A DNA stretch of 64,000 bases. Origin: Candidatus Microthrix parvicella Bio17-1 (GTDB taxonomy: Bacteria > Actinomycetota > Acidimicrobiia > Acidimicrobiales > Microtrichaceae). The notes under the pieces are model-generated. The model was not told where the DNA came from and searched no databases. It worked only from the letters and a program-made list of their open reading frames with translations. Where the stretch lies: contig NZ_AMPG01000001.1 in NCBI RefSeq assembly GCF_000299415.1, forward strand, positions 124,001-188,000, in the 5' to 3' direction. Below, piece after piece: positions 1 to 64,000 of the stretch (its first letter is position 1; every line of letters begins with the position of its first letter). A program made the position numbers and the translations under genes.

Positions 1-40
1 CGCACTTCGGCGGCCCGTTGGGGATCGACGTGAGACCGCT

Positions 41-418
41 TCAGGACGCAGCCTGGTGGGTGGCCACATCAGCGTTCCGAGCAACCTCCACCAGTGCGGC
101 GAAGGCTGCCGGTTCGTGCACTGCAAGGTCGGCGAGCACCTTGCGGTCCACCTCGACCTCGGCGGCCTTCAAACCGGCGATGAAACGCGAGTAGCTCATG
201 CCCTCGGCGCGGCACCCGGCGTTGATGCGCTGGATCCACAGCTTGCGGAACTCACCCTTGCGGGCCCGGCGGTCACGGTAGGCGTACTGCCCGGCGTGCA
301 TGACCGATTCATTTGCGGCCTTGAAGGTGCGACTGCGGTTGCCGTAGTGGCCCTTGGCCCGCTCCATTACTGTGCGGCGCTTCTTGCGGGCGTGGACGGC
401 TCTCTTGACACGTGCCAT
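41..418 (-). CDS. rplT: 50S ribosomal protein L20
   Basis: This is large-subunit protein L20, an early 23S rRNA assembly protein. The 125-residue product has the family's usual length. It shows the basic N-terminal arm ([15 protein letters not shown]) and the conserved core around residues 50-75 ([16 protein letters not shown]). The ATG at 418 is preceded by AAAGGAG at 8-bp spacing, so the start is secure. It lies 70 bp downstream of rpmI and closes the infC-rpmI-rplT operon. L20 represses this operon in other bacteria by binding an mRNA leader; whether it does so here cannot be read directly. Confidence 0.98.
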
Positions 419-488
419 GTCGGGGCTCCTTTACTCTCGAACGAATGTGGGGGATTCAGTGGGGACGGTGCCCCATTTCAGAAACTGC

Positions 489-686
489 TCAGCGCTTACC
501 CAGCAGGCGAAGTGCCTTGTCTTTATCGCCACCGGTGACTTCGGCCTCCCTGCCCAGCCGACGCTTGCGAGCGGCCGACTTCTTGGACAGCAGGTGGTTC
601 TTGCCCCGGTGCCGGCGCATGACCTTGCCCGACCCGGTGACCTTGAACCTGGCCTTGGCACCGCGGTGCGTCTTCATCTTCGGCAT
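489..686 (-). CDS. rpmI: 50S ribosomal protein L35
   Basis: This is ribosomal protein L35, a small, very basic large-subunit protein. It has the normal length of 65 residues and begins MPKMKTHRGAKARFKVTGSG, with the later family stretch HRGKNHLLSKKSAARKRRLG. The ATG at 686 has AAGGAG 8 bp upstream. It sits between infC (105 bp upstream) and rplT (70 bp downstream) in the standard order. Confidence 0.98.
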   Translation of the reverse strand: MPKMKTHRGAKARFKVTGSGKVMRRHRGKNHLLSKKSAARKRRLGREAEVTGGDKDKALRLLGKR

Positions 687-791
687 GGCGATTGCTCCTT
701 CCGGCGCTGGGCCGGGTCGTCGCCCACCATCTCGGCGGGCGGCATCTCTTCGTGGGTGGATGGTGCTGGTCGGTTGATACCGGTTGACCAG

Positions 792-1502
792 CTACTCGAT
801 GGCAGCGGCGACGGTCTCGCTTGAGTCAGCCTCGACCGGTTCGACCTCGACCAACTCGGTCTCGGAGGAGGTATCGGCCTCGACGGGCGTCGGGGCCGGT
901 GTCGCCACCTCGGCCTCTGCCGCCGCCTGAGCAGCAGCTTCGGCCTCGGCCTTCTTCAGTTCGGCGGCATAGGCCGCCTGCGCCTTCTTGTCCGGGCCAA
1001 GCACCATGGTCATGTTGCGACCGTCCTGGCGAGCCGGGTTCTCGACCCGGGCCAGGTTCTTCACCTGCTCGGCGATGCGGTCCAGAATCTTCCTGCCCAG
1101 TTCGGGGTGCTGCATCTCTCGACCACGGAACATGATCGTGACCTTGACCTTGTGCCCCTCTTCGAGGAACTCGGTCACCTTGCGGGTCTTGGTGTCGAAG
1201 TCGCCCACCCCGATCTTGGGGCGGTACTTCATCTCCTTGACCACGATGTTGGTCGACTTTTTGCGGGATTCCTTGACCCGCTGCTGCTCCTCGTACTTGA
1301 ACTTGCGGTAGTCCATGATGCGGACAACCGGTGGCTTGGCCTTGTCGGCCACCTCCACCAGGTCCAGATCCCGGTCTCGTGCAAGGTTCAAGGCCTCGGG
1401 CAAGGGGCGGATTCCGAGTTGCTCGCCGTCCTGATCGATGACCCGCACTTCGCGGGCTCGAATCCGGTCGTTGATCCGTGGTTCGTCGGCTGGCGGTGCT
1501 AT
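792..1502 (-). CDS. infC: Translation initiation factor IF-3, apparent ATA start
   Basis: IF-3 binds the 30S subunit and proofreads start-codon/initiator-tRNA pairing. A GTG at 1448 would give 218 residues but would cut off the conserved beginning. The frame continues upstream as EPRINDRIRAREVRVIDQDG, the typical IF-3 N-terminus, to an ATA codon at 1502-1500. An in-frame TGA lies only three codons further up and GAGGAG sits 9 bp before the ATA. No ATG, GTG or TTG exists between that stop and RINDRIR. I therefore call a 236-residue protein starting at ATA. The C-terminal domain carries the MFRGREMQHPELG motif. Residues after about 195 form an acidic, alanine-rich tail. Non-AUG infC starts are the basis of IF3 autoregulation in E. 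coli (AUU). Confidence 0.93.
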   Translation of the reverse strand: MAPPADEPRINDRIRAREVRVIDQDGEQLGIRPLPEALNLARDRDLDLVEVADKAKPPVVRIMDYRKFKYEEQQRVKESRKKSTNIVVKEMKYRPKIGVGDFDTKTRKVTEFLEEGHKVKVTIMFRGREMQHPELGRKILDRIAEQVKNLARVENPARQDGRNMTMVLGPDKKAQAAYAAELKKAEAEAAAQAAAEAEVATPAPTPVEADTSSETELVEVEPVEADSSETVAAAIE

Positions 1503-1966
1503 GACCGATCACTCCTCAGCAATGCACGTCCTTTCGAAACGGCAGCAGTGCTTGGCACTGCGGGTATGGGATGCGGCCACCGAAGCAGCCGGTTCTCACT
1601 CCACCAACGTGGAGCCACTCCCGAGCCAAAGCGTTGCTCAGAGCCGGGCGCGTCTTCAAGAAACCGCACCTCCGGGCTCGACAAGGTCAAACGCCGACGG
1701 ATTGACCCGGGCAGCTCAAGCGCTTCCCAGGTGGGGGCACGCCCCGCTTCCTGTTGTAAGAGCGGCCACCCTACCAGTACCCGGACATCAGCCACCACCT
1801 GCCGGGCATTGCCACCATCTCACCCACCCGCCCTCGCACCCGCCAACTGGCCCCCACCCTGCTCGGTCTGACTCCGGACGGGCACGCGGCGTACCCTCGC
1901 GCCCCACGGTCACGGCGCCGCGGCGCCGTCGATGTTCCATTCGGCAACCTCCCTGGAGACACCACC
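1503..1966. promoter_or_regulatory. Divergent infC / DUF1844 intergenic region with infC leader
   Basis: This 464-bp gap separates infC (minus) from the DUF1844 gene (plus), so it must hold the promoters of both. On the infC side it is long enough for a structured leader of the kind that regulates infC-rpmI-rplT operons elsewhere. The clearest structure is the hairpin listed separately at 1545-1561. I see no convincing ORF and no poly-U terminator. Confidence 0.5.
1545..1561 (-). promoter_or_regulatory. Perfect hairpin in infC leader
   Basis: GCAGTGC and GCACTGC form a perfect 7-bp stem with a 3-nt loop, ending about 40 nt upstream of the infC start and close to its Shine-Dalgarno. No U-tract follows, so it is not an ordinary terminator. 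A role in translational control of infC, for example through L20 or IF3, is inference. Confidence 0.4.
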
Positions 1967-2524
1967 ATGCCCACCCTTTGGACCCCGGACGGCGAACGCA
2001 ACGTCGAGCGCGAGAGCCCCACACCCCCGACCGAACCCGTTGGGGCACCGACGGAGGCCTCAAAGGCGCCCGCCGGAGCGTCGGGAGCCGCCGACGGCTC
2101 ACCGCTTTCCGCCTCCGAGTTGAAGGCTCAGGCCGAGCAGCTGGGCATCGACCTCGACTCGCTCAGCCCGGAGGAGCGGGCCCAGGCCGAGGCCGCCGTC
2201 GCCGAGATGGCCGAGACCCGCGCCCGGCTGGCCGAGACCCCTGCATCCGAGGTGATCGCCAACCACCTGATGGGGTTCTATGAGTTGGGCGCCATCCACC
2301 TCAGCCGTCAGCCACCGGCATTCGAGGACGCCGCCCTGGCCATCGACGCGCTCCGCGCCGTACTCGAGCGGGTGGGCGACCGCCTTGGCGAGGCCGGCCC
2401 GGTGCTCAACCAGGCACAGAGCCAAATTCAGATGGCCTTCGTGCAGGTGAAGGATCAATACGCAGCCGCCGCTGCCGGTGAGGCCGACGGCAGCGCGGCC
2501 TCGTCGGATGCCGACGACGCCTGA
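1967..2524 (+). CDS. DUF1844 domain protein
   Basis: This is an uncharacterised protein of 185 residues. Residues 1-50 are low-complexity (Pro, Ala, Glu, Thr) after an LWTPDGE opening. Residues 50-90 are charged and helical. The DUF1844-like core lies at about 88-160 and is recognised from ASEVIANHLMGFYELGAIHL followed by an amphipathic helix with LAIDALRAVLERVGDRL. The C-terminus is acidic (DADDA). DUF1844 genes are commonly found next to infC in Actinobacteria, as here, where it is divergent from the operon. No catalytic motif is visible and the function is unknown. A cold-shock-like gene follows 14 bp downstream. Confidence 0.8.
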   Translation: MPTLWTPDGERNVERESPTPPTEPVGAPTEASKAPAGASGAADGSPLSASELKAQAEQLGIDLDSLSPEERAQAEAAVAEMAETRARLAETPASEVIANHLMGFYELGAIHLSRQPPAFEDAALAIDALRAVLERVGDRLGEAGPVLNQAQSQIQMAFVQVKDQYAAAAAGEADGSAASSDADDA

Positions 2525-2538
2525 GTGACGCCCCTCCC

Positions 2539-2808
2539 ATGAACGCCGCCGCCATCGTCTTCCCGCCCGTCGGCCCGCAGCACGGCGTGGTGGAGGCGTT
2601 CGATTCACACGCGTGCCTGGGCACCATCCTGGGAGCGACCGGCGGCGACTGGCCGTTTCACTGCACCGCCCTGGTGGACGGCACCCGTGAGGTGCAACCC
2701 GGCACCGCGGTGATGTTTGTGGTCGTTCGCCGTCCTGGTGGTCGCCTTGAGGCCGACCGCATCAGCCCACTCCGCCCTCAACCGTCGAACATGTCGCCGG
2801 GCGAGTAG
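2539..2808 (+). CDS. Cold-shock-like OB-fold protein
   Basis: The 89-residue product resembles a single cold shock domain. GVVEAFDSHACLGTILG (about residues 15-31) corresponds to the first beta strands, and WPFHCTALVDGTREVQPGT (about 38-56) to the RNP2 region and following loop. The canonical aromatic RNP1 sequence (KGFGFI) is replaced by ACLGTIL, and only FHC keeps the RNP2 flavour. It is therefore a divergent member that may bind nucleic acid weakly or differently. It starts 14 bp after the DUF1844 gene and is probably co-transcribed. Confidence 0.7.
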   Translation: MNAAAIVFPPVGPQHGVVEAFDSHACLGTILGATGGDWPFHCTALVDGTREVQPGTAVMFVVVRRPGGRLEADRISPLRPQPSNMSPGE

Positions 2809-2819
2809 GCCGTCGCGCC

Positions 2820-3890
2820 TCAGATCGGTGTGGACAGACCGGCCAGGATGCGGTCGGTGTCGGCAGCCGTGCCCACGGTGAGACGAACACCCACACCGGG
2901 GAACACCCGGGCGATGATGCCGGCGGCCTCGAGACGGTCGCCGAGCTCGACGGCCCGCTCCCCCACCCCGAACCACACGAAGTTGGCCTGGCTGTCGGGC
3001 ATCGTCCAACCGGCGGCGTTCAGGCCCTCGAGGAGGCGAGCCCGCTCGGCCAGCACCGACGCCACCGCCGCCTCCATCGCCGTGCGCTCACCCAACGCCG
3101 CCAGCGCTGCGGCCTGGGCGGGAGCAGAGACCGAGAACGGCAGGCGCACCGCGTCCAGCGCCGCCATCACTTCGGACGCGCCCATGGCATAGCCAATCCG
3201 CAGCCCCGCCAGACCCCACGCCTTGGAGAACGTGCGCAGCACCACCAGGTTGGGGTGATCCGCCAACAGTGCGACCCCGTCGGGCACGTCGGGATCGGTG
3301 ACAAACTCGTGGTAGGCCTCGTCCAGCACGACCATCGTGTCCGACGCAACACCGTTGAGCACGCTGAGCACCTCATCGGTCCTCCAGGCGGTGCCGGTGG
3401 GATTGTTCGGATTGGCGATCAGCACCAGCCGGGCATCTTCGACGTTGGCAACCGTGACGAACCCGTTCGGGTCAAGCCTGGACGCGTCGTTGGGCACCTC
3501 CGCCGACCTGGCACCGGCCAGGCGAACGAGCTGTGGATAGGCCTCGAACGAGGGCAGCCCATGGACCACGCTGTGGCCCTCCGAGCTGGTGGCGGTGATC
3601 GCCTCGCTGATCAACGCCACCGAACCGGCGCCGACGCTCACTTGGGCGGCGTCGAGGCCGTGGTGGGCGGCGAGTGCCTGTCGAAGCGCTCCGGTCGTCG
3701 GGTCGGGATAGCGGTTGGCCCCCTCGCCGGCGGCCGCTGCAGCGGCTACGGCCGCCACCGTCGTCGCGGTGGGCAACTCATTGGACGACAGCTTGACGAC
3801 GTCGACCCCGGTTGCCGCGCGGCCGGGCCGATACGGGGCACCGGCGTGGACCTCCGGACGGATCCTCGGGCCGGTCGGGTTGTCAGCCAT
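2820..3890 (-). CDS. HisC-family PLP aminotransferase
   Basis: This is a fold-type I PLP aminotransferase of the histidinol-phosphate/aromatic aminotransferase family (356 residues, normal length). Visible motifs are SSNE (35-38), NPNNPTG (160-166), the pyridoxal-binding DEAYHEF (190-196) and the Schiff-base lysine K223 in SKAWGLAGLRIGYAMG. It is the last gene of a run that includes a TyrA-like protein and a DAHP-synthase-like protein. A role in phenylalanine/tyrosine transamination is therefore at least as likely as histidine biosynthesis, and no other his gene is present. The ATG at 3890 lies 15 bp after the TyrA-like stop. Confidence 0.88.
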   Translation of the reverse strand: MADNPTGPRIRPEVHAGAPYRPGRAATGVDVVKLSSNELPTATTVAAVAAAAAAGEGANRYPDPTTGALRQALAAHHGLDAAQVSVGAGSVALISEAITATSSEGHSVVHGLPSFEAYPQLVRLAGARSAEVPNDASRLDPNGFVTVANVEDARLVLIANPNNPTGTAWRTDEVLSVLNGVASDTMVVLDEAYHEFVTDPDVPDGVALLADHPNLVVLRTFSKAWGLAGLRIGYAMGASEVMAALDAVRLPFSVSAPAQAAALAALGERTAMEAAVASVLAERARLLEGLNAAGWTMPDSQANFVWFGVGERAVELGDRLEAAGIIARVFPGVGVRLTVGTAADTDRILAGLSTPI

Positions 3891-3905
3891 GTGCCATTCT
3901 CCGAT

Positions 3906-5522
3906 TCAGATCGACGGCGCCGTGCCTGGGCCCGGCGCGGCGGCGCCGGGCACGGAGTGACGAACGGTCACCTCGGGCTTCAACAGTCGGGCCAGCGCGT
4001 TGGTCCACGTCGTCACGACGCCGTCGGGCGGGTGATCGATGCGCACCCGGGCCTCGACGGTGACCCGTGTGAGACCGTCGGCGACGTAGGTGTCGGTGAC
4101 CTCCACCGACTCGACCGAGGGAGGCGCCAGCAGCGAAACCGCCTCACCAAGGTCAACATTGGGGGACTCCTCCACCCGCCAGTCGACGCTGACCACCAGC
4201 CGGTAGCGAGCCAGGTGCTCGTGGCGCCACGCGTCCAGCTCGGCTCCGGTGACCGTGGCATGGTTGTGCACCCGAAGCGACACCGGCCCGACTCTGGCGT
4301 CGATGCCGATTGCGGCGAGAAACTCCTCCGCCCACGGGGTATCGACCACGACGGCGCCATGCGGTGTCTCCACCAGCCGATCGTCGAGTTCCAACTGGTC
4401 GTCATCGGCCGCAATCACCCGACCCACGTGGGTGGGGCGGCCTCCCGACAGGCGACGGACGCCCACCATCGAGGCGACCCGGGACGCGATCATCAACTGC
4501 CGTTCGGTGCTGCGCACGGCCTCGACTGCGCCCTCCGAGCCTTGGGCAAGGGTGCGACGAAACCAGGTGGGCAACCCCCGGGCCACGCGATCCAGTTCGG
4601 CGATCAGCTCGCCGGTGGTGGCCCCGGTCACCGGATCCACCCGACGGGCCAGGTCGGCAATCGAGCGACGCAGGCTTTCGCGCACCAACGGGTCGGTGCG
4701 CGAGGCGCTCAGCTGCGCGCCGGCCACCTGTTCAAAGCGCACGGTGTCGTAGGTGCGTGCCACCAACGCCGACAGGAGCTGGAACGTCGGGGTGCGCACC
4801 TCCCAGAGCAATTCCAACGGAACACCCGAGTCGACCAATGCGGCCCCCAATGCCAGCAGGACGTACTCGCTGACGCCCTCCACCCAGGCCATGGCCCTGT
4901 CGTGGTCGGTGGGGCTGAGCAGCACGGGGCGCATACCGGCATCGGCCAGCATCGCAAGGGTGCGGGTGCGCTGCCCGCCCTCACCGCCCAGTTCGGGATC
5001 GACGCACACCACTGCGGTGTGTCCAACCGCCGACGGGGTGTCGGGCCCCACCAACACGTGCAGGCCGACCAGCGCCTCCGGTGCGGTGACCCCGACAAAC
5101 GCCTCGACGGCTTCCACCTGAGCGGCGGAGAAGACCAGCAACGGCGTGGTGCCACCGGCCAGGCCGGGGGCGATCGAGCCGGCGACCGGCATCAGGTCGT
5201 CCGGGCCCACCGCGACCCACACCTCAGCGGCTCCGGCGGCCAGGTGGGCCAGTGAGACCCCTGCCTCGGTGGCCTCGTGGCCATCGGCGGAAATCACCAG
5301 ATGAACCGCTTCCAGCACTGGACCACCGGAGGACGCCGGCGGCAGCCGATCGACCACATCCGGGTCGGTGTCGGCCACCAGGATGCGGGCCGGCACGAAG
5401 CCGTCGGCAAGTTTCAGACGCGAACCGAGGTGCCGCACCACCCAATGACCGGTGGCACCGGCGCCACCCACCACCAGCAGCGTCGAGTCCTGCCCGGTGC
5501 GTTCGAAGCTGGTTGTCGTCAC
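3906..5522 (-). CDS. TyrA-like prephenate dehydrogenase family protein
   Basis: The 538-residue protein begins with a Rossmann segment (VVGGAGATGHW, about 17-27), consistent with NAD(P) binding. Residues 130-260 match the second half of prephenate dehydrogenases: GLHVLVGPD corresponds to the HP-FGP segment, PTDHDRAMAWVEGVSEY to the HD..MA..Q.L.H helix, and ELLWEVRTPTFQLLSALVAR to the dimer helix. A further 250 residues make it longer than typical TyrA and recall fused or extended archaeal forms. The fused domain is not identified. It starts at GTG 5522 in a GTGA overlap with the DAHP-synthase-like gene, so the two are translationally coupled. Activity is not assured because the substrate histidine context is altered. 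Confidence 0.7.
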   Translation of the reverse strand: MTTTSFERTGQDSTLLVVGGAGATGHWVVRHLGSRLKLADGFVPARILVADTDPDVVDRLPPASSGGPVLEAVHLVISADGHEATEAGVSLAHLAAGAAEVWVAVGPDDLMPVAGSIAPGLAGGTTPLLVFSAAQVEAVEAFVGVTAPEALVGLHVLVGPDTPSAVGHTAVVCVDPELGGEGGQRTRTLAMLADAGMRPVLLSPTDHDRAMAWVEGVSEYVLLALGAALVDSGVPLELLWEVRTPTFQLLSALVARTYDTVRFEQVAGAQLSASRTDPLVRESLRRSIADLARRVDPVTGATTGELIAELDRVARGLPTWFRRTLAQGSEGAVEAVRSTERQLMIASRVASMVGVRRLSGGRPTHVGRVIAADDDQLELDDRLVETPHGAVVVDTPWAEEFLAAIGIDARVGPVSLRVHNHATVTGAELDAWRHEHLARYRLVVSVDWRVEESPNVDLGEAVSLLAPPSVESVEVTDTYVADGLTRVTVEARVRIDHPPDGVVTTWTNALARLLKPEVTVRHSVPGAAAPGPGTAPSI

Positions 5523-6538
5523 CGGTCGTAGCCCAACGCAGCCAGCACCACGGCCGCCTCGCCGATCCGGTCGGCGTGTACTTCAATGTCGAAACCGGCC
5601 AGATGGGATCCGGCGGCGTCAACCAACTCGGAGAGCGCCTCGGTGCGAACCCTGACCGCGGCCCCGTCGACGGCGCCGCCGCCGGGCGTGCCCAGCTCGA
5701 CCGCCGGATTGCCAACCCAGGTGGTGCCCGGCCGCACCGCTGCGACACCGTTGACCAACTCGGAGAGGGATGCGGCGTCCGAACCGGCGGGCTGGAGCGA
5801 CACGATGACCCGACCCGGGTTACGCAGTCGGTCGATGGTTTCCAGCACCCCGAGAAGACCCGTCGACTCCACACCGGGAGCGACCTGGATGAGCACCGGG
5901 TTGTCCATGCGGGCCAGCAGCCGGACCTGGGCCGAATCGACCTGCAGGTCGACCGCACTGGCCACCAGCAGGTGCGCGTCAAGCAGCGCCCTCGCCCCGT
6001 CCGACGTGGTGTCGGAGGTCAGGCGGCTGGAGAAATACAGCGATGCACGCTGAATCTGGGTGTAGACGTCGGGATCGACGCCACACGCCTCGATGAACGC
6101 CAGGTCGCGACGGAGGTTGTCCCGCACCTGCGCCCACCGATCGGCGACCGCGTCGTCGGTGACGTGATCGAGCCAACGGTCCGACCGGTCAAACGCCGAA
6201 AAGCCGCTGGCCACCAGGGCCCGCAACAGGTTGGCGCGAGCCGACCCATCGTCGATCCCGATACTGGGAGAACCACCGGTTGCGCCCGAATCGACGCCCA
6301 GTTCGACCACCTTGAGCGTCCTGCGGCCCTCCTCGGACATCGACATGCCGGTGAGCGCCAGGATCAGCCCCAGCGCGGCCTCCAGATGCTCGGGCTGAAC
6401 CACCGGACCCCGCACGGCGGCCCGGAGGAATCGACTGTCCCGGCGGGCGAGGGCGTCGGTATCGCTCCGAAAGCGTTCGAGCTCGTTGGTGATGACCAGC
6501 ATCGACTGGACGCTAGCTGCGCCCCTCGACCCGGTCAC
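5519..6538 (-). CDS. Degenerate class II DAHP-synthase-like protein
   Basis: The protein (339 residues from GTG 6538; ATG 6502 is an alternative) aligns by eye with plant-type (class II) 3-deoxy-D-arabino-heptulosonate-7-phosphate synthase. Matches include the NLLRALVASGF segment, DLAFIEACGVD, RLLARMDNPVLIQVAP (usually ...NPIGVKVGP), then LQPAGSD, WVGNP and FDIEVHADR (usually HVELTGD). The N-terminal QGGDCAE motif is absent. The GDRTR motif reads ASAVD, the catalytic lysine of VKVGP is Q, and the HGN histidine is gone. It is therefore probably not a DAHP synthase and may be regulatory or structural. GTG 6538 overlaps the SRPBCC stop (GTGA), and its own stop overlaps the TyrA-like start. The placement in an aromatic gene set supports the homology. 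Confidence 0.65.
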   Translation of the reverse strand: MTGSRGAASVQSMLVITNELERFRSDTDALARRDSRFLRAAVRGPVVQPEHLEAALGLILALTGMSMSEEGRRTLKVVELGVDSGATGGSPSIGIDDGSARANLLRALVASGFSAFDRSDRWLDHVTDDAVADRWAQVRDNLRRDLAFIEACGVDPDVYTQIQRASLYFSSRLTSDTTSDGARALLDAHLLVASAVDLQVDSAQVRLLARMDNPVLIQVAPGVESTGLLGVLETIDRLRNPGRVIVSLQPAGSDAASLSELVNGVAAVRPGTTWVGNPAVELGTPGGGAVDGAAVRVRTEALSELVDAAGSHLAGFDIEVHADRIGEAAVVLAALGYDR

Positions 6539-7011
6539 ATACGTTGATCGGTGTCTTCTTCCGCCGTCAGCCATGCCAACAGCCTGGGGCGGCCGGCATC
6601 GATCTCCCGCTGCAGTAGCCGCTCGAGTACCGGGCCGAACATCGAGCCGCCGTAGCTGAGCTCCATCGCCAGACAAGAACCCTGCGGGCCCCAAGGGTCG
6701 ATGTTGGCCGACAGCACCCAGGGGCTGTGGTCACGGCCGTCGTGTTCTCGCCGCTCGAAGCGCACTTCCACCGGGTCGTGGCACACGGTGCGAACCATGC
6801 GCAGTCGCTTCGAGCGCTGCAACGGACCCACCCGGGTGCCCAGGTCCACGGTCCATGCAGGGCCCTCGTCGTCCGGGTGCGACTCGGCGGCGTCCACACG
6901 TTGGATGATGTCGAGCCAGGGCGGGTAGTGCTCCAGCTTGTTGATTCGCGGGAACAGCGCCGACGGTTCCAGCGGCGTCTCGATCGAAGCGGTCACCTGC
7001 ACGGGGGGCAA
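6535..7011 (-). CDS. SRPBCC (polyketide cyclase/START-like) family protein
   Basis: This is a 158-residue protein of the helix-grip SRPBCC superfamily. Its beginning, VTASIETPLEPSALFPRINKLEHYPPWLDII, is the usual first strand, helix and W-containing loop of coenzyme Q-binding/polyketide-cyclase proteins. Such proteins bind hydrophobic ligands, but the ligand here cannot be told. The first possible start is TTG 7011, two bases after the thiamine permease stop; GTG 7002 and GTG 6996 are alternatives. Its stop overlaps the next gene (GTGA). Confidence 0.75.
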   Translation of the reverse strand: MPPVQVTASIETPLEPSALFPRINKLEHYPPWLDIIQRVDAAESHPDDEGPAWTVDLGTRVGPLQRSKRLRMVRTVCHDPVEVRFERREHDGRDHSPWVLSANIDPWGPQGSCLAMELSYGGSMFGPVLERLLQREIDAGRPRLLAWLTAEEDTDQRM

Positions 7012-7013
7012 CT

Positions 7014-8654
7014 CTACGGCTCCGGTCCCTCGTGGGCACGCCGGGCCAGGCTCTGGGCCAGCACCACCAACAGCCCGCAGAGCAGGCCCAAGACGGCCGC
7101 AACCAGTGTCCCCGTGGCCACCGCCTCCGGCGCCTGGCGAGACAAGAGACGTCCTACCAGCGTGGGCAGGGTGGGCGCATCGCCGCGCACCACGAACGTC
7201 GACGCACCAAACTCGCCCAGCGCAGCAGCAGCCGCCAGGGCAGCGCCTCCTGCAATGCCGGCGGCGGCGAGGGGAACCACCACCCGACGTCGCTGCTGTG
7301 ACACGCCGGCTCCCAGGGTGGCCGCAGCCTCCTCCAGGCGCTTCGGGACCGCCGTCAGCACCGGAACGATCACTCCGCCGGCGAACGGCAGGGCCATGGC
7401 CGCCTGCACCAGCACCACCGCTGCGACGCTGCCCCGCAGGTCAACAGGGCCGATCAGCGACATCAACACCACCCCAAGGCCCACCGCTGCAGCCGAGACC
7501 CCAACGGGCAATGCGATGACACCCTGGGTGCGGCTTCCGCGTCCTTCACGGGCCGCCAGGCCCACCCCCAGCGCAGCCGCCGTGCAAACCAATGCGACCA
7601 CCACGGCGTACGCCAGCGAGCGGCCTGCAGCCGGACCCAGCGGTGGGATGCCCCTTCCGCCGTCGGTCCACAACCTTCCGAAGCCTTGAGCACTCACCGA
7701 ACCCAAACGGGTCGCCAATGCCACAAAGGGCGCCACGCTGAACACCGCCACCAGGCCCAACGCTGCGATCACCAGCGCCCACTCCCCACCCCGTGGAGCG
7801 CGTGCACCCGTAGTGCCACCTCCGCTCCACTCGACAGCGTGGACGCCCGGCCGACCGGATTGTCCTCCCCGCCGAACCACCGCAGCCACCAGGCCCACCA
7901 CCACCACCGCGGCAGCCTGAACCAGCGCCAGAACCGCGGCACCCTTGAGATCGAGCAGCTGAGTGCCCAAGTACCAGACCTCCGAATCGAGGGTGCCCCA
8001 GCGGGGGCCGCCGAGCACCAACACCACCCCCAGCGACCCTGCCGTCAGGAGGAACACCAGAGCCCCGGCGCCGGCAACCGCGGGCAGCACCTGCGGCACG
8101 ACGATGGAAGCGCCGCGGCGCCACGACCCGGCGCCCATCGTTCGCGCCGCCTCCATGTGTGTCGAAGGCATCGACTCGAGCCGCGCTCCCACGATGACCA
8201 CCACCACGATCAACTCGTACCCGACATGGGCGAAGACCACCAGCGCCAGCGATCCGGCCGATCCCGGTTGTGGGGCAAACGAGCCGAACGGCCCAGAAGG
8301 CCCCGCAAGCGCCAGGACCGCTGCGCCAACGACCACGCTTGGCAACACGAACGGTGCGGCGACCAGCGCCCGAATCAGGCCACGGCCGAAGAACCGGAAC
8401 CTGGCGAGCACCCATGCGACCGGAAGCCCGACCACCAGCGTGGCCACGGTGGAGGCACCGGCCTGGATCAGCGTGACCCGACCGGTTCGGGCCAGGCGGG
8501 CACCGATGGAAACCGACGAATCGACCGACCCGGCAATGCCCGTGCGTGCCCCCCACATCAGCGCCGCCAACGGCACCAACACGCCGAGGGTGATCAGCGT
8601 CCAGGTCGGCGCCAGCGCCGCTGCCGAGCGCACGCTGCGCCGGACAGAGGTCAT
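7014..8654 (-). CDS. thiP: Thiamine ABC transporter permease, two fused modules
   Basis: This is an inner-membrane permease of 546 residues with about 12 hydrophobic segments. Two copies of the binding-protein-dependent permease domain are joined, as in ThiP and iron SfuB/FbpB permeases. Each half carries an EAA-type cytoplasmic loop: EAARTMGAGSWRRG in the first and EEAAATLGAGVSQQRRR in the second. The start is ATG 8654, in an ATGA overlap with the binding-protein gene; longer in-frame starts would intrude into that gene. The TPP riboswitch and the neighbouring thiamine pyrophosphokinase point to thiamine as the cargo. No ThiQ-type ATPase is encoded in the window. Confidence 0.85.
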   Translation of the reverse strand: MTSVRRSVRSAAALAPTWTLITLGVLVPLAALMWGARTGIAGSVDSSVSIGARLARTGRVTLIQAGASTVATLVVGLPVAWVLARFRFFGRGLIRALVAAPFVLPSVVVGAAVLALAGPSGPFGSFAPQPGSAGSLALVVFAHVGYELIVVVVIVGARLESMPSTHMEAARTMGAGSWRRGASIVVPQVLPAVAGAGALVFLLTAGSLGVVLVLGGPRWGTLDSEVWYLGTQLLDLKGAAVLALVQAAAVVVVGLVAAVVRRGGQSGRPGVHAVEWSGGGTTGARAPRGGEWALVIAALGLVAVFSVAPFVALATRLGSVSAQGFGRLWTDGGRGIPPLGPAAGRSLAYAVVVALVCTAAALGVGLAAREGRGSRTQGVIALPVGVSAAAVGLGVVLMSLIGPVDLRGSVAAVVLVQAAMALPFAGGVIVPVLTAVPKRLEEAAATLGAGVSQQRRRVVVPLAAAGIAGGAALAAAAALGEFGASTFVVRGDAPTLPTLVGRLLSRQAPEAVATGTLVAAVLGLLCGLLVVLAQSLARRAHEGPEP

Positions 8655-9808
8655 CCGGTGATCGTTCGCCATTCCTCGGTCCACCGGTCCCGGTTGGTGG
8701 CGATATCGGTCGGGTCGAGCCGCAGCGGGTCGGGTGACTTCACCGAAAACCGCTCGAACACCTCGGGCACCGGCACATCACGAATGGGAAACACGAAGTT
8801 GGAGAGTGGAATCGCTCGCTGGAAGTCGTCTTCAAGCATGAAGCGCACCAGTTGCCGCCCTGCCTCAGGCCGCTTTGTGCCCGCCAGTACGCCTGCATAT
8901 TCCACCTGTTCGACGCAGGTGGCCTCGATCACCGAGCTCTGCGGCCTGGTCCGTTTGCCCTCGGAGTAGAACACCTCGGCCGGTGGGCTGGATCCGTACG
9001 ACACCACCAACGGACGGTCGCCGCCCGAGACGGTGTAGGCCGCCTCGTAGGCATCGGACCAGTCGGCGGCGATGCGAACGCCGTTGGCCTTCAACGCCTT
9101 CCAGTAGTCCTGCCAACCATCCTCCCCGAAGTGGGCGATCGTGCCCAGCACAAAGGCGAGGCCAGGCGAGGAGGCCGCTGCGTTCTGTGTCACCAGCAGG
9201 CCTCGGTACCTGGCATCGGTCAGGTCCTCCAGCGAGGTCGGCACCGCCAGGTTCCGCTCATCAAACCAGGCCTGGTCTGCGTTGACGCACACCTGGCCGG
9301 AGTCGATGGCGACCACGGTGTCTCCCCCCGGGCCCTCCACCCGGTAGCCCTGCGGCACCAGCTCGAGGATGTCCTTGGGCAGCGGCTCGAACAGCTTGGC
9401 TGCGAGCGCGCGGGTGAGCAACGTGTTGTCGACACCGAACAGCACGTCGCCCTCCGGCCTGCCGGCCGAGAGCACCGCCCTGGCGGTCATCGACCCTGCG
9501 TCACCCTGTTGCAGCAGCGCGATGTCCCGCCCCGACTGCTTGGCGAACGCAGCTGCGGTGGTGTCATCCAGCGCGAATGCGTCGTAGGTCAGAAGTTGCA
9601 CGTCGCCGGTCGCATCAGGTGGATTGCCGTCGTTCGTCGCCGTGGTGTCGTCACCACAGGCGACAAGCAGCGCGGCAACGACGAGGGCGCCGACCGCCGC
9701 AAGCCGGCCGAGCGGCCGCTGCGGACGGGACCGGGCCGCAGCGCCGACCGCTGTCAGGTCATGTGTGCGTGAACGCCGTGCCTCAGGGGGTGACGGGGCT
9801 CGCCTCAT
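8651..9808 (-). CDS. Thiamine-binding lipoprotein of ABC transporter
   Basis: This is an extracytoplasmic solute-binding protein of the TbpA/ThiB type, 385 residues. A basic N-terminus, a hydrophobic stretch (about 36-50) and a lipobox ending LLVAC predict lipid attachment at Cys51. The mature domain contains LLTYDAFAL, LLQQGDAGSM, GDVLFGVDNTLL and DRPLVVSYGSSPPAEVFYSEG, all typical of thiamine-binding proteins. The start is ATG 9808, overlapping the TGA of the thiamine pyrophosphokinase gene (ATGA). It is followed by the permease, also ATGA-coupled. Confidence 0.87.
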   Translation of the reverse strand: MRRAPSPPEARRSRTHDLTAVGAAARSRPQRPLGRLAAVGALVVAALLVACGDDTTATNDGNPPDATGDVQLLTYDAFALDDTTAAAFAKQSGRDIALLQQGDAGSMTARAVLSAGRPEGDVLFGVDNTLLTRALAAKLFEPLPKDILELVPQGYRVEGPGGDTVVAIDSGQVCVNADQAWFDERNLAVPTSLEDLTDARYRGLLVTQNAAASSPGLAFVLGTIAHFGEDGWQDYWKALKANGVRIAADWSDAYEAAYTVSGGDRPLVVSYGSSPPAEVFYSEGKRTRPQSSVIEATCVEQVEYAGVLAGTKRPEAGRQLVRFMLEDDFQRAIPLSNFVFPIRDVPVPEVFERFSVKSPDPLRLDPTDIATNRDRWTEEWRTITG

Positions 9809-10560
9809 CGGGGTTCTCCAGGTTGGGGGGACGAAGGCGGTCTGGTGGTGCGGAAGCACCCGACCGGATGGGAGGTGCCGACCAGCCCGGTGACCAAAGG
9901 CGGGCGGTGGGTGCGGGCGGGAGTCTCCGGGCCGGGCGCAATCACAGCCACGACACCGTCGCTCACCTCGATCGAGACCTCCGGTGATTCGGTCAGATTG
10001 CTGACGCCAAGTGCTTCCCATGGGGAGAGCATCACCCCGCTGAGCGGCCAGCGCAGCCCGATTGCCCGCCTCACAGTGGCCGGGCCTCCAAGGGGCATCA
10101 GCGAGAGCGTGGTTCCGGGAGGCGCGGTGATGTCCAGGCAAACCTCGGCGCCCACCAGCCAGATCAAATCGGTGCCGACGTAACCGGTGACGTTGGCTCC
10201 CCGTCCGGCAGCGCCTGCCAATGCCGCCAGCACTCCGATGAGGTGATCAAGACGCCCGCCCCCGCCGCCGACGATCACCAGCTCGGAGGGTTCCACTTCC
10301 AGCGCCGCGTCGATGGCCAGCTCCAGGTCGGTGTGGTTCTTGGCGGCGGCAAACCGGCGGACCTCCATCCCGCGTTCGCGCGCCTCAGCCAGGCCGGCGG
10401 GGTCGACCGAATCAAGGTCGCCGACCACCAAATCCACCTCGATCGCAAGTGCCGCCGCAACATCGAGCCCGCCATCGGCAGCCACGGTGAGCACCGGGTT
10501 GGATGGCAATGGCGGCGCAGACGACGGGGCAACGCCCCCCACAACGATGATGGCGACCAT
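9805..10560 (-). CDS. Thiamine pyrophosphokinase
   Basis: This enzyme transfers pyrophosphate from ATP to thiamine to make thiamine diphosphate. The 251-residue protein shows GDLDSVDP, NHTDLELAID and the GGGGGRLDH motif followed by LIGVLAALA, as in the thiamin pyrophosphokinase catalytic domain. A longer frame exists, but it would place the start inside the TPP riboswitch. ATG 10560 is preceded by GGAGGGAG, which overlaps the 3' edge of the riboswitch, so it is chosen. About 30 C-terminal residues rich in Pro, Arg and Thr extend beyond the enzyme fold. First gene of a three-gene thiamine salvage operon. Confidence 0.9.
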   Translation of the reverse strand: MVAIIVVGGVAPSSAPPLPSNPVLTVAADGGLDVAAALAIEVDLVVGDLDSVDPAGLAEARERGMEVRRFAAAKNHTDLELAIDAALEVEPSELVIVGGGGGRLDHLIGVLAALAGAAGRGANVTGYVGTDLIWLVGAEVCLDITAPPGTTLSLMPLGGPATVRRAIGLRWPLSGVMLSPWEALGVSNLTESPEVSIEVSDGVVAVIAPGPETPARTHRPPLVTGLVGTSHPVGCFRTTRPPSSPQPGEPR

Positions 10561-10650
10561 GACTCCCTCCGCTGGCATTACCCAGTTCAGGTTGCGGGTC
10601 GGCGGATACATCCGCCCTCTCAGCCCGTACTTCGAGCTCCCCGGTTGGTG
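10561..10650 (-). promoter_or_regulatory. TPP riboswitch (THI element)
   Basis: Read on the minus strand, the segment contains the THI-box landmarks in order: GGGGAGC, GGGCTGAGAGG, a short GC hairpin (GGCGGATGTATCCGCC), ACCCG, AACCTGAACTGGGTAATGCC and AGCGGAGGGAGTC. These are the two conserved TPP-binding arms. The last element contains the Shine-Dalgarno of the pyrophosphokinase gene, and the ATG follows immediately. Control by ribosome-binding-site sequestration on TPP binding is the simplest reading. The 5' boundary is approximate. Confidence 0.95.
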
Positions 10651-10706
10651 GTGTCACCCTAGCTCAACGCGCGGAAACGGCCCCGTTGCGCGTCGGTGAG
10701 GTTGCG

Positions 10707-11858
10707 TTACCTGGGGGCGTAGCCGTCCATGCGGGCCAGCTGGCGCAACATGACCTCGTCGGCCCCACCACCGATCGACCACAGCCGTGCGTCCCGGAAG
10801 AACCTGGCGGTCCAGGTCTCCTCCATGAAGCCGATGCCGCCGTGAAACTGGAGGCACCAGTCGGCCACCCGCCGCAGCGAGCGGGCCGAGGTCAGCTTGG
10901 CGATCGTCGCCAGCCGGGTGACGTCCTCACCGGCGATCATCGCGGCCGCGGCCCGGTAGTTGAGCGACCGCACCATCTCCATCTCGGCGGTCAGCTCGGC
11001 GAGCGTGAACTGCGGGTACTGGTTGGCGGACAACGGGGCGCCGAACGCCTGGCGCTGGTGCAAATAGTCGCGGGTGCGCTCCAGCGCGTGCTCCATCGCC
11101 CCAACCGCCTGGTAGGACGCAACGAGCCGCTCGTTCTGGAACTGCTGCATCTGCTGGGGGAAGCCACGGCCGATCTCGCCGATCGTGTTGGCGACCGGCA
11201 CCCTCACCTCGTCGAAGACCAGCTCGGCGGTGTCCGAGCCGCGCATGCCCAGCTTGTCCAGCTTGCGCGCTACCGAGAACCCGGCAACGTCGGTGGGGAT
11301 GACGATCTGGCTGACCCCGCGCGAGCCGCCCTCGTCGGAGGTTCGCACCAACGCACACAGCCAGTCGGCCTGGGTGCCGTTGGTGATGTACAGCTTGGCG
11401 CCGGAGATGATCCAGTCGTCGCCGTCGCGCACCGCACGGGTGGTCAGCGCGGCCACGTCGGAGCCTGCGTCGGGTTCGGTGACTGCAATCGCCGCCACCG
11501 CTTCACCGGTGATGGCAGGCACCAGGTACTGCTGTTTCAGCTCGGCGGAGCCGAACGCCGCCAGCGCAGGGGTGGCCATGTCGGTCTGCACGCCGATGGC
11601 CATCGGAATGCCCATCGACTCGGACCGGCCCAGCTCCTCGAACAGGATCAGGGTGTAGAGGTGGTCGGCGCCGCCGCCGCCCACCACCTCGTCGTATTCC
11701 AGACCGAGCAGCCCGAGGGCACCCATCTTGGTGAACAGTTCCCGGGCCGGGAAGGTCCCCGCTGTCTCCCACTCGTCGACATGGGGGTTGATGTCGGTCT
11801 CGACAAACCCGCGGACCGTCGAGCGGAACAGTTCGTGCTCGTCGGTGAACGTGATCAT
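10707..11858 (-). CDS. Acyl-CoA dehydrogenase
   Basis: This is an FAD-dependent acyl-CoA dehydrogenase of 383 residues, full length for the family. It shows the two signature regions: AIAVTEPDAGSDVAAL (about 124-139) and the C-terminal QFHGGIGFMEETWTARFFRDARLW (about 338-361). The segment LDKLGMRGSDTAELVFDEVRVP is also typical. It probably oxidises a fatty or branched acyl-CoA with an electron-transferring flavoprotein as acceptor; chain length cannot be told. ATG 11858 overlaps the stop of the upstream DUF2269 gene. Confidence 0.92.
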   Translation of the reverse strand: MITFTDEHELFRSTVRGFVETDINPHVDEWETAGTFPARELFTKMGALGLLGLEYDEVVGGGGADHLYTLILFEELGRSESMGIPMAIGVQTDMATPALAAFGSAELKQQYLVPAITGEAVAAIAVTEPDAGSDVAALTTRAVRDGDDWIISGAKLYITNGTQADWLCALVRTSDEGGSRGVSQIVIPTDVAGFSVARKLDKLGMRGSDTAELVFDEVRVPVANTIGEIGRGFPQQMQQFQNERLVASYQAVGAMEHALERTRDYLHQRQAFGAPLSANQYPQFTLAELTAEMEMVRSLNYRAAAAMIAGEDVTRLATIAKLTSARSLRRVADWCLQFHGGIGFMEETWTARFFRDARLWSIGGGADEVMLRQLARMDGYAPR

Positions 11859-12256
11859 GGCTTGAACACCATGAAGTAGAGGCCGATCACCAACATCAGG
11901 TGAATGACGCCGGTACCGGCCGCCAGCTTGGACTTGGCCGAATCACCGACCTCGGTCAGCGCCGGGCGAACCAGAAACACGCTGACACCCAGCGCCACCA
12001 GCCACGCACCGAGGCCCCCTGAGATCCAGACGTCGGACATTTGAATCGCCTCGTCGGACATGCCCACCAAACCCATGCCGAAGACCCACAGGAGCACCAT
12101 GGCCGGAATGACCATGTAGAGGTGCAGTTTGGCGATCTGAGCGGTTGCGCCGGCCCGCTGCAGGGACGGATACAGAAACAGCGGCCCGAAGGCCACCACT
12201 GCGCACAGGATGTGCAGGACGTTGAGGATGTTGTAACCAGTTGAGCCGATTCCCAT
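11855..12256 (-). CDS. DUF2269-like four-helix membrane protein
   Basis: This is a small integral membrane protein of 133 residues with four hydrophobic helices (about 8-28, 45-65, 75-95 and 112-131). The N-terminal segment NILNVLHILCAVVAFGPLFLYP, with a histidine in helix 1, resembles DUF2269/COG5528-type proteins. The function is unknown. It is translationally coupled (ATGA) to the acyl-CoA dehydrogenase gene. Confidence 0.6.
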   Translation of the reverse strand: MGIGSTGYNILNVLHILCAVVAFGPLFLYPSLQRAGATAQIAKLHLYMVIPAMVLLWVFGMGLVGMSDEAIQMSDVWISGGLGAWLVALGVSVFLVRPALTEVGDSAKSKLAAGTGVIHLMLVIGLYFMVFKP

Positions 12257-12262
12257 GGCAGA

Positions 12263-13312
12263 TCATGGTAGTTGGGCCCGATCCCCTGAATCGCCATCCG
12301 AGCCCAGCAGGTGAGCCGCCAGCCGGTCCAGCGCCGGCCGCTGCTCCTTCAGCACCGGCACCGTCTGAAAAACGTGCGCCATGTGTTGCCACACCTCCAG
12401 GCGCACCGGCACACCAACCGCGGCCATGCGCCCGGCCAATATCTCCCCCTCAACCCCGAGCAGTTCCGCGGACCCCACCTGGACCAGCGTGCTTGGCAGA
12501 CCACTCAGATCGGCCCAGAGCGGCGACGCGCCGGGTGCCGCCACGTCATCGCCGGCATAGGAGCGGGCAGCCGCTCGAATCTGGTCGGCCCGCATGACCA
12601 CATCCGTGGCGGCTCGGCTCTCGATGGCCTCGGCGTGTGGCCCGGTCAGGTCGACCCATGGCGAGATCAGGGCCAAGCGCGCCGGCATGGCCACCCCGGC
12701 GTCGCGTCGATCCAGCAACAACGCCGTCGCCAGGCCACCTCCGGCGCTGTCGCCCGCCACGACCAGCGAACGCTCCCCAACGTCGACGACGAGATGGTCG
12801 TACACCGAGCGGGCATCGTCGAGTGCTGCGGGATATCGGTGCTCCGGGGCCAGCCGATAGTCCGGGACGAATGCCCGGTGGCCTAGACGTCGGGCCAACG
12901 CACCCACCAACGATCGGTGAGTGTGGGGTCCGCCCGCGATGTATCCCCCGCCGTGCAGGTACAGCAACGTGTTGGTGCCACTCATCTTCTTGGGCAGTAC
13001 CCATTCGCCGGGTACACCGGCCACGGTGCCACGTCGGGTGACCACACCGTGAGGCGGCGGCTGAAGTCGGGCCAGCCGGTCGATGACCGCGCGGATCTCC
13101 AGTGGGTCGGTGGCAAGGCGGGGTGAGGCAAGGCGCCGCGCCGCCGCGTTGACGGCACGAAGCCGTCGGGGCGACGACCATGCGGGCACCTCGGTGGCTC
13201 GAAAGCTCGCGCCCAACGAGTCAGCCGGGCCGGTGGACGTCTCCAACGGTCGAAGGACAACGGGGTCGGTTTCGCGACCGGCGATTTCGTGTTGGTCTGA
13301 GATCTCGTTCAT
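12263..13312 (-). CDS. HSL-family alpha/beta hydrolase (esterase/lipase)
   Basis: This is a 349-residue serine hydrolase of the hormone-sensitive-lipase group. It has the oxyanion motif LYLHGGGYIAGG (about 121-132), the nucleophile elbow VVAGDSAGGGLA with serine in GDSAG, and DYRLAPEHRYPAALDD between them. A late aspartate and AHVF supply the rest of the triad. It probably hydrolyses short to medium acyl esters. It lies 6 bp upstream of the DUF2269 gene and so may lead a three-gene unit with the acyl-CoA dehydrogenase. It is divergent from aidB. Confidence 0.85.
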   Translation of the reverse strand: MNEISDQHEIAGRETDPVVLRPLETSTGPADSLGASFRATEVPAWSSPRRLRAVNAAARRLASPRLATDPLEIRAVIDRLARLQPPPHGVVTRRGTVAGVPGEWVLPKKMSGTNTLLYLHGGGYIAGGPHTHRSLVGALARRLGHRAFVPDYRLAPEHRYPAALDDARSVYDHLVVDVGERSLVVAGDSAGGGLATALLLDRRDAGVAMPARLALISPWVDLTGPHAEAIESRAATDVVMRADQIRAAARSYAGDDVAAPGASPLWADLSGLPSTLVQVGSAELLGVEGEILAGRMAAVGVPVRLEVWQHMAHVFQTVPVLKEQRPALDRLAAHLLGSDGDSGDRAQLP

Positions 13313-13463
13313 GGCTCTCCCCGGTCAACGTCGGCTCACAGCTTTCCTTTCGGCCCGCCGCCGAACCAATGAAGGTGGCCATATGGCCCTCGGCAGGCGA
13401 GCCGGCCAGTCGTGCAACCATGTTCGCGCTCCGCTCGGGTGGCTGGCCGGCTAACTTGATCTC

Positions 13464-15098
13464 ATGGTCACCCACACGGTCACCAACCAGGCCACGCCGC
13501 TTGTCGGCTACAACGTGTTCGGCGCCGATCCGGCTCTGGTCGAGGCGTTGAACCGCGAGGGCGCTGCGTGGGCAACCGACGCGCTGGAACGTCTTGGTGC
13601 GCTGGCGGGTGGGGCCGAGGCCCAGGAGTGGGGCCGCGCCGCAAACGCCAACCCTCCCCAGTTGCTCACCCACGACCGATACGGCCACCGCATTGACGAG
13701 GTGCGCTTTCACCCCGCCTACCACGCGCTGATGAAGGTGGCCATCGGTGAGGGGCTGGGTGCCGTCCCCTGGGGCCAAACCACGCCGGGCGCCCACGTGG
13801 CACGCTGCGCCAAGGTGATGGTTTGGTATCAAACCGATGGCGGCCACATCTGCCCGACCTCGATGACCTATTCCGTCGTGCCTGCGCTGCGGCACGCCCC
13901 AGACCTGTTCGACGAGTGGCGGCCCGGCCTCACCTCGGGCACCTACGACGCCCGGTTCGTCCCCGCTGACCAGAAGTCGGGCCTGACCTGCGGCATGGCC
14001 ATGACCGAGAAGCAGGGCGGCAGCGATGTGCGGGCCAACACCACGACCGCACGCCACCTGGCCGGTGACGAGTACCTCATCACCGGCCACAAGTGGTTCT
14101 GCTCGGCGCCGATGAGCGATGCATTTCTCACCCTGGCTCAGACCGACGCCGGACTCACCTGCTTCCTGCTGCCCAGATGGCGCCCGGACGGCACGCGCAA
14201 TGCCATCGCCATTCAACGGTTGAAGGACAAGCTCGGCGACCGTTCCAATGCATCGAGCGAGATGGAGTTCGACGGGGCCTGGGTTCGGCGGGTGGGCGAT
14301 GAGGGCCGTGGGGTGTCCACCATCATCGAGATGGTCAACCACACCCGGCTGGACTGTGTGCTGGGCGCCACGTCGATCATGCGCCAAGGCACTGCCCAGG
14401 CCATCTGGCACGCCCGGCATCGAGCCACGTTCGGCACCACCCTGGTCGATCACCCGCTGATGAGTTGCGTCCTGGCCGACCTGGCCCTCGAGTCCGAGGC
14501 CGCCACCACCTCGGCCATGTGGCTGGCCGGCCTGTTCGACGCTGCGGCACGCGGCGATGACCACGCCCGTTTGATCGCCCGCTTGGCCACGCCGGTCTTG
14601 AAGTACTGGATCTGCAAACGCGCTCCGGTGCATGCCGCAGAGGCGCTGGAGTGCTTCGGCGGAAATGGATTCGTTGAGGAGTCGCCCATGCCCCGCCTCT
14701 TCCGCCAGAGCCCGCTCAACGGAGTGTGGGAGGGCTCAGGCAATGTGATCTGCCTGGACGTGCTGAGGAGCATGGAGCGATCGCCCGAATCCACAGCGGC
14801 GCTGCTGGCCGAACTCCGACCGGCGGCCGAAGTGTCCCCGACGCTTCAGATTGCGCTCACCCAACTCCAGGCGCTGCTGGACCGGCCCGCAGAGTTGCAG
14901 CGTCGCGCCCGCCTCGTGGTCGAGCGGCTGGCGCTGGCGTTGCAGGCATCATTGTTGATCCGCCATGCGCCACCGGAGGTGGCCGATGCGTTCGTGGAGA
15001 GCCGACTGGGAACAGAAGGAGGTCGTGCCTTCGGCACGCTGGCGCCCGCCGCAGACTGCGCTGCCATCGTTCAGCGTGCCCTCATCCACACCGACTGA
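13464..15098 (+). CDS. aidB: AidB-like acyl-CoA dehydrogenase
   Basis: This 544-residue protein of the AidB/isovaleryl-CoA dehydrogenase branch is longer than ordinary acyl-CoA dehydrogenases by its N- and C-terminal extensions. Typical features are GYNVFGADPALVEAL near the start, GMAMTEKQGGSDVRANTT (FAD/active-site region), and ECFGGNGFVEESPMPRLFR with EGSGNVICLDVLR. AidB in E. coli is part of the alkylation (Ada) response and binds DNA; most actinobacterial copies are uncharacterised flavoproteins. It is monocistronic and convergent with the SDR gene. Confidence 0.85.
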   Translation: MVTHTVTNQATPLVGYNVFGADPALVEALNREGAAWATDALERLGALAGGAEAQEWGRAANANPPQLLTHDRYGHRIDEVRFHPAYHALMKVAIGEGLGAVPWGQTTPGAHVARCAKVMVWYQTDGGHICPTSMTYSVVPALRHAPDLFDEWRPGLTSGTYDARFVPADQKSGLTCGMAMTEKQGGSDVRANTTTARHLAGDEYLITGHKWFCSAPMSDAFLTLAQTDAGLTCFLLPRWRPDGTRNAIAIQRLKDKLGDRSNASSEMEFDGAWVRRVGDEGRGVSTIIEMVNHTRLDCVLGATSIMRQGTAQAIWHARHRATFGTTLVDHPLMSCVLADLALESEAATTSAMWLAGLFDAAARGDDHARLIARLATPVLKYWICKRAPVHAAEALECFGGNGFVEESPMPRLFRQSPLNGVWEGSGNVICLDVLRSMERSPESTAALLAELRPAAEVSPTLQIALTQLQALLDRPAELQRRARLVVERLALALQASLLIRHAPPEVADAFVESRLGTEGGRAFGTLAPAADCAAIVQRALIHTD

Positions 15099-15144
15099 GC
15101 GAGCACCCTCGCAACGCGCCTTGGCTGGGCACCAACGCGGTCGG

Positions 15145-15999
15145 CTACGGGGCGTCAGGCGCACGCTCTCGGCGTTGGAGGCGGGCCCCGCCTGCCAGCA
15201 CCCGTTGGTACAGGCCCGCAGGTAGACGCGAGACGGCGTCAAAAACCACGGCGTCGGGGCCGATCAAAGCCCTTCGACGGTTGCGCTCCACCGCCTTCAA
15301 AATCTGGCGCGCCGCCTTCTCAGGAGGGGTTCGTAGGAACTTGTCGAACTCGACCATCGCCTCTTCGGTCGACCCCGCGACGTCAGCGACGCTGTCGTCC
15401 ACGCGGGCGTCCCTGGCGATGTTGGTGGCGATGCCGCCCGGATGGATCGTCGTGGCGGAGACGCCGCACGGGTCGATTTCCAACTCGATACGGAGCGCGT
15501 CGGTGAAGCCTCGTACTGCGAATTTCGCGGCGTTGTAAGCCGACTGCGACGGAATCGACACCAACCCGAACACGCTGGAGACGTTGACGACGTGACCCTC
15601 TCCCGCCGCCTTCAGATGCGGGAGGAACGCCTTGGTGCCGTGGACCACACCCCAGAAGTTGATGTTCATCAACCACTCGAAGTCCTCATAGGAGATCGAT
15701 TCGACCGTGGCGGCCACGGCAACCCCGGCATTGTTGAAGATCAGGTTGACTGCGCCGTGCTCGTCGACCACCAAATCGGCCCAGGCCTCGACCGCCGCGC
15801 GATCGGCCACATCGACGATCTGCGAGGTCACCTTGACCCCACGACCCTCGCAACGGGCCACCGTCTCGGCCAGGCCCACCTCGTTCACGTCGGAGAGCGC
15901 CAGGTGGGCGCCCCGACGGCTCAGCTCTTCGGCCAGGGCACGACCGATGCCCGATCCGGCCCCGGTGATGGCGGCGATGCGTCCGTTCAGGTTCTTCAT
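15145..15999 (-). CDS. Short-chain dehydrogenase/reductase
   Basis: This is a classical SDR of 284 residues. It has the cofactor motif TGAGSGIGRALAEEL (about 12-26), NNAG (about 91-94), NVSSVFG with the catalytic serine, and the YNAAK pair (Y/K) at about 158-162. An Asp after beta-strand 2 (SDVN) favours NAD. The ATG at 15999 overlaps the monooxygenase stop as TGATG, so the two are coupled. A long in-frame extension upstream is antisense-like and rejected. The substrate may be an alcohol or ketone handled by the coupled monooxygenase, which is inference. Confidence 0.88.
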   Translation of the reverse strand: MKNLNGRIAAITGAGSGIGRALAEELSRRGAHLALSDVNEVGLAETVARCEGRGVKVTSQIVDVADRAAVEAWADLVVDEHGAVNLIFNNAGVAVAATVESISYEDFEWLMNINFWGVVHGTKAFLPHLKAAGEGHVVNVSSVFGLVSIPSQSAYNAAKFAVRGFTDALRIELEIDPCGVSATTIHPGGIATNIARDARVDDSVADVAGSTEEAMVEFDKFLRTPPEKAARQILKAVERNRRRALIGPDAVVFDAVSRLPAGLYQRVLAGGARLQRRERAPDAP

Positions 16000-17513
16000 C
16001 AGGCAACAACTTTGCCAGGCAGGTGGGCCTTGGCGCCGGCCACCCCAATTGGGGGTGCCGGTGGCCGGTTGGAGAACTCCATCGCTTCGTCGGCCAGCCC
16101 GTGCATACGCATGGCCCGGTAGTCGCGCAGGTAGCTCTGGTGCACCTGCCACGGGAAGCGGCTGCCCTGCTGGGGAAACCGGTCGGATGCCCGGGTGATG
16201 TAGCCCGAGGTGAGGCCCAGCAGCGGCGCCGCCGTGATCGAGGCATCCCGGTTGCGCGGCGTCGCCTGGCGCAGCCCGGTGTCGCGCAGGTGGTTGAGGA
16301 TGCGGGTGACGTACTGGCACGTCAGCTCGGCCTTCAGCGTCCACGAGGCGTTGGTGTACCCGATGGCCAGGGCCAGGTTGGGCACGTCCTCGAGCATCAT
16401 GCCCTTGTAGGTCAGCTTGCTGGGCAGGTCGAGGGGTTCGCCGTCGACGCTCAGCTCCATCCCGCCGGCGAAGAGCAGCTCCAGGCCGGTGGCGGTCACG
16501 ACGATGTCGGCTTCCAGCTCGTCGCCGGACTTCAGCCGGATTCCGGTCTCGGTGAACGTCTCCACGTGGTCGGTCACCACCGAGGCCGAGCCGTCGCTGA
16601 TCGCAGCAAACAGGTCGCCGTCTGGCACGACGCACAGCCGCTGGTCCCACGGGTCGTACGGCGGGTTGAAGTGCGTGTCGAGGTCGTAACCGTCGGGCAG
16701 CCGGCGGGCGGCCTCGCGGCGCAGCGCCTTCTTCACGACGGCCGGGCGCCATCGGGACAGCTTGTAGGAGCCGAGCGTGCCCAGGGCGAACGCCCAGCGG
16801 ACCACCGGGCCCGACACCCTGGCGGGCAGCCAGCGCCGTGCCCGGTCGGCCAGCGGGTTGATCGCCGGCAGTGAGGCGACGTAGCTGGGCGTGCGCTGCA
16901 ACATGGTGACGTGCTCGGCGTCGCGTGCGAGCGACGGGATCAGGGTGATCGCGGTGGCACCGCTGCCGATCACCACGACCCGCTTACCGGCGACGTCCAG
17001 GTCGTCGGGCCAGTGCTGGGGGTGCACCACCGTGCCGCCAAAGCTGTCCATGCCTGGAAAGTCCGGGGTGTAGCCGTGGTCGTAGCGGTAGTAGCCGGTG
17101 CAGGAGAACAGAAAGTCACACGTGAGGGTGGTCGGCCCGTCGCTGCCCGATCGCTCGACCTGCACGGTCCAACGCGCATCCTCGGTCGACCAGTTGGCCG
17201 CGACGATGCGGTGGCCGTAGCGAATCTTTCCGTCGATGCCCTCCTCTGCCGCGGTCTCCCGGACGTAGTTGAGGATCGAATCGCCGTCGGCGATCGCCTT
17301 GGCGCCGGCCCATGGGCGGAAGGAGTAGCCCAACGTAAACATGTCCGAGTCCGAGCGCAGGCCCGGGTAGCGGAACAGGTCCCACGTGCCCCCCAGCGCC
17401 TCGCGGCCCTCCAGAATGGCGTAGTCCGCCCACGGGCACTCGGTGTTCAGGTAGTGCCCGGCGGCGATACCCGACAGGCCGGCCCCGACGACGATGACGT
17501 TGAGATGCTCCAC
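15999..17513 (-). CDS. Baeyer-Villiger-type flavin monooxygenase
   Basis: This 504-residue flavoprotein of the EthA-like class carries an N-terminal FAD Rossmann motif (VVGAGLSGIAAG), LGGTWDLFRYPGLRSDSD, the BVMO fingerprint F-G-G-T-V-V-H-P-Q-H-W at about 159-169, and a second dinucleotide motif VVVIGSGATA for NADPH. Such enzymes insert oxygen next to ketones or oxidise sulfur. It is coupled by TGATG to a downstream SDR, which suggests an alcohol-ketone-ester degradation pair. The substrate is unknown. Confidence 0.9.
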   Translation of the reverse strand: MEHLNVIVVGAGLSGIAAGHYLNTECPWADYAILEGREALGGTWDLFRYPGLRSDSDMFTLGYSFRPWAGAKAIADGDSILNYVRETAAEEGIDGKIRYGHRIVAANWSTEDARWTVQVERSGSDGPTTLTCDFLFSCTGYYRYDHGYTPDFPGMDSFGGTVVHPQHWPDDLDVAGKRVVVIGSGATAITLIPSLARDAEHVTMLQRTPSYVASLPAINPLADRARRWLPARVSGPVVRWAFALGTLGSYKLSRWRPAVVKKALRREAARRLPDGYDLDTHFNPPYDPWDQRLCVVPDGDLFAAISDGSASVVTDHVETFTETGIRLKSGDELEADIVVTATGLELLFAGGMELSVDGEPLDLPSKLTYKGMMLEDVPNLALAIGYTNASWTLKAELTCQYVTRILNHLRDTGLRQATPRNRDASITAAPLLGLTSGYITRASDRFPQQGSRFPWQVHQSYLRDYRAMRMHGLADEAMEFSNRPPAPPIGVAGAKAHLPGKVVA

Positions 17514-17665
17514 GTTCGAAATGCTACACCTTGAGGAATATCGTTATTTCATCACTTGTCGGTCAGATGTGAACCATGGACTCCGCCAAGCGGCGGGGGG
17601 GCATACTTGGACCACGGCACCGAGCCCGTGGGCACGGCAAGCCGCCCGACGATGAAGGAGCCTCC

Positions 17666-17809
17666 ATGTCCCGTGAAACCGGTGAGCGGTATGCCTGCGA
17701 GAAGTGCGGCGCCCAACTCGTCTACGAGAAGCCCTGCCCGTGCCCGCCGGAGAAGGTGCACTCCGAGATCTGCTGTGGTGAGCAGATGGAGCGCGTCAAG
17801 GACGGGTAG
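17666..17809 (+). CDS. Desulforedoxin-like small iron-binding protein
   Basis: This tiny protein of 47 residues starts at ATG 17666 with AAGGAG just upstream. It contains YACEKCGAQLVYEK and EICCGEQM. Cys11 and Cys14 with Cys36 and Cys37 form the CxxC...CC pattern of desulforedoxin/desulfoferrodoxin N-terminal domains that hold one Fe(Cys)4. An extra CPC (24, 26) lies between. It stands alone without a desulfoferrodoxin catalytic domain. A role in electron transfer or metal handling is inference. Confidence 0.7.
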   Translation: MSRETGERYACEKCGAQLVYEKPCPCPPEKVHSEICCGEQMERVKDG

Positions 17810-17838
17810 CCCGTTCGGCTGACCGGTGGAAGCCGTCA

Positions 17839-18114
17839 TTGCGCACAATGTTCTGGGTGATGAGCCATCGGGAGGCCTCCAACCGATTGCTGTTGCGGGC
17901 CCGTGATCACATGGCCCGCAGCTTCCATGATCCGCTGGATGTGCCTGCTCTCGCCAGGATCGCCTGCTGCTCGCAGGCGCATTTCAGCCGCTCGTTCACC
18001 GAGATCGTGGGCGAATCACCGACCCGATACCGCCAACGGGGCGATGTCGAAGCGGTGCCGAACTGCTTTGTGAAGGCGTGGGTGCGGCCGAGCAGTTTCG
18101 GAGAAGCGTCGTGA
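17839..18114 (+). pseudogene. AraC-family regulator with internal deletion
   Basis: This 91-residue remnant of an AraC-type regulator opens normally: DPLDVPALARIACCSQAHFSRSF is the first helix-turn-helix. It then runs directly into TEIVGESPTRYRQRG and a tail with RPSSFGEAS, which belong after the second helix-turn-helix in intact relatives. About 45 residues, including most of the second HTH, are missing in frame. Recombination between the two similar HTH segments (SR.F...GESP.RY) would explain this. DNA binding is unlikely. It precedes a damaged VOC gene, the usual partner of such regulators. ATG 17860 is an alternative start. Confidence 0.65.
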
Positions 18115-18130
18115 AACGTCGATCCGTATC

Positions 18131-18529
18131 GTGACCAACATGTACAACACCGTCAACCGATCACCGATCTTCGTTCTCGACCAGGACGAGGCCCGTCACT
18201 TCTACGTGGATGTCCTTGGGTTCATGCGGTGGCTCACCGTTCGCGTCCCGGGCGACGACAGTCGCGAGATCCTCCTGGAGCAACCCGGTCCGCCAGCGAT
18301 GGACGAGGCGACCGCTCTGCAGGTACGCGAGCTGGTGACCAAGAGCGATGGGCGGATGGCTGTGTTTGACCACCGACGACGCACAGGGTGTGTTCGAGAC
18401 GCTCGAAGCCCGCGGGTCGACGTCACGGGCGAACCGTCGCCAAAGCCGTACGGCATTGACTTCGGAATCCGGGATCCGTTCGGTCACGCCATTCGGATCG
18501 GTCAGATGCTCAAAGGAGTGATTCGATGA
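18131..18529 (+). pseudogene. VOC/glyoxalase-family protein, frame-damaged
   Basis: This is a vicinal-oxygen-chelate protein with matching ends (FVLDQDEARHFYV; GFMRWLTVRVPGDDSREIL; PYGIDFGIRDPFGHAIRI). Two kinds of damage are visible. About a dozen residues normally between FYV and LGFMRW are missing. Between about 18345 and 18416 the family sequence (MGGWLCLTTDDAQGVFETLE) is found only in another frame, so two compensating indels restore the reading frame but scramble about 23 residues. The product is probably inactive. It follows the decayed AraC gene. Confidence 0.65.
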
Positions 18530-18577
18530 AGCTCGCCGGCACGCCAGCGCCGCCTTCATCCGAGTGGAGACGCCTCC

Positions 18578-19045
18578 ATGAGCACTGACCCGACCAGCGT
18601 GGCGTTTGACGCCCTCATCACCGGATCACCGACAAAGACCGGCATCCCCGTCCCCAACGGGGTTCTTGATCAACTCGATGCCGGACAGCGGCCGGCGGTC
18701 GTCGTGACACTCGACGGGTACACCTACCAAACCTCGGTCGGGGTGATGGGCGGGCAGCACCTCGTCCCCGTCAGCGCCGCGATCCGCAAAGCGACCGGCG
18801 TCGCTGCTGGAAGCCACGTCCAGGTCACCCTGACGCTGGCAGCGGGACCCCGCACGGCTGATGTTCCGAGCGATCTGGCCGAAGCCCTTGAACGGGAGCC
18901 CACCGCCAAGGCGTTCTTCGCCAACCTGTCCAACAGTCTCCAGCGAATGCACGTCGATCACATCAATGCGGCGAAGGCACCCGAGACGCGACAGCGTCGC
19001 ATCGACAAGTGTGTGGCCCTGTTTCTTGAGCGCAAGCCCCGTTGA
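18578..19045 (+). CDS. YdeI/DUF1905-like protein
   Basis: This 155-residue protein has an N-terminal beta-rich DUF1905-like part (about 5-95), including TYQTSVGVMGGQHLVPVSAAIRK and GSHVQVTLTL. A helical YdeI/OmpD-associated tail follows, with SDLAEALEREPTAKAFFANLS and NAAKAPETRQRRIDKCVALFLE. This is a common stand-alone architecture of unknown biochemical role. The gene appears intact, unlike its two upstream neighbours. Confidence 0.75.
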   Translation: MSTDPTSVAFDALITGSPTKTGIPVPNGVLDQLDAGQRPAVVVTLDGYTYQTSVGVMGGQHLVPVSAAIRKATGVAAGSHVQVTLTLAAGPRTADVPSDLAEALEREPTAKAFFANLSNSLQRMHVDHINAAKAPETRQRRIDKCVALFLERKPR

Positions 19046-19057
19046 GCGCTCGCCCGG

Positions 19058-19105
19058 TCTAACAGGGTGGACCGGGTGGGCGGGGTGGGCGGGGTGGACC
19101 GGGCG
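19058..19105. repeat. Short GGTGG-rich tandem repeat
   Basis: About four imperfect copies of a GGGTGG-plus-four-base unit lie between the YdeI-like gene and the next ORF. They make the N-terminal reading of that ORF repetitive (VGGVGGV), which is one reason to prefer its internal ATG. Confidence 0.5.
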
Positions 19106-19129
19106 ACCAAGCCTCCCTTCACGATCATG

Positions 19130-19471
19130 GGGTCGCTTGATGGCATTGAGGCCGGCCTGCGTCAGATGCGGCGGACGCGCCCGTTGGAGACGACGGTCGT
19201 GGACCTGGGCGGCGGCCTCACCGTGGGGGCGCGCAGCGACGCTGCCGCTGCCATCCTGGCGGCGATCGATGAGTACTACGACGACCGATCCGATGCCTCT
19301 GGTTCGGTATTGACCTCCCTCGCGCTCGCGTTGGCGGATCCCGCTCCACGCGACACCACGGTCATCGCAGAACTCGTCCGCTACAAGAACCTCGACGAGC
19401 GTTGGCACGACTGGAACGGGGTCGTGCGCGTCTGCCGCGACCTTGCCATCGAGATCAGCGGAGCAACCTGA
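19130..19471 (+). CDS. Hypothetical protein preceding an XRE regulator
   Basis: I do not recognise this 113-residue protein. From ATG 19130 it reads MGSLDGIEAGLRQMRR..., is mixed alpha/beta in character, and ends in a helix with DERWHDWNGVVRVCRDLAIEI. A longer frame from 19067 begins inside a simple repeat and is less likely. It ends one base before the GTG start of an XRE-type regulator, so the pair is co-translated. This arrangement resembles a toxin-antitoxin operon, but no known toxin motif is visible and the protein may instead be a co-regulated partner. Confidence 0.5.
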   Translation, partial: GSLDGIEAGLRQMRRTRPLETTVVDLGGGLTVGARSDAAAAILAAIDEYYDDRSDASGSVLTSLALALADPAPRDTTVIAELVRYKNLDERWHDWNGVVRVCRDLAIEISGAT

Positions 19472-19472
19472 G

Positions 19473-19922
19473 GTGTTGCAATTTCGAAACGTCGAAGCAG
19501 AGCCAACCGATCAGGTCACAACGTGGCCCTTCGAGGCACTGGTGACGGCTATCGACCGTGGCCTGGTCCCAGATTGGCAGCCAATTTTTGCGGAGATCCG
19601 TCGTGCGCCTTGGGGGCAGGTCGCTCGCAGCATTGAGCGTTACCTGGAGGTCAGCGACCGCGACGGTTCAACGGTGCTCTTTCAACTTGCGATCGATCGA
19701 GCCCGGGAGGTCGCCGAAGCCGCCGAGAAGGGCGAGGTTGCAGAGCGGGTTCGCGATGCCATTGCCCGTTCCGGGCTCACCAGCGCCCAGTTCGCCAACG
19801 AGGTGGGCACAAGCGCTTCCCGGCTCAGCACCTACGCAACAGGTTCGGTGACGCCATCTGCTTCCATGCTCATCCGGATCGAGCGCGCCGGAGAAGAAGA
19901 GGAACCCTGCGCAGCCGAGTAA
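19473..19922 (+). CDS. XRE-family helix-turn-helix protein
   Basis: This 149-residue protein (GTG 19473) has a Cro/C1-type helix-turn-helix near its C-terminus at about 95-140: VRDAIARSGLTSAQFANEVGTSASRLSTYATGSVTPS. The N-terminal half (TTWPFEALVTAIDRG, WGQVARSIERYLEV) is a conserved helical module of actinobacterial regulators of this type. It may autoregulate the two-gene unit with the upstream hypothetical protein. AGCGGAG precedes the GTG at suitable spacing. Confidence 0.75.
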   Translation: MLQFRNVEAEPTDQVTTWPFEALVTAIDRGLVPDWQPIFAEIRRAPWGQVARSIERYLEVSDRDGSTVLFQLAIDRAREVAEAAEKGEVAERVRDAIARSGLTSAQFANEVGTSASRLSTYATGSVTPSASMLIRIERAGEEEEPCAAE

Positions 19923-20008
19923 CGGGTTCGCTTGATTCGCACCACGTGGACGGCGCCGCTGGACACTGCCAATGTCGAGCCCGTTCGGCCAGGTTTACCC
20001 AGAGAGCA

Positions 20009-20100
20009 AGTGGCGCCAGTCCTGTCCCGGGGCCATCTCTTGGAAGCCCGTCGGGCTCATCACCCGAAGGTCGCAGGTCCAAATCCGGCCCCCGCCACTA
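20009..20100 (+). other. Degenerate initiator-tRNA-like remnant, copy A
   Basis: Positions 20049-20100 match the anticodon arm, variable region and T arm of an initiator tRNA-Met (CGGG-CTCATCA-CCCG, then AAGGTCGCAGG). The anticodon loop has C instead of A at position 37, and the T arm has TCC for TTC and unpaired bases. A 7-bp match (AGTGGCG at 20009 with CGCCACT at 20093) could be an acceptor stem, but the 5' half is not tRNA-like. I treat it as a pseudo-tRNA or attachment-site remnant. Confidence 0.55.
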
Positions 20101-20147
20101 ACGTTCTCGACTGTCGGCGTGAGATCGATCAGTACGTGAGCTTGGCG

Positions 20148-20184
20148 TTGACATACGTAGAGGTACGGCTACACTATGCGTATG
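20148..20184 (+). promoter_or_regulatory. vapB promoter and operator, likely leaderless
   Basis: TTGACA (20148-20153) and TACACT (20170-20175) are separated by 16 bp, a near-consensus housekeeping promoter. The -10 ends only 6 bp before ATG 20182, so transcription should begin at or next to that codon, giving a leaderless vapB mRNA. CATACG (20152-20157) and CGTATG (20179-20184) form an inverted repeat that straddles the promoter and suits a ribbon-helix-helix antitoxin operator. Confidence 0.6.
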
Positions 20185-20412
20185 CCGAATCGGACCGTGT
20201 ATTTGCCTGAGGAGCTGGATGAACTCAGTCGTCACTTTGAGCTCAACCTGTCTCAGCTGACCCAGCAGGCAATCGAGCGGGTCGCAGCCGAACGCGAGGA
20301 CGAAGCCCTTGCGGTGCGGGTGAAGGCGGCCAGTGATCGGATCAGGCGACTTGAGATCGACTGGCCTCCCCAATCCCTCCAAGAGGAGCGGGCGCAGGCC
20401 AGCGAACGATGA
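20182..20412 (+). CDS. vapB: VapB-type antitoxin (ribbon-helix-helix)
   Basis: This is a small antitoxin of 76 residues. The opening MPNRTVYLPEELDELSRHF is a ribbon-helix-helix DNA-binding motif. A helix (SQLTQQAIERVAAERE) and a charged C-terminal region for toxin binding follow. ATG 20182 is preferred over ATG 20176 because it coincides with the predicted transcription start. It overlaps vapC by ATGA. In such modules the antitoxin neutralises the PIN toxin and represses the operon. Confidence 0.8.
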   Translation: MPNRTVYLPEELDELSRHFELNLSQLTQQAIERVAAEREDEALAVRVKAASDRIRRLEIDWPPQSLQEERAQASER

Positions 20413-20813
20413 CCATCGTCGTCGACGCGAACGTGGTGATCGCCGTGCTCAATCCCAATCATCTCTTTCATGAAGCGGCGCTTGAGAGGTGCTTGCGCGA
20501 TGGCCAGCCACTGATCCAGGGAATCACACGAGCGGAGGCTCTGATCCACCCCACGCGGTCGGGGCAGCTCGACGACGCCGATGCTGAGCTACGCCGTCTC
20601 GGGTTCACCACCGAGCCACTCGACCATGCCGTAGCCGATCGGGCACGCCAACTCCGCGCCGACCACGGCAACAAGAACTTCCCTATGGTCGATGCGGTCG
20701 TGGTGGCTTTCGGTGCAGAACGCAACCTGCCCGTGGTCACCTGTGATGCAAAGTGGCCTGCCATCGACGATGTCGAAGTCGAAGTACTGTCGGCTGATTC
20801 AGCGGTCGGGTAG
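20409..20813 (+). CDS. vapC: VapC-type PIN-domain toxin
   Basis: This is a PIN-domain ribonuclease of 134 residues. The acidic catalytic set is visible: D6 (VVDANVVIAVL), E43 (TRAEALIHP), D95 (FPMVDAVVVAFG) and D113 (VVTCDAKWP). It has full family length and overlaps vapB by ATGA. VapC toxins commonly cut tRNA or rRNA, and several enteric VapCs cleave initiator tRNA in the anticodon arm. The module here is bracketed by two copies of that same arm sequence. Confidence 0.85.
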   Translation: MTIVVDANVVIAVLNPNHLFHEAALERCLRDGQPLIQGITRAEALIHPTRSGQLDDADAELRRLGFTTEPLDHAVADRARQLRADHGNKNFPMVDAVVVAFGAERNLPVVTCDAKWPAIDDVEVEVLSADSAVG

Positions 20814-20840
20814 CAGTGGCTCGACCGGGCGACTCTGGAG

Positions 20841-20896
20841 GCTCGTCGGGCTCATCACCCGAAGGTCACGGGTTCAAATCCTGCCCCTTCCCCCAA
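20841..20896 (+). other. Initiator-tRNA 3'-half fragment, copy B
   Basis: GCTCGTCGGGCTCATCACCC and the following GAAGGTCACGGGTTCAAATCC correspond to the anticodon arm and T arm of initiator tRNA-Met. The 24 bases at 20844-20867 are identical to 20049-20072 in copy A. No 5' half or matching acceptor stem is present. With copy A it brackets the vapBC module in direct orientation, as an integration footprint would. Confidence 0.7.
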
Positions 20897-21008
20897 GGAA
20901 ATCGGCAAGGCGCGGAATCCTCGTGGGTTCCGGGCCTTTGTGTGGGTTGTGGTCCGGCGCGACAACGGTCGATGCTGGACCATGTCACGGGATCGGCCCG
21001 CCGCTGCA

Positions 21009-21368
21009 CTACTTGTCGATGCCGAGCCAGCGGCGGTAGGCGTCGGCGAGGCGGGCGATCCGCGGCTGACCGGCATCGAATTCGACGTCGAGGAGCGAAA
21101 CGCTCCAGGTGTGGTCGTCGCGGTGGGCCGTCGCGGTGAGGCCGCGGCGTTCGTCGCCGTCGAAGTCGATCTCGGTCACGGTGACGTCGGCACCGGCGAT
21201 CGAAGCCCTTACGGGGAACTGGACGTGTTCCCCGATCACCTGGTGGAACGACCAGTAGGCCTCGTCGCCATAGGCATCGACCGTGATCTGCTCGATCAGC
21301 TCGTGGCGGTCCAGTTCGTCAAGGTCGTCCAGCCAGCCGGCGTGGCCGACCTTGTCGTCATGATTCAT
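21009..21368 (-). CDS. Small conserved hypothetical protein
   Basis: This 119-residue acidic protein contains EQITVDAYGDEAYWSFHQVI, followed by VQFPVRASIAGADVTVTEIDFDGDERRG and WSVSLLDVEF. It resembles small cytoplasmic proteins often annotated as calcium-binding, with a beta-barrel-like DFDG..RRGL segment, but no biochemical role is established. It begins at 21368, right beside the IS110 right-end region, so its own promoter may have been displaced by the insertion. Confidence 0.5.
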   Translation of the reverse strand: MNHDDKVGHAGWLDDLDELDRHELIEQITVDAYGDEAYWSFHQVIGEHVQFPVRASIAGADVTVTEIDFDGDERRGLTATAHRDDHTWSVSLLDVEFDAGQPRIARLADAYRRWLGIDK

Positions 21369-21420
21369 CGGCGAAGGCTCCGGATGGTGGCGTTGGCGGG
21401 GGGGTGTTCCTGTCTTGTTG

Positions 21421-22644
21421 TCAAGCGGCTTGGGGGAGGTTTTCGGGTTGGGGTTGCCGGTAGGGCTCGCGGTTCTTGAGCATGGCGAGGATGAGGTCGC
21501 AGCGTCGTCTGGCGACGCAGATGACGGCGGCGTTGTGCTTCTTGCCTTCGGCTCGTTTGCGTTGGTAGTAGGCGCGGGCGTCGGGGTCGTGTTGGGTCGC
21601 GACGAACGCGGCGAGGAACAGGGCGTTCTTGAGCCGGTGGTTCCCTCGGCGTTGCCTGGTGGCGGTGTCGAGCGTCCGTCCGGATTGCCGGTTCACTGGG
21701 GCGAGCGCGGCGTACGAGGCGAGGTGCCCTCCGGTCGCGAACCGGTGGGGGTCACCGATCTCGGCGAGGGTCCTCGCTCCGGTTCTGGGCCCGAACCCGC
21801 ACAGGGTCACCAGAACCTTCCCGAGAGGGTGCGCAAGGAACGCCTCCTCGATGTCACCCTTGAGGGCATCACGCCGGGCAGCGATCTTGGTGAGGTCACC
21901 CGCGAGATCGGCGATCACCTCACCCCAGGTGTCCTCGGCTGGCAGCGTCAACGTTTGCGCATCCAATGCCTCCCAGATTTGGTCGGTGAGTTTGTCGGCC
22001 AAACGCGGCGACCGTTTCGAGACCAGCGTCCGAACCCGGGTTTTCCCGGCTGCCCGGAGGGCGGTCGGTGTAGCCCAACGACCCATCAGATCCTGCACAC
22101 CTCCGTGGCCGAGTTTGGGGCCGACAACCCGCTCCAACGCTGGAGAAATCGACACGAGAGCGTCACGGCATCGGTTGATGGTTCGGGTGGCGTCACCAGC
22201 CAGATCGACGTCTCGGCCGTTCAACACCCGCAAACGAACCAACAGCTCGTCGTCGATATCGAGCCACGCGAGCCGGTCGACATGACGGCGCGCGTAGTCA
22301 GCGAGGATGAACGCATCACGAGGGTCGGTCTTCGCGGAACCCGCGTACAAGTCAGCCGCGCGTCGCATCTGCAGACCGGTCACATACGCCACCGGGACCT
22401 GCCGTGCTGCGGCGGTCGCCAACAACAAGTGCGCCGACGACGCTGTCATATCGATCACCAAAACCGTTCGACCCGCAGCGCTGGCGGTGTCGATCGCGGC
22501 TTCGATATCAGCCTGGTCGTTGCGGACCGTCCTCGCGTACAGCTCGTTCCCGTCAGGCCCGATCGCGTGGGCGTAGTGGTCTTCTTTGGCCATGTCGACC
22601 CCGACGAAAACGTCGACATCGGTGGCGGTTGGTTGGTCTCCCAT
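21421..22644 (-). CDS. IS110-family transposase (bridge-RNA recombinase family)
   Basis: This 407-residue recombinase has an N-terminal DEDD RuvC-like domain with DVFVGVDMAKEDHYAHAI (first Asp), LVIDMTA, and the later AKTDPRDAFILADYAR with paired acids. The C-terminal Transposase_20 domain contains LCGFGPRTGARTLAEIGD, FATGGHLASYAALAPVNRQSG and the serine-containing segment before RRGNHRLKNALFLAA. The length is complete and no frameshift is seen, so it may be active. Family members use an RNA encoded in the element's non-coding end to choose donor and target sites. Confidence 0.92.
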   Translation of the reverse strand: MGDQPTATDVDVFVGVDMAKEDHYAHAIGPDGNELYARTVRNDQADIEAAIDTASAAGRTVLVIDMTASSAHLLLATAAARQVPVAYVTGLQMRRAADLYAGSAKTDPRDAFILADYARRHVDRLAWLDIDDELLVRLRVLNGRDVDLAGDATRTINRCRDALVSISPALERVVGPKLGHGGVQDLMGRWATPTALRAAGKTRVRTLVSKRSPRLADKLTDQIWEALDAQTLTLPAEDTWGEVIADLAGDLTKIAARRDALKGDIEEAFLAHPLGKVLVTLCGFGPRTGARTLAEIGDPHRFATGGHLASYAALAPVNRQSGRTLDTATRQRRGNHRLKNALFLAAFVATQHDPDARAYYQRKRAEGKKHNAAVICVARRRCDLILAMLKNREPYRQPQPENLPQAA

Positions 22645-22860
22645 CGATCGCTGCTCCCCTTGGATTGTCGGTTCTGGAAACCGCTCGACTCATGGGTGAG
22701 GTCGCCGTCAACCACCTTACGAATCAGCCCCTCAAGGCATGTTCCTGTCAGAGGTCAACCCAACCCGAACACGGCGGGTGGCAACACCCCCCAGGCCATC
22801 AAAGTGACAGGGGGCAGGAGCCCTGCCCGCCATGTCGAGCGGTCAGCCCCAAGTCTTGCT
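22645..22860 (-). ncRNA. Candidate bridge-RNA region of IS110 element
   Basis: This is the non-coding segment upstream of the transposase on its own strand. It holds at least two clear hairpins: GGGCAGG-AGC-CCTGCCC at 22812-22828 (7 bp, perfect) and GGGTG-GCAA-CACCC at 22776-22789 (shown as plus-strand sequence). In the IS110 group the bridge RNA is transcribed from this position. I have not identified the guide loops. The segment also overlaps the extended 3' end of the Fic gene. Confidence 0.4.
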
Positions 22861-24250
22861 CAGGACCTACCAACAAGGTAAGGGGGCTGTCGTCGGGTCT
22901 TGAGGATGCCGAAGCCGAAGCCGAAGCCGAAGATGGAATGGGCGGATGGCTTCTCGTCTGGCCGGTGGGCTCAGCGCTTCCCGGGTGCTGCGGCACTCGA
23001 CGGATGGGTGGGCCACTCGTGGTGTCGCCGGTTTGGCTCGCGAGCACCCGCTCGAGACCGGTGAACAAATCGAGCACTTCAGTTGCCTCGAAGACGCGGT
23101 AGCGATGTCGGCCAACGTTGCGCTGTTGCAATATGCCTGCTCTGGCGAGCGCGTTGACTGCGTCGGTCGTGCGCGCTTTGGATCGGCCGATCAGCTTGCT
23201 GGCTGAACCCACGGTGACGATCGGTGCGCCCGGTAGGACGCGCAGCAACAAGTCGGCGCTCGAGTTGGCGCGGACGCGGCCGAGCTTTGAACGCCAGGTC
23301 GCGGTGAGCTCACCGATGTCATCGCTGTATGTTCCGGCGTCTTGGCATGCCCGGCTCGTGGCGGTGGCGAACATGCGCAGCCATTCGACAGCGGTAGCGG
23401 ATCGCTGAGTGCTCTCGGGTTCGCTGAGGTGGCGGTACGTCATCAGTCCGTTGACGTAGTCGTCGGACCAAGTAGCCAACACGAGGCTGATCGGTGGCAC
23501 GAAGGTTGGGGCGAGGCCCCGGCGTCGTAGCACGACGTGGATCAACGCCCGGCCGGTACGACCGTTCCCGTCGACGAAGGGGTGGAGCGTCTCGAACTGG
23601 GCGTGGGCGATGGCGGCCTGGACGAGGGGGGAGTGCTCGTCGCCGTTGACGTAGCCGAGCAGGTCGGCCAACAGATCCGGGAGGTACTCGTGGGGCGGTG
23701 GGACGAACGCCGCGCTGCACGGGTTGAACGAGTTCCCTCCGATCCAGTTCTGCTCCTCCCGAACGACCCCGCCGAGCTCGGGCGACGGTGAGTTGTCCAT
23801 CAGGGTGCGGTGCACGGAGAGCAGGTCGTCGAGCTCGAACGGGTCGGCGCTCGTGGCGAGCTCGACTGCAGATTCCATTGCGGCGATGTTGCCGATCACC
23901 TCGGCCGCGACTCGATCATTCGCTTCGCCTCCGAGCACGATCGCAGCCTCGGCTCGGGCGAGGCGACGAGCCGCAGCCTCAAGGCCTTCGATCTTTGACG
24001 ATCCGACCGACTCGGCGCGCAGCAAGAAGCGGGCCAGGCCCTCGAGGCTCACATGCGTCGTGCCCGCGTCGTTGAGCGCGCGAACCGCAGCTTCGGCGTC
24101 GGCGACGTCGGCGGCGACGTCGGCGGGGATCGACAGGTCCCAGTCGGCAAGTGGGTCGGCGAGGTACGCGTCGTAGTCACAACCGCGTCGATCTCGCCGA
24201 CTCATCCCCTGGAAGTTCGCGTCCCAGCGCTTCCGCAAGTGTGAAGCCAT
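22799..24250 (-). CDS. Fic-domain protein (class II), tail probably altered by IS
   Basis: This 483-residue Fic-family enzyme has the core motif HPFVDGNGRTGRAL at about 219-232, which transfers AMP or a similar group to target hydroxyls. The inhibitory motif SxxxEG (SSKIEG, about 83-88) lies N-terminal, which makes it class II and normally self-inhibited. A winged-helix-like region follows (SASKLIGRSKARTTDAVNALARAGIL, about 350-375). After about residue 405 the tail is low-complexity (an alternating Ser-Ala run encoded by four GAAGCC repeats) and then runs into the IS110 flank. The natural stop was probably lost. AT-rich palindromic sequence lies upstream. Confidence 0.85.
   Translation of the reverse strand: MASHLRKRWDANFQGMSRRDRRGCDYDAYLADPLADWDLSIPADVAADVADAEAAVRALNDAGTTHVSLEGLARFLLRAESVGSSKIEGLEAAARRLARAEAAIVLGGEANDRVAAEVIGNIAAMESAVELATSADPFELDDLLSVHRTLMDNSPSPELGGVVREEQNWIGGNSFNPCSAAFVPPPHEYLPDLLADLLGYVNGDEHSPLVQAAIAHAQFETLHPFVDGNGRTGRALIHVVLRRRGLAPTFVPPISLVLATWSDDYVNGLMTYRHLSEPESTQRSATAVEWLRMFATATSRACQDAGTYSDDIGELTATWRSKLGRVRANSSADLLLRVLPGAPIVTVGSASKLIGRSKARTTDAVNALARAGILQQRNVGRHRYRVFEATEVLDLFTGLERVLASQTGDTTSGPPIRRVPQHPGSAEPTGQTRSHPPIPSSASASASASSRPDDSPLTLLVGPEQDLGLTARHGGQGSCPLSL
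22908..22936. repeat. GAAGCC hexanucleotide tandem repeat
   Basis: Four near-perfect copies of GAAGCC lie in the 3' extension of the Fic gene, where they encode an alternating Ser-Ala run. It is a slippage-prone tract, and changes in copy number would keep the frame. Confidence 0.7.
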
Positions 24251-24257
24251 GACACCT

Positions 24258-24292
24258 CTAAGTATCGGTTACTTGATAACTGTAACTTAGAT
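24258..24292. promoter_or_regulatory. AT-rich palindromic region upstream of fic
   Basis: The stretch is unusually AT-rich for this genome. It contains GTTAC and GTAAC as an inverted repeat with 9 bp between them, and further AAGT/ACTT half-sites. It lies between the Fic start and the divergent DUF4386-like gene, so it is a likely shared operator/promoter. No exact -35/-10 pair is assigned. Confidence 0.4.
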
Positions 24293-24296
24293 CCGA

Positions 24297-25016
24297 TTGG
24301 GCTCAACACGCCAGGGGTCAGCCGCTCCGAGCAGCACCGAACCTGGCCGACTCACCCGCATCGGTGGCGCAGCAGCGCTGCTCGCCGCCGGAACCTTCTT
24401 CTACGGCATCGTCATGTTCGCAACGACGTTCGTCGACTACACCGACCCCGACGCCACTCCGTCCGAGTCCGTCGACTTCCTCATCGGACATTAGGGATCG
24501 CTGCTCGCCTGGTACATCGGCATCTTCATCTTCATCTTCATCGGCGCAGCACTCGTCCCGCTCGGACTCGCCCTGCGCAACCGACTGGCTCACGGCGCGC
24601 CGGTGCTCGCGAACTCCTCGATGGTCTTCGCCGGAATCTGGGCGGCGCTCATGTACGCCTCCGGGATGATCTCCAACGTCGGGATCGAAGCTGTGGCGGA
24701 CCTCGCCGCCTCAGAACCAGACCGGGCCGTCGCCGTCTGGTCGACCCTCGACATCGTCACCAACGGCCTGGGCGGCGGCAACGAACTCGTCGGCGGCATC
24801 TGGATCCTCCTCGTATCGATCGCCGGTCTGATCACCACGAGACTGCCGCGTTGGCTGAACGTCGTCTGCCTCATCACTGCGGTCGTCGGGCTGGTCACGG
24901 TCGTCCCGGATTTCGAAGCGGTCGAGATGGTCTTCAGCCTCGGATCGATCATCTGGTTCCTCGGTGTCGGCATCACCCTCTTGCGAGATCGCACCCCCGT
25001 CAGGACCACACGATGA
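24297..25016 (+). pseudogene. DUF4386-like membrane protein interrupted by amber codon
   Basis: One continuous frame encodes a multi-helix membrane protein of about 240 residues. It is interrupted by a single TAG at 24492-24494, after PSESVDFLIGH and before GSLLAWYIGIFIF. The expected residue is probably Gln (CAG to TAG). Hydrophobic segments lie on both sides (AALLAAGTFFYGIVMF; IGAALVPLGLAL; VGGIWILLVSIAGLI; IIWFLGVGITLL), matching DUF4386-type proteins. TTG/ATG restarts after the stop exist but would lose the first helix. Recent inactivation or a base-call error are both possible. Confidence 0.7.
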
Positions 25017-25200
25017 GCGCCCCGGTCAACCAGGCACCCAGCCGTCCGGCGGACACGCCCCTGGTCAGCAACGCTGCTGCCGGCGCCTGCGGGACCCTGC
25101 TGGCCTTCGCCGGATTGCTGGTTGCACTCGCAGCCGGTGCGCCGCCGCCGTGGCCTCTGTGCTCTCCGCCTTCGTGGCCTACCGAACGCGCGACCAGTGA
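25013..25200 (+). pseudogene. Small membrane protein with frameshift
   Basis: An ATG overlapping the upstream stop (ATGA) opens MSAPVNQAPSRPADTPLVSN and a hydrophobic segment, AGACGTLLAFAGLLVALAAG. The frame then becomes Pro-rich and non-native, while the adjacent frame continues a plausible helix (AAVASVLSAFVAYRTRDQ) to a TGA at 25200. A single indel near 25140 would join them. The pair with the preceding gene suggests a former two-gene membrane unit. Confidence 0.4.
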
Positions 25201-25530
25201 CCAACCGCACCCCAGCCGTTCGAGAGAAGATCGCCATGGAGTCACTCGTCGCCAACACCTGGTACGCACCGCAGCCGACGGCGACAGGGACAACCTCCCG
25301 TCCGGCGCCGGTCTGACCACGCTGCCGGCCATCGACGCCCACAGCTACATCTCGGTCTGGCACGGCGACGCATCGCCAACGGTCGAACCCGACTGGTTCG
25401 ACGACGAGGAGTCGAGCGCGATTGTCGGCACCGACCAGATCTGGGCGCGCAGGCCCCAGCCGAAGGCCGCAGCGTTCGCAAAACCTCGAACGGAGCCTGG
25501 CAGACGCTGTGGATTGGCGCTGCCATAGGG
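25201..25530. other. Stretch without recognisable gene
   Basis: Short open frames exist on both strands, but none has a recognisable family signature, Shine-Dalgarno or consistent codon use. The sequence lies between the frameshifted small membrane gene and initiator-tRNA fragment copy C, in a region of several broken genes, and is probably degraded coding DNA. Confidence 0.5.
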
Positions 25531-25532
25531 GA

Positions 25533-25586
25533 TCGTCGGGCTCATAACCCGAAGGTCGCACGTTTGAAAACCGGTCCCCGCTACCA
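25533..25586 (+). other. Initiator-tRNA 3'-half fragment with CCA, copy C
   Basis: CGTCGGGCTCATAACCCG begins a segment that follows initiator tRNA through anticodon arm, variable loop, damaged T arm and acceptor (GGTCCCCGCTACCA, ending in CCA at 25584-25586). The 24 bases at 25534-25557 differ from copies A and B at one position (A instead of C in the anticodon loop). The T arm (CGTTTGAAAACCGG) is degenerate and no 5' half is present. This is consistent with the far boundary of an integrated island. Confidence 0.65.
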
Positions 25587-25688
25587 TCGGAAGAGCCCGG
25601 AATCCCGACGAATCTCGAGCTTTCGGGATCTCTGGTGGAATCCGACTCCGGCCAGTTTGAACCAAAACAACCAGGCGTAATCGACATG

Positions 25689-25895
25689 TCATTGGGTCTG
25701 GCCGCTACCGGAGTCTGGGCGTCGGGGCTGGTGGTAGACGGCGACTACAACGACCACCTCATCGATGGTTCGAAAACGGATGGCATATGGGAAGCCGGAC
25801 GTGATGACTCGCCGCTCAACCAGTTCTTTGTCGGGATCCTCGGTCGTCGGCATGCCTGAATCCGGCCATTCGGCCACCCTGTCCAGCGCGGCTTG
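25689..25895 (-). pseudogene. RelE/ParE-family toxin, 3' remnant
   Basis: The last 68 codons of a RelE/ParE-type toxin are recognisable: QAALDRVAEWPDSGMP, then RRVITSGFPYAIRFRTID and VVVVVAVYHQPRRPDSG, the usual C-terminal strands of the fold. The N-terminal helices are missing and the frame runs upstream into SDR-derived sequence, so the gene is truncated. No antitoxin is visible beside it. Confidence 0.6.
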
Positions 25896-25909
25896 GCCCT
25901 CCTGGTTCG

Positions 25910-26040
25910 GTCCAGTTCCTGGTGTCCGCCGCCGGGCACGGTGATGATCTGCCCACTGATCCAGGCCGCAGCCGGGGAACACAGGAAGAGCGCTGCGTTG
26001 GCGACTCGCCCGTCCAGCACTCCGACCTCGCCTGGCGAAA
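25910..26040 (-). pseudogene. Short-chain dehydrogenase, 3' remnant
   Basis: About 43 codons of a SDR C-terminus survive: GRVANAALFLCSPAAAWISGQIITVPGGG is the familiar stretch before the last beta strand, including SGQ. The rest of the gene is absent. The fragment lies between the tRNA-Val gene and the RelE remnant and is likely a recombination leftover. Confidence 0.6.
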
Positions 26041-26054
26041 TCCACAACGTGTAG

Positions 26055-26128
26055 TGGGCCCAAGAGGACTCGAACCTCTGACCTCTGCCGTGTGAAGGCA
26101 GCGCTCTAACCAGCTGAGCTATGGGCCC
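26055..26128 (-). tRNA. tRNA-Val (anticodon CAC)
   Basis: A complete cloverleaf reads on the minus strand: acceptor GGGCCCA/TGGGCCC, D arm with AGCTCAGCTGGTTAGAGC, anticodon stem CTGCC/GGCAG enclosing TTCACAC (anticodon CAC), and T arm AGAGGTTCGAGTCCTCT. The discriminator is A and no CCA is encoded. Broken genes pile up directly downstream of its 3' end, as at tRNA integration sites. Confidence 0.97.
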
Positions 26129-26197
26129 CGAAGCGGCAAACCATACCCGGGCTCGGGTCACCACGCCAAGGTCGGAACCACCGTGGCCACAGGGCGA

Positions 26198-26845
26198 TTA
26201 CGACTCGACGCAGTACTCGACAGCCAGCCTGACCAGCCCCGACCCGTCGGGGCACCGATGGGCACTGTCGGCGAGGCCGACGATGCGCCCTTCGTTGGGC
26301 TTGGCGCAATCGACCAGCGTGTTCCCCAGCACGCAGCCGGGGGTGGCCGACGACGGGTCCTTGACGCCACCGCCGGCAAACGCACTGAACACGACGATCC
26401 CCAGGAGAAGCACCGCCACCATCGCCGGAACCAGGCGCGAGAACAACAGTCCGTGCACGCCGTCGCCGGCCACGTCCACCATGTCGTCGCCGTGATCGTC
26501 CGGCACCTCGACCACCGTGCGGCGCGGACGTTCGGCACGACCGGTGGCCGATCGGCTTGGTCGCTTCGGCGTCTCAGCCCCGAAGCGACCATGGTCGTAG
26601 GCTCGCCGACGAGCGGGCTCACCCAACACCCGGAAGGCCTCGTTGACCTCACGCATCCGCCGCTCGGCCACCCGTCGTTCGGCGTGGGACAGGCCTCCGG
26701 CCGCCGCGGGCGACTGCTGCCTGTCGGGATGGAGGCGCCACGCCAGCTCCCGATACGCAACGCGAATGGTGTCGCCGCCCGCTTGACGATCGACCCCAAG
26801 GACCCGGTACCAATCGCGCTCCCCCACGCTGTGATTGGTCGCCAT
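26198..26845 (-). CDS. J-domain membrane protein
   Basis: This 215-residue protein has an N-terminal J domain at about 10-82 (DWYRVLGVDRQAGGDTIRVAYRELAWRLHPDRQ, with the HPD motif that stimulates Hsp70 ATPase). There is no Gly/Phe region and no zinc domain. A single transmembrane helix follows at about 138-158 (LVPAMVAVLLLGIVVFSAF). The C-terminal part contains two CVxG/DCAKP-like cysteine segments and probably lies outside. It may recruit DnaK to the membrane. Its partner is unknown and no dnaK is nearby. Confidence 0.8.
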   Translation of the reverse strand: MATNHSVGERDWYRVLGVDRQAGGDTIRVAYRELAWRLHPDRQQSPAAAGGLSHAERRVAERRMREVNEAFRVLGEPARRRAYDHGRFGAETPKRPSRSATGRAERPRRTVVEVPDDHGDDMVDVAGDGVHGLLFSRLVPAMVAVLLLGIVVFSAFAGGGVKDPSSATPGCVLGNTLVDCAKPNEGRIVGLADSAHRCPDGSGLVRLAVEYCVES

Positions 26846-27075
26846 TGCCCCAGGATACGCCGAGGGAAGAGGTCGGTTTGGTTCGGTCTTTTGCTGCGGG
26901 CGTGATGCCGCACAGCGAGAACGCCGTTGCCTTCACAAACTGGCAGTTGTGACAGATGACCGAATTGGATCGGGGCTCCCCCGGTCACGGCTGGACGGAG
27001 GTGCCGTATCATCTGTATGACACCGTAAGGTTCTGAGATGTGCTTCTTGGGTTGAGCGGTGCTCCGTTGACGCCC

Positions 27076-28464
27076 ATGAACCCTCCTTCTCCCATCACCG
27101 CCACTCCGACCGCCCGTCACGAGCTGAGCGGAGACGACCTGCCCACCGAGGTGAAGGACCCGACGGCGCTTGCCGAGCCGACACTACGCCTGCGACGCCG
27201 ACGTCGAAGCTCCGGTGACCGCAGTGGGCGGCGCCACGGGACCGTCGGCGCGGCGCTGAGCCACCAGGCGTTCCGGCGCGTTGCCGCCGGGGCCTTCGCA
27301 TCCAACATCGGCACCTGGATGCAGAACGTCACGCTGATTGCGCTGGCCAACCAGCTGACGCACTCCGGCGCCTTCGTCGGGTTGGTGTCCTTCGCCCAGC
27401 TGGGGCCGATGCTGCTCGCCTCCCCGGTCGGCGGGGTGCTGGCCGATCGCTTCGACCGCCGCCACATCATCATGGCCGGGTCCGCCGTGCAGGGCAGCCT
27501 GTCGGTGGTGCTGGCCATCGTCGCCTGGAACGGCAACCCGCCGCCCTGGGCGCTGGTGCTGATCGTGCTGGGCATCGGCATGGCCAACGCCCTGATCGCC
27601 CCGTCCAACGGCGCACTCCTCCCCCACCTGGTGGACCGCCGGGACCTGTCCGGTGCGGTCGCGGTCAACTCGGCTGCGATGAACGGATCGCGGGTGCTCG
27701 GCCCGCTGCTGGCCGCCCTTGTCTCCTCGCTGGGCACCGGCTGGATCTTCATGATCAACGCCGGCACTTACGTGTTCGTCATCGCCGCAGTCGGGGCCGC
27801 CAAGGTGGCGTTTGCGCCTCCGACCGATGGGGCGGTCGGGCCGTGGGCCCGCTTCCGCCAGGGGCTGGACACCGCCCGAGAGGATCCGGTGCTCCGGCGG
27901 GTGCTGGGCATCGTCAGCCTGTTCTCGCTGTGCTCGCTGGTGTTCATCTACCAGCTGCCCGGCCTGGCCGAGAACCAGCTGGGCATCACCGGCAGCGCCT
28001 TCTACCGGCTGTTTGCCGCCTTCGGGTTGGGAGCGGCCGGCGGCGCCATCCTGCTGGGCACTGTGCTGGGCGGACGGCCGCTGCACCGGGTGCCGCTCTT
28101 CGCCCTGCCCGCCTTCGCGGTCACGCTCGCAGCGTTTGCATTCACCCACGACCCGGTGGCCGCCCACTTCATTATCTTTGCGCTCGGCTTCTTCTACTTC
28201 ACCCTGGTGACGGCGCTGTCGACCACGCTTCAGGAGGAGGTCGACGACGAGCACCGCGGCCGGGTGATGGGCCTGTGGATGATCGCCTGGGCCGGGCTGG
28301 TGCCGGTGGGCAGCCTGCTGGCCGGCCCGGTGATCGACAAGGTGGGTGGCACGCCGGTGCTGCTGTTTGGGGCGGTGGTCGCCCTCGCACTCACGAAGGT
28401 GGGCAACCTCGACCGCAACCAGCTTCCCGAGCGCCGACCGCTTACCCGCCCACTACCCAACTGA
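27076..28464 (+). CDS. MFS transporter (EntS/MFS_3 type)
   Basis: This 462-residue major facilitator has about 12 hydrophobic helices after a long charged N-terminal tail (about residues 1-70). AFRRVAAGAFASNIGTWMQNVTL at helix 1 and GGVLADRFDRRHIIMAGS in the loop between helices 2 and 3 are typical of the EntS/DUF894 exporter group. The ATG at 27076 is preferred over a GTG at 27040. Its 3' end overlaps murF tail-to-tail by 23 bp, so there is no room for a conventional bidirectional terminator. The substrate is unknown. Confidence 0.85.
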   Translation: MNPPSPITATPTARHELSGDDLPTEVKDPTALAEPTLRLRRRRRSSGDRSGRRHGTVGAALSHQAFRRVAAGAFASNIGTWMQNVTLIALANQLTHSGAFVGLVSFAQLGPMLLASPVGGVLADRFDRRHIIMAGSAVQGSLSVVLAIVAWNGNPPPWALVLIVLGIGMANALIAPSNGALLPHLVDRRDLSGAVAVNSAAMNGSRVLGPLLAALVSSLGTGWIFMINAGTYVFVIAAVGAAKVAFAPPTDGAVGPWARFRQGLDTAREDPVLRRVLGIVSLFSLCSLVFIYQLPGLAENQLGITGSAFYRLFAAFGLGAAGGAILLGTVLGGRPLHRVPLFALPAFAVTLAAFAFTHDPVAAHFIIFALGFFYFTLVTALSTTLQEEVDDEHRGRVMGLWMIAWAGLVPVGSLLAGPVIDKVGGTPVLLFGAVVALALTKVGNLDRNQLPERRPLTRPLPN

Positions 28465-29761
28465 CGAGCTGCTCGAGTCCCGCCACCCGGCTGCCCTTGA
28501 CCAGCGCCGCCTCCCCTTCCCCGAGCGAGCTCAACACCGCCGCCGCATCGGCCGGTGGGACCTCGGCGATCCCGTAGGCGTCGGTGCCGACGGCAACCAC
28601 CTCGATGCCGAGGCTGCGGGCCTGGGACACCATCTCGTGATGCAGCGCCTCGGCGTCCGCTCCCAGCTCGGCCATCTCGCCGAGCACCGCCACCCGGCGG
28701 CGGGCGGGCAGCGCCCCCAGCGCGGTCAGCGCTGCGCTCATCGACGTGGGGTTGGCGTTGTAGGCGTCGTTGATCAGCGTGGCCCCACCGGGGGTGGTGA
28801 CCACCTCCATGCGCCACGGGCTGATCGTCGCTGCGCCCAGCGCCTCGGCAACCGACTCGACCGAGATGCCGGCGTCGAGGGCGACCGCAGCCGCCGCCAA
28901 CGCGTTGGTGACGTGATGCTCGCCGGCGATCGCCAGGTGCACCGAGGCCGACCCCCACGGGCTGGTCAAGAGGAAGGAGGCCCGCAGGTCGTCGCCCAGG
29001 GCGATGTCGCCGGCCCGCACGTCGCCTGCCGCGCGCCCGAAGGTGAGCACCGGCGCCGCGCTGCGAGCGGCCATGGCGGCGACGAACGGATCGTCGGCGT
29101 TGAGAACCGCCGTGCCGTCGGCCGGCAGCGCCTCGATCAGCTCGCCCTTGGCCACTGCAACACCGGCCAGGTCGCCAAAGAGTTCCAGGTGCGCACCGGC
29201 GACCACGGTGACCACGCCCACCCGCGGGTGGGCCAGCTCGCACAGCGCAGCGATGTGGCCCGGGCCCCTGGCGCCCATCTCGACGACCAGCGCCTCGACG
29301 TCGTCCGGCGCATTGCACAGGGTGAGCGGCACGCCGATCTCGTTGTTGAAGGACCGTTCGCTCGCCGAGGTGACCAGCTTGGTGGCCAGCACCCCCGCCA
29401 TCAGGTCCTTCACGGTGGTCTTTCCGACCGAGCCGGTGACACCGATGACGCTCCCTGACATGCGGGCCCGGGCGAAACCTGCCAGATCGTTCAGCGCCGC
29501 CCCGGTGTGGGCCACGAGCAGCAGGCGGGCAGCGAGGTCGAGCCCCAGGTTGTCGGCGCTGCGCTCCGACAGCGCCGCCGTCGCCCCGGCGGCCAGCGCT
29601 GCGCCGATGAAGTCATGACCGTCGCGCTCGGCGACCAGCGGAACGAACAGGTCCCCGGGCCGGGCCAGGCGGGAATCGGTGATGACCCGCTCGATGGTCG
29701 CATCGGAGCCGACGAGGGTGGCGCGGAGCGGCTCGGTGAGCGCAGCGAGGGGTACCTGCAT
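28442..29761 (-). CDS. murF: UDP-N-acetylmuramoyl-tripeptide--D-Ala-D-Ala ligase
   Basis: MurF adds D-Ala-D-Ala to UDP-MurNAc-tripeptide in the cytoplasm. The 439-residue protein shows the ATP loop GVTGSVGKTTVKDL (about 105-118), EMGARGPGHIAALC, and the ligase C-terminal segment NDAYNANPTSMSAAL, with VLGEMAELG after it. The ATG at 29761 gives the usual N-terminus. It is divergent from ddl (140-bp gap), so two consecutive steps of the pathway share one intergenic region. It stands apart from any mra/dcw cluster. Confidence 0.95.
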   Translation of the reverse strand: MQVPLAALTEPLRATLVGSDATIERVITDSRLARPGDLFVPLVAERDGHDFIGAALAAGATAALSERSADNLGLDLAARLLLVAHTGAALNDLAGFARARMSGSVIGVTGSVGKTTVKDLMAGVLATKLVTSASERSFNNEIGVPLTLCNAPDDVEALVVEMGARGPGHIAALCELAHPRVGVVTVVAGAHLELFGDLAGVAVAKGELIEALPADGTAVLNADDPFVAAMAARSAAPVLTFGRAAGDVRAGDIALGDDLRASFLLTSPWGSASVHLAIAGEHHVTNALAAAAVALDAGISVESVAEALGAATISPWRMEVVTTPGGATLINDAYNANPTSMSAALTALGALPARRRVAVLGEMAELGADAEALHHEMVSQARSLGIEVVAVGTDAYGIAEVPPADAAAVLSSLGEGEAALVKGSRVAGLEQLVSWVVGG

Positions 29762-29903
29762 GCGGCAAGTCTCCCACGACCGACCCACCCAGCCTCACTC
29801 CGGCCCGTGAGGGGAACGCGTAAAGTCGTGCATCGGTGAGCGGTGCGCAGGCAGCATCGCAAACCTCCCCTCGACCGATTGACCGACCAGCGCGGAGCGT
29901 GAC

Positions 29904-31088
29904 ATGGCCGAACCAGTGGCACTTGAGAGTTCGGCCTCCGCCGGCGAGCCGAACCCGGTGGGCGGTGCCAACCGGCAGACGCCCCGCACCGGTCGCGTCG
30001 ACCTCCCAGAACGGGTGCGCCTGGTGGTGCTCTTCGGCGGCCAGTCCGCCGAGCACGACGTGTCGCGGGTGACCGCCCGCAACGTGCTGGCTGCCCTCGA
30101 CCCCGATCGTTACGACGTTCATCTGATCGGCATCGCCCGCAACGGGCGCTGGCTGCAGCTGCAGGGCCTCCCGGCACTCGACGGCGCCGAGGCCACGGCC
30201 CTGACCGTCTCGGGCAACCACGTCGACCCGATCGGCCACCTGCGCCACACCAGCACCCGTCGTCATGATGACGATCTGAACGGCGACGACCTGGCGACGG
30301 TGGTGCTGCCGCTGCTGCACGGGCCCAACGGCGAGGACGGCACCCTGCAGGGGCTGCTCGAGATGAGCGGCCTCCCCTACGTCGGCAGCGGCGTGTTGGG
30401 GTCGGCCGTGTCGATGGACAAGGCGGTGGCCAAGGAGCTGTGCGGTCATGCCGGTATCCCTCAGGCCGGCTGGGTGGCGCTGCACGAGCGTGAGGTCGAC
30501 GTCGAGGCGCTCGCCTCGGCGATCGAGCGGCTGGGCCTGCCGATCTTTGTCAAGCCGGCCAACTTGGGCAGCTCGGTGGGTATCTCCAAGGTGGCGACCG
30601 CCGACGAGCTGGCTTCGGCGGTCGCCACCGCACTCGACCACGACGAGTACATCGTGCTCGAGGAGGCCGTGACCGGCCGGGAGATCGAGCTTGGCGTGCT
30701 CGGCAACGAGGCCCCCCGGGTCTCGCTGCCCGGCGAGATCGTCACCGGCGCCGAGTTCTACGACTACGAGGACAAGTACGTGACCGGCTCGGCCGAGCTG
30801 GTCATTCCGGCGGAGCTGCCCCCCGAGGCGATCGAGGAGGCCCAGCGCTTGGCGCTCGTCGCCTACCGGGCGTTGCGCGGCGCCGACCTGGGCCGGGTGG
30901 ACTTCTTCTACGAGTCGCCCGGTCGGGGCCTGTTGCTCAACGAGATGAACACGATGCCGGGTTTCACTCCGGCATCGATGTATCCACGGTTGTGGCAGGC
31001 CAGCGGCCTGCCCTATACCGAGCTGATCGACGAGCTGGTGCGCCTGGCGCTGGAGCGCCACGCACACCGCGGGTCCCGCCGACGGTAG
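29904..31088 (+). CDS. ddl: D-alanine--D-alanine ligase
   Basis: This ATP-grasp ligase joins two D-alanines for peptidoglycan and supplies MurF next door. The 394-residue protein contains VVLFGGQSAEHDVS (about 41-54), LLHGPNGEDGTLQGLLEM, the central FVKPANLGSSVGISK and the metal-binding end LLLNEMNTMPGFTPASMYPRLW. About 35 low-complexity residues precede the first strand, so the real start may be downstream. The divergent arrangement with murF suggests coordinated control. Confidence 0.95.
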   Translation: MAEPVALESSASAGEPNPVGGANRQTPRTGRVDLPERVRLVVLFGGQSAEHDVSRVTARNVLAALDPDRYDVHLIGIARNGRWLQLQGLPALDGAEATALTVSGNHVDPIGHLRHTSTRRHDDDLNGDDLATVVLPLLHGPNGEDGTLQGLLEMSGLPYVGSGVLGSAVSMDKAVAKELCGHAGIPQAGWVALHEREVDVEALASAIERLGLPIFVKPANLGSSVGISKVATADELASAVATALDHDEYIVLEEAVTGREIELGVLGNEAPRVSLPGEIVTGAEFYDYEDKYVTGSAELVIPAELPPEAIEEAQRLALVAYRALRGADLGRVDFFYESPGRGLLLNEMNTMPGFTPASMYPRLWQASGLPYTELIDELVRLALERHAHRGSRRR

Positions 31089-31131
31089 CCAGGCTCGCTC
31101 CCCATCGTGATTGCGTTTTTGGTCGGGCCGC

Positions 31132-32481
31132 TCAGCGGCGCCGAGTACGCGGCTGCGGCGCAACCAGATCGGCCAGCGCGTTGATGGCCTTTGCGACGCC
31201 CGAACGTGGAGCGTGTAACACCACCGGCACCCCCTTGTTGACGGCCTGCGGCACGCAGATGTCCGATGGGATCAGTGAGTCGGCCGTGAGCTGCAGGGTG
31301 CGTTCCACCTCGCCAACGTCCAGCTTCACCTTGGCGTTGGCACGGTTGAGCACCAACCGGACCCGCTCCATCGGGGTGCCGAGGAGACGCAGCGTCTGCA
31401 GCCCGGTCTTGACGTTTTTGATGTTGGGAATGTCCATTCCGGCCAGCAGCAGGATCTCATCGGAGATCTCCACCAGACTCAGCACCACGTCGTTGAAGTA
31501 GGCGGGGGTGTCGATCACCACCACCGAGCAGAAGGTTCGGAGCATCTCGACGATCTGCACCATGTCGGACGCCCCAATCCGATCCGCAAACGCAGGCTCC
31601 AAAGGGGCGGCAAGCACGCGCAGCCCCGATGGTTCATGGGTCATCAGCAACTGGCCCAGAAAGTTGGGGTCGATCCGATCCAATGCCGCCACCGCGTCCA
31701 CGATGGTGTGACGAGGCGTCAGCTTCAACATGACCGCAGCGTCACCGAATTGCAGATCAGCGTCGATCAAGCAGACCGGACCGGACGACCGTTGGGTCAA
31801 CGAAACCGCCAGAGAGGTTGCCAGCATCGACGTGCCGGCTCCGCCCTTCGTGGAGAACACGGTGATGACCTTGCCCAGGCCATCCCCGGGGCGACCGCCT
31901 TCCAGGCCGGCGATGAGGTGACCTGCATCGAAACGGGGCTGTCTCGACACCGTCTGAGCTGGTTCTCCAGGTTCGGCGCCACGTCGGGGCGGAGGCGCTG
32001 GTTGGATGCTCGACGTGCCGAGAGGAACCTTTTGAGGGTCGAGGACCTCCAACCTGGCGTCGGCATCGAGGGTGAGGGCAACCCGACGCACGGTGTCGGA
32101 GAGCTCTGCAGCCTCGTTGCCCAACTCGATGACATCGGGAATGTCATACCGCATCGCCGTCTGTAGCGAGTTGCGGTCACGCTGCTCGGCGATCAGGATC
32201 GCCCCCAGCGTGGGATTCGTTTGAATCACCCGCTGGGCAGCGCCCAGATCGTTGTGGTTGTTGCAGGACGGGCCGAGCACCATCACCACCGGCACGTTGC
32301 CGGTGACTCGGGCGGCCAGATCGGCCATCGACCCAAAAGGGGTGCCTCCGCTGCGCAGCAACTTGATCAGGTGGTCCCGAGTCGACTGATGGGCCTCCAC
32401 GATCGCCACCGACACCTTGATGGCGGGTTTGGTTGTTGGTGGATCAGCCACGTCGGTCCATCCCGGTAGTGCCTCGGCCAT
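31132..32481 (-). CDS. CpaE-like ParA/MinD-family ATPase
   Basis: This 449-residue protein has an N-terminal response-regulator-like domain (about 20-130) and, after a Pro-rich linker, a MinD/ParA ATPase domain with the deviant Walker A FSTKGGAGTSMLATSLA (about 212-228). DADLQFGDAAVML and VVVIDTPAYFNDVVLS follow. This is the architecture of CpaE/TadZ, which positions tad pilus machinery at the cell pole. No other tad/cpa gene is in the window, so it could instead serve a different polar or septation role. ATG 32481 is chosen as the likely start. Confidence 0.82.
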   Translation of the reverse strand: MAEALPGWTDVADPPTTKPAIKVSVAIVEAHQSTRDHLIKLLRSGGTPFGSMADLAARVTGNVPVVMVLGPSCNNHNDLGAAQRVIQTNPTLGAILIAEQRDRNSLQTAMRYDIPDVIELGNEAAELSDTVRRVALTLDADARLEVLDPQKVPLGTSSIQPAPPPRRGAEPGEPAQTVSRQPRFDAGHLIAGLEGGRPGDGLGKVITVFSTKGGAGTSMLATSLAVSLTQRSSGPVCLIDADLQFGDAAVMLKLTPRHTIVDAVAALDRIDPNFLGQLLMTHEPSGLRVLAAPLEPAFADRIGASDMVQIVEMLRTFCSVVVIDTPAYFNDVVLSLVEISDEILLLAGMDIPNIKNVKTGLQTLRLLGTPMERVRLVLNRANAKVKLDVGEVERTLQLTADSLIPSDICVPQAVNKGVPVVLHAPRSGVAKAINALADLVAPQPRTRRR

Positions 32482-32666
32482 GAGACATCGCAACCACCCT
32501 GACCTTCGTCGTCTGCGAACGTCAGGCCACCGGCCACTCCGATGGCGCCGCTGCCGTCTCCCACCATTCGGCTGCCCGGACCGTCCGTTGAGTCTTTTGG
32601 GTCAAAAGGGCCCACCGGCCACAGGCAGCAGACGGCCCGCCCACCGGCATCGGACAGAACGCGGGA

Positions 32667-32693
32667 GCGGGGAGACCGCATTGGCCTCCCCGC
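32667..32693 (-). terminator. Possible rpsA terminator hairpin
   Basis: GCGGGGAG and CTCCCCGC form a perfect 8-bp stem with an 11-nt loop, about 50 bp downstream of the rpsA stop. The 3' side lacks a U-tract, so it is at best a U-less actinobacterial-type terminator. The rest of 32494-32742 shows no gene. Confidence 0.4.
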
Positions 32694-32742
32694 ACCCGGA
32701 TATCTCATTCTCTGCCCAGGGCTTCAGCCCCGTCGGGCCGTG

Positions 32743-34257
32743 TTAGGCGTCGGGGGAATCGTCCGACGCCTCGCCGGCAGGCTCCGCCTCAACGACCGCT
32801 TCCTCCTCAGCCGGAGACTCGGCTTCAGCCGGGGTCTCTGCCTCAGCCGGGGATTCGGCGGATGGCTCGGGCGACCCGGGGGCCTCGCCGTCGCCCTGCT
32901 CGGCGTAGTACGCCGCCCAGGCCTCCTCGGCTTCGCTGGGGCCCTCACCCTCGATACCCGAACCGATGTAGTTGCCCTCATCGTCGTAGGCGTGCTCGCC
33001 GAAGTGCTCCTGGTACTCGGCGGCCACGATGCCACCCTCGGCGGCCTGCTTGATCGACAGGCTGATCCGGCGACGCTGCAGGTCGAGATCGATGATCTTC
33101 ACCCACAGCTCCTCGCCAGGGGTGACAACTTGCTCGGGCAGGTCGACGTGATGCTGGGACATCTCGGAGATGTGCACCAGGCCCTCGATGCCCTCGCCCA
33201 CCTGGACGAACGAACCGAAGGGCACCAGCTTGGTGACCCGGCCGTAGACCAGCTCCCCAACCTGGTGGGCGGAAGCGAACTCCTGCCACGGATCCTGTTG
33301 GGTGGCCTTGAGCGAGAGGGAGATGCGCTCGCGGTCGAGATCGACCTCGAGCACCTCGACGTCCACCTCGTCGCCGACGGTCACGACGGAGCTGGGGTGA
33401 TCGACGTGCTTCCAGGACAGCTCGGAGACGTGAATCAGTCCGTCCATGCCACCCAGGTCGACGAAGGCACCGAAGTTGACCACCGACGACACGACGCCCT
33501 TGCGGCGCTCGCCCGGGGCCAGGTTGGCCAGAAACTCGTCGCGCTGCTCCTTCTGGGTCTCCTCCAGGTAGGCACGGCGTGACAGCACCACGTTGTTGCG
33601 GTTGCGGTCGAGCTCGATGATCTTGGCTTCGAGTTCGCGGCCCAGGTATGGGGCGAGGTCGCGCACACGACGCAGTTCGACCAGCGATGCCGGCAGGAAG
33701 CCACGGAGACCGATGTCGATGATGAGGCCGCCCTTGACCACCTCGATGACCGGGCCGGTGACGATGCCGGTGGACTCTTTGATCTCTTCGATCGTGCCCC
33801 ATGCGCGCTCGTACTGGGCGCGCTTCTTGGACAGGATCAGGCGACCGTCCTTGTCTTCCTTCTGGACGACGAGGGCCTCGATCTCCTCTCCAGGCGACAC
33901 AATCTCGGAGGGGTCGACATCGTTGCGAATCGACAGTTCGCGGACGGGAATGACGCCCTCGGACTTGTAGCCGATGTCCAACAACACCTCGTCACGATCG
34001 ATCCGAACGACCGAGCCGGTGACCATTTGCCCGTCCTCCACGTCCACCATGGAGGAGTTGTACAGGTCATCGAGGGCGTCACCGACGTCATCGAACACGA
34101 TGTCGTCGTCGCTGCGAACAAACTCTTCGACCGCAGCGACAAATTCTTCGCCGGAGTCGTTGGTTGCGGTGGCCACCACGGCGTCGCCGTCGGTGCTGGA
34201 CTCCAAAGCCTCGCTGGATGCGGAGGTTTCGGAGGGGGTCGGGGTCGGATCGGACAC
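32743..34257 (-). CDS. rpsA: 30S ribosomal protein S1
   Basis: S1 helps the 30S subunit bind and unfold mRNA. The protein (504 residues from GTG 34257, VSDPTPTPSETSA) has four S1/OB repeats starting near GQMVTGSVVRI, TGPVIEVVKGGLII, KGVVSSVVNFGAFVDLGG and YGRVTKLVPFGSFVQVG. The last two are the strongest. The first 70 residues are acidic and the final 70 are Glu/Ala/Pro-rich (repeated PAEAE-like units). An upstream start at 34305 is possible but lacks support. Four repeats is the usual actinobacterial form. Confidence 0.95.
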   Translation of the reverse strand: MSDPTPTPSETSASSEALESSTDGDAVVATATNDSGEEFVAAVEEFVRSDDDIVFDDVGDALDDLYNSSMVDVEDGQMVTGSVVRIDRDEVLLDIGYKSEGVIPVRELSIRNDVDPSEIVSPGEEIEALVVQKEDKDGRLILSKKRAQYERAWGTIEEIKESTGIVTGPVIEVVKGGLIIDIGLRGFLPASLVELRRVRDLAPYLGRELEAKIIELDRNRNNVVLSRRAYLEETQKEQRDEFLANLAPGERRKGVVSSVVNFGAFVDLGGMDGLIHVSELSWKHVDHPSSVVTVGDEVDVEVLEVDLDRERISLSLKATQQDPWQEFASAHQVGELVYGRVTKLVPFGSFVQVGEGIEGLVHISEMSQHHVDLPEQVVTPGEELWVKIIDLDLQRRRISLSIKQAAEGGIVAAEYQEHFGEHAYDDEGNYIGSGIEGEGPSEAEEAWAAYYAEQGDGEAPGSPEPSAESPAEAETPAEAESPAEEEAVVEAEPAGEASDDSPDA

Positions 34258-34417
34258 GAATACTGCCTTGGGGTTGGGAAATAGAGGGACCGTCAAGCGT
34301 ACCACCGGCGGTCACCGGGCCACCTCATCATCACAAGCCCCGCACGCCCCGCCCAGCCCGCATCTTGGATGATGTGGTGCCGGTTATGCGCTCCGCATCG
34401 ACCTCCGCTCGAAGCGG

Positions 34418-37114
34418 TCAGGCCTTGGCGTCGGCCCAAGTGTCACCGAATGCCAGGTTGACCTCCAGCGGAACGGCCAGGTCAAACGCCCCCGACATCG
34501 CGTCCAGCACCACGGCGGTGATTTCAGCCTCATCGGCGGGCGGCACCTCGAGCACCACCTCGTCGTGGACCTGGAGGATCAAACGCGACGTGCCACCGCG
34601 ATCCTCGAGCCCGCGATCAAGACGCACGAGGGCCAGCTTGAAGATGTCGGCCGCCAAGCCCTGGATGCCGGCGTTCATCGCCTGACGTTCACCCGCCTGT
34701 CGCACTGCGCGCACACGCGAGGCAAGCTCGGGAATCTGACGGCGCCGGCCGAACAGCGTCTCGGTGTAGCCCTTCTCCCGGGCGTCGGCGACCGCCCCCT
34801 CCATATAGGCCCGAACGTTGGGGAAGCCCTCGAAGTAGGCGTCCAGGATGACCTGGGCCTCGCCGGTGGGAATCGACAGTCGCTGGCCCAGACCGTAGGC
34901 CTCCATGCCGTAGGCCAGCCCGTAGCTGACCATCTTGGCCGTGGATCGTTGGGCAACCGTGACCTCATCGGCATCCACCTCGAAGATGCGGGCCGCGGTC
35001 TGGGCATGAATGTCGTCGCCTGCCGTGAAGGCGCCGACCAGGCCGGGGTCCTGGGAAAGGTGGGCGATGCAGCGCAACTCGATCTGGTTGTAGTCGGCGA
35101 CGCAGAGGCGATAGCCGGGCGCCGGTACGAACGCTCGACGAAACAGACGCCCCTCCTCGGACCGGACCGGGATGTTGTGCAGGTTGGGCTGATCCGAACT
35201 CAACCGACCGGTGCGGGCCACCGTCTGGTTGAAGGTCGCGTGAATGCGACCGTCGGGGGCGATCTCCGACAGCAGTCCCTCCCCGTAGGTGCTTCGCAGC
35301 TTCTCCACCTCACGGTAGCGAAGCAGGTGTTCGACGATGGGATGTTCGCCCCGCAGCTTCTCCAACGTGGCGGCATCGGTTGAGTAGCCGGTCTTGGTCT
35401 TCTTGTGCGGGGTCAGGCCCAACTCGTCGAAGAGCACCTGCCGGAGCTGCGGGGTGGAGTTGACGTTGAACTCGTGGCCTGCGGTAGCAACAATGGCCGC
35501 CCGCTCCTCGGCCACCTCGGCCACCAGACGGTCGGCCAGGCCCTGCAATGCGTCCCGATCGACGCCAACGCCGAGGTCCTCCATACGCGCCAACACCCGC
35601 ACCAACGGCACCTCCACGTCGTCGTTCAGCGCTGCGAGCCCGCGGACCTCAAGCGCCTCGCGCATCGGCCCGGCCAGCGCCTCCACCGCCAATGCCCGCC
35701 GGGCGATCACCTGGTGGGGTTGGTCGCTGGGTCCATCGCCAAGGTCCAACTGGTCGGACGGGGTGGGCTCGGCACCCGCCATCTCAGCACCGGCGTAGCG
35801 CGCCAGCAGTTCGGCCAGGTCGTACCGTGCGTCGGCGGGGTCCAACAGGTAGGCGGCCAACTTGGTGTCCAACGCCAGGCCGGACACCTCCACCTCCAGG
35901 CCCAGCAGCGACCGCAACAACGGCTTTGCGTCGTGGGCGACCAACGGCACGTCGCCTCCGAGCAGCGCCACCACCTGGTCGTCGCAGCCGGTCAATACGC
36001 CGGTGGCGGGATCAGGAAACCACGCCACCTCCCCGGCAGCCGCATCGGTCACCACCGCCAGACCCGCCAGCGGTGAACGCCCGGGATCGCCCAGCCAGTC
36101 GGCGGCGACACCCACCGGGCCATCGACCCCGGAGGCGATCGCCGCCTCCAGCGCCTTTGCGGCCTCGACGGCGGTGCCCGGCACGGTCACCTCGGCCTCC
36201 AACACTCGTGCATCGCCGGCGGCCAGCGGAGCACTCAGGTACGCGCCGAACGCCTCGGAAAACCGGGCTTGCAGACTGGAAAACTCGAGAAAGCCGAACA
36301 GTTCGGCCACTTCGTCGGCATCGATACTCCCCACCCGCAGCGACGTGACCTCCTCGGCCAGATCCACATCGCGAATCAACGCCATCATCTGGGCGTTCAT
36401 GCGCACCTGATCCTCGTTGGCTTCGAGTGATTGGGCCAGCTTGGGGGTCTGCTCGGCGGCATGGGCGAACAGTTCATCGATCGTGCCGTACTTGTTCACC
36501 AGCTTGGCCGCCGTCTTTTCCCCCACTCCCGGAACGCCGGGCAGGTTGTCCGATGGGTCGCCGCGCAGCGCCGCGTAGAACACGTAGTCAGACGGCTTGA
36601 CGCCGGTGCGCTCGAGGATTCCCTCCTCGTCGTACAGCGCGTAGTCAGACACGCCCCGCCGGTTGTACAGCACCCGTACGTGCGGGTTTTCCACCAGTTG
36701 GTAGCTGTCGCGGTCTCCGGTGACGATGATGACGTCCTCACCGGCGACCTTGGCCCGTTCGGCCAGGGTGGCGATCACGTCGTCGGCCTCGAAGCCCGGC
36801 GCCTCCACCACGGGGAGCGCCAGGGTGTCCACCACGCGTCGGACCAACTCCATCTGCTGCACCAACAGGTCGGGGGTGGCATCCCGATTGGCCTTGTAGG
36901 TTGTGACCGCCTTATGCCGAAAAGTGGGCTCCGGCAGATCGAAGGTGACCACGATCCGGTCGGGCCGATGGTCTCGCACCAGGTTGACCAACATCGACGT
37001 GAATCCAAACACGGCGTTGGTCACCTGGCCGGAGGCGGTCGCCAGGTCGGTTGGAAGGGCGAAGTACGCCCGATAGGTGAGCGAGTTCCCGTCGACGAGC
37101 ATCACGGTGGGCAT
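34418..37114 (-). CDS. polA: DNA polymerase I
   Basis: Pol I is used in Okazaki-fragment processing and repair. The 898-residue protein begins MPTVMLVDGNSLTYRAYF and has a 5'-nuclease domain (to about 300, with DALIRGDPSDNLPG-like LRGDPSDNLPGVPGVGEKT). A central 3'-5' exonuclease-like fold (about 310-480) lacks the catalytic acids. The polymerase domain follows with motif A ADYNQIELR, O-helix RSTAKMVSYGLAYGM and motif C LQVHDEVVLEVP. The O-helix carries Tyr where E. coli has Phe762, as in other actinobacteria. It starts 10 bp after the ANTAR regulator gene. Confidence 0.96.
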   Translation of the reverse strand: MPTVMLVDGNSLTYRAYFALPTDLATASGQVTNAVFGFTSMLVNLVRDHRPDRIVVTFDLPEPTFRHKAVTTYKANRDATPDLLVQQMELVRRVVDTLALPVVEAPGFEADDVIATLAERAKVAGEDVIIVTGDRDSYQLVENPHVRVLYNRRGVSDYALYDEEGILERTGVKPSDYVFYAALRGDPSDNLPGVPGVGEKTAAKLVNKYGTIDELFAHAAEQTPKLAQSLEANEDQVRMNAQMMALIRDVDLAEEVTSLRVGSIDADEVAELFGFLEFSSLQARFSEAFGAYLSAPLAAGDARVLEAEVTVPGTAVEAAKALEAAIASGVDGPVGVAADWLGDPGRSPLAGLAVVTDAAAGEVAWFPDPATGVLTGCDDQVVALLGGDVPLVAHDAKPLLRSLLGLEVEVSGLALDTKLAAYLLDPADARYDLAELLARYAGAEMAGAEPTPSDQLDLGDGPSDQPHQVIARRALAVEALAGPMREALEVRGLAALNDDVEVPLVRVLARMEDLGVGVDRDALQGLADRLVAEVAEERAAIVATAGHEFNVNSTPQLRQVLFDELGLTPHKKTKTGYSTDAATLEKLRGEHPIVEHLLRYREVEKLRSTYGEGLLSEIAPDGRIHATFNQTVARTGRLSSDQPNLHNIPVRSEEGRLFRRAFVPAPGYRLCVADYNQIELRCIAHLSQDPGLVGAFTAGDDIHAQTAARIFEVDADEVTVAQRSTAKMVSYGLAYGMEAYGLGQRLSIPTGEAQVILDAYFEGFPNVRAYMEGAVADAREKGYTETLFGRRRQIPELASRVRAVRQAGERQAMNAGIQGLAADIFKLALVRLDRGLEDRGGTSRLILQVHDEVVLEVPPADEAEITAVVLDAMSGAFDLAVPLEVNLAFGDTWADAKA

Positions 37115-37124
37115 TCCCGCCACC

Positions 37125-37730
37125 CTATTGGCTCGGCGTGAGCCCCTCGCCGTTGCCCGGGCGAAGGGTGCCCCCAACCACCTCGGCGGCCACCTGGGCC
37201 ATGGTGGAACGTCGGGACATCGCCGTGGTTTGCAGGAACCTGAACGCCTCGTGCTCGCCCATGGCGAAATCGTCCATCAGCACCCCCTTGGCCTTGTCCA
37301 GCGATTTACGCTGCTCCAGGCGCCGTTCGGCCTCATCGGCCCGTCCAGACATGGCCTGCAACTGCGCACGTCCGGCCAGGGCCACCTCGATTGCCGGGAC
37401 AAGGTCGCTCGCTTGAAATGGCTTCACCACATAGGCACCAACGCCCACACTCACCGCCTCGCCGATCAGCTCGCGCTGCGAGAACGAAGTGAGGATCACA
37501 ACCGCGGCGAGATCCTCCTCGATCACGATTCGTGCTGCGGCAAGACCATCGAGTCCGGGCATTTTCACATCGAGAATGCACAGATCGGGTTCCAGCTCAC
37601 GGGCCCGGGCCACGGCCTCATCACCACGCCCCACCTGCTCGATCACGTCGTAACCCTCGGCGACGAGCATCTCGACCAGGTCCATCCGAATGATCACCTC
37701 GTCTTCGGCGATCAGGATGCGTGCGCTCAT
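37125..37730 (-). CDS. Response regulator with ANTAR RNA-binding domain
   Basis: This 201-residue regulator combines a receiver domain (about 1-120: RILIAEDEVIIRMDLVEML, phospho-accepting Asp in LCILDVKMPGLDG, Lys in VVKPF) with a C-terminal ANTAR domain (about 135-190: LEQRKSLDKAKGVLMDDFAMGEHEAFRFLQ). It is the PdtaR/Rv1626 type. Phosphorylated ANTAR proteins bind paired hexanucleotide-loop hairpins and prevent transcription termination. No partner histidine kinase is in the window. It lies immediately upstream of polA. Confidence 0.92.
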   Translation of the reverse strand: MSARILIAEDEVIIRMDLVEMLVAEGYDVIEQVGRGDEAVARARELEPDLCILDVKMPGLDGLAAARIVIEEDLAAVVILTSFSQRELIGEAVSVGVGAYVVKPFQASDLVPAIEVALAGRAQLQAMSGRADEAERRLEQRKSLDKAKGVLMDDFAMGEHEAFRFLQTTAMSRRSTMAQVAAEVVGGTLRPGNGEGLTPSQ

Positions 37731-37773
37731 CGGCGCAGTGGTTGGTCGGGCGACCGGCCGGGCGACCGGGACA

Positions 37774-38070
37774 TCAACGACGGTCCTGGCGTTCGGTGAG
37801 GTCTTCCAACAGCTTGTCCTGTTCCATCTCCAGCTTGGCGATCCGCCCAACGATGTGGTCACGTTCCCGAGAGAGCGCATCCCGTTGACGAACGGCGTCA
37901 CCGGCCTCGTGGGCGGCGAGTGGGGTTTCGGACACGATCGACCTCAGCTCGGCATCGTCGGCTACATCGTTCACCGCTTGCAGCTGCTCGGAAACCACCG
38001 ACAGATCCTCATGGAACTGTCGAAGCTTCTCTTGGTTGGACCGAAGGCGTCGCTCAATACGTGTTGCCAT
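37774..38070 (-). CDS. Coiled-coil hypothetical protein
   Basis: The 98-residue protein is predicted to be almost entirely helical, with two heptad-rich stretches (MATRIERRLRSNQEKLRQFHE... and ...RERDHIVGRIAKLEMEQDKLLEDL) separated by RSIVSETPLAAHEAGDA. ATG 38070 is preferred over the upstream 38124. It precedes the ANTAR regulator by 43 bp on the same strand. The function is unknown, but related proteins occur in other high-GC actinobacteria. Confidence 0.65.
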   Translation of the reverse strand: MATRIERRLRSNQEKLRQFHEDLSVVSEQLQAVNDVADDAELRSIVSETPLAAHEAGDAVRQRDALSRERDHIVGRIAKLEMEQDKLLEDLTERQDRR

Positions 38071-38164
38071 CACGGGCCCCATACTACGAGAACCACGCGC
38101 CTCGGTTGGACTCCGGTGCACCATGAGGCGGGCAACCCGCTGAATCGACGACGCCCACCGGGCG

Positions 38165-38395
38165 TCAGCTGTTCATCAAGAACGCGAGGATGAGCGTATT
38201 GAACGTGAACAACAGCGCAATCACCACCGTGATGCGGTCCAGGTTCTTTTCCATCACCGTCGAGCCCGCCGCCGCCGATCCCATTCCGCCGCCGAACATG
38301 TCGGACAGCCCACCGCCCTTACCGGAGTGGACCAGCACCAAGATGATCAATCCCAGCGAAAACAGCACCTGGGTGATGGTGGCAACGATCTGCAT
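38165..38395 (-). CDS. secG: Preprotein translocase subunit SecG
   Basis: SecG is the small accessory subunit of the SecYEG channel. The 76-residue protein has two hydrophobic helices (about 5-22 and 54-72) flanking the signature HSGKGGGLSDMFGGGMGSA. ATG 38395 is chosen; a longer reading on the same frame antisense to tpiA has no support. It follows tpiA, as in many actinobacteria. Confidence 0.95.
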   Translation of the reverse strand: MQIVATITQVLFSLGLIILVLVHSGKGGGLSDMFGGGMGSAAAGSTVMEKNLDRITVVIALLFTFNTLILAFLMNS

Positions 38396-38442
38396 GAGAA
38401 CTCCGGGGAAGCGTCGGCAATGCGGCAGGGCAGCGTAGCGCC

Positions 38443-39216
38443 TCAGCTGCGATAGGCGCAGATGGAGGCAAAGTCGTCGGGATCCAGGCTGGCGCCGCCG
38501 ACCAGGGCGCCGTCGATGTCGGCCTGAGACATCAACTCGGCGATGTTGCCGGGCTTGACCGACCCGCCGTATTGAATGCGCACGCAATCGGCTGCCGCGG
38601 TACCGGCCACCTCGCTGACCACCGAACGCACCGCGGCACACATCGCCTGCGCATCCTCGGACGTCGCCGTCCTGCCGGTTCCGATGGCCCAGATGGGCTC
38701 GTAGGCGATCACCATGTTGGCCACGGAGTCGGCCGCCACACCTGCCAACCCACCCCGAACCTGGGAGGCGACCTTGGCTTCCGCGTCGCCCGCCTCCCGC
38801 TCCTCGAGGGTCTCGCCACAACACATGATGGGCGTCATCGCCGACGCAAGCACCGCCTTCACCTTGGCGTTCACCATGTCGTCCGTTTCACCGAACAATT
38901 GGCGACGCTCGCTGTGCCCCACAATCACCAGGGCAACCTCCAGCTTGGCCAGCATGGGCGCCGAAACCTCGCCCGTAAAGGCGCCCTTCTCCTCCGCGTG
39001 ACAGTTTTGGGCGCCGAGTGCGATCTTCATCCTGTCGGCGCCGATGACCGTCTGCACCGATCGCAGGTCGGTGAACGGCGGATGGATCGACACGCCCACC
39101 CCGTCGTAGTCATGATCGCCGAGGCGGTAATGCAACTTCTGAGTCACCTGAATGGCCTCGAAGTGGTTGTGATGCATCTTCCAGTTACCGCTGATCAGCG
39201 GCGTGCGTCGGCTCAT
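38443..39216 (-). CDS. tpiA: Triosephosphate isomerase
   Basis: This enzyme interconverts dihydroxyacetone phosphate and glyceraldehyde 3-phosphate. The 257-residue TIM barrel shows SGNWKMHHNHFEA (Lys of the active site), VIVGHSERRQLFGE (catalytic His), VIAYEPIWAIGTGRTAT (catalytic Glu and loop 6) and IQYGGSVKPGN. It lies 56 bp after pgk in the gap-pgk-tpi order. Confidence 0.98.
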   Translation of the reverse strand: MSRRTPLISGNWKMHHNHFEAIQVTQKLHYRLGDHDYDGVGVSIHPPFTDLRSVQTVIGADRMKIALGAQNCHAEEKGAFTGEVSAPMLAKLEVALVIVGHSERRQLFGETDDMVNAKVKAVLASAMTPIMCCGETLEEREAGDAEAKVASQVRGGLAGVAADSVANMVIAYEPIWAIGTGRTATSEDAQAMCAAVRSVVSEVAGTAAADCVRIQYGGSVKPGNIAELMSQADIDGALVGGASLDPDDFASICAYRS

Positions 39217-39272
39217 GATGGCTCCCTACTCGTAGATCTGCTGGTCGGTTGCGTGCTGTTCGGATTCACGGC

Positions 39273-40436
39273 TCACTCGGTCTCGTCATCATCATCGTCG
39301 GTGGCGGCGTTGGGTGCCCGACGCAACGCCTCCAACCCCGGCAGGTCGCCCTGTTCGATGAGTTCGAGGCTGGCGCCGCCACCGGTGGAGATGTGATCCA
39401 CGCGATCGCCCAACCCAAACTGGGCGATCGCCGCCGCCGAATCGCCCCCGCCGATCACGGTGAAGCCCCGGCAATCGGCAACCGACTGGGCAACCGAGCG
39501 CGTTCCGGCTTCGAAACGCGGGTCCTCGAAGACGCCCATGGGTCCGTTCCACAGCACGGTCGACGCCTCGGCGATGCGATCACCAAACTCCGCAGCGGCT
39601 CCGGGGCCGATATCAAGCCCCATCCAGCCTTCGGGTAACGAACGACCGGTGTTTCGCACCTCGCCGCCCGCCGAAGGATCGCCCAGCCTGCCGCCGGGAC
39701 CCAACGCCACCACATCGGTTGGCAGCACCAACCGGTCACCAAACTCGTCGAGGAGCGCCCGGCAGTCGTCGACACGGTCGGGTTCGAGCAGTGACGAACC
39801 CACCGAATGGCCCATCGCAGCAAAGAACGTGAAGCACATACCACCGCCGATGAGGATCTCGTCAGCGATGTTGAGCAGCGCTCGAATCACCCCGAGCTTG
39901 TCCGACACCTTGGCCCCGCCGGTGATCGCAACAAACGGGCGTCGAGGCTGACGGCGAAGGTCCAGGAGCACGCTGACCTCTTGGGCCAACAAGCGTCCCG
40001 CCGCCGACGGCAACCGGCTGGGTGGGCCAACGATCGAGGCGTGTGCCCGATGCGAGGCACCAAACGCATCGTTGACGTACAAGTCGTGACCGGCGACCAG
40101 TTCATCGACGAAATCGGGGTCGTTGGCGGTTTCCCCCGGGGAGAACCGCAGGTTCTCCCCCAGGGTCACGCCCGGTGCCAACTCGGCCAGGCGGGCACGA
40201 ACCGGCGCCACATCGAAGGCCGGATCCGGCGCACCCTTGGGGCGTCCCAGGTGGGTCACAGCGGTCACCTCCGCCCCGCGCGACGTCAGCCACTCCAGCG
40301 TGGGCAACGCCGCACGAATGCGGTGGTCATCGGCGATTTCGCCGTCGCGAAGCGGCACGTTGAAATCGCAACGCACCAACACGGATCGGCCCTCAACCGA
40401 GGGGAGATCCTCCAGAACCGGGACGCCGTAGGGCAC
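39273..40436 (-). CDS. pgk: Phosphoglycerate kinase
   Basis: The 387-residue enzyme makes ATP from 1,3-bisphosphoglycerate. Motifs include SVLVRCDFNVPL near the N-terminus, VTHLGRPKGAPD, NDAFGASHRAHAS, AITGGAKVSDKLGVI and the C-terminal TVIGGGDSAAAI with ISTGGGASLELIE. The start is GTG 40436, 6 bp after the gap stop. The C-terminus carries a short acidic tail (DDDDETE). Confidence 0.97.
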   Translation of the reverse strand: MPYGVPVLEDLPSVEGRSVLVRCDFNVPLRDGEIADDHRIRAALPTLEWLTSRGAEVTAVTHLGRPKGAPDPAFDVAPVRARLAELAPGVTLGENLRFSPGETANDPDFVDELVAGHDLYVNDAFGASHRAHASIVGPPSRLPSAAGRLLAQEVSVLLDLRRQPRRPFVAITGGAKVSDKLGVIRALLNIADEILIGGGMCFTFFAAMGHSVGSSLLEPDRVDDCRALLDEFGDRLVLPTDVVALGPGGRLGDPSAGGEVRNTGRSLPEGWMGLDIGPGAAAEFGDRIAEASTVLWNGPMGVFEDPRFEAGTRSVAQSVADCRGFTVIGGGDSAAAIAQFGLGDRVDHISTGGGASLELIEQGDLPGLEALRRAPNAATDDDDDETE

Positions 40437-40442
40437 GTCGAC

Positions 40443-41450
40443 TCAGCCCGCTGCGCCGACGATGGCGGCCAGGTCGACCAGACGGTTGGAGTAGCCCCAC
40501 TCGTTGTCATACCAACCCAGCACCTTCACCAGGCTGCCCTGAGTCATGGTCAGCCCGGAGTCGAACGTGCAACTGGCCGCGGTGCCGACGATGTCGGAGG
40601 ACACCAGCGGCTCGGTTGAGTAGTCGAGCACCTTGGACATCGGACCGTCGGTGGCGGCCGCCTCAAAAGCGGCGTTGACCTCGTCGACGGTCACGTCGCG
40701 GCCGACAACCGCCACAAAGTCGGTGATCGAACCGTCGGGAATCGGCACCCGCAGCGAGGTGCCGTCCAGCTTGCCGTCGAGGGCCGACAGCACCAGGCCG
40801 GTCGCCCTGGCGGCACCGGTCGACGTGGGGATGATGTTGACCGCCCCGGCGCGCGCCCGACGAGGGTCGCTGTGTGGGCCGTCGACCATGGACTGGTCGC
40901 CGGTGTAGCCGTGGGTGGTGGTCATCAGGCCGTGCTCCACGCCGAAGGCGTCATCGAGCACCTTGACCATGGGCACAAAGCAGTTGGTGGTGCAACTGGC
41001 GTTGGACACCACCGTGTGCTTGGCCGGATCGAAGGTGTCGTCGTTGACTCCGACGACGAAGGTGGCGTCGGCACCCTTTGCGGGGGCGGAGACAATCACC
41101 CGGGGGGCGCCGCCGTCCAAGTGAGCCGCCGCCGCATCGCGGGTGGCGAAAAAGCCGGTCGACTCGATCACCACGTCGACGCCGAGGTCGCCCCACGGCA
41201 GGTCGGCCGGATTGCGGGTCGAGAGCACCTTCAAGGTGTCACCATCGACGTCGAGGCCATCGTCGGTCACGGTGACCGTGCCCGGGTAGCGACCGTGCAC
41301 CGAGTCACGCTGCAACAGGCCGGCCATGATGTCGAGCGACCCGAGGTCGTTCACGGCGACAAAGTCGACGTCCGCGCCGGACGCCTTGGCGGCACGAAAG
41401 AAGTTCCGTCCGATGCGGCCGAATCCATTGATACCTACTCGAACTGTCAT
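40443..41450 (-). CDS. gap: Glyceraldehyde-3-phosphate dehydrogenase
   Basis: This 335-residue dehydrogenase begins VRVGINGFGRIGRNFFRA (NAD site) and carries the catalytic cysteine in SNASCTTNCFVP (about 150-161). SLRVPIPDGSITDFVA and a C-terminal WYDNEWGYSNRLVDL are also present. The first gene of the glycolytic trio, it follows yvcK after 102 bp in which no whiA is found. Confidence 0.98.
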   Translation of the reverse strand: MTVRVGINGFGRIGRNFFRAAKASGADVDFVAVNDLGSLDIMAGLLQRDSVHGRYPGTVTVTDDGLDVDGDTLKVLSTRNPADLPWGDLGVDVVIESTGFFATRDAAAAHLDGGAPRVIVSAPAKGADATFVVGVNDDTFDPAKHTVVSNASCTTNCFVPMVKVLDDAFGVEHGLMTTTHGYTGDQSMVDGPHSDPRRARAGAVNIIPTSTGAARATGLVLSALDGKLDGTSLRVPIPDGSITDFVAVVGRDVTVDEVNAAFEAAATDGPMSKVLDYSTEPLVSSDIVGTAASCTFDSGLTMTQGSLVKVLGWYDNEWGYSNRLVDLAAIVGAAG

Positions 41451-41552
41451 GTGATTCCCTCGTTGTTGGAGTGCTCCCCGGCGCCATGCCGAGGCGAATA
41501 ATCGGACGCCCAGCGGACGTCCGGTACGTCGGTGATGGGCCCGACGCTGCGC

Positions 41553-42488
41553 CTATGGCACCAGATGGGCGCCAACTCCGCCAGTTTGGACGGACTGCGA
41601 CACCTCCGGGACACGGCCCAACGGTGCCCCGATCAGGCCTGCCAGCGCCTCGGCGAGGCGCTCCGGGTCGTGCACGGCAAGGTTGGTGGCGGTCAGATGC
41701 CCCCCTACGGCGGTGTCCAACCCGGCCACCCCGGCAAGCCGGTCTGGGTCATAGAGCACGGCGTCCGGAGACAGACCATGATCGGTCAGGGCGGCCACGT
41801 GATCGGCAACGTCATAGCCCTCGCTCTCGGCCTCGTGGGAGGCCAGGTTGGCGACGTAGACCACCTGTGCCGTCGATCGTGCCACCGCCCGCCGGATGCC
41901 CGGCACGGCCGCTGCGGCCAGCACCGAGGTGTAGAGGCTTCCCGGCCCCAGGATCACCTGGTCGGCCGTCACAATGGCGTCGACGGCGGCATCGGGGACC
42001 TCCGGGTCGACCGGATCGAAGCCCAACCGCACCAGATCGGTCCTGCCGGCGACCTCCACCTGGCCACGAACCCATCCAGAGGTGGTCTCCCCCAGCAGGG
42101 TCACCGGGCTGACCGCCGCCGGGAGCACCCGGCCCACAGCGCCCAGCGCTTCGCCCAGCGCGTCCAGCACGGCGATGAGATCGCCGTCGCACTCCTGCAT
42201 CATGGCGCCGACGAGCAGGTTGCCTGCGGCATGACCAGCCAGCTCACCGGACGCAAAGCGATGCTCCAGGCCGGCCGCCAGCAGCGACCCGGGGGGAGCG
42301 AGCGCCACCAGGGTTTTACGCAGGTCGCCCGGCACCACGTCCCAGCCCGCCCGCCGCAACCGGCCGGTCGAGCCACCGTCGTCGCCAACGGTCACCACAC
42401 CACAGATGCCGTCCGCGTAGCGTCGCACCGCCCGAAGGGTGGCCGACAGGCCATGGCCACCTCCGATCGCCACCACGTTGAGGGCCAC
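41553..42488 (-). CDS. yvcK: YvcK/CofD-family gluconeogenesis factor
   Basis: YvcK proteins bind UDP-sugars and affect cell-wall growth and carbon use. The 311-residue protein begins LNVVAIGGGHGLSATLRAVR (phosphate-binding loop). VTVGDDGGSTGRLRR, GDLRKTLVAL, ADQVILGPGSLYTSVLA and NLASHEAESEGY follow, all family landmarks. GTG 42488 has GGGAGGG 5 bp upstream and is preferred over the long antisense-like extension. It sits between rapZ and gap. Confidence 0.93.
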   Translation of the reverse strand: MALNVVAIGGGHGLSATLRAVRRYADGICGVVTVGDDGGSTGRLRRAGWDVVPGDLRKTLVALAPPGSLLAAGLEHRFASGELAGHAAGNLLVGAMMQECDGDLIAVLDALGEALGAVGRVLPAAVSPVTLLGETTSGWVRGQVEVAGRTDLVRLGFDPVDPEVPDAAVDAIVTADQVILGPGSLYTSVLAAAAVPGIRRAVARSTAQVVYVANLASHEAESEGYDVADHVAALTDHGLSPDAVLYDPDRLAGVAGLDTAVGGHLTATNLAVHDPERLAEALAGLIGAPLGRVPEVSQSVQTGGVGAHLVP

Positions 42489-42544
42489 TACGACCCTCCC
42501 GCCACAGCGGAGCGACCAGCTGGACGCAACCCTCTTCGCATCCC

Positions 42545-43405
42545 TTACGCATCCAGCTCGCGGTGACGAACGCGAACGGTGTAGCCCTCGGTTCGAAGCC
42601 ACGCCGCAAACCGCTCCGTCATGGCCACCGAGCGATGCTTGCCGCCGGTACATCCCATGGCCAGGTTGAGGTAGGCCCGCCCTTCGTGCAGGTAGCCGGG
42701 AATGGCGGTGGTCAGGAACGAGCGCAGCTGCTCGTAGGCCTGATCGGTGATCGGCTGATCCCTCAACCACCGTTGCACCGCGTCCTCCCGCCCATCGTGA
42801 TCCCGCAGGTCCTCATTCCAATGCGGGTTGGGGAGGAACCGGCAGTCGATCACCAGGTCGGCGTCCCCGGGCACCCCCTTGGGGTAGGCGAAACTCTCGA
42901 CGCTGACCAGCACCTTCGCCTGCCCCTGCTCGGGCGCGTAATCATCGCCCAGCCGGCGTCGCAGGTCGTGCACGCTCATCGACGTGGTGTCGATCACCAG
43001 GTCGGAGGCGACCTTGACCGGCTCCAGATCGCTGCGCTCCGCCTCAATCGCCTCCGACAGGCCTTCTTCAGTCCGCTGCGGATGGCGCCGCCGGGTGCTC
43101 TCATAGCGGCGCACGAGCGTGTCGGTGTCGGCATCCAGGAACATCAACTGCACGTCAGCCCCACCGTCGCGCAGTCCGGAGATGGCATCGAGCAGGCGTT
43201 CGTTCTTCGTCGCCGGACCGACCACCAAGGCGATGCGGTCCAGGTCGCTTCCCGGGAGCTGGGCCAACTCGGCCACCTTGGGCACCAGCGACGGCGGCAG
43301 GTTGTCGATCACAAACCAACCCAGGTCCTCCAGGACGTGCCCCACCTGGGTACGCCCCGCGCCCGACATGCCGGCAACCACGACAAATTGTGCCACGGCC
43401 GTCAC
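42545..43405 (-). CDS. rapZ: RapZ-family nucleotide-binding protein
   Basis: This 286-residue RapZ/YvcJ family member has an N-terminal P-loop written GMSGAGRT, with Arg in place of the Walker lysine as in many actinobacterial RapZ. DLGWFVIDNLPPSLV, the FLDAD segment, and the C-terminal domain motifs GDADLVIDCRFLPNPH and IGCTGGKHRSV-like AMGCTGGKHRSVAM follow. RapZ binds RNA and UDP-GlcNAc in enterics; the actinobacterial role is unclear. GTG 43405 overlaps the methyltransferase stop (GTGA). Confidence 0.93.
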   Translation of the reverse strand: MTAVAQFVVVAGMSGAGRTQVGHVLEDLGWFVIDNLPPSLVPKVAELAQLPGSDLDRIALVVGPATKNERLLDAISGLRDGGADVQLMFLDADTDTLVRRYESTRRRHPQRTEEGLSEAIEAERSDLEPVKVASDLVIDTTSMSVHDLRRRLGDDYAPEQGQAKVLVSVESFAYPKGVPGDADLVIDCRFLPNPHWNEDLRDHDGREDAVQRWLRDQPITDQAYEQLRSFLTTAIPGYLHEGRAYLNLAMGCTGGKHRSVAMTERFAAWLRTEGYTVRVRHRELDA

Positions 43406-44205
43406 GCTAGAGCATCGCCGATCGGCCCGGGACCTCGCTTGAACTGCAGCACCAAAAGCCTTGGGATGGAGGCCGCCTCGGCATACTCCGGCGCCCGGGC
43501 GACAAAACCCGGCGGGGGGGCGGGCTCATCCATTCGCTCCAGGACAAGTCCCGCGTCGATGGCCGTGTTCAGGTAGGACGACAACGGCCGATGGAAGAAC
43601 CTGATGAAGACATCGGGCTCCACCTCCTCCACCGTGTCGGCCTCGGTCAGATAGGCGCCGACACGCCAATACTGCTCGGGTGGCTCCAGAATGTGGTCGT
43701 CGATCCACCCCGAGTCTGGGGTCTGCAACAACGGATGGTTCAACAACAGCAGGAAACGTCCACCGGGGGCGAGTACCCGGGCCACCTCGGCCAGGCCCCG
43801 GCGATACGCCGGGACGTGCTCGAAGACCAGCGACGCCACCACCATCCCCATCGAGGCATCCGCGACCGGAAGGTCCGTGACGCTGGCCTGCGCAAACGCC
43901 ACGCCACGCCCGGGTACAGCGCCTTGGCCGGCCGTCGAACGTCGGCGACCTCGCTGTTTGGCCACGGACAGCTGCGCGCCGGCGGCATCGAGGCCGACCG
44001 CGTCAAGGCCCGCCTTGACCGCCAGCCTGGTGACCTGACCCTCGCCGCAGCCAACGTCCAGCACACAACCCGCCTTCGGGAGGCGCGACTCGATCAACGG
44101 GAGGATCTGCTCGACGTACTCGGGGTCGGCCCCCTCGGTGAACTCGCGTTGCCACCAATCGGCATGCTCGTCCCATGGGTCGAAGCCAAGGCCCGCATTG
44201 TTCAT
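43402..44205 (-). CDS. SAM-dependent methyltransferase
   Basis: This 267-residue class I methyltransferase has SAM motif I VLDVGCGEGQVTRLA (about 48-62), GLDAAGAQLSVA (motif II), LVFEHVPAYRRGLAEVARVLAPGGRFLLLLNHP (motifs III-IV), and a Methyltransf_11 fold. The target is unknown. It overlaps tdk upstream (ATGA) and rapZ downstream (GTGA), so it is embedded in the operon rather than a chance neighbour. Confidence 0.85.
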   Translation of the reverse strand: MNNAGLGFDPWDEHADWWQREFTEGADPEYVEQILPLIESRLPKAGCVLDVGCGEGQVTRLAVKAGLDAVGLDAAGAQLSVAKQRGRRRSTAGQGAVPGRGVAFAQASVTDLPVADASMGMVVASLVFEHVPAYRRGLAEVARVLAPGGRFLLLLNHPLLQTPDSGWIDDHILEPPEQYWRVGAYLTEADTVEEVEPDVFIRFFHRPLSSYLNTAIDAGLVLERMDEPAPPPGFVARAPEYAEAASIPRLLVLQFKRGPGPIGDALA

Positions 44206-44906
44206 GAATCAATCCTCTCGTTCCTCACCAGGTGGTGCGTTTCAGGATCCGGACCCGTCCGGCCTTGAACCCAGTGGGAGCGGCACAGCAGCTCGTAGGT
44301 GACACGGTGCTCGTCCAACTCCATGGAGGTTTGCGCGTCGGGGCCCGATGGAGGGGTGTCCCCCACCACCAACAGATCGCCCTCGTAGATCTGGCGTCCG
44401 TCGATCAGTCGGGCATTGTGTGTGGCCCTCGCCCCGCACCAGCATCTCGCCTCCACCTGCAGCTCCGACCGCTCGTCAGCCAATTCCAGCCAGCGCGCCG
44501 TGGCGGGAAACAATCGACCCTGGAACGAGGTCAACAGCCCAAACGCGTAGACATCGACGCCGTGATCGTCCACCAGGTGGGCCAACTGCTCCACCTGGGT
44601 CTCGTCGTAGAACTGAGCCTCGTCGGCGACCACGTAGGTCACCGGACCGCCGGCCTGGCGTCGCACCGCCCTCGCCGCAGAGCCCTCCGCGTCAGGACCC
44701 AGCACGGCACCCAGGTCCATGCCGGGCGTTACCTCCAATGCCTCGGCCGCCACCCCCAGCCGGGATGACACCTGACCCCCCGAGCGGTCCAGCTTGGTGG
44801 CCAGCACCCCGGTCAGGCCCCGAGCGCGGAGGTTGTGGTGGATCTGGAGCGCCTGGGTGCTCTTGCCCGACCCCATCGTGCCGAAGAAGAACCGCAACTT
44901 GGCCAC
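44202..44906 (-). CDS. tdk: Thymidine kinase
   Basis: This type II thymidine kinase phosphorylates thymidine for salvage. The 234-residue protein starts at GTG 44906 (VAKLRFFFGTMGSGKSTQAL with the P-loop). It has VVADEAQFYDETQVEQLA (the Walker B and DEAQF motif), LTSFQGRLFP (lasso region) and zinc-binding cysteines in EARCWCGA near residues 155-165 and LLCRSHW near the end. A longer frame would overlap the divergent cyclase gene and lacks family sequence. It is translationally coupled to the methyltransferase gene. Confidence 0.93.
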   Translation of the reverse strand: MAKLRFFFGTMGSGKSTQALQIHHNLRARGLTGVLATKLDRSGGQVSSRLGVAAEALEVTPGMDLGAVLGPDAEGSAARAVRRQAGGPVTYVVADEAQFYDETQVEQLAHLVDDHGVDVYAFGLLTSFQGRLFPATARWLELADERSELQVEARCWCGARATHNARLIDGRQIYEGDLLVVGDTPPSGPDAQTSMELDEHRVTYELLCRSHWVQGRTGPDPETHHLVRNERIDS

Positions 44907-45057
44907 CGCCGAACCGTAGTTGGCTGCGGACGGGCCGACGGCGCCGAAGCCACCCACCGTCCCCGCCGACACCGATTCGGCGTGCGGCGAGTGGCCACAG
45001 CGTCCAAGATGGTGCATCGGCACACGATCAGGCTCCGATGGCGGTGAGAAGAACCGG

Positions 45058-47127
45058 ATGGCCTCCCCTCCGGCCGCGCCCCCAACCCCCGGTGCCCTGC
45101 TGCCCGGGGCGCTCCCCGAGATTCCCTCCGTGCCGATGCCCGAGGTGGGGCGTCCTCCGTCGGGGCGCGCCGCCGACGTGACCACCGATGATCCCGAAGC
45201 GGTTGCCCAGTTGGTGGCCTCCGTTCTTGGTGTCCATCCCCCCCGCTGGACCGCGGATCAGTTCGCCGCACGAACCGGCGTGGACGCCACCGTCCTGCTT
45301 CGCATGCGGCGCTCGCTGGGTTTTGCCGATCCACCGGCTGGAGAGCCCGTCTTCTCCGAGGACGACGAGGCAATCGTCGGAGTTATCAACACCGCCATGG
45401 ATGCCGGCGCGATCGACCTCGATCGGCAACTTGCGCTCAACCGGGTGCTCGGCTCGTCCATGTCCAGGGTCGCGTCGGCAGCGATCGCTGCGTTCGTCGA
45501 GGCGCTCGACGCCGAGGACGGCATGGGCACGGCATCCGAGCTGGACGACCTGGACCTGAGCCAGATCATCCAGGCGATGCGGCTGACCCTGCCGATGCTC
45601 GACCGAACCATCGGCCTGGTCTGGCGTCGACACCTGGCGTCGGCCGCACGACGGGCGGTACTGGCGGCCGGCGCTGACGACATCGACACCGGCACCGTCG
45701 TGGTCGGGTTCGCCGATCTGGTCGACTTCACCGAACGTACCGAACAACTCGATGAGACCGACCTGGCCGCCGCCATGGCGCGGTTTGACGACGTGGCCTT
45801 CGACACCGTGTCCGCCCTCGGCGGACGGGTGGTGAAGATGATCGGCGATGAGGTCATGTTCTGTGCCCCCGGCGTCGAATCCGCCGCCGCGATCTGCTGG
45901 CGCCTCATCGACCTGTGCGAGGTGGACGAGGCACTCACCACCCTCCGGGCAGGGTTCGCCTGCGGATCCGCCATCGACCAGGACGGCGACATCATCGGCC
46001 CCGCCGCCAACCTGGCCCACCGTATTTCGTCGCTCGCCCAACCCGGCACCGTGCTCGCACCCGCAGACTTGGCCCCGCCCGAGGAACCGCCCGCCGACGC
46101 CGCCCGTGGAGGCCTGGTTCACCAACCGGGCGACACCACCGGCTATCGCTGGTCGACCATGCGCTTCCCCAGGGACGTGCGCGGCATCGGCACCATGAAG
46201 CTGGCCTCGGTACAACCACAGGTACACGTGCCCGTTCCGGCCACGCCGGAGGAGATCGAGCAGCTGACCCGACTGGGCAATCGGGCCTTCAGCAATGTCC
46301 CAACCGAAGGTTTGGGGGGATGGACCATGCGGCTGGCCGGCGGCGGTCGGCGGCGCGCCAACTCGGTCTCCACGCTCGACCATCCCGGCATCGGCCTGGA
46401 CGACGCACTCCGGTCGCTGAGGTCGCGCTATGAGTCGCTCGGCCTGCCACCCCGGGTGGTGATCACGCCGCTCAGTCAACCGGACGGTCTCGACGCGACG
46501 TTGCAGGCGAAGGGCTGGCGGTCCGAGGCGGTCACCCTGGTGATGGTGGGCGACCTGCGCGAGATTCGTCACCTCTCCGAGCGACGCAGCGCTCGCGTGC
46601 CCCTCATGTCGTATCACCGTCCGTTTCCCTCCTGGAGGGTTGGGTTCGACGATCTGGCCGGCGAGACCGCCGATGCCGATTTGGCGATCATGTACGGCGC
46701 CGGCGAGACCAATCCGATCATCGAGTCCGGGCTGGGATCCCTGCGGCGGGGCCTCCCCCCGCTGGACCTGGGAACGACCGCTCGGCCTCGGCTGTTCGCC
46801 GCCGCGTTGGAAGCAGAGGCCGCTGGAGCCCCCTCGGGCGCCACCCCAGACACCGAGGCCGTCGGCGCCGGCATCGTCGACGGCCCCTGGCTTGGGGTCT
46901 TCTCGATGTGGACCCGGGCCGGCCGACGCCGACGGGGACTGGCGGCTGCGGTGCTGGCCGAGCTGGCCGCCTGGGGCACCCGTGAGGGGTGCCGCCTGGC
47001 CTACCTGCAGGTTGAGGAAACCAACCGCACCGGTCGCAGCGTGTACACCAAGCTTGGTTTCGCCGAGGCCTACCGCTACCACTACCGCACCGCACCGCCG
47101 ACGGAAGGCCCGACAGGAGCACCATGA
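45058..47127 (+). CDS. Class III nucleotide cyclase fused to GNAT acetyltransferase
   Basis: A single 689-residue frame encodes two enzymes. Residues about 45-205 are a helical N-terminal domain like the regulatory part of Mycobacterium Rv1264. Residues about 212-385 are a class III cyclase catalytic domain: metal Asp220 in GFADLVDFT, substrate Lys260 and metal Asp264 in VVKMIGDEVMF, and Asn318/Arg322 in GPAANLAHRI. Residues about 400-680 are a GNAT module of the Rv0428c type: GGWTMRLAGGGRRRANSV, then the acetyl-CoA motif RRRRGLAAAVLAELAAWG and RSVYTKLGFAEAYRYHYR. All key cyclase residues are present. ATG 45058 is chosen, though upstream starts exist (44920). It is coupled by ATGA to an enoyl-CoA hydratase. 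Confidence 0.85.
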   Translation: MASPPAAPPTPGALLPGALPEIPSVPMPEVGRPPSGRAADVTTDDPEAVAQLVASVLGVHPPRWTADQFAARTGVDATVLLRMRRSLGFADPPAGEPVFSEDDEAIVGVINTAMDAGAIDLDRQLALNRVLGSSMSRVASAAIAAFVEALDAEDGMGTASELDDLDLSQIIQAMRLTLPMLDRTIGLVWRRHLASAARRAVLAAGADDIDTGTVVVGFADLVDFTERTEQLDETDLAAAMARFDDVAFDTVSALGGRVVKMIGDEVMFCAPGVESAAAICWRLIDLCEVDEALTTLRAGFACGSAIDQDGDIIGPAANLAHRISSLAQPGTVLAPADLAPPEEPPADAARGGLVHQPGDTTGYRWSTMRFPRDVRGIGTMKLASVQPQVHVPVPATPEEIEQLTRLGNRAFSNVPTEGLGGWTMRLAGGGRRRANSVSTLDHPGIGLDDALRSLRSRYESLGLPPRVVITPLSQPDGLDATLQAKGWRSEAVTLVMVGDLREIRHLSERRSARVPLMSYHRPFPSWRVGFDDLAGETADADLAIMYGAGETNPIIESGLGSLRRGLPPLDLGTTARPRLFAAALEAEAAGAPSGATPDTEAVGAGIVDGPWLGVFSMWTRAGRRRRGLAAAVLAELAAWGTREGCRLAYLQVEETNRTGRSVYTKLGFAEAYRYHYRTAPPTEGPTGAP

Positions 47128-47903
47128 CCGACCGAGTTCGTTTGGAGATCGGCGATGGCATCGCCGTGATCAGCAACGATCACCCCGACAAACACAATGC
47201 GTTCGACGACGAAATGGACGTGGCGCTGTTCGACATCCTGGCAGAGCTGCGAGTGCGTTCCGACGTGCGGGCAGTCGTGTGGCGCGGCGAAGGTGCATCG
47301 TTCTCCTCCGGTCGGGACGTGAGCGCCATCGGCGCAAACACAACGGCATTGACCCACCACCAACTGATGGCTCGCGGTCATCGGGGCATCCAACAGCTCT
47401 TCGACCTGGACGCGCCGATCATCGCAGCGTGCCATGGTTGGACGTTGGGAGGATCATTCCAGCGAGCGTTGCTGTGCGACATTCGTATCGCCTCCACCGG
47501 AGCACGCTTCAGGCTGCCCGAGGTTGGCCACGGGGTCATCCCCGACACGGGCGGCGTGGCCAGGCTGTATCAGATCTGCGGTCCGGGCGTGGTGAGCGAC
47601 CTGGTGCTCACCGGCCGGGTGATGGATGCCGACGAGGCGCTTGCCCACGGGATCGTGTCCCGAGTGGTCTCACCCGAGTCCCTCGACGACACCGCCATGG
47701 AGATGGCCGAGCGCATTGCAGCGGCGCCTGCCGCCACCGTGTCGATGGCCCGCCGGGTGATCGGGCGTCTGGCCGAGCCGCAGATTCGGGCGTCGATGGA
47801 AGACGAATTGATCGGCCAGACCTACATCAACCGGTCCGATGACTTCGCCGAATTTCGAGCGGCTCGCGCCGACGGACGAGCCCCCCGCTACACGGGGAGC
47901 TGA
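47124..47903 (+). CDS. Enoyl-CoA hydratase/isomerase family protein
   Basis: This 259-residue crotonase-fold protein has the first oxyanion region FSSGRDVSAIG (about 60-70) and the second AACHGWTLGGSFQRALLCDIRIA (about 100-122). The RLPEVGHGVIPDTGG segment lies where the catalytic glutamates reside. ATGA overlap joins it to the cyclase-GNAT gene, which puts acyl-CoA metabolism under the same transcript as a signalling/acetylation enzyme. The exact reaction cannot be told. Confidence 0.88.
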   Translation: MTDRVRLEIGDGIAVISNDHPDKHNAFDDEMDVALFDILAELRVRSDVRAVVWRGEGASFSSGRDVSAIGANTTALTHHQLMARGHRGIQQLFDLDAPIIAACHGWTLGGSFQRALLCDIRIASTGARFRLPEVGHGVIPDTGGVARLYQICGPGVVSDLVLTGRVMDADEALAHGIVSRVVSPESLDDTAMEMAERIAAAPAATVSMARRVIGRLAEPQIRASMEDELIGQTYINRSDDFAEFRAARADGRAPRYTGS

Positions 47904-47905
47904 GC

Positions 47906-48805
47906 ATGGCAGAAACACCGGACCAGGTTCAACCTGCCGGTCTTCCCGCACCGCCACCGCTCGGTGCCGCAGCGCTGCCCGGCGGCACCTTCGACGGCTC
48001 GGTGGTGATGGTGACCGGTGGCGGCACCGGCCTCGGCGCCGCCATCGCAGCCGAGTTCGCCAGGCTGGGCGCCGCCCTGGTGGTGGTCAGCCGCAAACCC
48101 GATCACCTCGCCGCCGCGGCCACGGCGCTCGGAGCGATGGGCGCTGAGGTGCTGACCGTGCCCTGCGATATTCGCGACGCCGAGGCGGTGGCCCACGCCT
48201 TCGACGTTGCAACCGAGGCGTTCGGACCACCCGACGTACTGGTCAACAACGCCGCCGCCAACTTTCCCTCACCTGCCGAGGACCTCTCCCCCAACGCCTG
48301 GCGCACGGTGGTCGACATCACGCTCAACGGCACCTATCTGTGCGCTCGTGAATTCGGCCGGCGACACCTGGCGGCGGGGACGCCCGGGTCGATCATCTGC
48401 GTCGGCGCCTCCTACGCCTGGACCGGCGGGCCCGGATTTGCCCACTCGTCAGCCGCCAAGGCAGGGGTGAAGAACCTGGTGGAGACCCTCGCCGTCGAGT
48501 GGGGGCCATTCGGCATCCAGGTCAACGGCCTGGTTCCAGGCCTCATGCCACACGACGACATGACGCTCGACATTCGCACCAACCTCGACCGCAACGAGGC
48601 CCGAGGCCGCAGCCAGCCCGCACTCCGATTGGGCGAACCCCGCGAGCTCGGTTGGGCCGCAACCTTCCTGGCATCGCCCTACGGTCGCTTCATCTCCGGT
48701 CACTCCCTCGCAGTCGACGGTGCCAACTGGCAACGACGCCACCTGACCAACCCCGATGTGGTCACCGTTCGAGAGCAACTTGGTCGAGACCCCTTCCAGC
48801 CGTAG
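47906..48805 (+). CDS. SDR of 2,4-dienoyl-CoA reductase type
   Basis: The 299-residue SDR has the NADP motif VTGGGTGLGAAIAAEFARLG (about 35-54), followed by SRKP after beta strand 2, which favours NADPH. NNAAANFP is present, and HSSAAKAGV replaces the usual YxxxK with SxxxK. This loss of the tyrosine is typical of dienoyl-CoA reductases, where another residue does the chemistry. It starts 2 bp after the enoyl-CoA hydratase stop, consistent with unsaturated fatty-acid oxidation. Confidence 0.85.
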   Translation: MAETPDQVQPAGLPAPPPLGAAALPGGTFDGSVVMVTGGGTGLGAAIAAEFARLGAALVVVSRKPDHLAAAATALGAMGAEVLTVPCDIRDAEAVAHAFDVATEAFGPPDVLVNNAAANFPSPAEDLSPNAWRTVVDITLNGTYLCAREFGRRHLAAGTPGSIICVGASYAWTGGPGFAHSSAAKAGVKNLVETLAVEWGPFGIQVNGLVPGLMPHDDMTLDIRTNLDRNEARGRSQPALRLGEPRELGWAATFLASPYGRFISGHSLAVDGANWQRRHLTNPDVVTVREQLGRDPFQP

Positions 48806-48863
48806 TCGGCGCCGGTACGCCGATTGACCACGGCGTGAGGTTGCAACATCTATCGTCGGGACG

Positions 48864-49787
48864 GTGACCATCGAAACCCCGCACCGCTGGTTTGAGCGAG
48901 CCACCTCGATGCCACCCAGCGAGCACATCGTGGGCTCGGGCGGTGCCGACATCCACTACCTCGCCTGGGGACCGGAGGGCGCACCGGGGCTGGTGTTCGT
49001 GCACGGCGGAGCCGCCCATGCGCACTGGTGGAGTTTTCTCGTGCCCTTGCTCGCCGACGACCATCGGGTGGCCGCGCTGGACCTGTCGGGTCACGGCGAC
49101 TCGGGCCGACGCGACGAGTACACGCTGGACGCCTGGTGCGACGAGGTGCTCGCGGTCGCCAACGACGCTGCGATGGCCCCGAACCCGGTGATCATCGGCC
49201 ACTCAATGGGTGGGTTCGTCTCGATCGCCACCGCCGCCCGGCACGGAGGCCGGCTCACCGGAATCGTCATACTCGACTCGCCCGTATCCAAACCCGACCC
49301 CGAGGTGGAGGCGTCCCGTGTGGGAAAACTCTTCGCCAACCGCAAGGTGTACTCCGACTTCGAGGATGCGGTCAGCCGGTTTCGCACCGTGCCCGAGCAG
49401 TCCAGCTACGTGCCCGAGGTGTTCGATTGGGTGGCCCGGCATTCGCTGACGCCCTACCAACCGGACGATCACGGCTCCGAGCCGGGGTGGACCTGGAAGT
49501 TCCACCCGGAGATCTTCGTGCCACCACGTTCCGCCCCCCGAGACCTGCTCGACCAGGTGACCTGCCGGGTGGCGCTCTTCCGGGCCGAGGACGGCCTGGT
49601 GACACCGGACATCGGCGCCTACATGTACGAGCGGCTCGGCCGCCGCGCTCCGGTGGTGGAGATCCCCGAAGCCGGACATCACATGATGCTCGACCAGCCG
49701 CTGAGCCTGCTGACCGCGTTGCGCACCCTGCTGGCCGACTGGGACCACTCGCGCCCCGCCGGCCCATCCCCCGTCACCGCGGGCTGA
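48864..49787 (+). CDS. Alpha/beta hydrolase
   Basis: This 307-residue hydrolase has LVFVHGGAAHAHWW (oxyanion hole region, about 44-57), the nucleophile elbow VIIGHSMGGFVSIA (about 112-125), a late Asp in FRAEDGLVTPD and the His in EAGHHMMLDQP. The first ~30 residues look like a short cap. The substrate is unknown. The CoA ligase gene starts 2 bp downstream, so hydrolysis of an ester followed by CoA activation of the acid is a plausible pair. Confidence 0.85.
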   Translation: MTIETPHRWFERATSMPPSEHIVGSGGADIHYLAWGPEGAPGLVFVHGGAAHAHWWSFLVPLLADDHRVAALDLSGHGDSGRRDEYTLDAWCDEVLAVANDAAMAPNPVIIGHSMGGFVSIATAARHGGRLTGIVILDSPVSKPDPEVEASRVGKLFANRKVYSDFEDAVSRFRTVPEQSSYVPEVFDWVARHSLTPYQPDDHGSEPGWTWKFHPEIFVPPRSAPRDLLDQVTCRVALFRAEDGLVTPDIGAYMYERLGRRAPVVEIPEAGHHMMLDQPLSLLTALRTLLADWDHSRPAGPSPVTAG

Positions 49788-49789
49788 TC

Positions 49790-51397
49790 GTGCTGCTGGG
49801 CGACGAACTGGATGCAGCCTCACGCCACGCGCCCGACACCCCGGCGCTGGCATGTGGCGACCGCAGTTGGACCTTCACCGAGTGGAACCGCGCCTCGTTG
49901 GCGCTGGCAGCCAGGGTGGCCGATTCGGTCGCCCCGACCGGGCGGGTGGCGGTGCTTGCAACCAACCACCCCACGGTGGCACTGGCGCTCAGCGCCGTGC
50001 CCCGGGCCGGACGGGTGCTGTCGATGCCCAACTGGCGCCTGCATCCCGCCGAGATCGCAGACGTGATCGAGGACGTGGGCGCCGAACTGATCATCGGCAC
50101 TGCCGATTTGGTCGACCCGGTGATGAAACTTCTCGCCGAGCGTGGCCTCATGCCACAGCGCTGGGGTCTCTTCGAGATCGACGAACTGCTTGGCGACCAA
50201 CCCGTCGAGCAACCCTCCCCCCGACAACCGGACGCAACCGCGCCTGCTCCCAGTCCCACGCCGGGCGATCCGGCGTGGATCATCCACACGTCGGGCACCA
50301 CCGGCACCCCCAAAGGCGTGGTGCTGACCCACGCCTCCCTGCTGGCTGGTGCGACCACCGCCCTGTTCGGCCGTCCGGTGGGTCCAGCCGACACCTACCT
50401 GTACCCGTTCCCCCTGTGTCACGTGTCGGCCCACAACGTGTTGGCGTTGCACCTGGCACGTCGGCCCGTGGTGCTCACCGAGCGCTTTGAGCCGGCGCTC
50501 CTGTGGGAGCAGACCCGGCGCTGGGGCGTCACCATGGTCAGCCTGGCCCCCACGATGCTTGCCATGCTGCTCGATGATCCGGCCACCGACTCGGCGGGTC
50601 GCGGCGCCCTTCGAGCGATCGGCTACGGCGCCTCTGCGATCACTCCAGAACTGCTCACCGAGGCCTCCCAGCGGCTGGGGTGCGAATTCTCCGGCGGATA
50701 CGGCATGACCGAGGCATCGGGCAACGCCGTGTTCCTCGACGCCGCCGCCCACCGGCTGGCTCTCCACGGCGACGCGCGGCCGCTGACCTCCGCCGGGTTC
50801 CCAGGGCCGCTGACACGGGCCCGGATCACCCCCGTCCCCGCCGATGGCCCAGACCACAGCCCCATCGCCGGGCCCATCGCCGGGACCGTAGCTGCGGCCG
50901 TGCGTGGGGCGGAGGTGCGAACCGGCGAGGTGGGCCAGATCGAGCTGGCCGGTCCTCAGGTGGCGGCCGGGTACTGGGGTCGACCGGACGCCACCGCCGA
51001 CACGTTTGGCAGCGACGGCTGGCTGCGCACCGGCGACCTCGGCCGTCTCGACGACGATGGGCGGCTCTGGGTCACCGACCGCCTGAAGGACCTGGTGATC
51101 TCCGGTGGTGAGAACGTGTCGGCCCGCGAGGTGGAGTTGGTGTTGGCCACACATCCGGCCGTCAAAGCGGTGGCCGTCGTCGGCTCGCCGGACGCACGCT
51201 GGGGCGAGGTGGTCACCGCGGTCGTCGTCGCCCGCGATGGGCGGACCATCGACCATGCCGAACTCCAGGCTCACGTTCGATCGTCGCTGGCGCCGTTCAA
51301 GGTGCCAAAGCGCATCGAGATGGTGGAGGCCCTGCCCCAGAACGCCACCGGCAAGGTCGACAAGGTGGCCCTGCGGGCAACCCTGGGCCGGTTCTGA
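49790..51397 (+). CDS. Acyl-CoA synthetase (AMP-forming)
   Basis: This is an ANL-superfamily ligase of 535 residues. The AMP-binding signature IIHTSGTTGTPKGVVLTHASL lies at about 164-184. GGYGMTEASGN, GWLRTGDLGRLDDDGRLWVTDRLKDLVISGGENV and the C-terminal lysine segment LPQNATGKVDKVALR follow. It activates a carboxylic acid as acyl-CoA. GTG 49790 follows the hydrolase stop by 2 bp; the longer in-frame reading upstream is a shadow of the hydrolase gene. Confidence 0.9.
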   Translation: MLLGDELDAASRHAPDTPALACGDRSWTFTEWNRASLALAARVADSVAPTGRVAVLATNHPTVALALSAVPRAGRVLSMPNWRLHPAEIADVIEDVGAELIIGTADLVDPVMKLLAERGLMPQRWGLFEIDELLGDQPVEQPSPRQPDATAPAPSPTPGDPAWIIHTSGTTGTPKGVVLTHASLLAGATTALFGRPVGPADTYLYPFPLCHVSAHNVLALHLARRPVVLTERFEPALLWEQTRRWGVTMVSLAPTMLAMLLDDPATDSAGRGALRAIGYGASAITPELLTEASQRLGCEFSGGYGMTEASGNAVFLDAAAHRLALHGDARPLTSAGFPGPLTRARITPVPADGPDHSPIAGPIAGTVAAAVRGAEVRTGEVGQIELAGPQVAAGYWGRPDATADTFGSDGWLRTGDLGRLDDDGRLWVTDRLKDLVISGGENVSAREVELVLATHPAVKAVAVVGSPDARWGEVVTAVVVARDGRTIDHAELQAHVRSSLAPFKVPKRIEMVEALPQNATGKVDKVALRATLGRF

Positions 51398-51447
51398 CGC
51401 CCGTCGCGTAGTGCAGACTGCACCGCTCAGCGTGAACGGAACCGCAG

Positions 51448-52782
51448 TCAGGTGGCCTCGGCCACCTGACGAGCCGCGATCGAGATCGGGTCCCACACCG
51501 GTGAGAACGGCGGCGCATAGCTGAGGTCGACCTCGGCCAGCGCCTCGGCGGTCATCTCGTTCCACAGCGCGGTCGCTGCGGTGTCGATGCGCTTCGCCGA
51601 CCCGGCACCTCCGACAATGAAGCAGCCAAGCAACCGGCCGGTACCCCGCTCGGCCACCATGGTCACCCGCACCTGTTCGGACGTCGGGTAGTAACCGGCA
51701 GTCGTCGACGAGGTGATCGTGTTGGCCACCGCGTCGAAGCCGGCGTCGAGGGCCTCGGCCAGGTTCAGGCCGGTCATGCCGATCTCCACACCACACAGCT
51801 TCAGCACGGCGGTCCCGAGGATGCCGGGAAACCGGGCATCGCCCCCGCCCAGGTTGGTGCCGGCCACCCGGCCCTGGCGGTTGGCGGTGGTACCAAGCGG
51901 CACGTAGGCCAACTCGCCGGAGATGCGATGACGGGCAACGCAGCAGTCACCGGCGGCATACACGCCCTCGATGCTGGTTTGCTGGCGGTCGTCGGTGACG
52001 ATCCCACCTGCAGGCCCCAGCTTCATGCCCGCATCCTCGGCCAGCGAGGTGTTGGGCCGGACCCCCAGGCCGAGAACCACCAGATCGGCCGGATAGGCGC
52101 CCTCCGAGGTGGAGACGTGGTCGGACCCGATCGCCTGCACCGACTCGTTGGTCTTCAGCTGGACACCGATGTTCTCAATGCCGGCTCGCAGATCCTCGGC
52201 CAGATCGGCGGGGAGGCGGAGGATCGCCTGGTCGCCGGCCTCAAGCATCGTGACGTTGGCGCCGCGCTTGGCGAACGCCTCCGCCAACTCCACTCCGATG
52301 TAGCCCGCCCCGATCAGCACCACGTTGGTGCCGCTGGACCGCTCCGCCTCCTCCAGCAGGGGCGGAACCGCATCGAGGTGCTGAACGCCGTGCACATTCG
52401 GGGCGTCGATGCCGTCGATCGGTGGCCGCAGTGGCGACGCGCCGGTGCCCACCATCAACCGGTCGTAGGCCTCCCAGCGTTCGGTGCCGGTGTCGAGCTC
52501 CCGGACCTTGACCCGGGCCCCGGCGGCATCGAGCTCGATTGCCTCGGTGCGCATCTTCACGTCGATGCCGTGCTCTGCGTGCTCGGCCGGGCTGCGGGCC
52601 ACCAGTTCCTCGGTGGAGGCGATGTCGCCACCGAGCACGTACGGGATACCGCAGGCGGCGAAGCTGGTGTGCTCGCCCCGTTCGAACGCGACGACGTCGA
52701 GGGATGGCCTGCGCCGCTTGGCCCGTGACGCCGCCGACATCCCGGCGGCGTCTCCGCCGATCACCAGCAGTCGTTCAGTCAT
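51448..52782 (-). CDS. CoA-disulfide reductase/NADH oxidase-like flavoprotein
   Basis: This 444-residue pyridine nucleotide-disulfide oxidoreductase has FAD motif VIGGDAAGMSAASRAKR (7-23), the single redox cysteine at Cys44 in TSFAACGIPYVLGG, as in CoADR and NADH oxidases, NAD motif VVLIGAGYIGVELAEAFAKRG, and the FAD-binding GVYAAGDCC. It probably reduces CoA disulfide or oxygen. ATG 52782 overlaps the deoC stop (ATGA). Confidence 0.88.
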   Translation of the reverse strand: MTERLLVIGGDAAGMSAASRAKRRRPSLDVVAFERGEHTSFAACGIPYVLGGDIASTEELVARSPAEHAEHGIDVKMRTEAIELDAAGARVKVRELDTGTERWEAYDRLMVGTGASPLRPPIDGIDAPNVHGVQHLDAVPPLLEEAERSSGTNVVLIGAGYIGVELAEAFAKRGANVTMLEAGDQAILRLPADLAEDLRAGIENIGVQLKTNESVQAIGSDHVSTSEGAYPADLVVLGLGVRPNTSLAEDAGMKLGPAGGIVTDDRQQTSIEGVYAAGDCCVARHRISGELAYVPLGTTANRQGRVAGTNLGGGDARFPGILGTAVLKLCGVEIGMTGLNLAEALDAGFDAVANTITSSTTAGYYPTSEQVRVTMVAERGTGRLLGCFIVGGAGSAKRIDTAATALWNEMTAEALAEVDLSYAPPFSPVWDPISIAARQVAEAT

Positions 52783-53507
52783 GTTTGGCTCCCTTGTGCT
52801 TCGAAAAGCATCGAGTCTCCCAGGATCGCTCTCGACGCCGAGGCGCCGATGCGGGTGGCGCCGGAATTGATCAGTGCGACCGCATCGGCGGCCGAACGGA
52901 TCCCACCCGACGCCTTCACGCCCACCCGCCCCGAACCTCGTCCAGCGACCGCCGCCGCCATCAGCGCGACCGCCTCGGTGGTGGCGCCGCCGGCGGGGTG
53001 GAATCCGGTGGAGGTCTTCACCAGGTCGGCACCCGCGTCGGCCGCCGCCTGGCATGCCTCGGCCAGGCGACGCTCACCTGCGTCGGTCTCGAGCACGGCG
53101 GCGCTCTCCAGGATCACCTTCAGCACCACATCGGGGCCCACCGCCGCCCGGACCGCCTCCACCTCGGCCGCCAGCAGCTCCGCGTGGCCACCAACGACCA
53201 GGGCCAGGTCGGCCACCAGATCCACCTCGGCGGCACCATCGGCCACCGCCGTCGCCGCCTCGGCCACCTTGATGGGCACACGGTGGGCACCGGAGGGGAA
53301 ACCGGCCACCGACGCCAGCATCACCGTCGATTCGGCTTCCACCAAAGCCGCTGCGGCGATCACCACCTTCGACGGCGACACGCACACCGCACCCACCCCA
53401 AGGTCGATGGCCTCGGCCACCAGGGCACGAACGTCGCCATCCGATGCCGTGGGAGCCAGCAGGGTGTGGTCGATCATCGCTGCCAGCTGCGCCCTCCTGA
53501 GGGTCAT
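52779..53507 (-). CDS. deoC: Deoxyribose-phosphate aldolase
   Basis: This class I aldolase of 242 residues splits deoxyribose 5-phosphate. IDHTLLAPTASDGDV opens the barrel. The Schiff-base lysine lies in GADLVKTSTGFHPAGG (about 149-164), and the second lysine in VGVKASGGIRSAADAVALI. The length is normal. It is translationally coupled to the downstream flavoprotein gene and follows trpF by 13 bp. Together with tdk and rpiB, it fits nucleoside/pentose salvage. Confidence 0.93.
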   Translation of the reverse strand: MTLRRAQLAAMIDHTLLAPTASDGDVRALVAEAIDLGVGAVCVSPSKVVIAAAALVEAESTVMLASVAGFPSGAHRVPIKVAEAATAVADGAAEVDLVADLALVVGGHAELLAAEVEAVRAAVGPDVVLKVILESAAVLETDAGERRLAEACQAAADAGADLVKTSTGFHPAGGATTEAVALMAAAVAGRGSGRVGVKASGGIRSAADAVALINSGATRIGASASRAILGDSMLFEAQGSQT

Positions 53508-53520
53508 GGAAACCCCGCCC

Positions 53521-54174
53521 TCAGTCCATGTCCCAGTCGAAGGGGCCGGGCCCCTCGGCCCGACGCACGGGGTCCTCGGCGTCGCGGGCGGCGTGGATGA
53601 ACGAGCGAACCAGCCGCGGGTCCTTCACCCCCGGTTGGCTCTCCACCCCGGTGGAGACATCCACGCCCCAGGGCCGGACGATCGAGACGCCATCGGCCAC
53701 GTTGTCCGGGGTCAGGCCTCCCGCCAGAATGACCCGGCGGTTCGAGGGCATGCCCTCGGTGAGCGACCAGTCGAACACCTGGCCCGAGCCAGGCGAATGC
53801 CCGTCGAGCAGCAACGCGTCGGCGCCAAATCGATCGAAGTGTTCGAGGGCCGACGAACCGGCCGACATACCGACGATCAGCACGGGCACGTGGGGCCGGA
53901 TGCGATCGGCCATGCCGGGGGTCTCGTGGCCATGCAACTGCACCCCCCGACACCCAACCCGCAACGCCACGTCGATCACCCGGTCGGGAGCCTGGTCGCG
54001 GAACACTCCAACGGGCAACACGTCGGGAGGAAGGCGCTTGATGATGTCGGCGGCCGCACCCGGGGTGATCTGACGGGACGATGTCGCAAAGACGAAGCCC
54101 AGGGCGTCGGCACCCAGAGCCACGGCCATCAGCGCGTCCTCCTCGTTGGTGATGCCGCAGATCTTGACGAACAC
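53521..54174 (-). CDS. trpF: Phosphoribosylanthranilate isomerase
   Basis: TrpF isomerises phosphoribosylanthranilate in tryptophan synthesis. The 217-residue barrel starts at GTG 54174 (VFVKICGITNEEDAL, with the catalytic Cys). LGFVF, VGVFRDQ, GVQLHGHE and the catalytic Asp in ALLLDGHSPGSG are present. GGAG lies 7 bp before the GTG. A longer upstream frame lacks family sequence. trpC is nearby but divergent, with a J-domain gene between them. Confidence 0.92.
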   Translation of the reverse strand: MFVKICGITNEEDALMAVALGADALGFVFATSSRQITPGAAADIIKRLPPDVLPVGVFRDQAPDRVIDVALRVGCRGVQLHGHETPGMADRIRPHVPVLIVGMSAGSSALEHFDRFGADALLLDGHSPGSGQVFDWSLTEGMPSNRRVILAGGLTPDNVADGVSIVRPWGVDVSTGVESQPGVKDPRLVRSFIHAARDAEDPVRRAEGPGPFDWDMD

Positions 54175-54313
54175 TGTGCTTCTCCAACCTTGACGCGACA
54201 CACCTTGAACTCCGTAGATCCATCGCGGTGCGAAGGACGCTCGGCACCGCAACCTACCGCTCTGGCGAGCCCGTGCGTGGGTTGATTCCCAACCGGGTCG
54301 GTACGATCGGGGG

Positions 54314-54868
54314 GTGACGCACTACGAAGTGGTTGGCGCCCGGGCCTCCGACGATGCTCCGACGATGCGCCGCGCCTACCTGGCCGAAGTACGAAGGTCT
54401 CACCCGGACGTGGGGCCTCCAACCGAGCGGGCAGCCCGCGAGGCGCGCATGCGCGAGCTGAATGCCGCATGGGCCGTGCTGTCCGACGACGACAAGCGGG
54501 CCGCCTACGACGCCCAGCTTCGCGGCGGCGGCGACCGAAGCTTCTCAGCCGGGCGCCACGGAGCCGCCACCTCCAGGCCGGAGCGGCCGTTTCGCCCGCT
54601 GCACCCCGACGATGACGACACCGGTTGGCGTGAGGAATCGGATGTCGGCGTACCGGGAACCGAGGTCCATCCGGCGTTGCAGTTCATACCGATCGGCCTT
54701 GGTGCCGCTGCGATCCTCACCCTGCTCTCCAGCTTCGTGATCCACAACGACCGCATGATCGGCTTGGCGGTTGTGTTCGGGTTCCTCGCCGGGATCTCGT
54801 TTCTGCTGGTTCCGCTGCTGGCCATGCTGGCCGGGGCACGGGCAGAGCGGTCAAGCTCACACCGCTAG
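54314..54868 (+). CDS. J-domain protein with C-terminal membrane segments
   Basis: This 184-residue protein has a J domain at about 1-68 (THYEVVGARASDDAPTMRRAYLAEVRRSHPDVG, with HPD; then RMRELNAAWAVLSDDDKRAAYDAQL). A charged linker follows, and two transmembrane helices lie at about 125-145 and 150-172. It is a truncated, membrane-tethered Hsp40 without substrate-binding domains. Its stop is 30 bp before the apparent trpC start, so they may share a transcript. Confidence 0.8.
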   Translation: MTHYEVVGARASDDAPTMRRAYLAEVRRSHPDVGPPTERAAREARMRELNAAWAVLSDDDKRAAYDAQLRGGGDRSFSAGRHGAATSRPERPFRPLHPDDDDTGWREESDVGVPGTEVHPALQFIPIGLGAAAILTLLSSFVIHNDRMIGLAVVFGFLAGISFLLVPLLAMLAGARAERSSSHR

Positions 54869-54898
54869 CCACCATCGGTCACGAGAGGACATCACCCC

Positions 54899-55687
54899 AT
54901 CGCCACCTATCTCGACAACATCCTCGCCTCCCACCGCGCTGCTGCGGCAGAGGATCGGCGCCCCCTGGAGGCGTTGATCGAACAGGCCAAGGCGATGCCC
55001 CCCGCCGTTGCTGCTTCTCCGGCGCTCAGCGCCGGAGAAAATCTGGCGGTGATCGCCGAGGTGAAGCGGGCCAGCCCCTCGAAGGGACTGCTTCACGCCA
55101 ACCTCGATCCGGCGCGGCTTGCCCGCATCTACGGCTCCGCCGGCGCGGCCATGGTGTCGGTGCTCACCGACGAGGTGTTTTTCCAAGGTTCGGAGGCCGA
55201 CCTTCGAGCCGTCCGCAGCGCCTTTGCCGGACCGATCCTGCGCAAGGACTTCACCGTCTCGCCGGCCGACGTGTGCGACGCGCGCCTCATGGGCGCTGAC
55301 GTCGTCCTCCTGATCGCCGCAGCCCTCGACGATGCCGAGTTGGCCGACTTCGCCGCTTTGGCATCCGAGGTGGGCCTGACCGCGCTGGTCGAAACCCACG
55401 ACGAGGCCGAGGTGGCCAGAGCCGTCGAGGTTGCCGACGCCTCGCTGATTGGCGTGAACCAGCGGGACCTGGTGACGTTCCAGGTGGACACCGCCCGTGC
55501 GGTCCGAGTGGCCGCCGGGATCCCCGACGATGTGGTGGCCGTGGCGGAGTCCGGCATCACCGGCCCCGGGGATGCCCGGACGCTGGCCGATGCCGGCTAC
55601 CACGCCGTATTGGTCGGCGAGCACCTGGTCACCTCCGCCGACCCGGCGCTGGCGGCGGCGGCCTTGGCGGTGCCGCGTCGCGGCTGA
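54899..55687 (+). CDS. trpC: Indole-3-glycerol phosphate synthase, apparent ATC start
   Basis: TrpC forms indole-3-glycerol phosphate. The barrel core is clear: VIAEVKRASPSKGLL (catalytic Lys), LTDEVFFQGSEADL, ILRKDFTVSP (second Lys), IGVNQRDLVTF and AESGITGPGDA. The first conventional start (TTG 54974) would omit the normal N-terminal helix. That helix is encoded upstream as ATYLDNILASHRAAAAEDRR, immediately after an ATC at 54899. AGAGGA lies 9 bp before it and there is no ATG/GTG/TTG up to the in-frame TAG at 54866. I call 262 residues from ATC. A base error of ATG is possible. Confidence 0.88.
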   Translation: MATYLDNILASHRAAAAEDRRPLEALIEQAKAMPPAVAASPALSAGENLAVIAEVKRASPSKGLLHANLDPARLARIYGSAGAAMVSVLTDEVFFQGSEADLRAVRSAFAGPILRKDFTVSPADVCDARLMGADVVLLIAAALDDAELADFAALASEVGLTALVETHDEAEVARAVEVADASLIGVNQRDLVTFQVDTARAVRVAAGIPDDVVAVAESGITGPGDARTLADAGYHAVLVGEHLVTSADPALAAAALAVPRRG

Positions 55688-55720
55688 CGTGCCTGTGGGG
55701 CCCGGCCCTACGATGAGCAG

Positions 55721-56167
55721 ATGACCCGCATCGCCATCGGCTCCGACCACGCAGGCTTCGAGCTGAAGTCCCATCTCATCGACCTTCTGGGCGCTGAGGG
55801 CCACGACGTCGTCGACCTGGGAACCGGTTCCACCGAAAGCGTCGACTATCCCAAGTTCTGCGCCGCGGTCGGCCGGGTCGTCCGTGACGGCGACGCCGAC
55901 CTGGGCATCGTGCTGGGCGGCAGCGGCCAGGGGGAACAACTGGCGGCCAACAAGGTTCGGGGGGTGAGAGCGGCGCTGTGCAACGACCTCTACACAGCCC
56001 GTATGGCCCGGGCCCACAACGACGCCAACGTGCTGTCGATGGGCGCACGGGTGGTGGGGATCGGTTTGGCCGAGGAGATCGTCGCCACCTTTCTCGCCAC
56101 CGGGTTCGACGGCGGTCGCCATCAGCGAAGGGTGGACCAGATCGTCGCGCTCGAAGCCGAGTTCTGA
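55721..56167 (+). CDS. rpiB: Ribose-5-phosphate isomerase B
   Basis: RpiB interconverts ribose 5-phosphate and ribulose 5-phosphate. The 148-residue protein has IGSDHAGFELKSHL (phosphate/substrate loop), GTGSTESVDYP and LGGSGQGEQLAANKV. The GSGQGE form, in which Glu replaces the catalytic Cys of the E. coli type, is the mycobacterial variant. ARAHNDANVLSMGARVVG follows. It lies 33 bp after trpC on the same strand. Confidence 0.95.
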   Translation: MTRIAIGSDHAGFELKSHLIDLLGAEGHDVVDLGTGSTESVDYPKFCAAVGRVVRDGDADLGIVLGGSGQGEQLAANKVRGVRAALCNDLYTARMARAHNDANVLSMGARVVGIGLAEEIVATFLATGFDGGRHQRRVDQIVALEAEF

Positions 56168-56276
56168 GCCGCCGACCCGCCGGTCCGCTCAGCCCTGCGC
56201 GGCCACGGCGTCCGCCACGTTGTCGACCCAGTGCAGTTGACGCGCTTCGGCATCATCGAAGCGCCGTTCGCCAGGT

Positions 56277-57482
56277 TCAGGCGGCGTGCTGCCAGGTCCA
56301 CTGCTGCACCGAGATGCGACCCAGCTCGAACCCTGCCTGGCAGTAGGCCAGGTAGTAGCGCCACATGCGACGGAATCGATCATCGAAACCCATCGCCTCG
56401 ATGGTTGGCCACGCGGCCTCGAAGCGATCCGACCATGCGGCGAGGGTCCGCGCGTAGGAGCTTCCAAAGTCCAGCACGTCAACCGTGTCCAGGCCGGCCG
56501 CCCCGGACAGCTCGGAGATCACCTTGGGAGCCGGCAGGCGGCCGCCCGGGAAGATGTACTCACGGATGAAGTCGTTGCGGCCCCGATAGGTGTCCCAGAC
56601 GCGATCGTCGATGGTGATGATCTGGAACGTGGCCCGACCGTCCGGTTTGAGATGGCGCGCCACGGTCTCGAACAACTCCGGCCAGCGGTCATGATCCACC
56701 GACTCGATCATCTCGATCGACACGACGGCGTCGTAGGCACCGGTGATCTCGGCGAAATCCCGCAGCTGGAAGTCGCTCTGATGAGTCCAACCGCCCTCAG
56801 CCGCTCGCTTCTCGGCGTAATCGAGTTGTTCCTGGGCGATGGTCACGCCGGTGAGATGAGCACCGGCCGCCGTGGCGGCCTCGGCGAAGCCCCCCCAACC
56901 GCAACCGATCTCCAGCACGTCCGAGTTGGTCCCGATGCGGGCTCGGTCGAGCACCCGGTCGTACTTCGCCCGCTGGGCCTCCTCCAGGTCGTCGGCGCCG
57001 TCGTAGTAGCCCGAGGAGTAGGTGACCGACGGGTCCAGCCACTGCTCGTAGAACCTGTTTCCCAGGTTGTAATGGTCGGTCATGGCGTCGACGGCCCCGC
57101 TGCGGCGTCGCGGCCGCCGGTCCCACAGCGCCGACGCACCGCGCTGGAGCGCCGCACCAACTGGGCCGGCATTGGCGTCGTCCAGCGAGGCGGCAGCCAA
57201 CTTGAGAAACCCCGGCAGGTCATCGGTGTCCCACTGGCCATCGACGTAGCCCGCGCCAAGCCCTGCGGCCCCTTCGGTGAGCAACCGGCGGGCCAGGGCC
57301 GGGTCGTGCGCTTCCAGCGTGACCTCGGGCCCAGGCGCAACGCCTGCGTGGGTGGAGCGCGTCCCGTCAGGCGACACCAGGTGCAGCGTCCCGTTGGAGA
57401 CCCGACCGGCAACCGTCCGCCCGAGGGTCTGGGACAGCTGCGCCGCGAATCGAGTGGAGCGTTGGGAAGTCTCTGCATTCAT
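56277..57482 (-). CDS. Cyclopropane-fatty-acid synthase family methyltransferase
   Basis: The 401-residue enzyme transfers methyl or methylene from SAM to unsaturated phospholipid acyl chains at the membrane. DHYNLGNRFYEQWLDPSVTYSSGYY (about 132-156), the SAM motif VLEIGCGWGGFAEAA (about 190-204), SIEMIESVDHDRWPELF and REYIFPGGRLPA are typical. ATG 57482 overlaps the DUF1365 gene (ATGA). The product could be cyclopropane, methyl-branched or related fatty acids; which one cannot be told. Confidence 0.9.
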   Translation of the reverse strand: MNAETSQRSTRFAAQLSQTLGRTVAGRVSNGTLHLVSPDGTRSTHAGVAPGPEVTLEAHDPALARRLLTEGAAGLGAGYVDGQWDTDDLPGFLKLAAASLDDANAGPVGAALQRGASALWDRRPRRRSGAVDAMTDHYNLGNRFYEQWLDPSVTYSSGYYDGADDLEEAQRAKYDRVLDRARIGTNSDVLEIGCGWGGFAEAATAAGAHLTGVTIAQEQLDYAEKRAAEGGWTHQSDFQLRDFAEITGAYDAVVSIEMIESVDHDRWPELFETVARHLKPDGRATFQIITIDDRVWDTYRGRNDFIREYIFPGGRLPAPKVISELSGAAGLDTVDVLDFGSSYARTLAAWSDRFEAAWPTIEAMGFDDRFRRMWRYYLAYCQAGFELGRISVQQWTWQHAA

Positions 57483-58357
57483 CTGGACGTTCCTTTCAGG
57501 AGTTGGTTCTGGGTTGAGGGGTTGGTTTGGTCTTGGCTTCGGGCTATCGGGCAGGCGGTGCCGGCGGTGACCCCCTGCTGTGGGGGCAGGGGAACGCTGC
57601 GGTAGGCCAACCCCTTGCGCCACAACTTCAGCGCCTCGACATGGATGCCAACGATCGCCTTGTGGGTGACCGCCGGGCTGTGCAGCACAGCTCCGAGCAT
57701 TCCCCTGGTGCTGAACGGGCGCCGCTCGCCAACGAACGACGCGGTCAGCAGCAGGCCGTCGACGTTGCGGTAGTCGATTCGCAGCGACATTCGGGATCCA
57801 GCGGTCGGCTGCGGCGGCATCACGGTGAAGTCGTAGCCACCATCGCGGTCAAAGAACGGCGACACGTGCATGGTCTTGTCTGCATGCTGGCGCCACGGCG
57901 TGTGGGCTGGACGATCGATGGGGGCCACGTAGGCGTGCCGGTGGCCGAAGGTGTTGCGCACCTCGTGGATCAGCGCGCTCGGCACGCCGTCGGCATCGTG
58001 CAGGAACCACACGGTGATCGGGTCGAAGCCAAAGCCACAGGTGCGAGGCATGCAGAGAAGACGGATCGGCCCGCTCGCCTTGCCGGGGTCAAGCCCGGCG
58101 TTGCTCAGCTGCCCGGTTGCCCAGGCACGCAGGGACGAGCCGTCGGCCGGACCGTGATCGGCGGTGCGAAAGCCGATCGGGGACCAGCGATCCACGCCAA
58201 AGCCACGAACTGCCGCCTGGAGGCGATCCATCTCGTCCAGGTCGAACAGACCCATCATGATCGAGTGATCGAAGTGATGGCGCACCGGAGCATGTCGGGT
58301 ATGGGTGATGCGACCGACGTACCAGGCCGAGGCGAACGAGTTTGGACGGTCTCTCAT
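57479..58357 (-). CDS. DUF1365 family protein
   Basis: This 292-residue protein has the DUF1365 hallmarks: YVGRITHTRHAPVRHHFDHSIMMGLFDLDEM near the start, IRLLCMPRTCGFGFDPITVWFLHD in the middle, and HADKTMHVSPFFDRDGGYDF. It is always found near a flavin amine oxidase-like protein and a Cfa-type methyltransferase, as here, and is thought to take part in fatty-acid modification. The biochemical activity is unproven. It is coupled to both neighbours by ATGA overlaps. Confidence 0.88.
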   Translation of the reverse strand: MRDRPNSFASAWYVGRITHTRHAPVRHHFDHSIMMGLFDLDEMDRLQAAVRGFGVDRWSPIGFRTADHGPADGSSLRAWATGQLSNAGLDPGKASGPIRLLCMPRTCGFGFDPITVWFLHDADGVPSALIHEVRNTFGHRHAYVAPIDRPAHTPWRQHADKTMHVSPFFDRDGGYDFTVMPPQPTAGSRMSLRIDYRNVDGLLLTASFVGERRPFSTRGMLGAVLHSPAVTHKAIVGIHVEALKLWRKGLAYRSVPLPPQQGVTAGTACPIARSQDQTNPSTQNQLLKGTSR

Positions 58358-59703
58358 ACCAGCTCACGCATCCGAATACCCGAGGTCACCATCGAGGCCG
58401 GCCTCTCCGCCCGAGGACGAAGGCTCCACGGCACATCGCCGCCGATGGCGGCGCCAACCGCCAGACCGGATTCGGCGCCGTCCTCGTGAAAGCCGTAGCC
58501 GGTCCATGCACCGCAGTGCCAGAGGCCCCCGACGCCCTGAATCGCGGGGAGATCACGTTGCGCGGCGGTCGACTCGGCCGACATCACCGGGTGTGTGTAG
58601 TCCCGTCGACGCAACACACCCTCTGGGCGCCACGGTGGGTTGAGCGTGACGAACAGGTCGGTGGAGGTGTTCAGCGGTTGCAGGCGGTTCATCCAGTAGG
58701 TCACGGTGACCTCATCGGCGGGGGTGCCCGCAACGTTCCAGGCGGACCAGTGCCTGCGGTCCTTCGGCATCCAGGTGGGGTCGCCGTGCAGGTAGGCAAC
58801 GTTCGGGCTGAAACGAAACCGACCCAGCACGTGACGCTCGGCCTCGGTGGCGTCGTCGCCCAGCAGGGCCAGGGAGGTGTCGGCGTGCGTGGCCAGCACC
58901 ACCCGGTCCGCACGCCAGCTTTCCCCATCCGCGGCGGCAACCACCATCCGACCTTCAGCGAGGCCGCCCACCCGGGTCACACTGCGAACGGGCACACCGT
59001 GTCGAACCTCGCCGGCCAACGAATCGACCAACGCACCGACGTAGCTGCGACTTCCGCCCGCAAGGGTGGACCATTGCGGGCGTCCCCGAAGCCGAAACAG
59101 CCCGTGCTGATGAAAGAAGGCAATCAGCGACCGAGCGGGCATGGCGGCCACATCAAGATCGGGGGACGACCAGATGGCCGCCGCCATCGGGTACAGGTAC
59201 CGCTCCCGAAACTCCGGTGAGAATCGCGCCGCCAGCTCCGCCACCGTCAGCTCGGCGCCGGCGTGCGTCGCGGCTTCCTGCGCTGGAGTGATCTCGGCCG
59301 CCACCTTGCCGAACGCCACGATATCGGCGGTCAACCTCCGCTGGCTGCGTCGCCGCCAGGCACCGTGTCCCAGCAGGCCACGCAGCGTTCCCGAATACTC
59401 GGCGTCAGCGCCGGACTCCGAGCGTGTAAACGCAAACGACATGTCGCTGGGCGCCCGCTGAACCCCAAGATGCTCGAAGAGGGCCAGCAGGTTTGGGTAG
59501 GTCAAATCGTTGTGGACGATGAAGCCGGTGTCCACCGCCACCTCCGGGCCATCAGGTCCATCCGGGCGTACCACGGCGGTATCGCTGTGGCCTCCGACAT
59601 GATCCCCAGCGTCGAGTACCAGGACATCGGGGTCGTTTCTGAGGGCCCATGCTGCTGAGAGACCACCGATCCCGGCACCGATCACGATCGTTGAGTGCTT
59701 CAT
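58354..59703 (-). CDS. FAD-dependent amine-oxidase-like protein (COG2907 type)
   Basis: This 449-residue flavoprotein begins STIVIGAGIGGLSAAWALR (FAD dinucleotide motif). LVLDAGDHVGGHSDTAVV, VDTGFIVHNDLTYPNLLALFEHLGV and, near the end, GVGGLWHCGAWTGYGFHEDGAESGLAVG (second FAD region) follow. This is the oxidase/desaturase-like member of the oxidase-DUF1365-Cfa trio. It is the first gene of the unit and is coupled to DUF1365 by ATGA. In Rhodobacter a related cluster belongs to the singlet-oxygen response; regulation here is unknown. Confidence 0.9.
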   Translation of the reverse strand: MKHSTIVIGAGIGGLSAAWALRNDPDVLVLDAGDHVGGHSDTAVVRPDGPDGPEVAVDTGFIVHNDLTYPNLLALFEHLGVQRAPSDMSFAFTRSESGADAEYSGTLRGLLGHGAWRRRSQRRLTADIVAFGKVAAEITPAQEAATHAGAELTVAELAARFSPEFRERYLYPMAAAIWSSPDLDVAAMPARSLIAFFHQHGLFRLRGRPQWSTLAGGSRSYVGALVDSLAGEVRHGVPVRSVTRVGGLAEGRMVVAAADGESWRADRVVLATHADTSLALLGDDATEAERHVLGRFRFSPNVAYLHGDPTWMPKDRRHWSAWNVAGTPADEVTVTYWMNRLQPLNTSTDLFVTLNPPWRPEGVLRRRDYTHPVMSAESTAAQRDLPAIQGVGGLWHCGAWTGYGFHEDGAESGLAVGAAIGGDVPWSLRPRAERPASMVTSGIRMRELV

Positions 59704-59804
59704 CGCTCATAGTTCGGAGCCGGGCCCACCCTCGGATCACATCAGCGGCCAACCCGGGCCCGCCGACCATGGTCGGCTCCGGCGCTTCAGGGGCGCCCTG
59801 CGGG

Positions 59805-60785
59805 TCAGCGTGAAGTGACGTCCGACCGTTCGATCGCCACCGCGGTCGCCGACGTGTTGGCCGACGTGCGCAGCTCCGCCGGGGTCTCCACGCTGCGATG
59901 CAGGTAACCGAGACCCAGCCAAGCCCCAACGTGAGGAACCGCGTCGGTGGCCTCTTTGGCGGAAACATCGGTTACAGCGCTGGTGACGACGGCCCGCTCG
60001 GTGCCGTCGACGCTGAGCTGGGTCCCCGGTTCGGGCGCCGTTCCCTCACCCGCCAGCCGAACCAGACGGTTTGGCGTCCTGTTGCCCCGGCTGTCGACCC
60101 GGGCCACCAGCTCCTGGCCGGTATAGCAACCCTTGGTGAAGCTCACCGAGGCCTCGACCACGCCCGCCGCAGCAGGAATCGTGTCAGGTCCGATCTCGGA
60201 ACCCATGGCCGGCACACCGGCCTCCACCCGAGCCAGCAGCAGCGCCGCTGCGCCAACATCGCCTTCGATCACGCGCACCCCATCTGGCGCCACAGCACCG
60301 GCGCCAATCACATCGAAACCCCGGTGACGGGGCCAGTCAACCGGGGCGAGCAGCAGCCGGTCAGCCGGGGTTGCCTCAACGTTCGAGCCCACGGTCGGGT
60401 CGGGCGCGGTCTGGCCCACCGGCCAGTTGCGCACCGCCAACGCGGGCACGCCCGGCCGAACGGTCAGCTCGGCCTTGGTACGCAACCAAAACCTGCGGAG
60501 CCGCTGCTCCACCAGCTCACCGAATCCAGCATCCACCACCAGGTCGAACGCGTCAGCGGCGGCCCGGTGCACCCTCATCCACGCACACATCTTGCCCTGT
60601 GGCTCGAGCAACAGGGCGTGGGCCCAACCGCCAACAGCGAGCCCGGCAACATCCTGGCTGAGCTGGCCCTGCAGGTAGGCGGCCGCATCCACACCAGCCA
60701 CCTCCAGCACATCCATGGTGGTGCGTGCAGCCCACGACTCAGCGGGCATCGGCTCAGAGCTGGGATCGGTCGGGTGGTCGGCCAT
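59805..60785 (-). CDS. ygfZ: YgfZ/GcvT-like folate-binding protein
   Basis: YgfZ assists iron-sulfur enzymes in a folate-dependent way. The 326-residue protein shows VLEVAGVDAAAYLQGQLSQDV near the start, the diagnostic SFTKGCYTGQELVARVDSRG (with Cys in KGCYxGQE), and a C-terminal barrel with HVGAWLGLGYLHR. It stands alone on the minus strand downstream of a decayed hydratase gene on the opposite strand. Confidence 0.9.
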   Translation of the reverse strand: MADHPTDPSSEPMPAESWAARTTMDVLEVAGVDAAAYLQGQLSQDVAGLAVGGWAHALLLEPQGKMCAWMRVHRAAADAFDLVVDAGFGELVEQRLRRFWLRTKAELTVRPGVPALAVRNWPVGQTAPDPTVGSNVEATPADRLLLAPVDWPRHRGFDVIGAGAVAPDGVRVIEGDVGAAALLLARVEAGVPAMGSEIGPDTIPAAAGVVEASVSFTKGCYTGQELVARVDSRGNRTPNRLVRLAGEGTAPEPGTQLSVDGTERAVVTSAVTDVSAKEATDAVPHVGAWLGLGYLHRSVETPAELRTSANTSATAVAIERSDVTSR

Positions 60786-60860
60786 CGCGGCAACCTACCC
60801 CGGCGGGCCAAGCGACTTGTTGAGCGGGCGGAGCACCGGAGCACCGGGCACAGTGTCGCC

Positions 60861-61145
60861 ATGGACCGGGCACACGGGGACGCTTCACCCATCACCCAGC
60901 ACGGCTCCGCCTCGCCTTGGATACTGGTCGACAATCCCAGACCTCACACCACGCTCATCACACTCGATCGGCCAGATCGGATGAACCCGATGAGCCCATT
61001 GCCAGCCGCGCCATGTCGTTGTTGGCCGATCTGGTGCCCGCCATGCAGCGCATGCCCCAGCCGGTGATCTGCGCCGTCAACGGCGCGGCCATCGGCGGTG
61101 GGTTGTGTCTCACGGGTGGTGCCCGACAACGACGTGGGCGGGACT
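60861..61145 (+). pseudogene. Enoyl-CoA hydratase relic in three blocks
   Basis: Three family blocks survive in different frames. The first is WILVDNPRPHTTLITLDRPDRMNPMS from the N-terminus. The second is SLLADLVPAMQRMPQPVICAVNGAAIGGG, the oxyanion-hole region, in another frame after a deletion of about 45 residues. The third is VSRVVPDNDV, normally about 70 residues further on, in a third frame. The remainder is missing and the pirin gene converges on it. It cannot encode a functional enzyme. The rest of 60786-61178 holds nothing else recognisable. Confidence 0.65.
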
Positions 61146-61178
61146 GGAAACCGCCGGCCTGCGGGCCGCCATCGAGCC

Positions 61179-62279
61179 CTACAGTTCGACCGGTGGACCA
61201 TCGGTGCGGCCGTCGGGACGACGAGCAAACCGTTTCGGATCTGTGCCATGGACCGGATCGTCGACCGTCCACGGCCAACCACCAAAGCCGGTGGCCCGGT
61301 AATCGTCGAACGCCTGGGCGATCTCGGCCCTGGTGTTCATCACGAATGGGCCGTAGCGGGCCACCGGTTCGGCGATTGGACGACCCTGCATGACCAGCAG
61401 TTCGGCCCCGCCAGGGCCACCCACCAGGGTGAGCTGCCGGGTGGCATCGACCCGCGCACCGTTACCGGCATCGAGGCGTTCATGGTCGATACTCACATGG
61501 TCACCTTCGAAGGCATACACCACGCGTTGTGTGTCGCCCTCCTCCGCAGCGGGCAGTTGCCAGATGGCGCTGCCGTCGAGGCACACGTGCCAGATGGCCA
61601 CGTCGGAGTTCCGTGCCGCCCAGGAGTCGGGCGGCGGCGCCGGAGGGGCGTGCTCGCCGAGGGCACCGACGATCACCCGCACCGAGGTACCGGCCCCGTT
61701 TGCATCGGTGTGTTCGATCATCGGGAGGACGTCGCTCCAGTACATCGTGAATGCCGGGGCGGCCCCCTTATCGGCCGCCGGCAGATTCAGCCAGATCTGA
61801 AACAGCTCGAGGGGGTTGGCTTCGTCACGGTTCAGCAGCGGGAACATCTCCGAGTGGACGATGCCATTGCCTGCCGTCACCCATTGCATATCGCCGTGAC
61901 CAAATCGGGCGGCTGCTCCGAGCGAGTCGGCATGGTCGATCAGCCCATGTCTGACGTAGGTGATCGTCTCGAAGCCCCGGTGAGGATGCTGGGGGAAGCC
62001 GGGCACGGCCGAGCCGTGATACATGTTCCAGCCGTCGATGTCGGCAAAGTCCGCCCCGATCTCCCGTCCATCGAGTGGAGCGTCGGGGCCCATCGCCCCG
62101 GTGCCGGCCGGGTAGGCGTCACGGTGGTGCGCCACGAACAGGAACGGGTCCAGGGTGGGCCACTGGTTGCCCAGCGGAAACACCTCATGAATCACTGCGT
62201 CGGTTGTCGTTGACGCCTTCGCCGGAGTGGTGCCGGCGGGTGATGGGGTGTTGGGAGGTGGTGTGGTGGTGGCGCTCAT
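61179..62279 (-). CDS. Pirin family protein
   Basis: This is a bicupin of the pirin family, 366 residues. The N-terminal cupin carries the metal-site pattern PGFPQHPHRGFETITYV and DMQWVTAGNGIVHSEMF. After about residue 190 a second, less conserved cupin follows (LWLNLP..., EGDHVSI), with a long C-terminal tail (GWPWTVDDPVHG). Pirins act as redox-sensitive regulators or quercetinase-like dioxygenases. ATG 62279 is chosen; the upstream reading lacks family sequence. Confidence 0.87.
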   Translation of the reverse strand: MSATTTPPPNTPSPAGTTPAKASTTTDAVIHEVFPLGNQWPTLDPFLFVAHHRDAYPAGTGAMGPDAPLDGREIGADFADIDGWNMYHGSAVPGFPQHPHRGFETITYVRHGLIDHADSLGAAARFGHGDMQWVTAGNGIVHSEMFPLLNRDEANPLELFQIWLNLPAADKGAAPAFTMYWSDVLPMIEHTDANGAGTSVRVIVGALGEHAPPAPPPDSWAARNSDVAIWHVCLDGSAIWQLPAAEEGDTQRVVYAFEGDHVSIDHERLDAGNGARVDATRQLTLVGGPGGAELLVMQGRPIAEPVARYGPFVMNTRAEIAQAFDDYRATGFGGWPWTVDDPVHGTDPKRFARRPDGRTDGPPVEL

Positions 62280-62457
62280 GGCGGTTCCCGTCGGTCGCGA
62301 CTCGATCGTGTGCCCCTGAAGAGAACCATCAAGGTCGGTCGCTATTCCCAATCCCGCGTCGCGTATCGGTCGCAGCGCCACTGCGGATGCACACCGGATA
62401 GGTTCCAACCCGCCCAGGTGCGCACCGATCAGCGCATCCAGATCGAGGAGAGCTTCG

Positions 62458-64000
62458 TTGACCCAGCTGCGATTTCCCGGAGTTCACGCCCAGGCTGACC
62501 CCGGCCGTGTGGCCATCACCATGGCCGGCACCGGCGAACAGGTCACCTTCGGCGAGCTCGACGCAATTTCCAACCGGCTGGCCCGCACCTTTCGGTCCTT
62601 GGGGCTGGAGGCGGGTGGACACGTGGCAACCTGCATGGAAAACCGGGTCGAGGTGCTGGAAGTGGCCTGGGGCGCCCATTACGCCGGGCTGCACTACACC
62701 TTCATCTCCACCCGGCTCACCCCGGACGAAGCTGCGTTCATCATCGGAGACTCCGGCTCCAAGGTGGTCGTGCTCACGCCCCAGCTGGGCCGGGTACTGA
62801 TGCCTGCCCTCGCCGGGTTGGTCGACGACGACGTCACCTTCGTGTCGATCGGCGGCGAGGTCGACGGCGCTGACGATCTGATGGCGCTGGCGGCGGAACG
62901 GTCACCCGACCCGATTCCCGACGCCACCGAGGGCGCCGACATGCTGTATTCCTCGGGCACCACCGGCCGCCCCAAGGGCGTGCTTCGAGCCCTTTCAGGC
63001 GAACCGCTGGGCACCACTGCGGGTTTGGCGTTGTTGGGCGAGTTCCTCATGGGGATGAGCCCGGAGAGCGTGTACCTCTCCCCCGCCCCGATGTATCACG
63101 CGGCCCCGCTCAAGTGGAGCCTCGAGAGCCTGGCGCTGGGCGCGTCGGTGGTGCTGATGGAGCGCTTCGAGCCCGAGGCGTTGCTGTCGGCCATCGAGAC
63201 TCACGGGGTGACGCACGGCCAGTTCGTACCCACCATGTTCGTGCGCATGCTGAAGCTGCCCGAAGAGGTGCGCAACCGGTACGACGTCTCCAGCCTGCAG
63301 GCGATCATCCACGCCGCGGCCCCATGCCCAGAGGACGTGAAGCGGGCGATGATCGCCTGGATGGGTCCGATCATCAACGAGTACTACGCCGGTACCGAGG
63401 GGTCGGGTTTCTGCTGGGCCTCGGCGGAGGACTGGCTGACCCACCCTGGCACGGTTGGAAAGCCGCTGGTCGGTGTGATCCACATCGTCGATCCCGACGG
63501 TGAGGAGCTGCCGGTCGGCGAGGAGGGGGTCGTGTACTTCGGTGAGGGCCCCCAGTTCGAATACCACAACGATCCCGAAAAGACCGCCGAGGCCTACAAC
63601 GAACGGGGCTGGTCCACCCTGGGCGACATCGGCAAAGTCGACGAGGACGGCTTCCTGTACCTCACCGACCGTCAGAGCAACATGATCATTTCCGGCGGCG
63701 TCAACGTGTACCCCCAGGAGGCGGAGAACGTGCTCGCCTCGCATCCCGACATTTACGACGTGGCCGTGATCGGCATCCCAAACGAGGACTTCGGCGAGGA
63801 GGTCAAGGCGGTGGTGCAGGTGACGGACGGCGTCGAGACGTCCGACGAGACGGCCGGGGCGCTCATCGCGTACTGCCGGGAGCGGTTGGCCGACATCAAG
63901 TGCCCGCGCAGCGTGGACTTCGTCGATGAGTTGCCCCGCCTACCAACGGGCAAGCTGCTGAAACGCCTGCTCAAGGACAAGTACTGGGAGGGCCACGGCT
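62458..64000 (+). CDS. Acyl-CoA synthetase, 3' end beyond window
   Basis: This is an ANL-superfamily ligase; 514 residues are visible and the frame is open at the right edge. TTG 62458 is preceded by GAGGAG at 8 bp and gives LTQLRFPGVHAQADPGRVAI; ATG 62521 is an alternative but cuts into conserved sequence. The signature YSSGTTGRPKGVLRAL is near 163-178. YYAGTEGSGFCWAS, STLGDIGKVDEDGFLYLTDRQSNMIISGGVNVYP and LPRLPTGKLLKRLL with the catalytic Lys follow. It resembles fatty-acyl or steroid-side-chain CoA ligases (FadD type), and the substrate is unknown. Confidence 0.9.
   Translation, partial: MTQLRFPGVHAQADPGRVAITMAGTGEQVTFGELDAISNRLARTFRSLGLEAGGHVATCMENRVEVLEVAWGAHYAGLHYTFISTRLTPDEAAFIIGDSGSKVVVLTPQLGRVLMPALAGLVDDDVTFVSIGGEVDGADDLMALAAERSPDPIPDATEGADMLYSSGTTGRPKGVLRALSGEPLGTTAGLALLGEFLMGMSPESVYLSPAPMYHAAPLKWSLESLALGASVVLMERFEPEALLSAIETHGVTHGQFVPTMFVRMLKLPEEVRNRYDVSSLQAIIHAAAPCPEDVKRAMIAWMGPIINEYYAGTEGSGFCWASAEDWLTHPGTVGKPLVGVIHIVDPDGEELPVGEEGVVYFGEGPQFEYHNDPEKTAEAYNERGWSTLGDIGKVDEDGFLYLTDRQSNMIISGGVNVYPQEAENVLASHPDIYDVAVIGIPNEDFGEEVKAVVQVTDGVETSDETAGALIAYCRERLADIKCPRSVDFVDELPRLPTGKLLKRLLKDKYWEGHG

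Follow-up and report, generated by a model that had tools for sequence, protein, structure and literature searches.

A predicted class III nucleotide cyclase joined in one frame to a tandem GNAT module in Candidatus Microthrix parvicella

In a 64,000-nucleotide stretch of the Candidatus Microthrix parvicella Bio17-1 genome (here called the window), one gene encodes an Rv1264-type regulatory domain and a class III nucleotide cyclase domain that are followed, in the same reading frame, by a tandem GNAT module (Table 1). Our best explanation, in which we have about even confidence, is that this gene is a lineage-specific, in-frame fusion of two normally separate proteins, an Rv1264-type cyclase and a member of the Rv0428c/Cg3035 superfamily of tandem GNATs, with both activities as proposed below. 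The fusion protein is probably bifunctional. Judging from the families to which its parts belong, it would form a homodimer through the cyclase domains, and this dimer would make cAMP from ATP, with the N-terminal regulatory domain in control, as it is in Rv1264. In each chain, the second GNAT repeat would transfer an acetyl group from acetyl-CoA to an amine. Because the join is only about 6 to 10 residues long, the two activities would be held close together.

Table 1. Coordinates of the features discussed; positions are those of the window unless a locus is named
Feature	Position	Strand	Basis
Fused gene (689 aa) with regulatory, class III cyclase, and tandem GNAT parts	45058..47127	+	open frame; domain matches to both halves
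Regulatory domain of the Rv1264 type (Ad_Cy_reg), all-helical, about residues 46-205	45193..45672	+	PF16701; phmmer to 1y10; model
Catalytic domain of the class III cyclase, about residues 212-387	45691..46218	+	alignment of 103 homologues; fold match to 1y11
Short junction, about residues 388-394, last cyclase strand to first GNAT helix	46219..46239	+	frame and codon analysis; limits of homology on either side
Tandem GNAT module, about residues 393-678	46234..47091	+	PF24553; NF049894; model; fold matches
Crotonase-superfamily protein	47124..47903	+	PF00378; start overlaps the fusion stop (ATGA)
SDR, conserved partner of the crotonase	47906..48805	+	2,4-dienoyl-CoA reductase is the best NCBIfam model, with a score under the cut-off
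Thymidine-kinase-like gene	44202..44900	-	P-loop GTMGSGKST; identity by eye
Cyclase with coiled-coil-like extension	L061 5794-7536		
Cyclase with coiled-coil-like extension	L063 5752-7629		
Cyclase with coiled-coil-like extension	L071 5614-7617		
Cyclase with coiled-coil-like extension	L084 5422-7551		
Cyclase with coiled-coil-like extension	L131 5785-7545		
Cyclase with coiled-coil-like extension	L138 2-1618		

The reading frame and the junction

The frame runs for 689 codons without interruption, and both halves lie in it. Homology to cyclases continues in frame up to about residue 386, where the ending KDLGSVQLWVV of a relative corresponds to RGIGTMKLASV in the fusion, and homology to GNATs begins in the same frame at about residue 392. 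In-frame homology reaches to within about 6 residues on either side of the junction. The junction contains no run of five or more identical bases, the coding character across it is continuous (high GC3, lower GC2), and the gene is placed 169 kb inside a contig of 1.7 Mb. Given the in-frame homology to both sides and this position within the contig, a frameshift or chimera at the junction is unlikely on sequence grounds. The earlier note had described a single uninterrupted frame joining three modules, and this description stands; the frameshift or assembly error between about residues 385 and 400 that it had named as a refutation of its claim is not borne out by the homology on the two sides. 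We also considered a frameshift that would end the cyclase at a TGA overlapping ATG380. We rejected this possibility, because cyclase homology in the observed frame runs past that point.

The cyclase and GNAT halves

The identity of the cyclase is settled by comparison with solved structures. The Rv1264 structure 1y10 matches residues 65 to 377 (phmmer, E 1e-18), spanning the regulatory and cyclase domains, and a predicted model of these two domains fits the active-state Rv1264 holoenzyme 1y11 with a TM score of 0.73 (target length). Pfam profiles for this half scored below their cut-offs: PF16701 (Ad_Cy_reg) reached 27.7 bits, just under its cut-off of 28.6, and the generic cyclase model PF00211 reached only 11.3 bits. 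The Rv1264-type layout, an N-terminal Ad_Cy_reg domain directly before the cyclase domain, is present, in agreement with the assignment first made from the sequence. In the model, the pLDDT of the regulatory domain is mostly above 85, with a dip to 68-76 near residues 151-170; for the regulatory and cyclase part as a whole it is mostly about 90 or more, with a second dip near residues 341-360.

The protein has each of the six canonical class III residues (D220, K260, D264, D311, N318, and R322), and these positions are invariant across the 103 aligned homologues. We take D220 and D264 to bind the metals, K260 and D311 to recognize the base (ATP type), and N318 and R322 to act on the transition state. 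The earlier note had placed five of these residues correctly and had left out D311, the second substrate-specifying residue. Lys260 and Asp311 point to ATP as the probable substrate. Residue 223, in the conserved turn after the first metal Asp, is Asp in the fusion (G223D), whereas it is Gly in 98 of the 103 homologues and Asp in one; the usual Gly there is not known to be essential. Residue 317 is Ala in the fusion (V317A) and Val in all 103 homologues. Because G223D lies beside the metal Asp and V317A departs from every homologue, the cyclase could be weak. The description of this domain as apparently active is thus upheld by its intact catalytic residues but made less than certain by these two unusual ones.

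The second half matches GNAT profiles above their cut-offs. PF24553 (Rv0428c_C) gave 59.3 bits against a gathering cut-off of 27.2, as expected of the Rv0428c type to which the module had been assigned, and PF00583 gave 37.2 bits against 20.7. The acetyl-CoA loop of the second repeat, 624-RRRGLA-629, is intact and fits R/Q-x-x-G-x-G/A. Among 49 aligned sequences, the module retains the invariant Gly627 and every near-invariant position but one, an A-to-G exchange at 659. Its structure comes from a model of the module by itself (mean pLDDT 87.1, pTM 0.85), because the GNAT was poorly folded in the model of the whole protein. The fold matches of the module model include the tandem GNATs 7q3a, 2wpw, and 2c27.

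The closest curated family is NF049894, the Cg3035 N-acetylglutamate synthase. The module scores 90.6 bits and does not reach the equivalog cut-off of 280, while four actinobacterial proteins score 311 to 387 in the same search. In a GNAT tree, the fused module grouped with no clade and stands alone (support 33/87). Cg3035 complements an E. coli argA mutant and has N-acetylglutamate synthase activity in vitro (PMC3827942), and Rv0428c is listed with acetylation activity, its substrate unknown (PMC10407107). By analogy with these relatives, a small amino compound is more likely to be the acceptor than a protein lysine. The genome also contains ArgJ. Since some ArgJ enzymes acetylate glutamate as well, the cell might do without an additional enzyme for that reaction.

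Distribution and neighborhood of the fused gene

We searched 33 genomes of the family, among which the host genome is the sole one of its genus. Some part of the protein is matched in 32 of the 33, and the fusion is found in the host genome only. Searches with the GNAT part covered 395 genomes of the class, 396 of the phylum, and 397 of the order (overlapping samples, more than 1,000 in all), and none of the matches extended over both halves. The best 80 of 129 loci from a scan of 85,000 species were cyclases without this GNAT. A scan of IMG/VR found no relative of the fusion protein, and the viral fold library contributed nothing specific. In the plasmid search, no record matched the greater part of the protein; the top matches were to the cyclase part and covered at most 44% of the query. 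Nearly all family members have a stand-alone cyclase, and many Acidimicrobiia have a stand-alone GNAT; these separate proteins show the presumptive two sources of the fusion. The earlier note would have given up its claim if the fusion were absent from all related genomes. At the family level it is absent from them, which on this comparison argues against a conserved system but leaves the existence of the fusion itself untouched.

Several candidate fusions elsewhere were rejected. Long GNAT-containing frames (up to 753 aa) had no cyclase match wherever their sequence was checked, and we read the long frames around GNATs as spurious extensions in high-GC DNA. At two loci (L076 and L124), tblastn matches past residue 400 cross stop codons into unrelated sequence. 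Long C-terminal tails on some Acidimicrobiia cyclases (for example, at L061, L063, L071, L084, and L131) have no match to the GNAT. These loci belong to a group of Rv1264-like Acidimicrobiia cyclases whose C-terminal extension of about 200 to 250 aa is charged, has many Glu, Ala, Lys, and Arg residues, and looks like a long coiled coil (Table 1).

The start of the crotonase gene overlaps the stop of the fused gene in an ATGA at 47124-47127, confirming the coupling that had been reported. Of the 32 other family genomes, 25 have this crotonase, with identities of 62-75%, and the SDR lies directly downstream of it in all 14 relatives inspected. In none of these 14 did we find a cyclase or GNAT beside the pair (in ten of them the readable upstream sequence extended to 2 kb or more). 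At one locus, L176, a cyclase gene lies about 11 kb from the pair. Because 14 relatives have the pair but not the fusion, the ATGA link is, on the sequences compared, particular to this genome. The downstream gene had been called an enoyl-CoA hydratase. Its membership in the crotonase superfamily holds, but where enoyl-CoA hydratase has its first catalytic Glu this protein has Gln113, and Gln is found there in every relative inspected (motif GGSFQRALLCD). The hydratase name is therefore doubtful, and the protein is probably not a classical enoyl-CoA hydratase.

On the other side, a thymidine-kinase-like gene is divergent from the fused gene. Beyond it, on the same strand, are methyltransferase-like, RapZ-like, and YvcK-like frames, whose identities were likewise assigned by eye.

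Alternative readings and known systems

A lineage-specific fusion with both activities has points against it. The cyclase may be weak (G223D and V317A), the GNAT is far from every characterized relative and isolated in its tree, and the fusion is known from a single genome. An alternative that we judge unlikely, though worth weighing, is that the two genes were joined by accident and that their domains work independently, with no regulatory meaning. Occurrence in one genome only would fit such a neutral join, as would the lack of a conserved neighborhood shared by cyclase and GNAT elsewhere and the retention by each half of its own catalytic residues. However, the short linker makes full independence less likely, and because cyclase and GNAT genes are adjacent in no relative, a stop loss between old neighbors is not documented.

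It is also conceivable, if rather improbable, that the GNAT is a sensor of acetyl-CoA or another metabolite that tunes the cyclase, in the manner of the accessory domains of many class III cyclases. Such domains are common and varied; by 2016, Pfam held 746 architectures with a class III cyclase domain (PMC4886424), and against this number the bare fusion is not very surprising. The intact acetyl-CoA loop and the short linker are consistent with a sensor, but the residues of the second repeat look kept for catalysis. A regulatory connection could likewise be added to the bifunctional fusion that we prefer. Within one dimer, binding of acetyl-CoA or the acceptor at the GNAT might gate cAMP synthesis, or the regulatory domain might gate acetylation, so that carbon status would be linked to a second messenger, and we regard this as a quite speculative proposal with a small chance of being right. 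Coupled halves would make the fusion a natural case of one chain that ties acetyl-CoA chemistry to cAMP synthesis, a reversal of the cAMP-gated acetyltransferase of mycobacteria. With uncoupled halves, it would still be a useful test object for the freedom of class III cyclases to acquire partners.

The earlier note had suggested local nucleotide-controlled acetylation of acyl-CoA enzymes, such that cAMP from the fusion protein would control acetylation of the co-transcribed crotonase and SDR. This idea draws on the ATGA overlap and on the precedent of Rv0998 and MSMEG_5458, both known for lysine acetylation gated by cAMP (PMC10407107, PMC8556138). However, a Pfam search found no cyclic-nucleotide-binding domain (PF00027) in the fusion protein, the best-characterized relative of its GNAT acetylates glutamate, a small molecule, and the crotonase-SDR pairs of 14 relatives have no cyclase or GNAT neighbor. 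We consider this model very unlikely. Elsewhere in the genome there are three other class III cyclases and four PF00027 matches, all of the latter in open frames of at most 221 aa, too short for an Rv0998-type enzyme. Finally, although the fusion rests on a single genome, it is hardly credible that a sequencing or assembly error joined two genes, given one-frame homology flanking a junction of about 6 to 10 codons, no long homopolymer, a continuous codon pattern, and the gene's place well inside the contig.

In agreement with the earlier note, we found no described protein with the cyclase-GNAT order in searches of open-licence full texts, which covered part of a 2004 survey of actinobacterial cyclases. 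The portion consulted of a review of bacterial GNATs gives five domain types, none with a cyclase (PMC8556138). Rv1264, the soluble adenylyl cyclase of M. tuberculosis (1y10/1y11), shares with the fusion the regulatory-plus-cyclase layout and all six catalytic residues. However, it stops after the cyclase, whereas the fusion continues into a tandem GNAT and carries G223D and V317A. A second enzyme joined to a class III cyclase has a precedent in LipJ (bifunctional lipase/adenylate cyclase, NF058673), which we take to be Rv1900c. There the partner, a lipase with an alpha/beta hydrolase fold, precedes the cyclase, while in the fusion the partner is a GNAT and follows it; the NF058673 model matches only the cyclase part of the fusion, with 24 bits.

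The GNAT half has the same conserved positions as the tandem GNATs of the Rv0428c/Cg3035 superfamily (C-NAGS, N-acetylglutamate synthase; PF24553) but differs from Cg3035-type proteins in having no N-terminal small domain, in being joined to a cyclase, and in its score on their model. MAB_4324 (7q3a), a clavulanate-pathway GNAT (2wpw), and the mycothiol synthase MshD (2c27) have a two-repeat GNAT fold like that of the fusion; they are only 12-18% identical to it and stand alone, with substrates that are different or unknown. Rv0998 and MSMEG_5458, type III GNATs that are cAMP-gated lysine acetyltransferases, combine cAMP and GNAT chemistry in one chain, as the fusion does. In contrast, these enzymes bind cAMP through a cyclic-nucleotide-binding domain, whereas the fusion is without such a domain, is predicted to make cAMP, and carries a GNAT of another subfamily.
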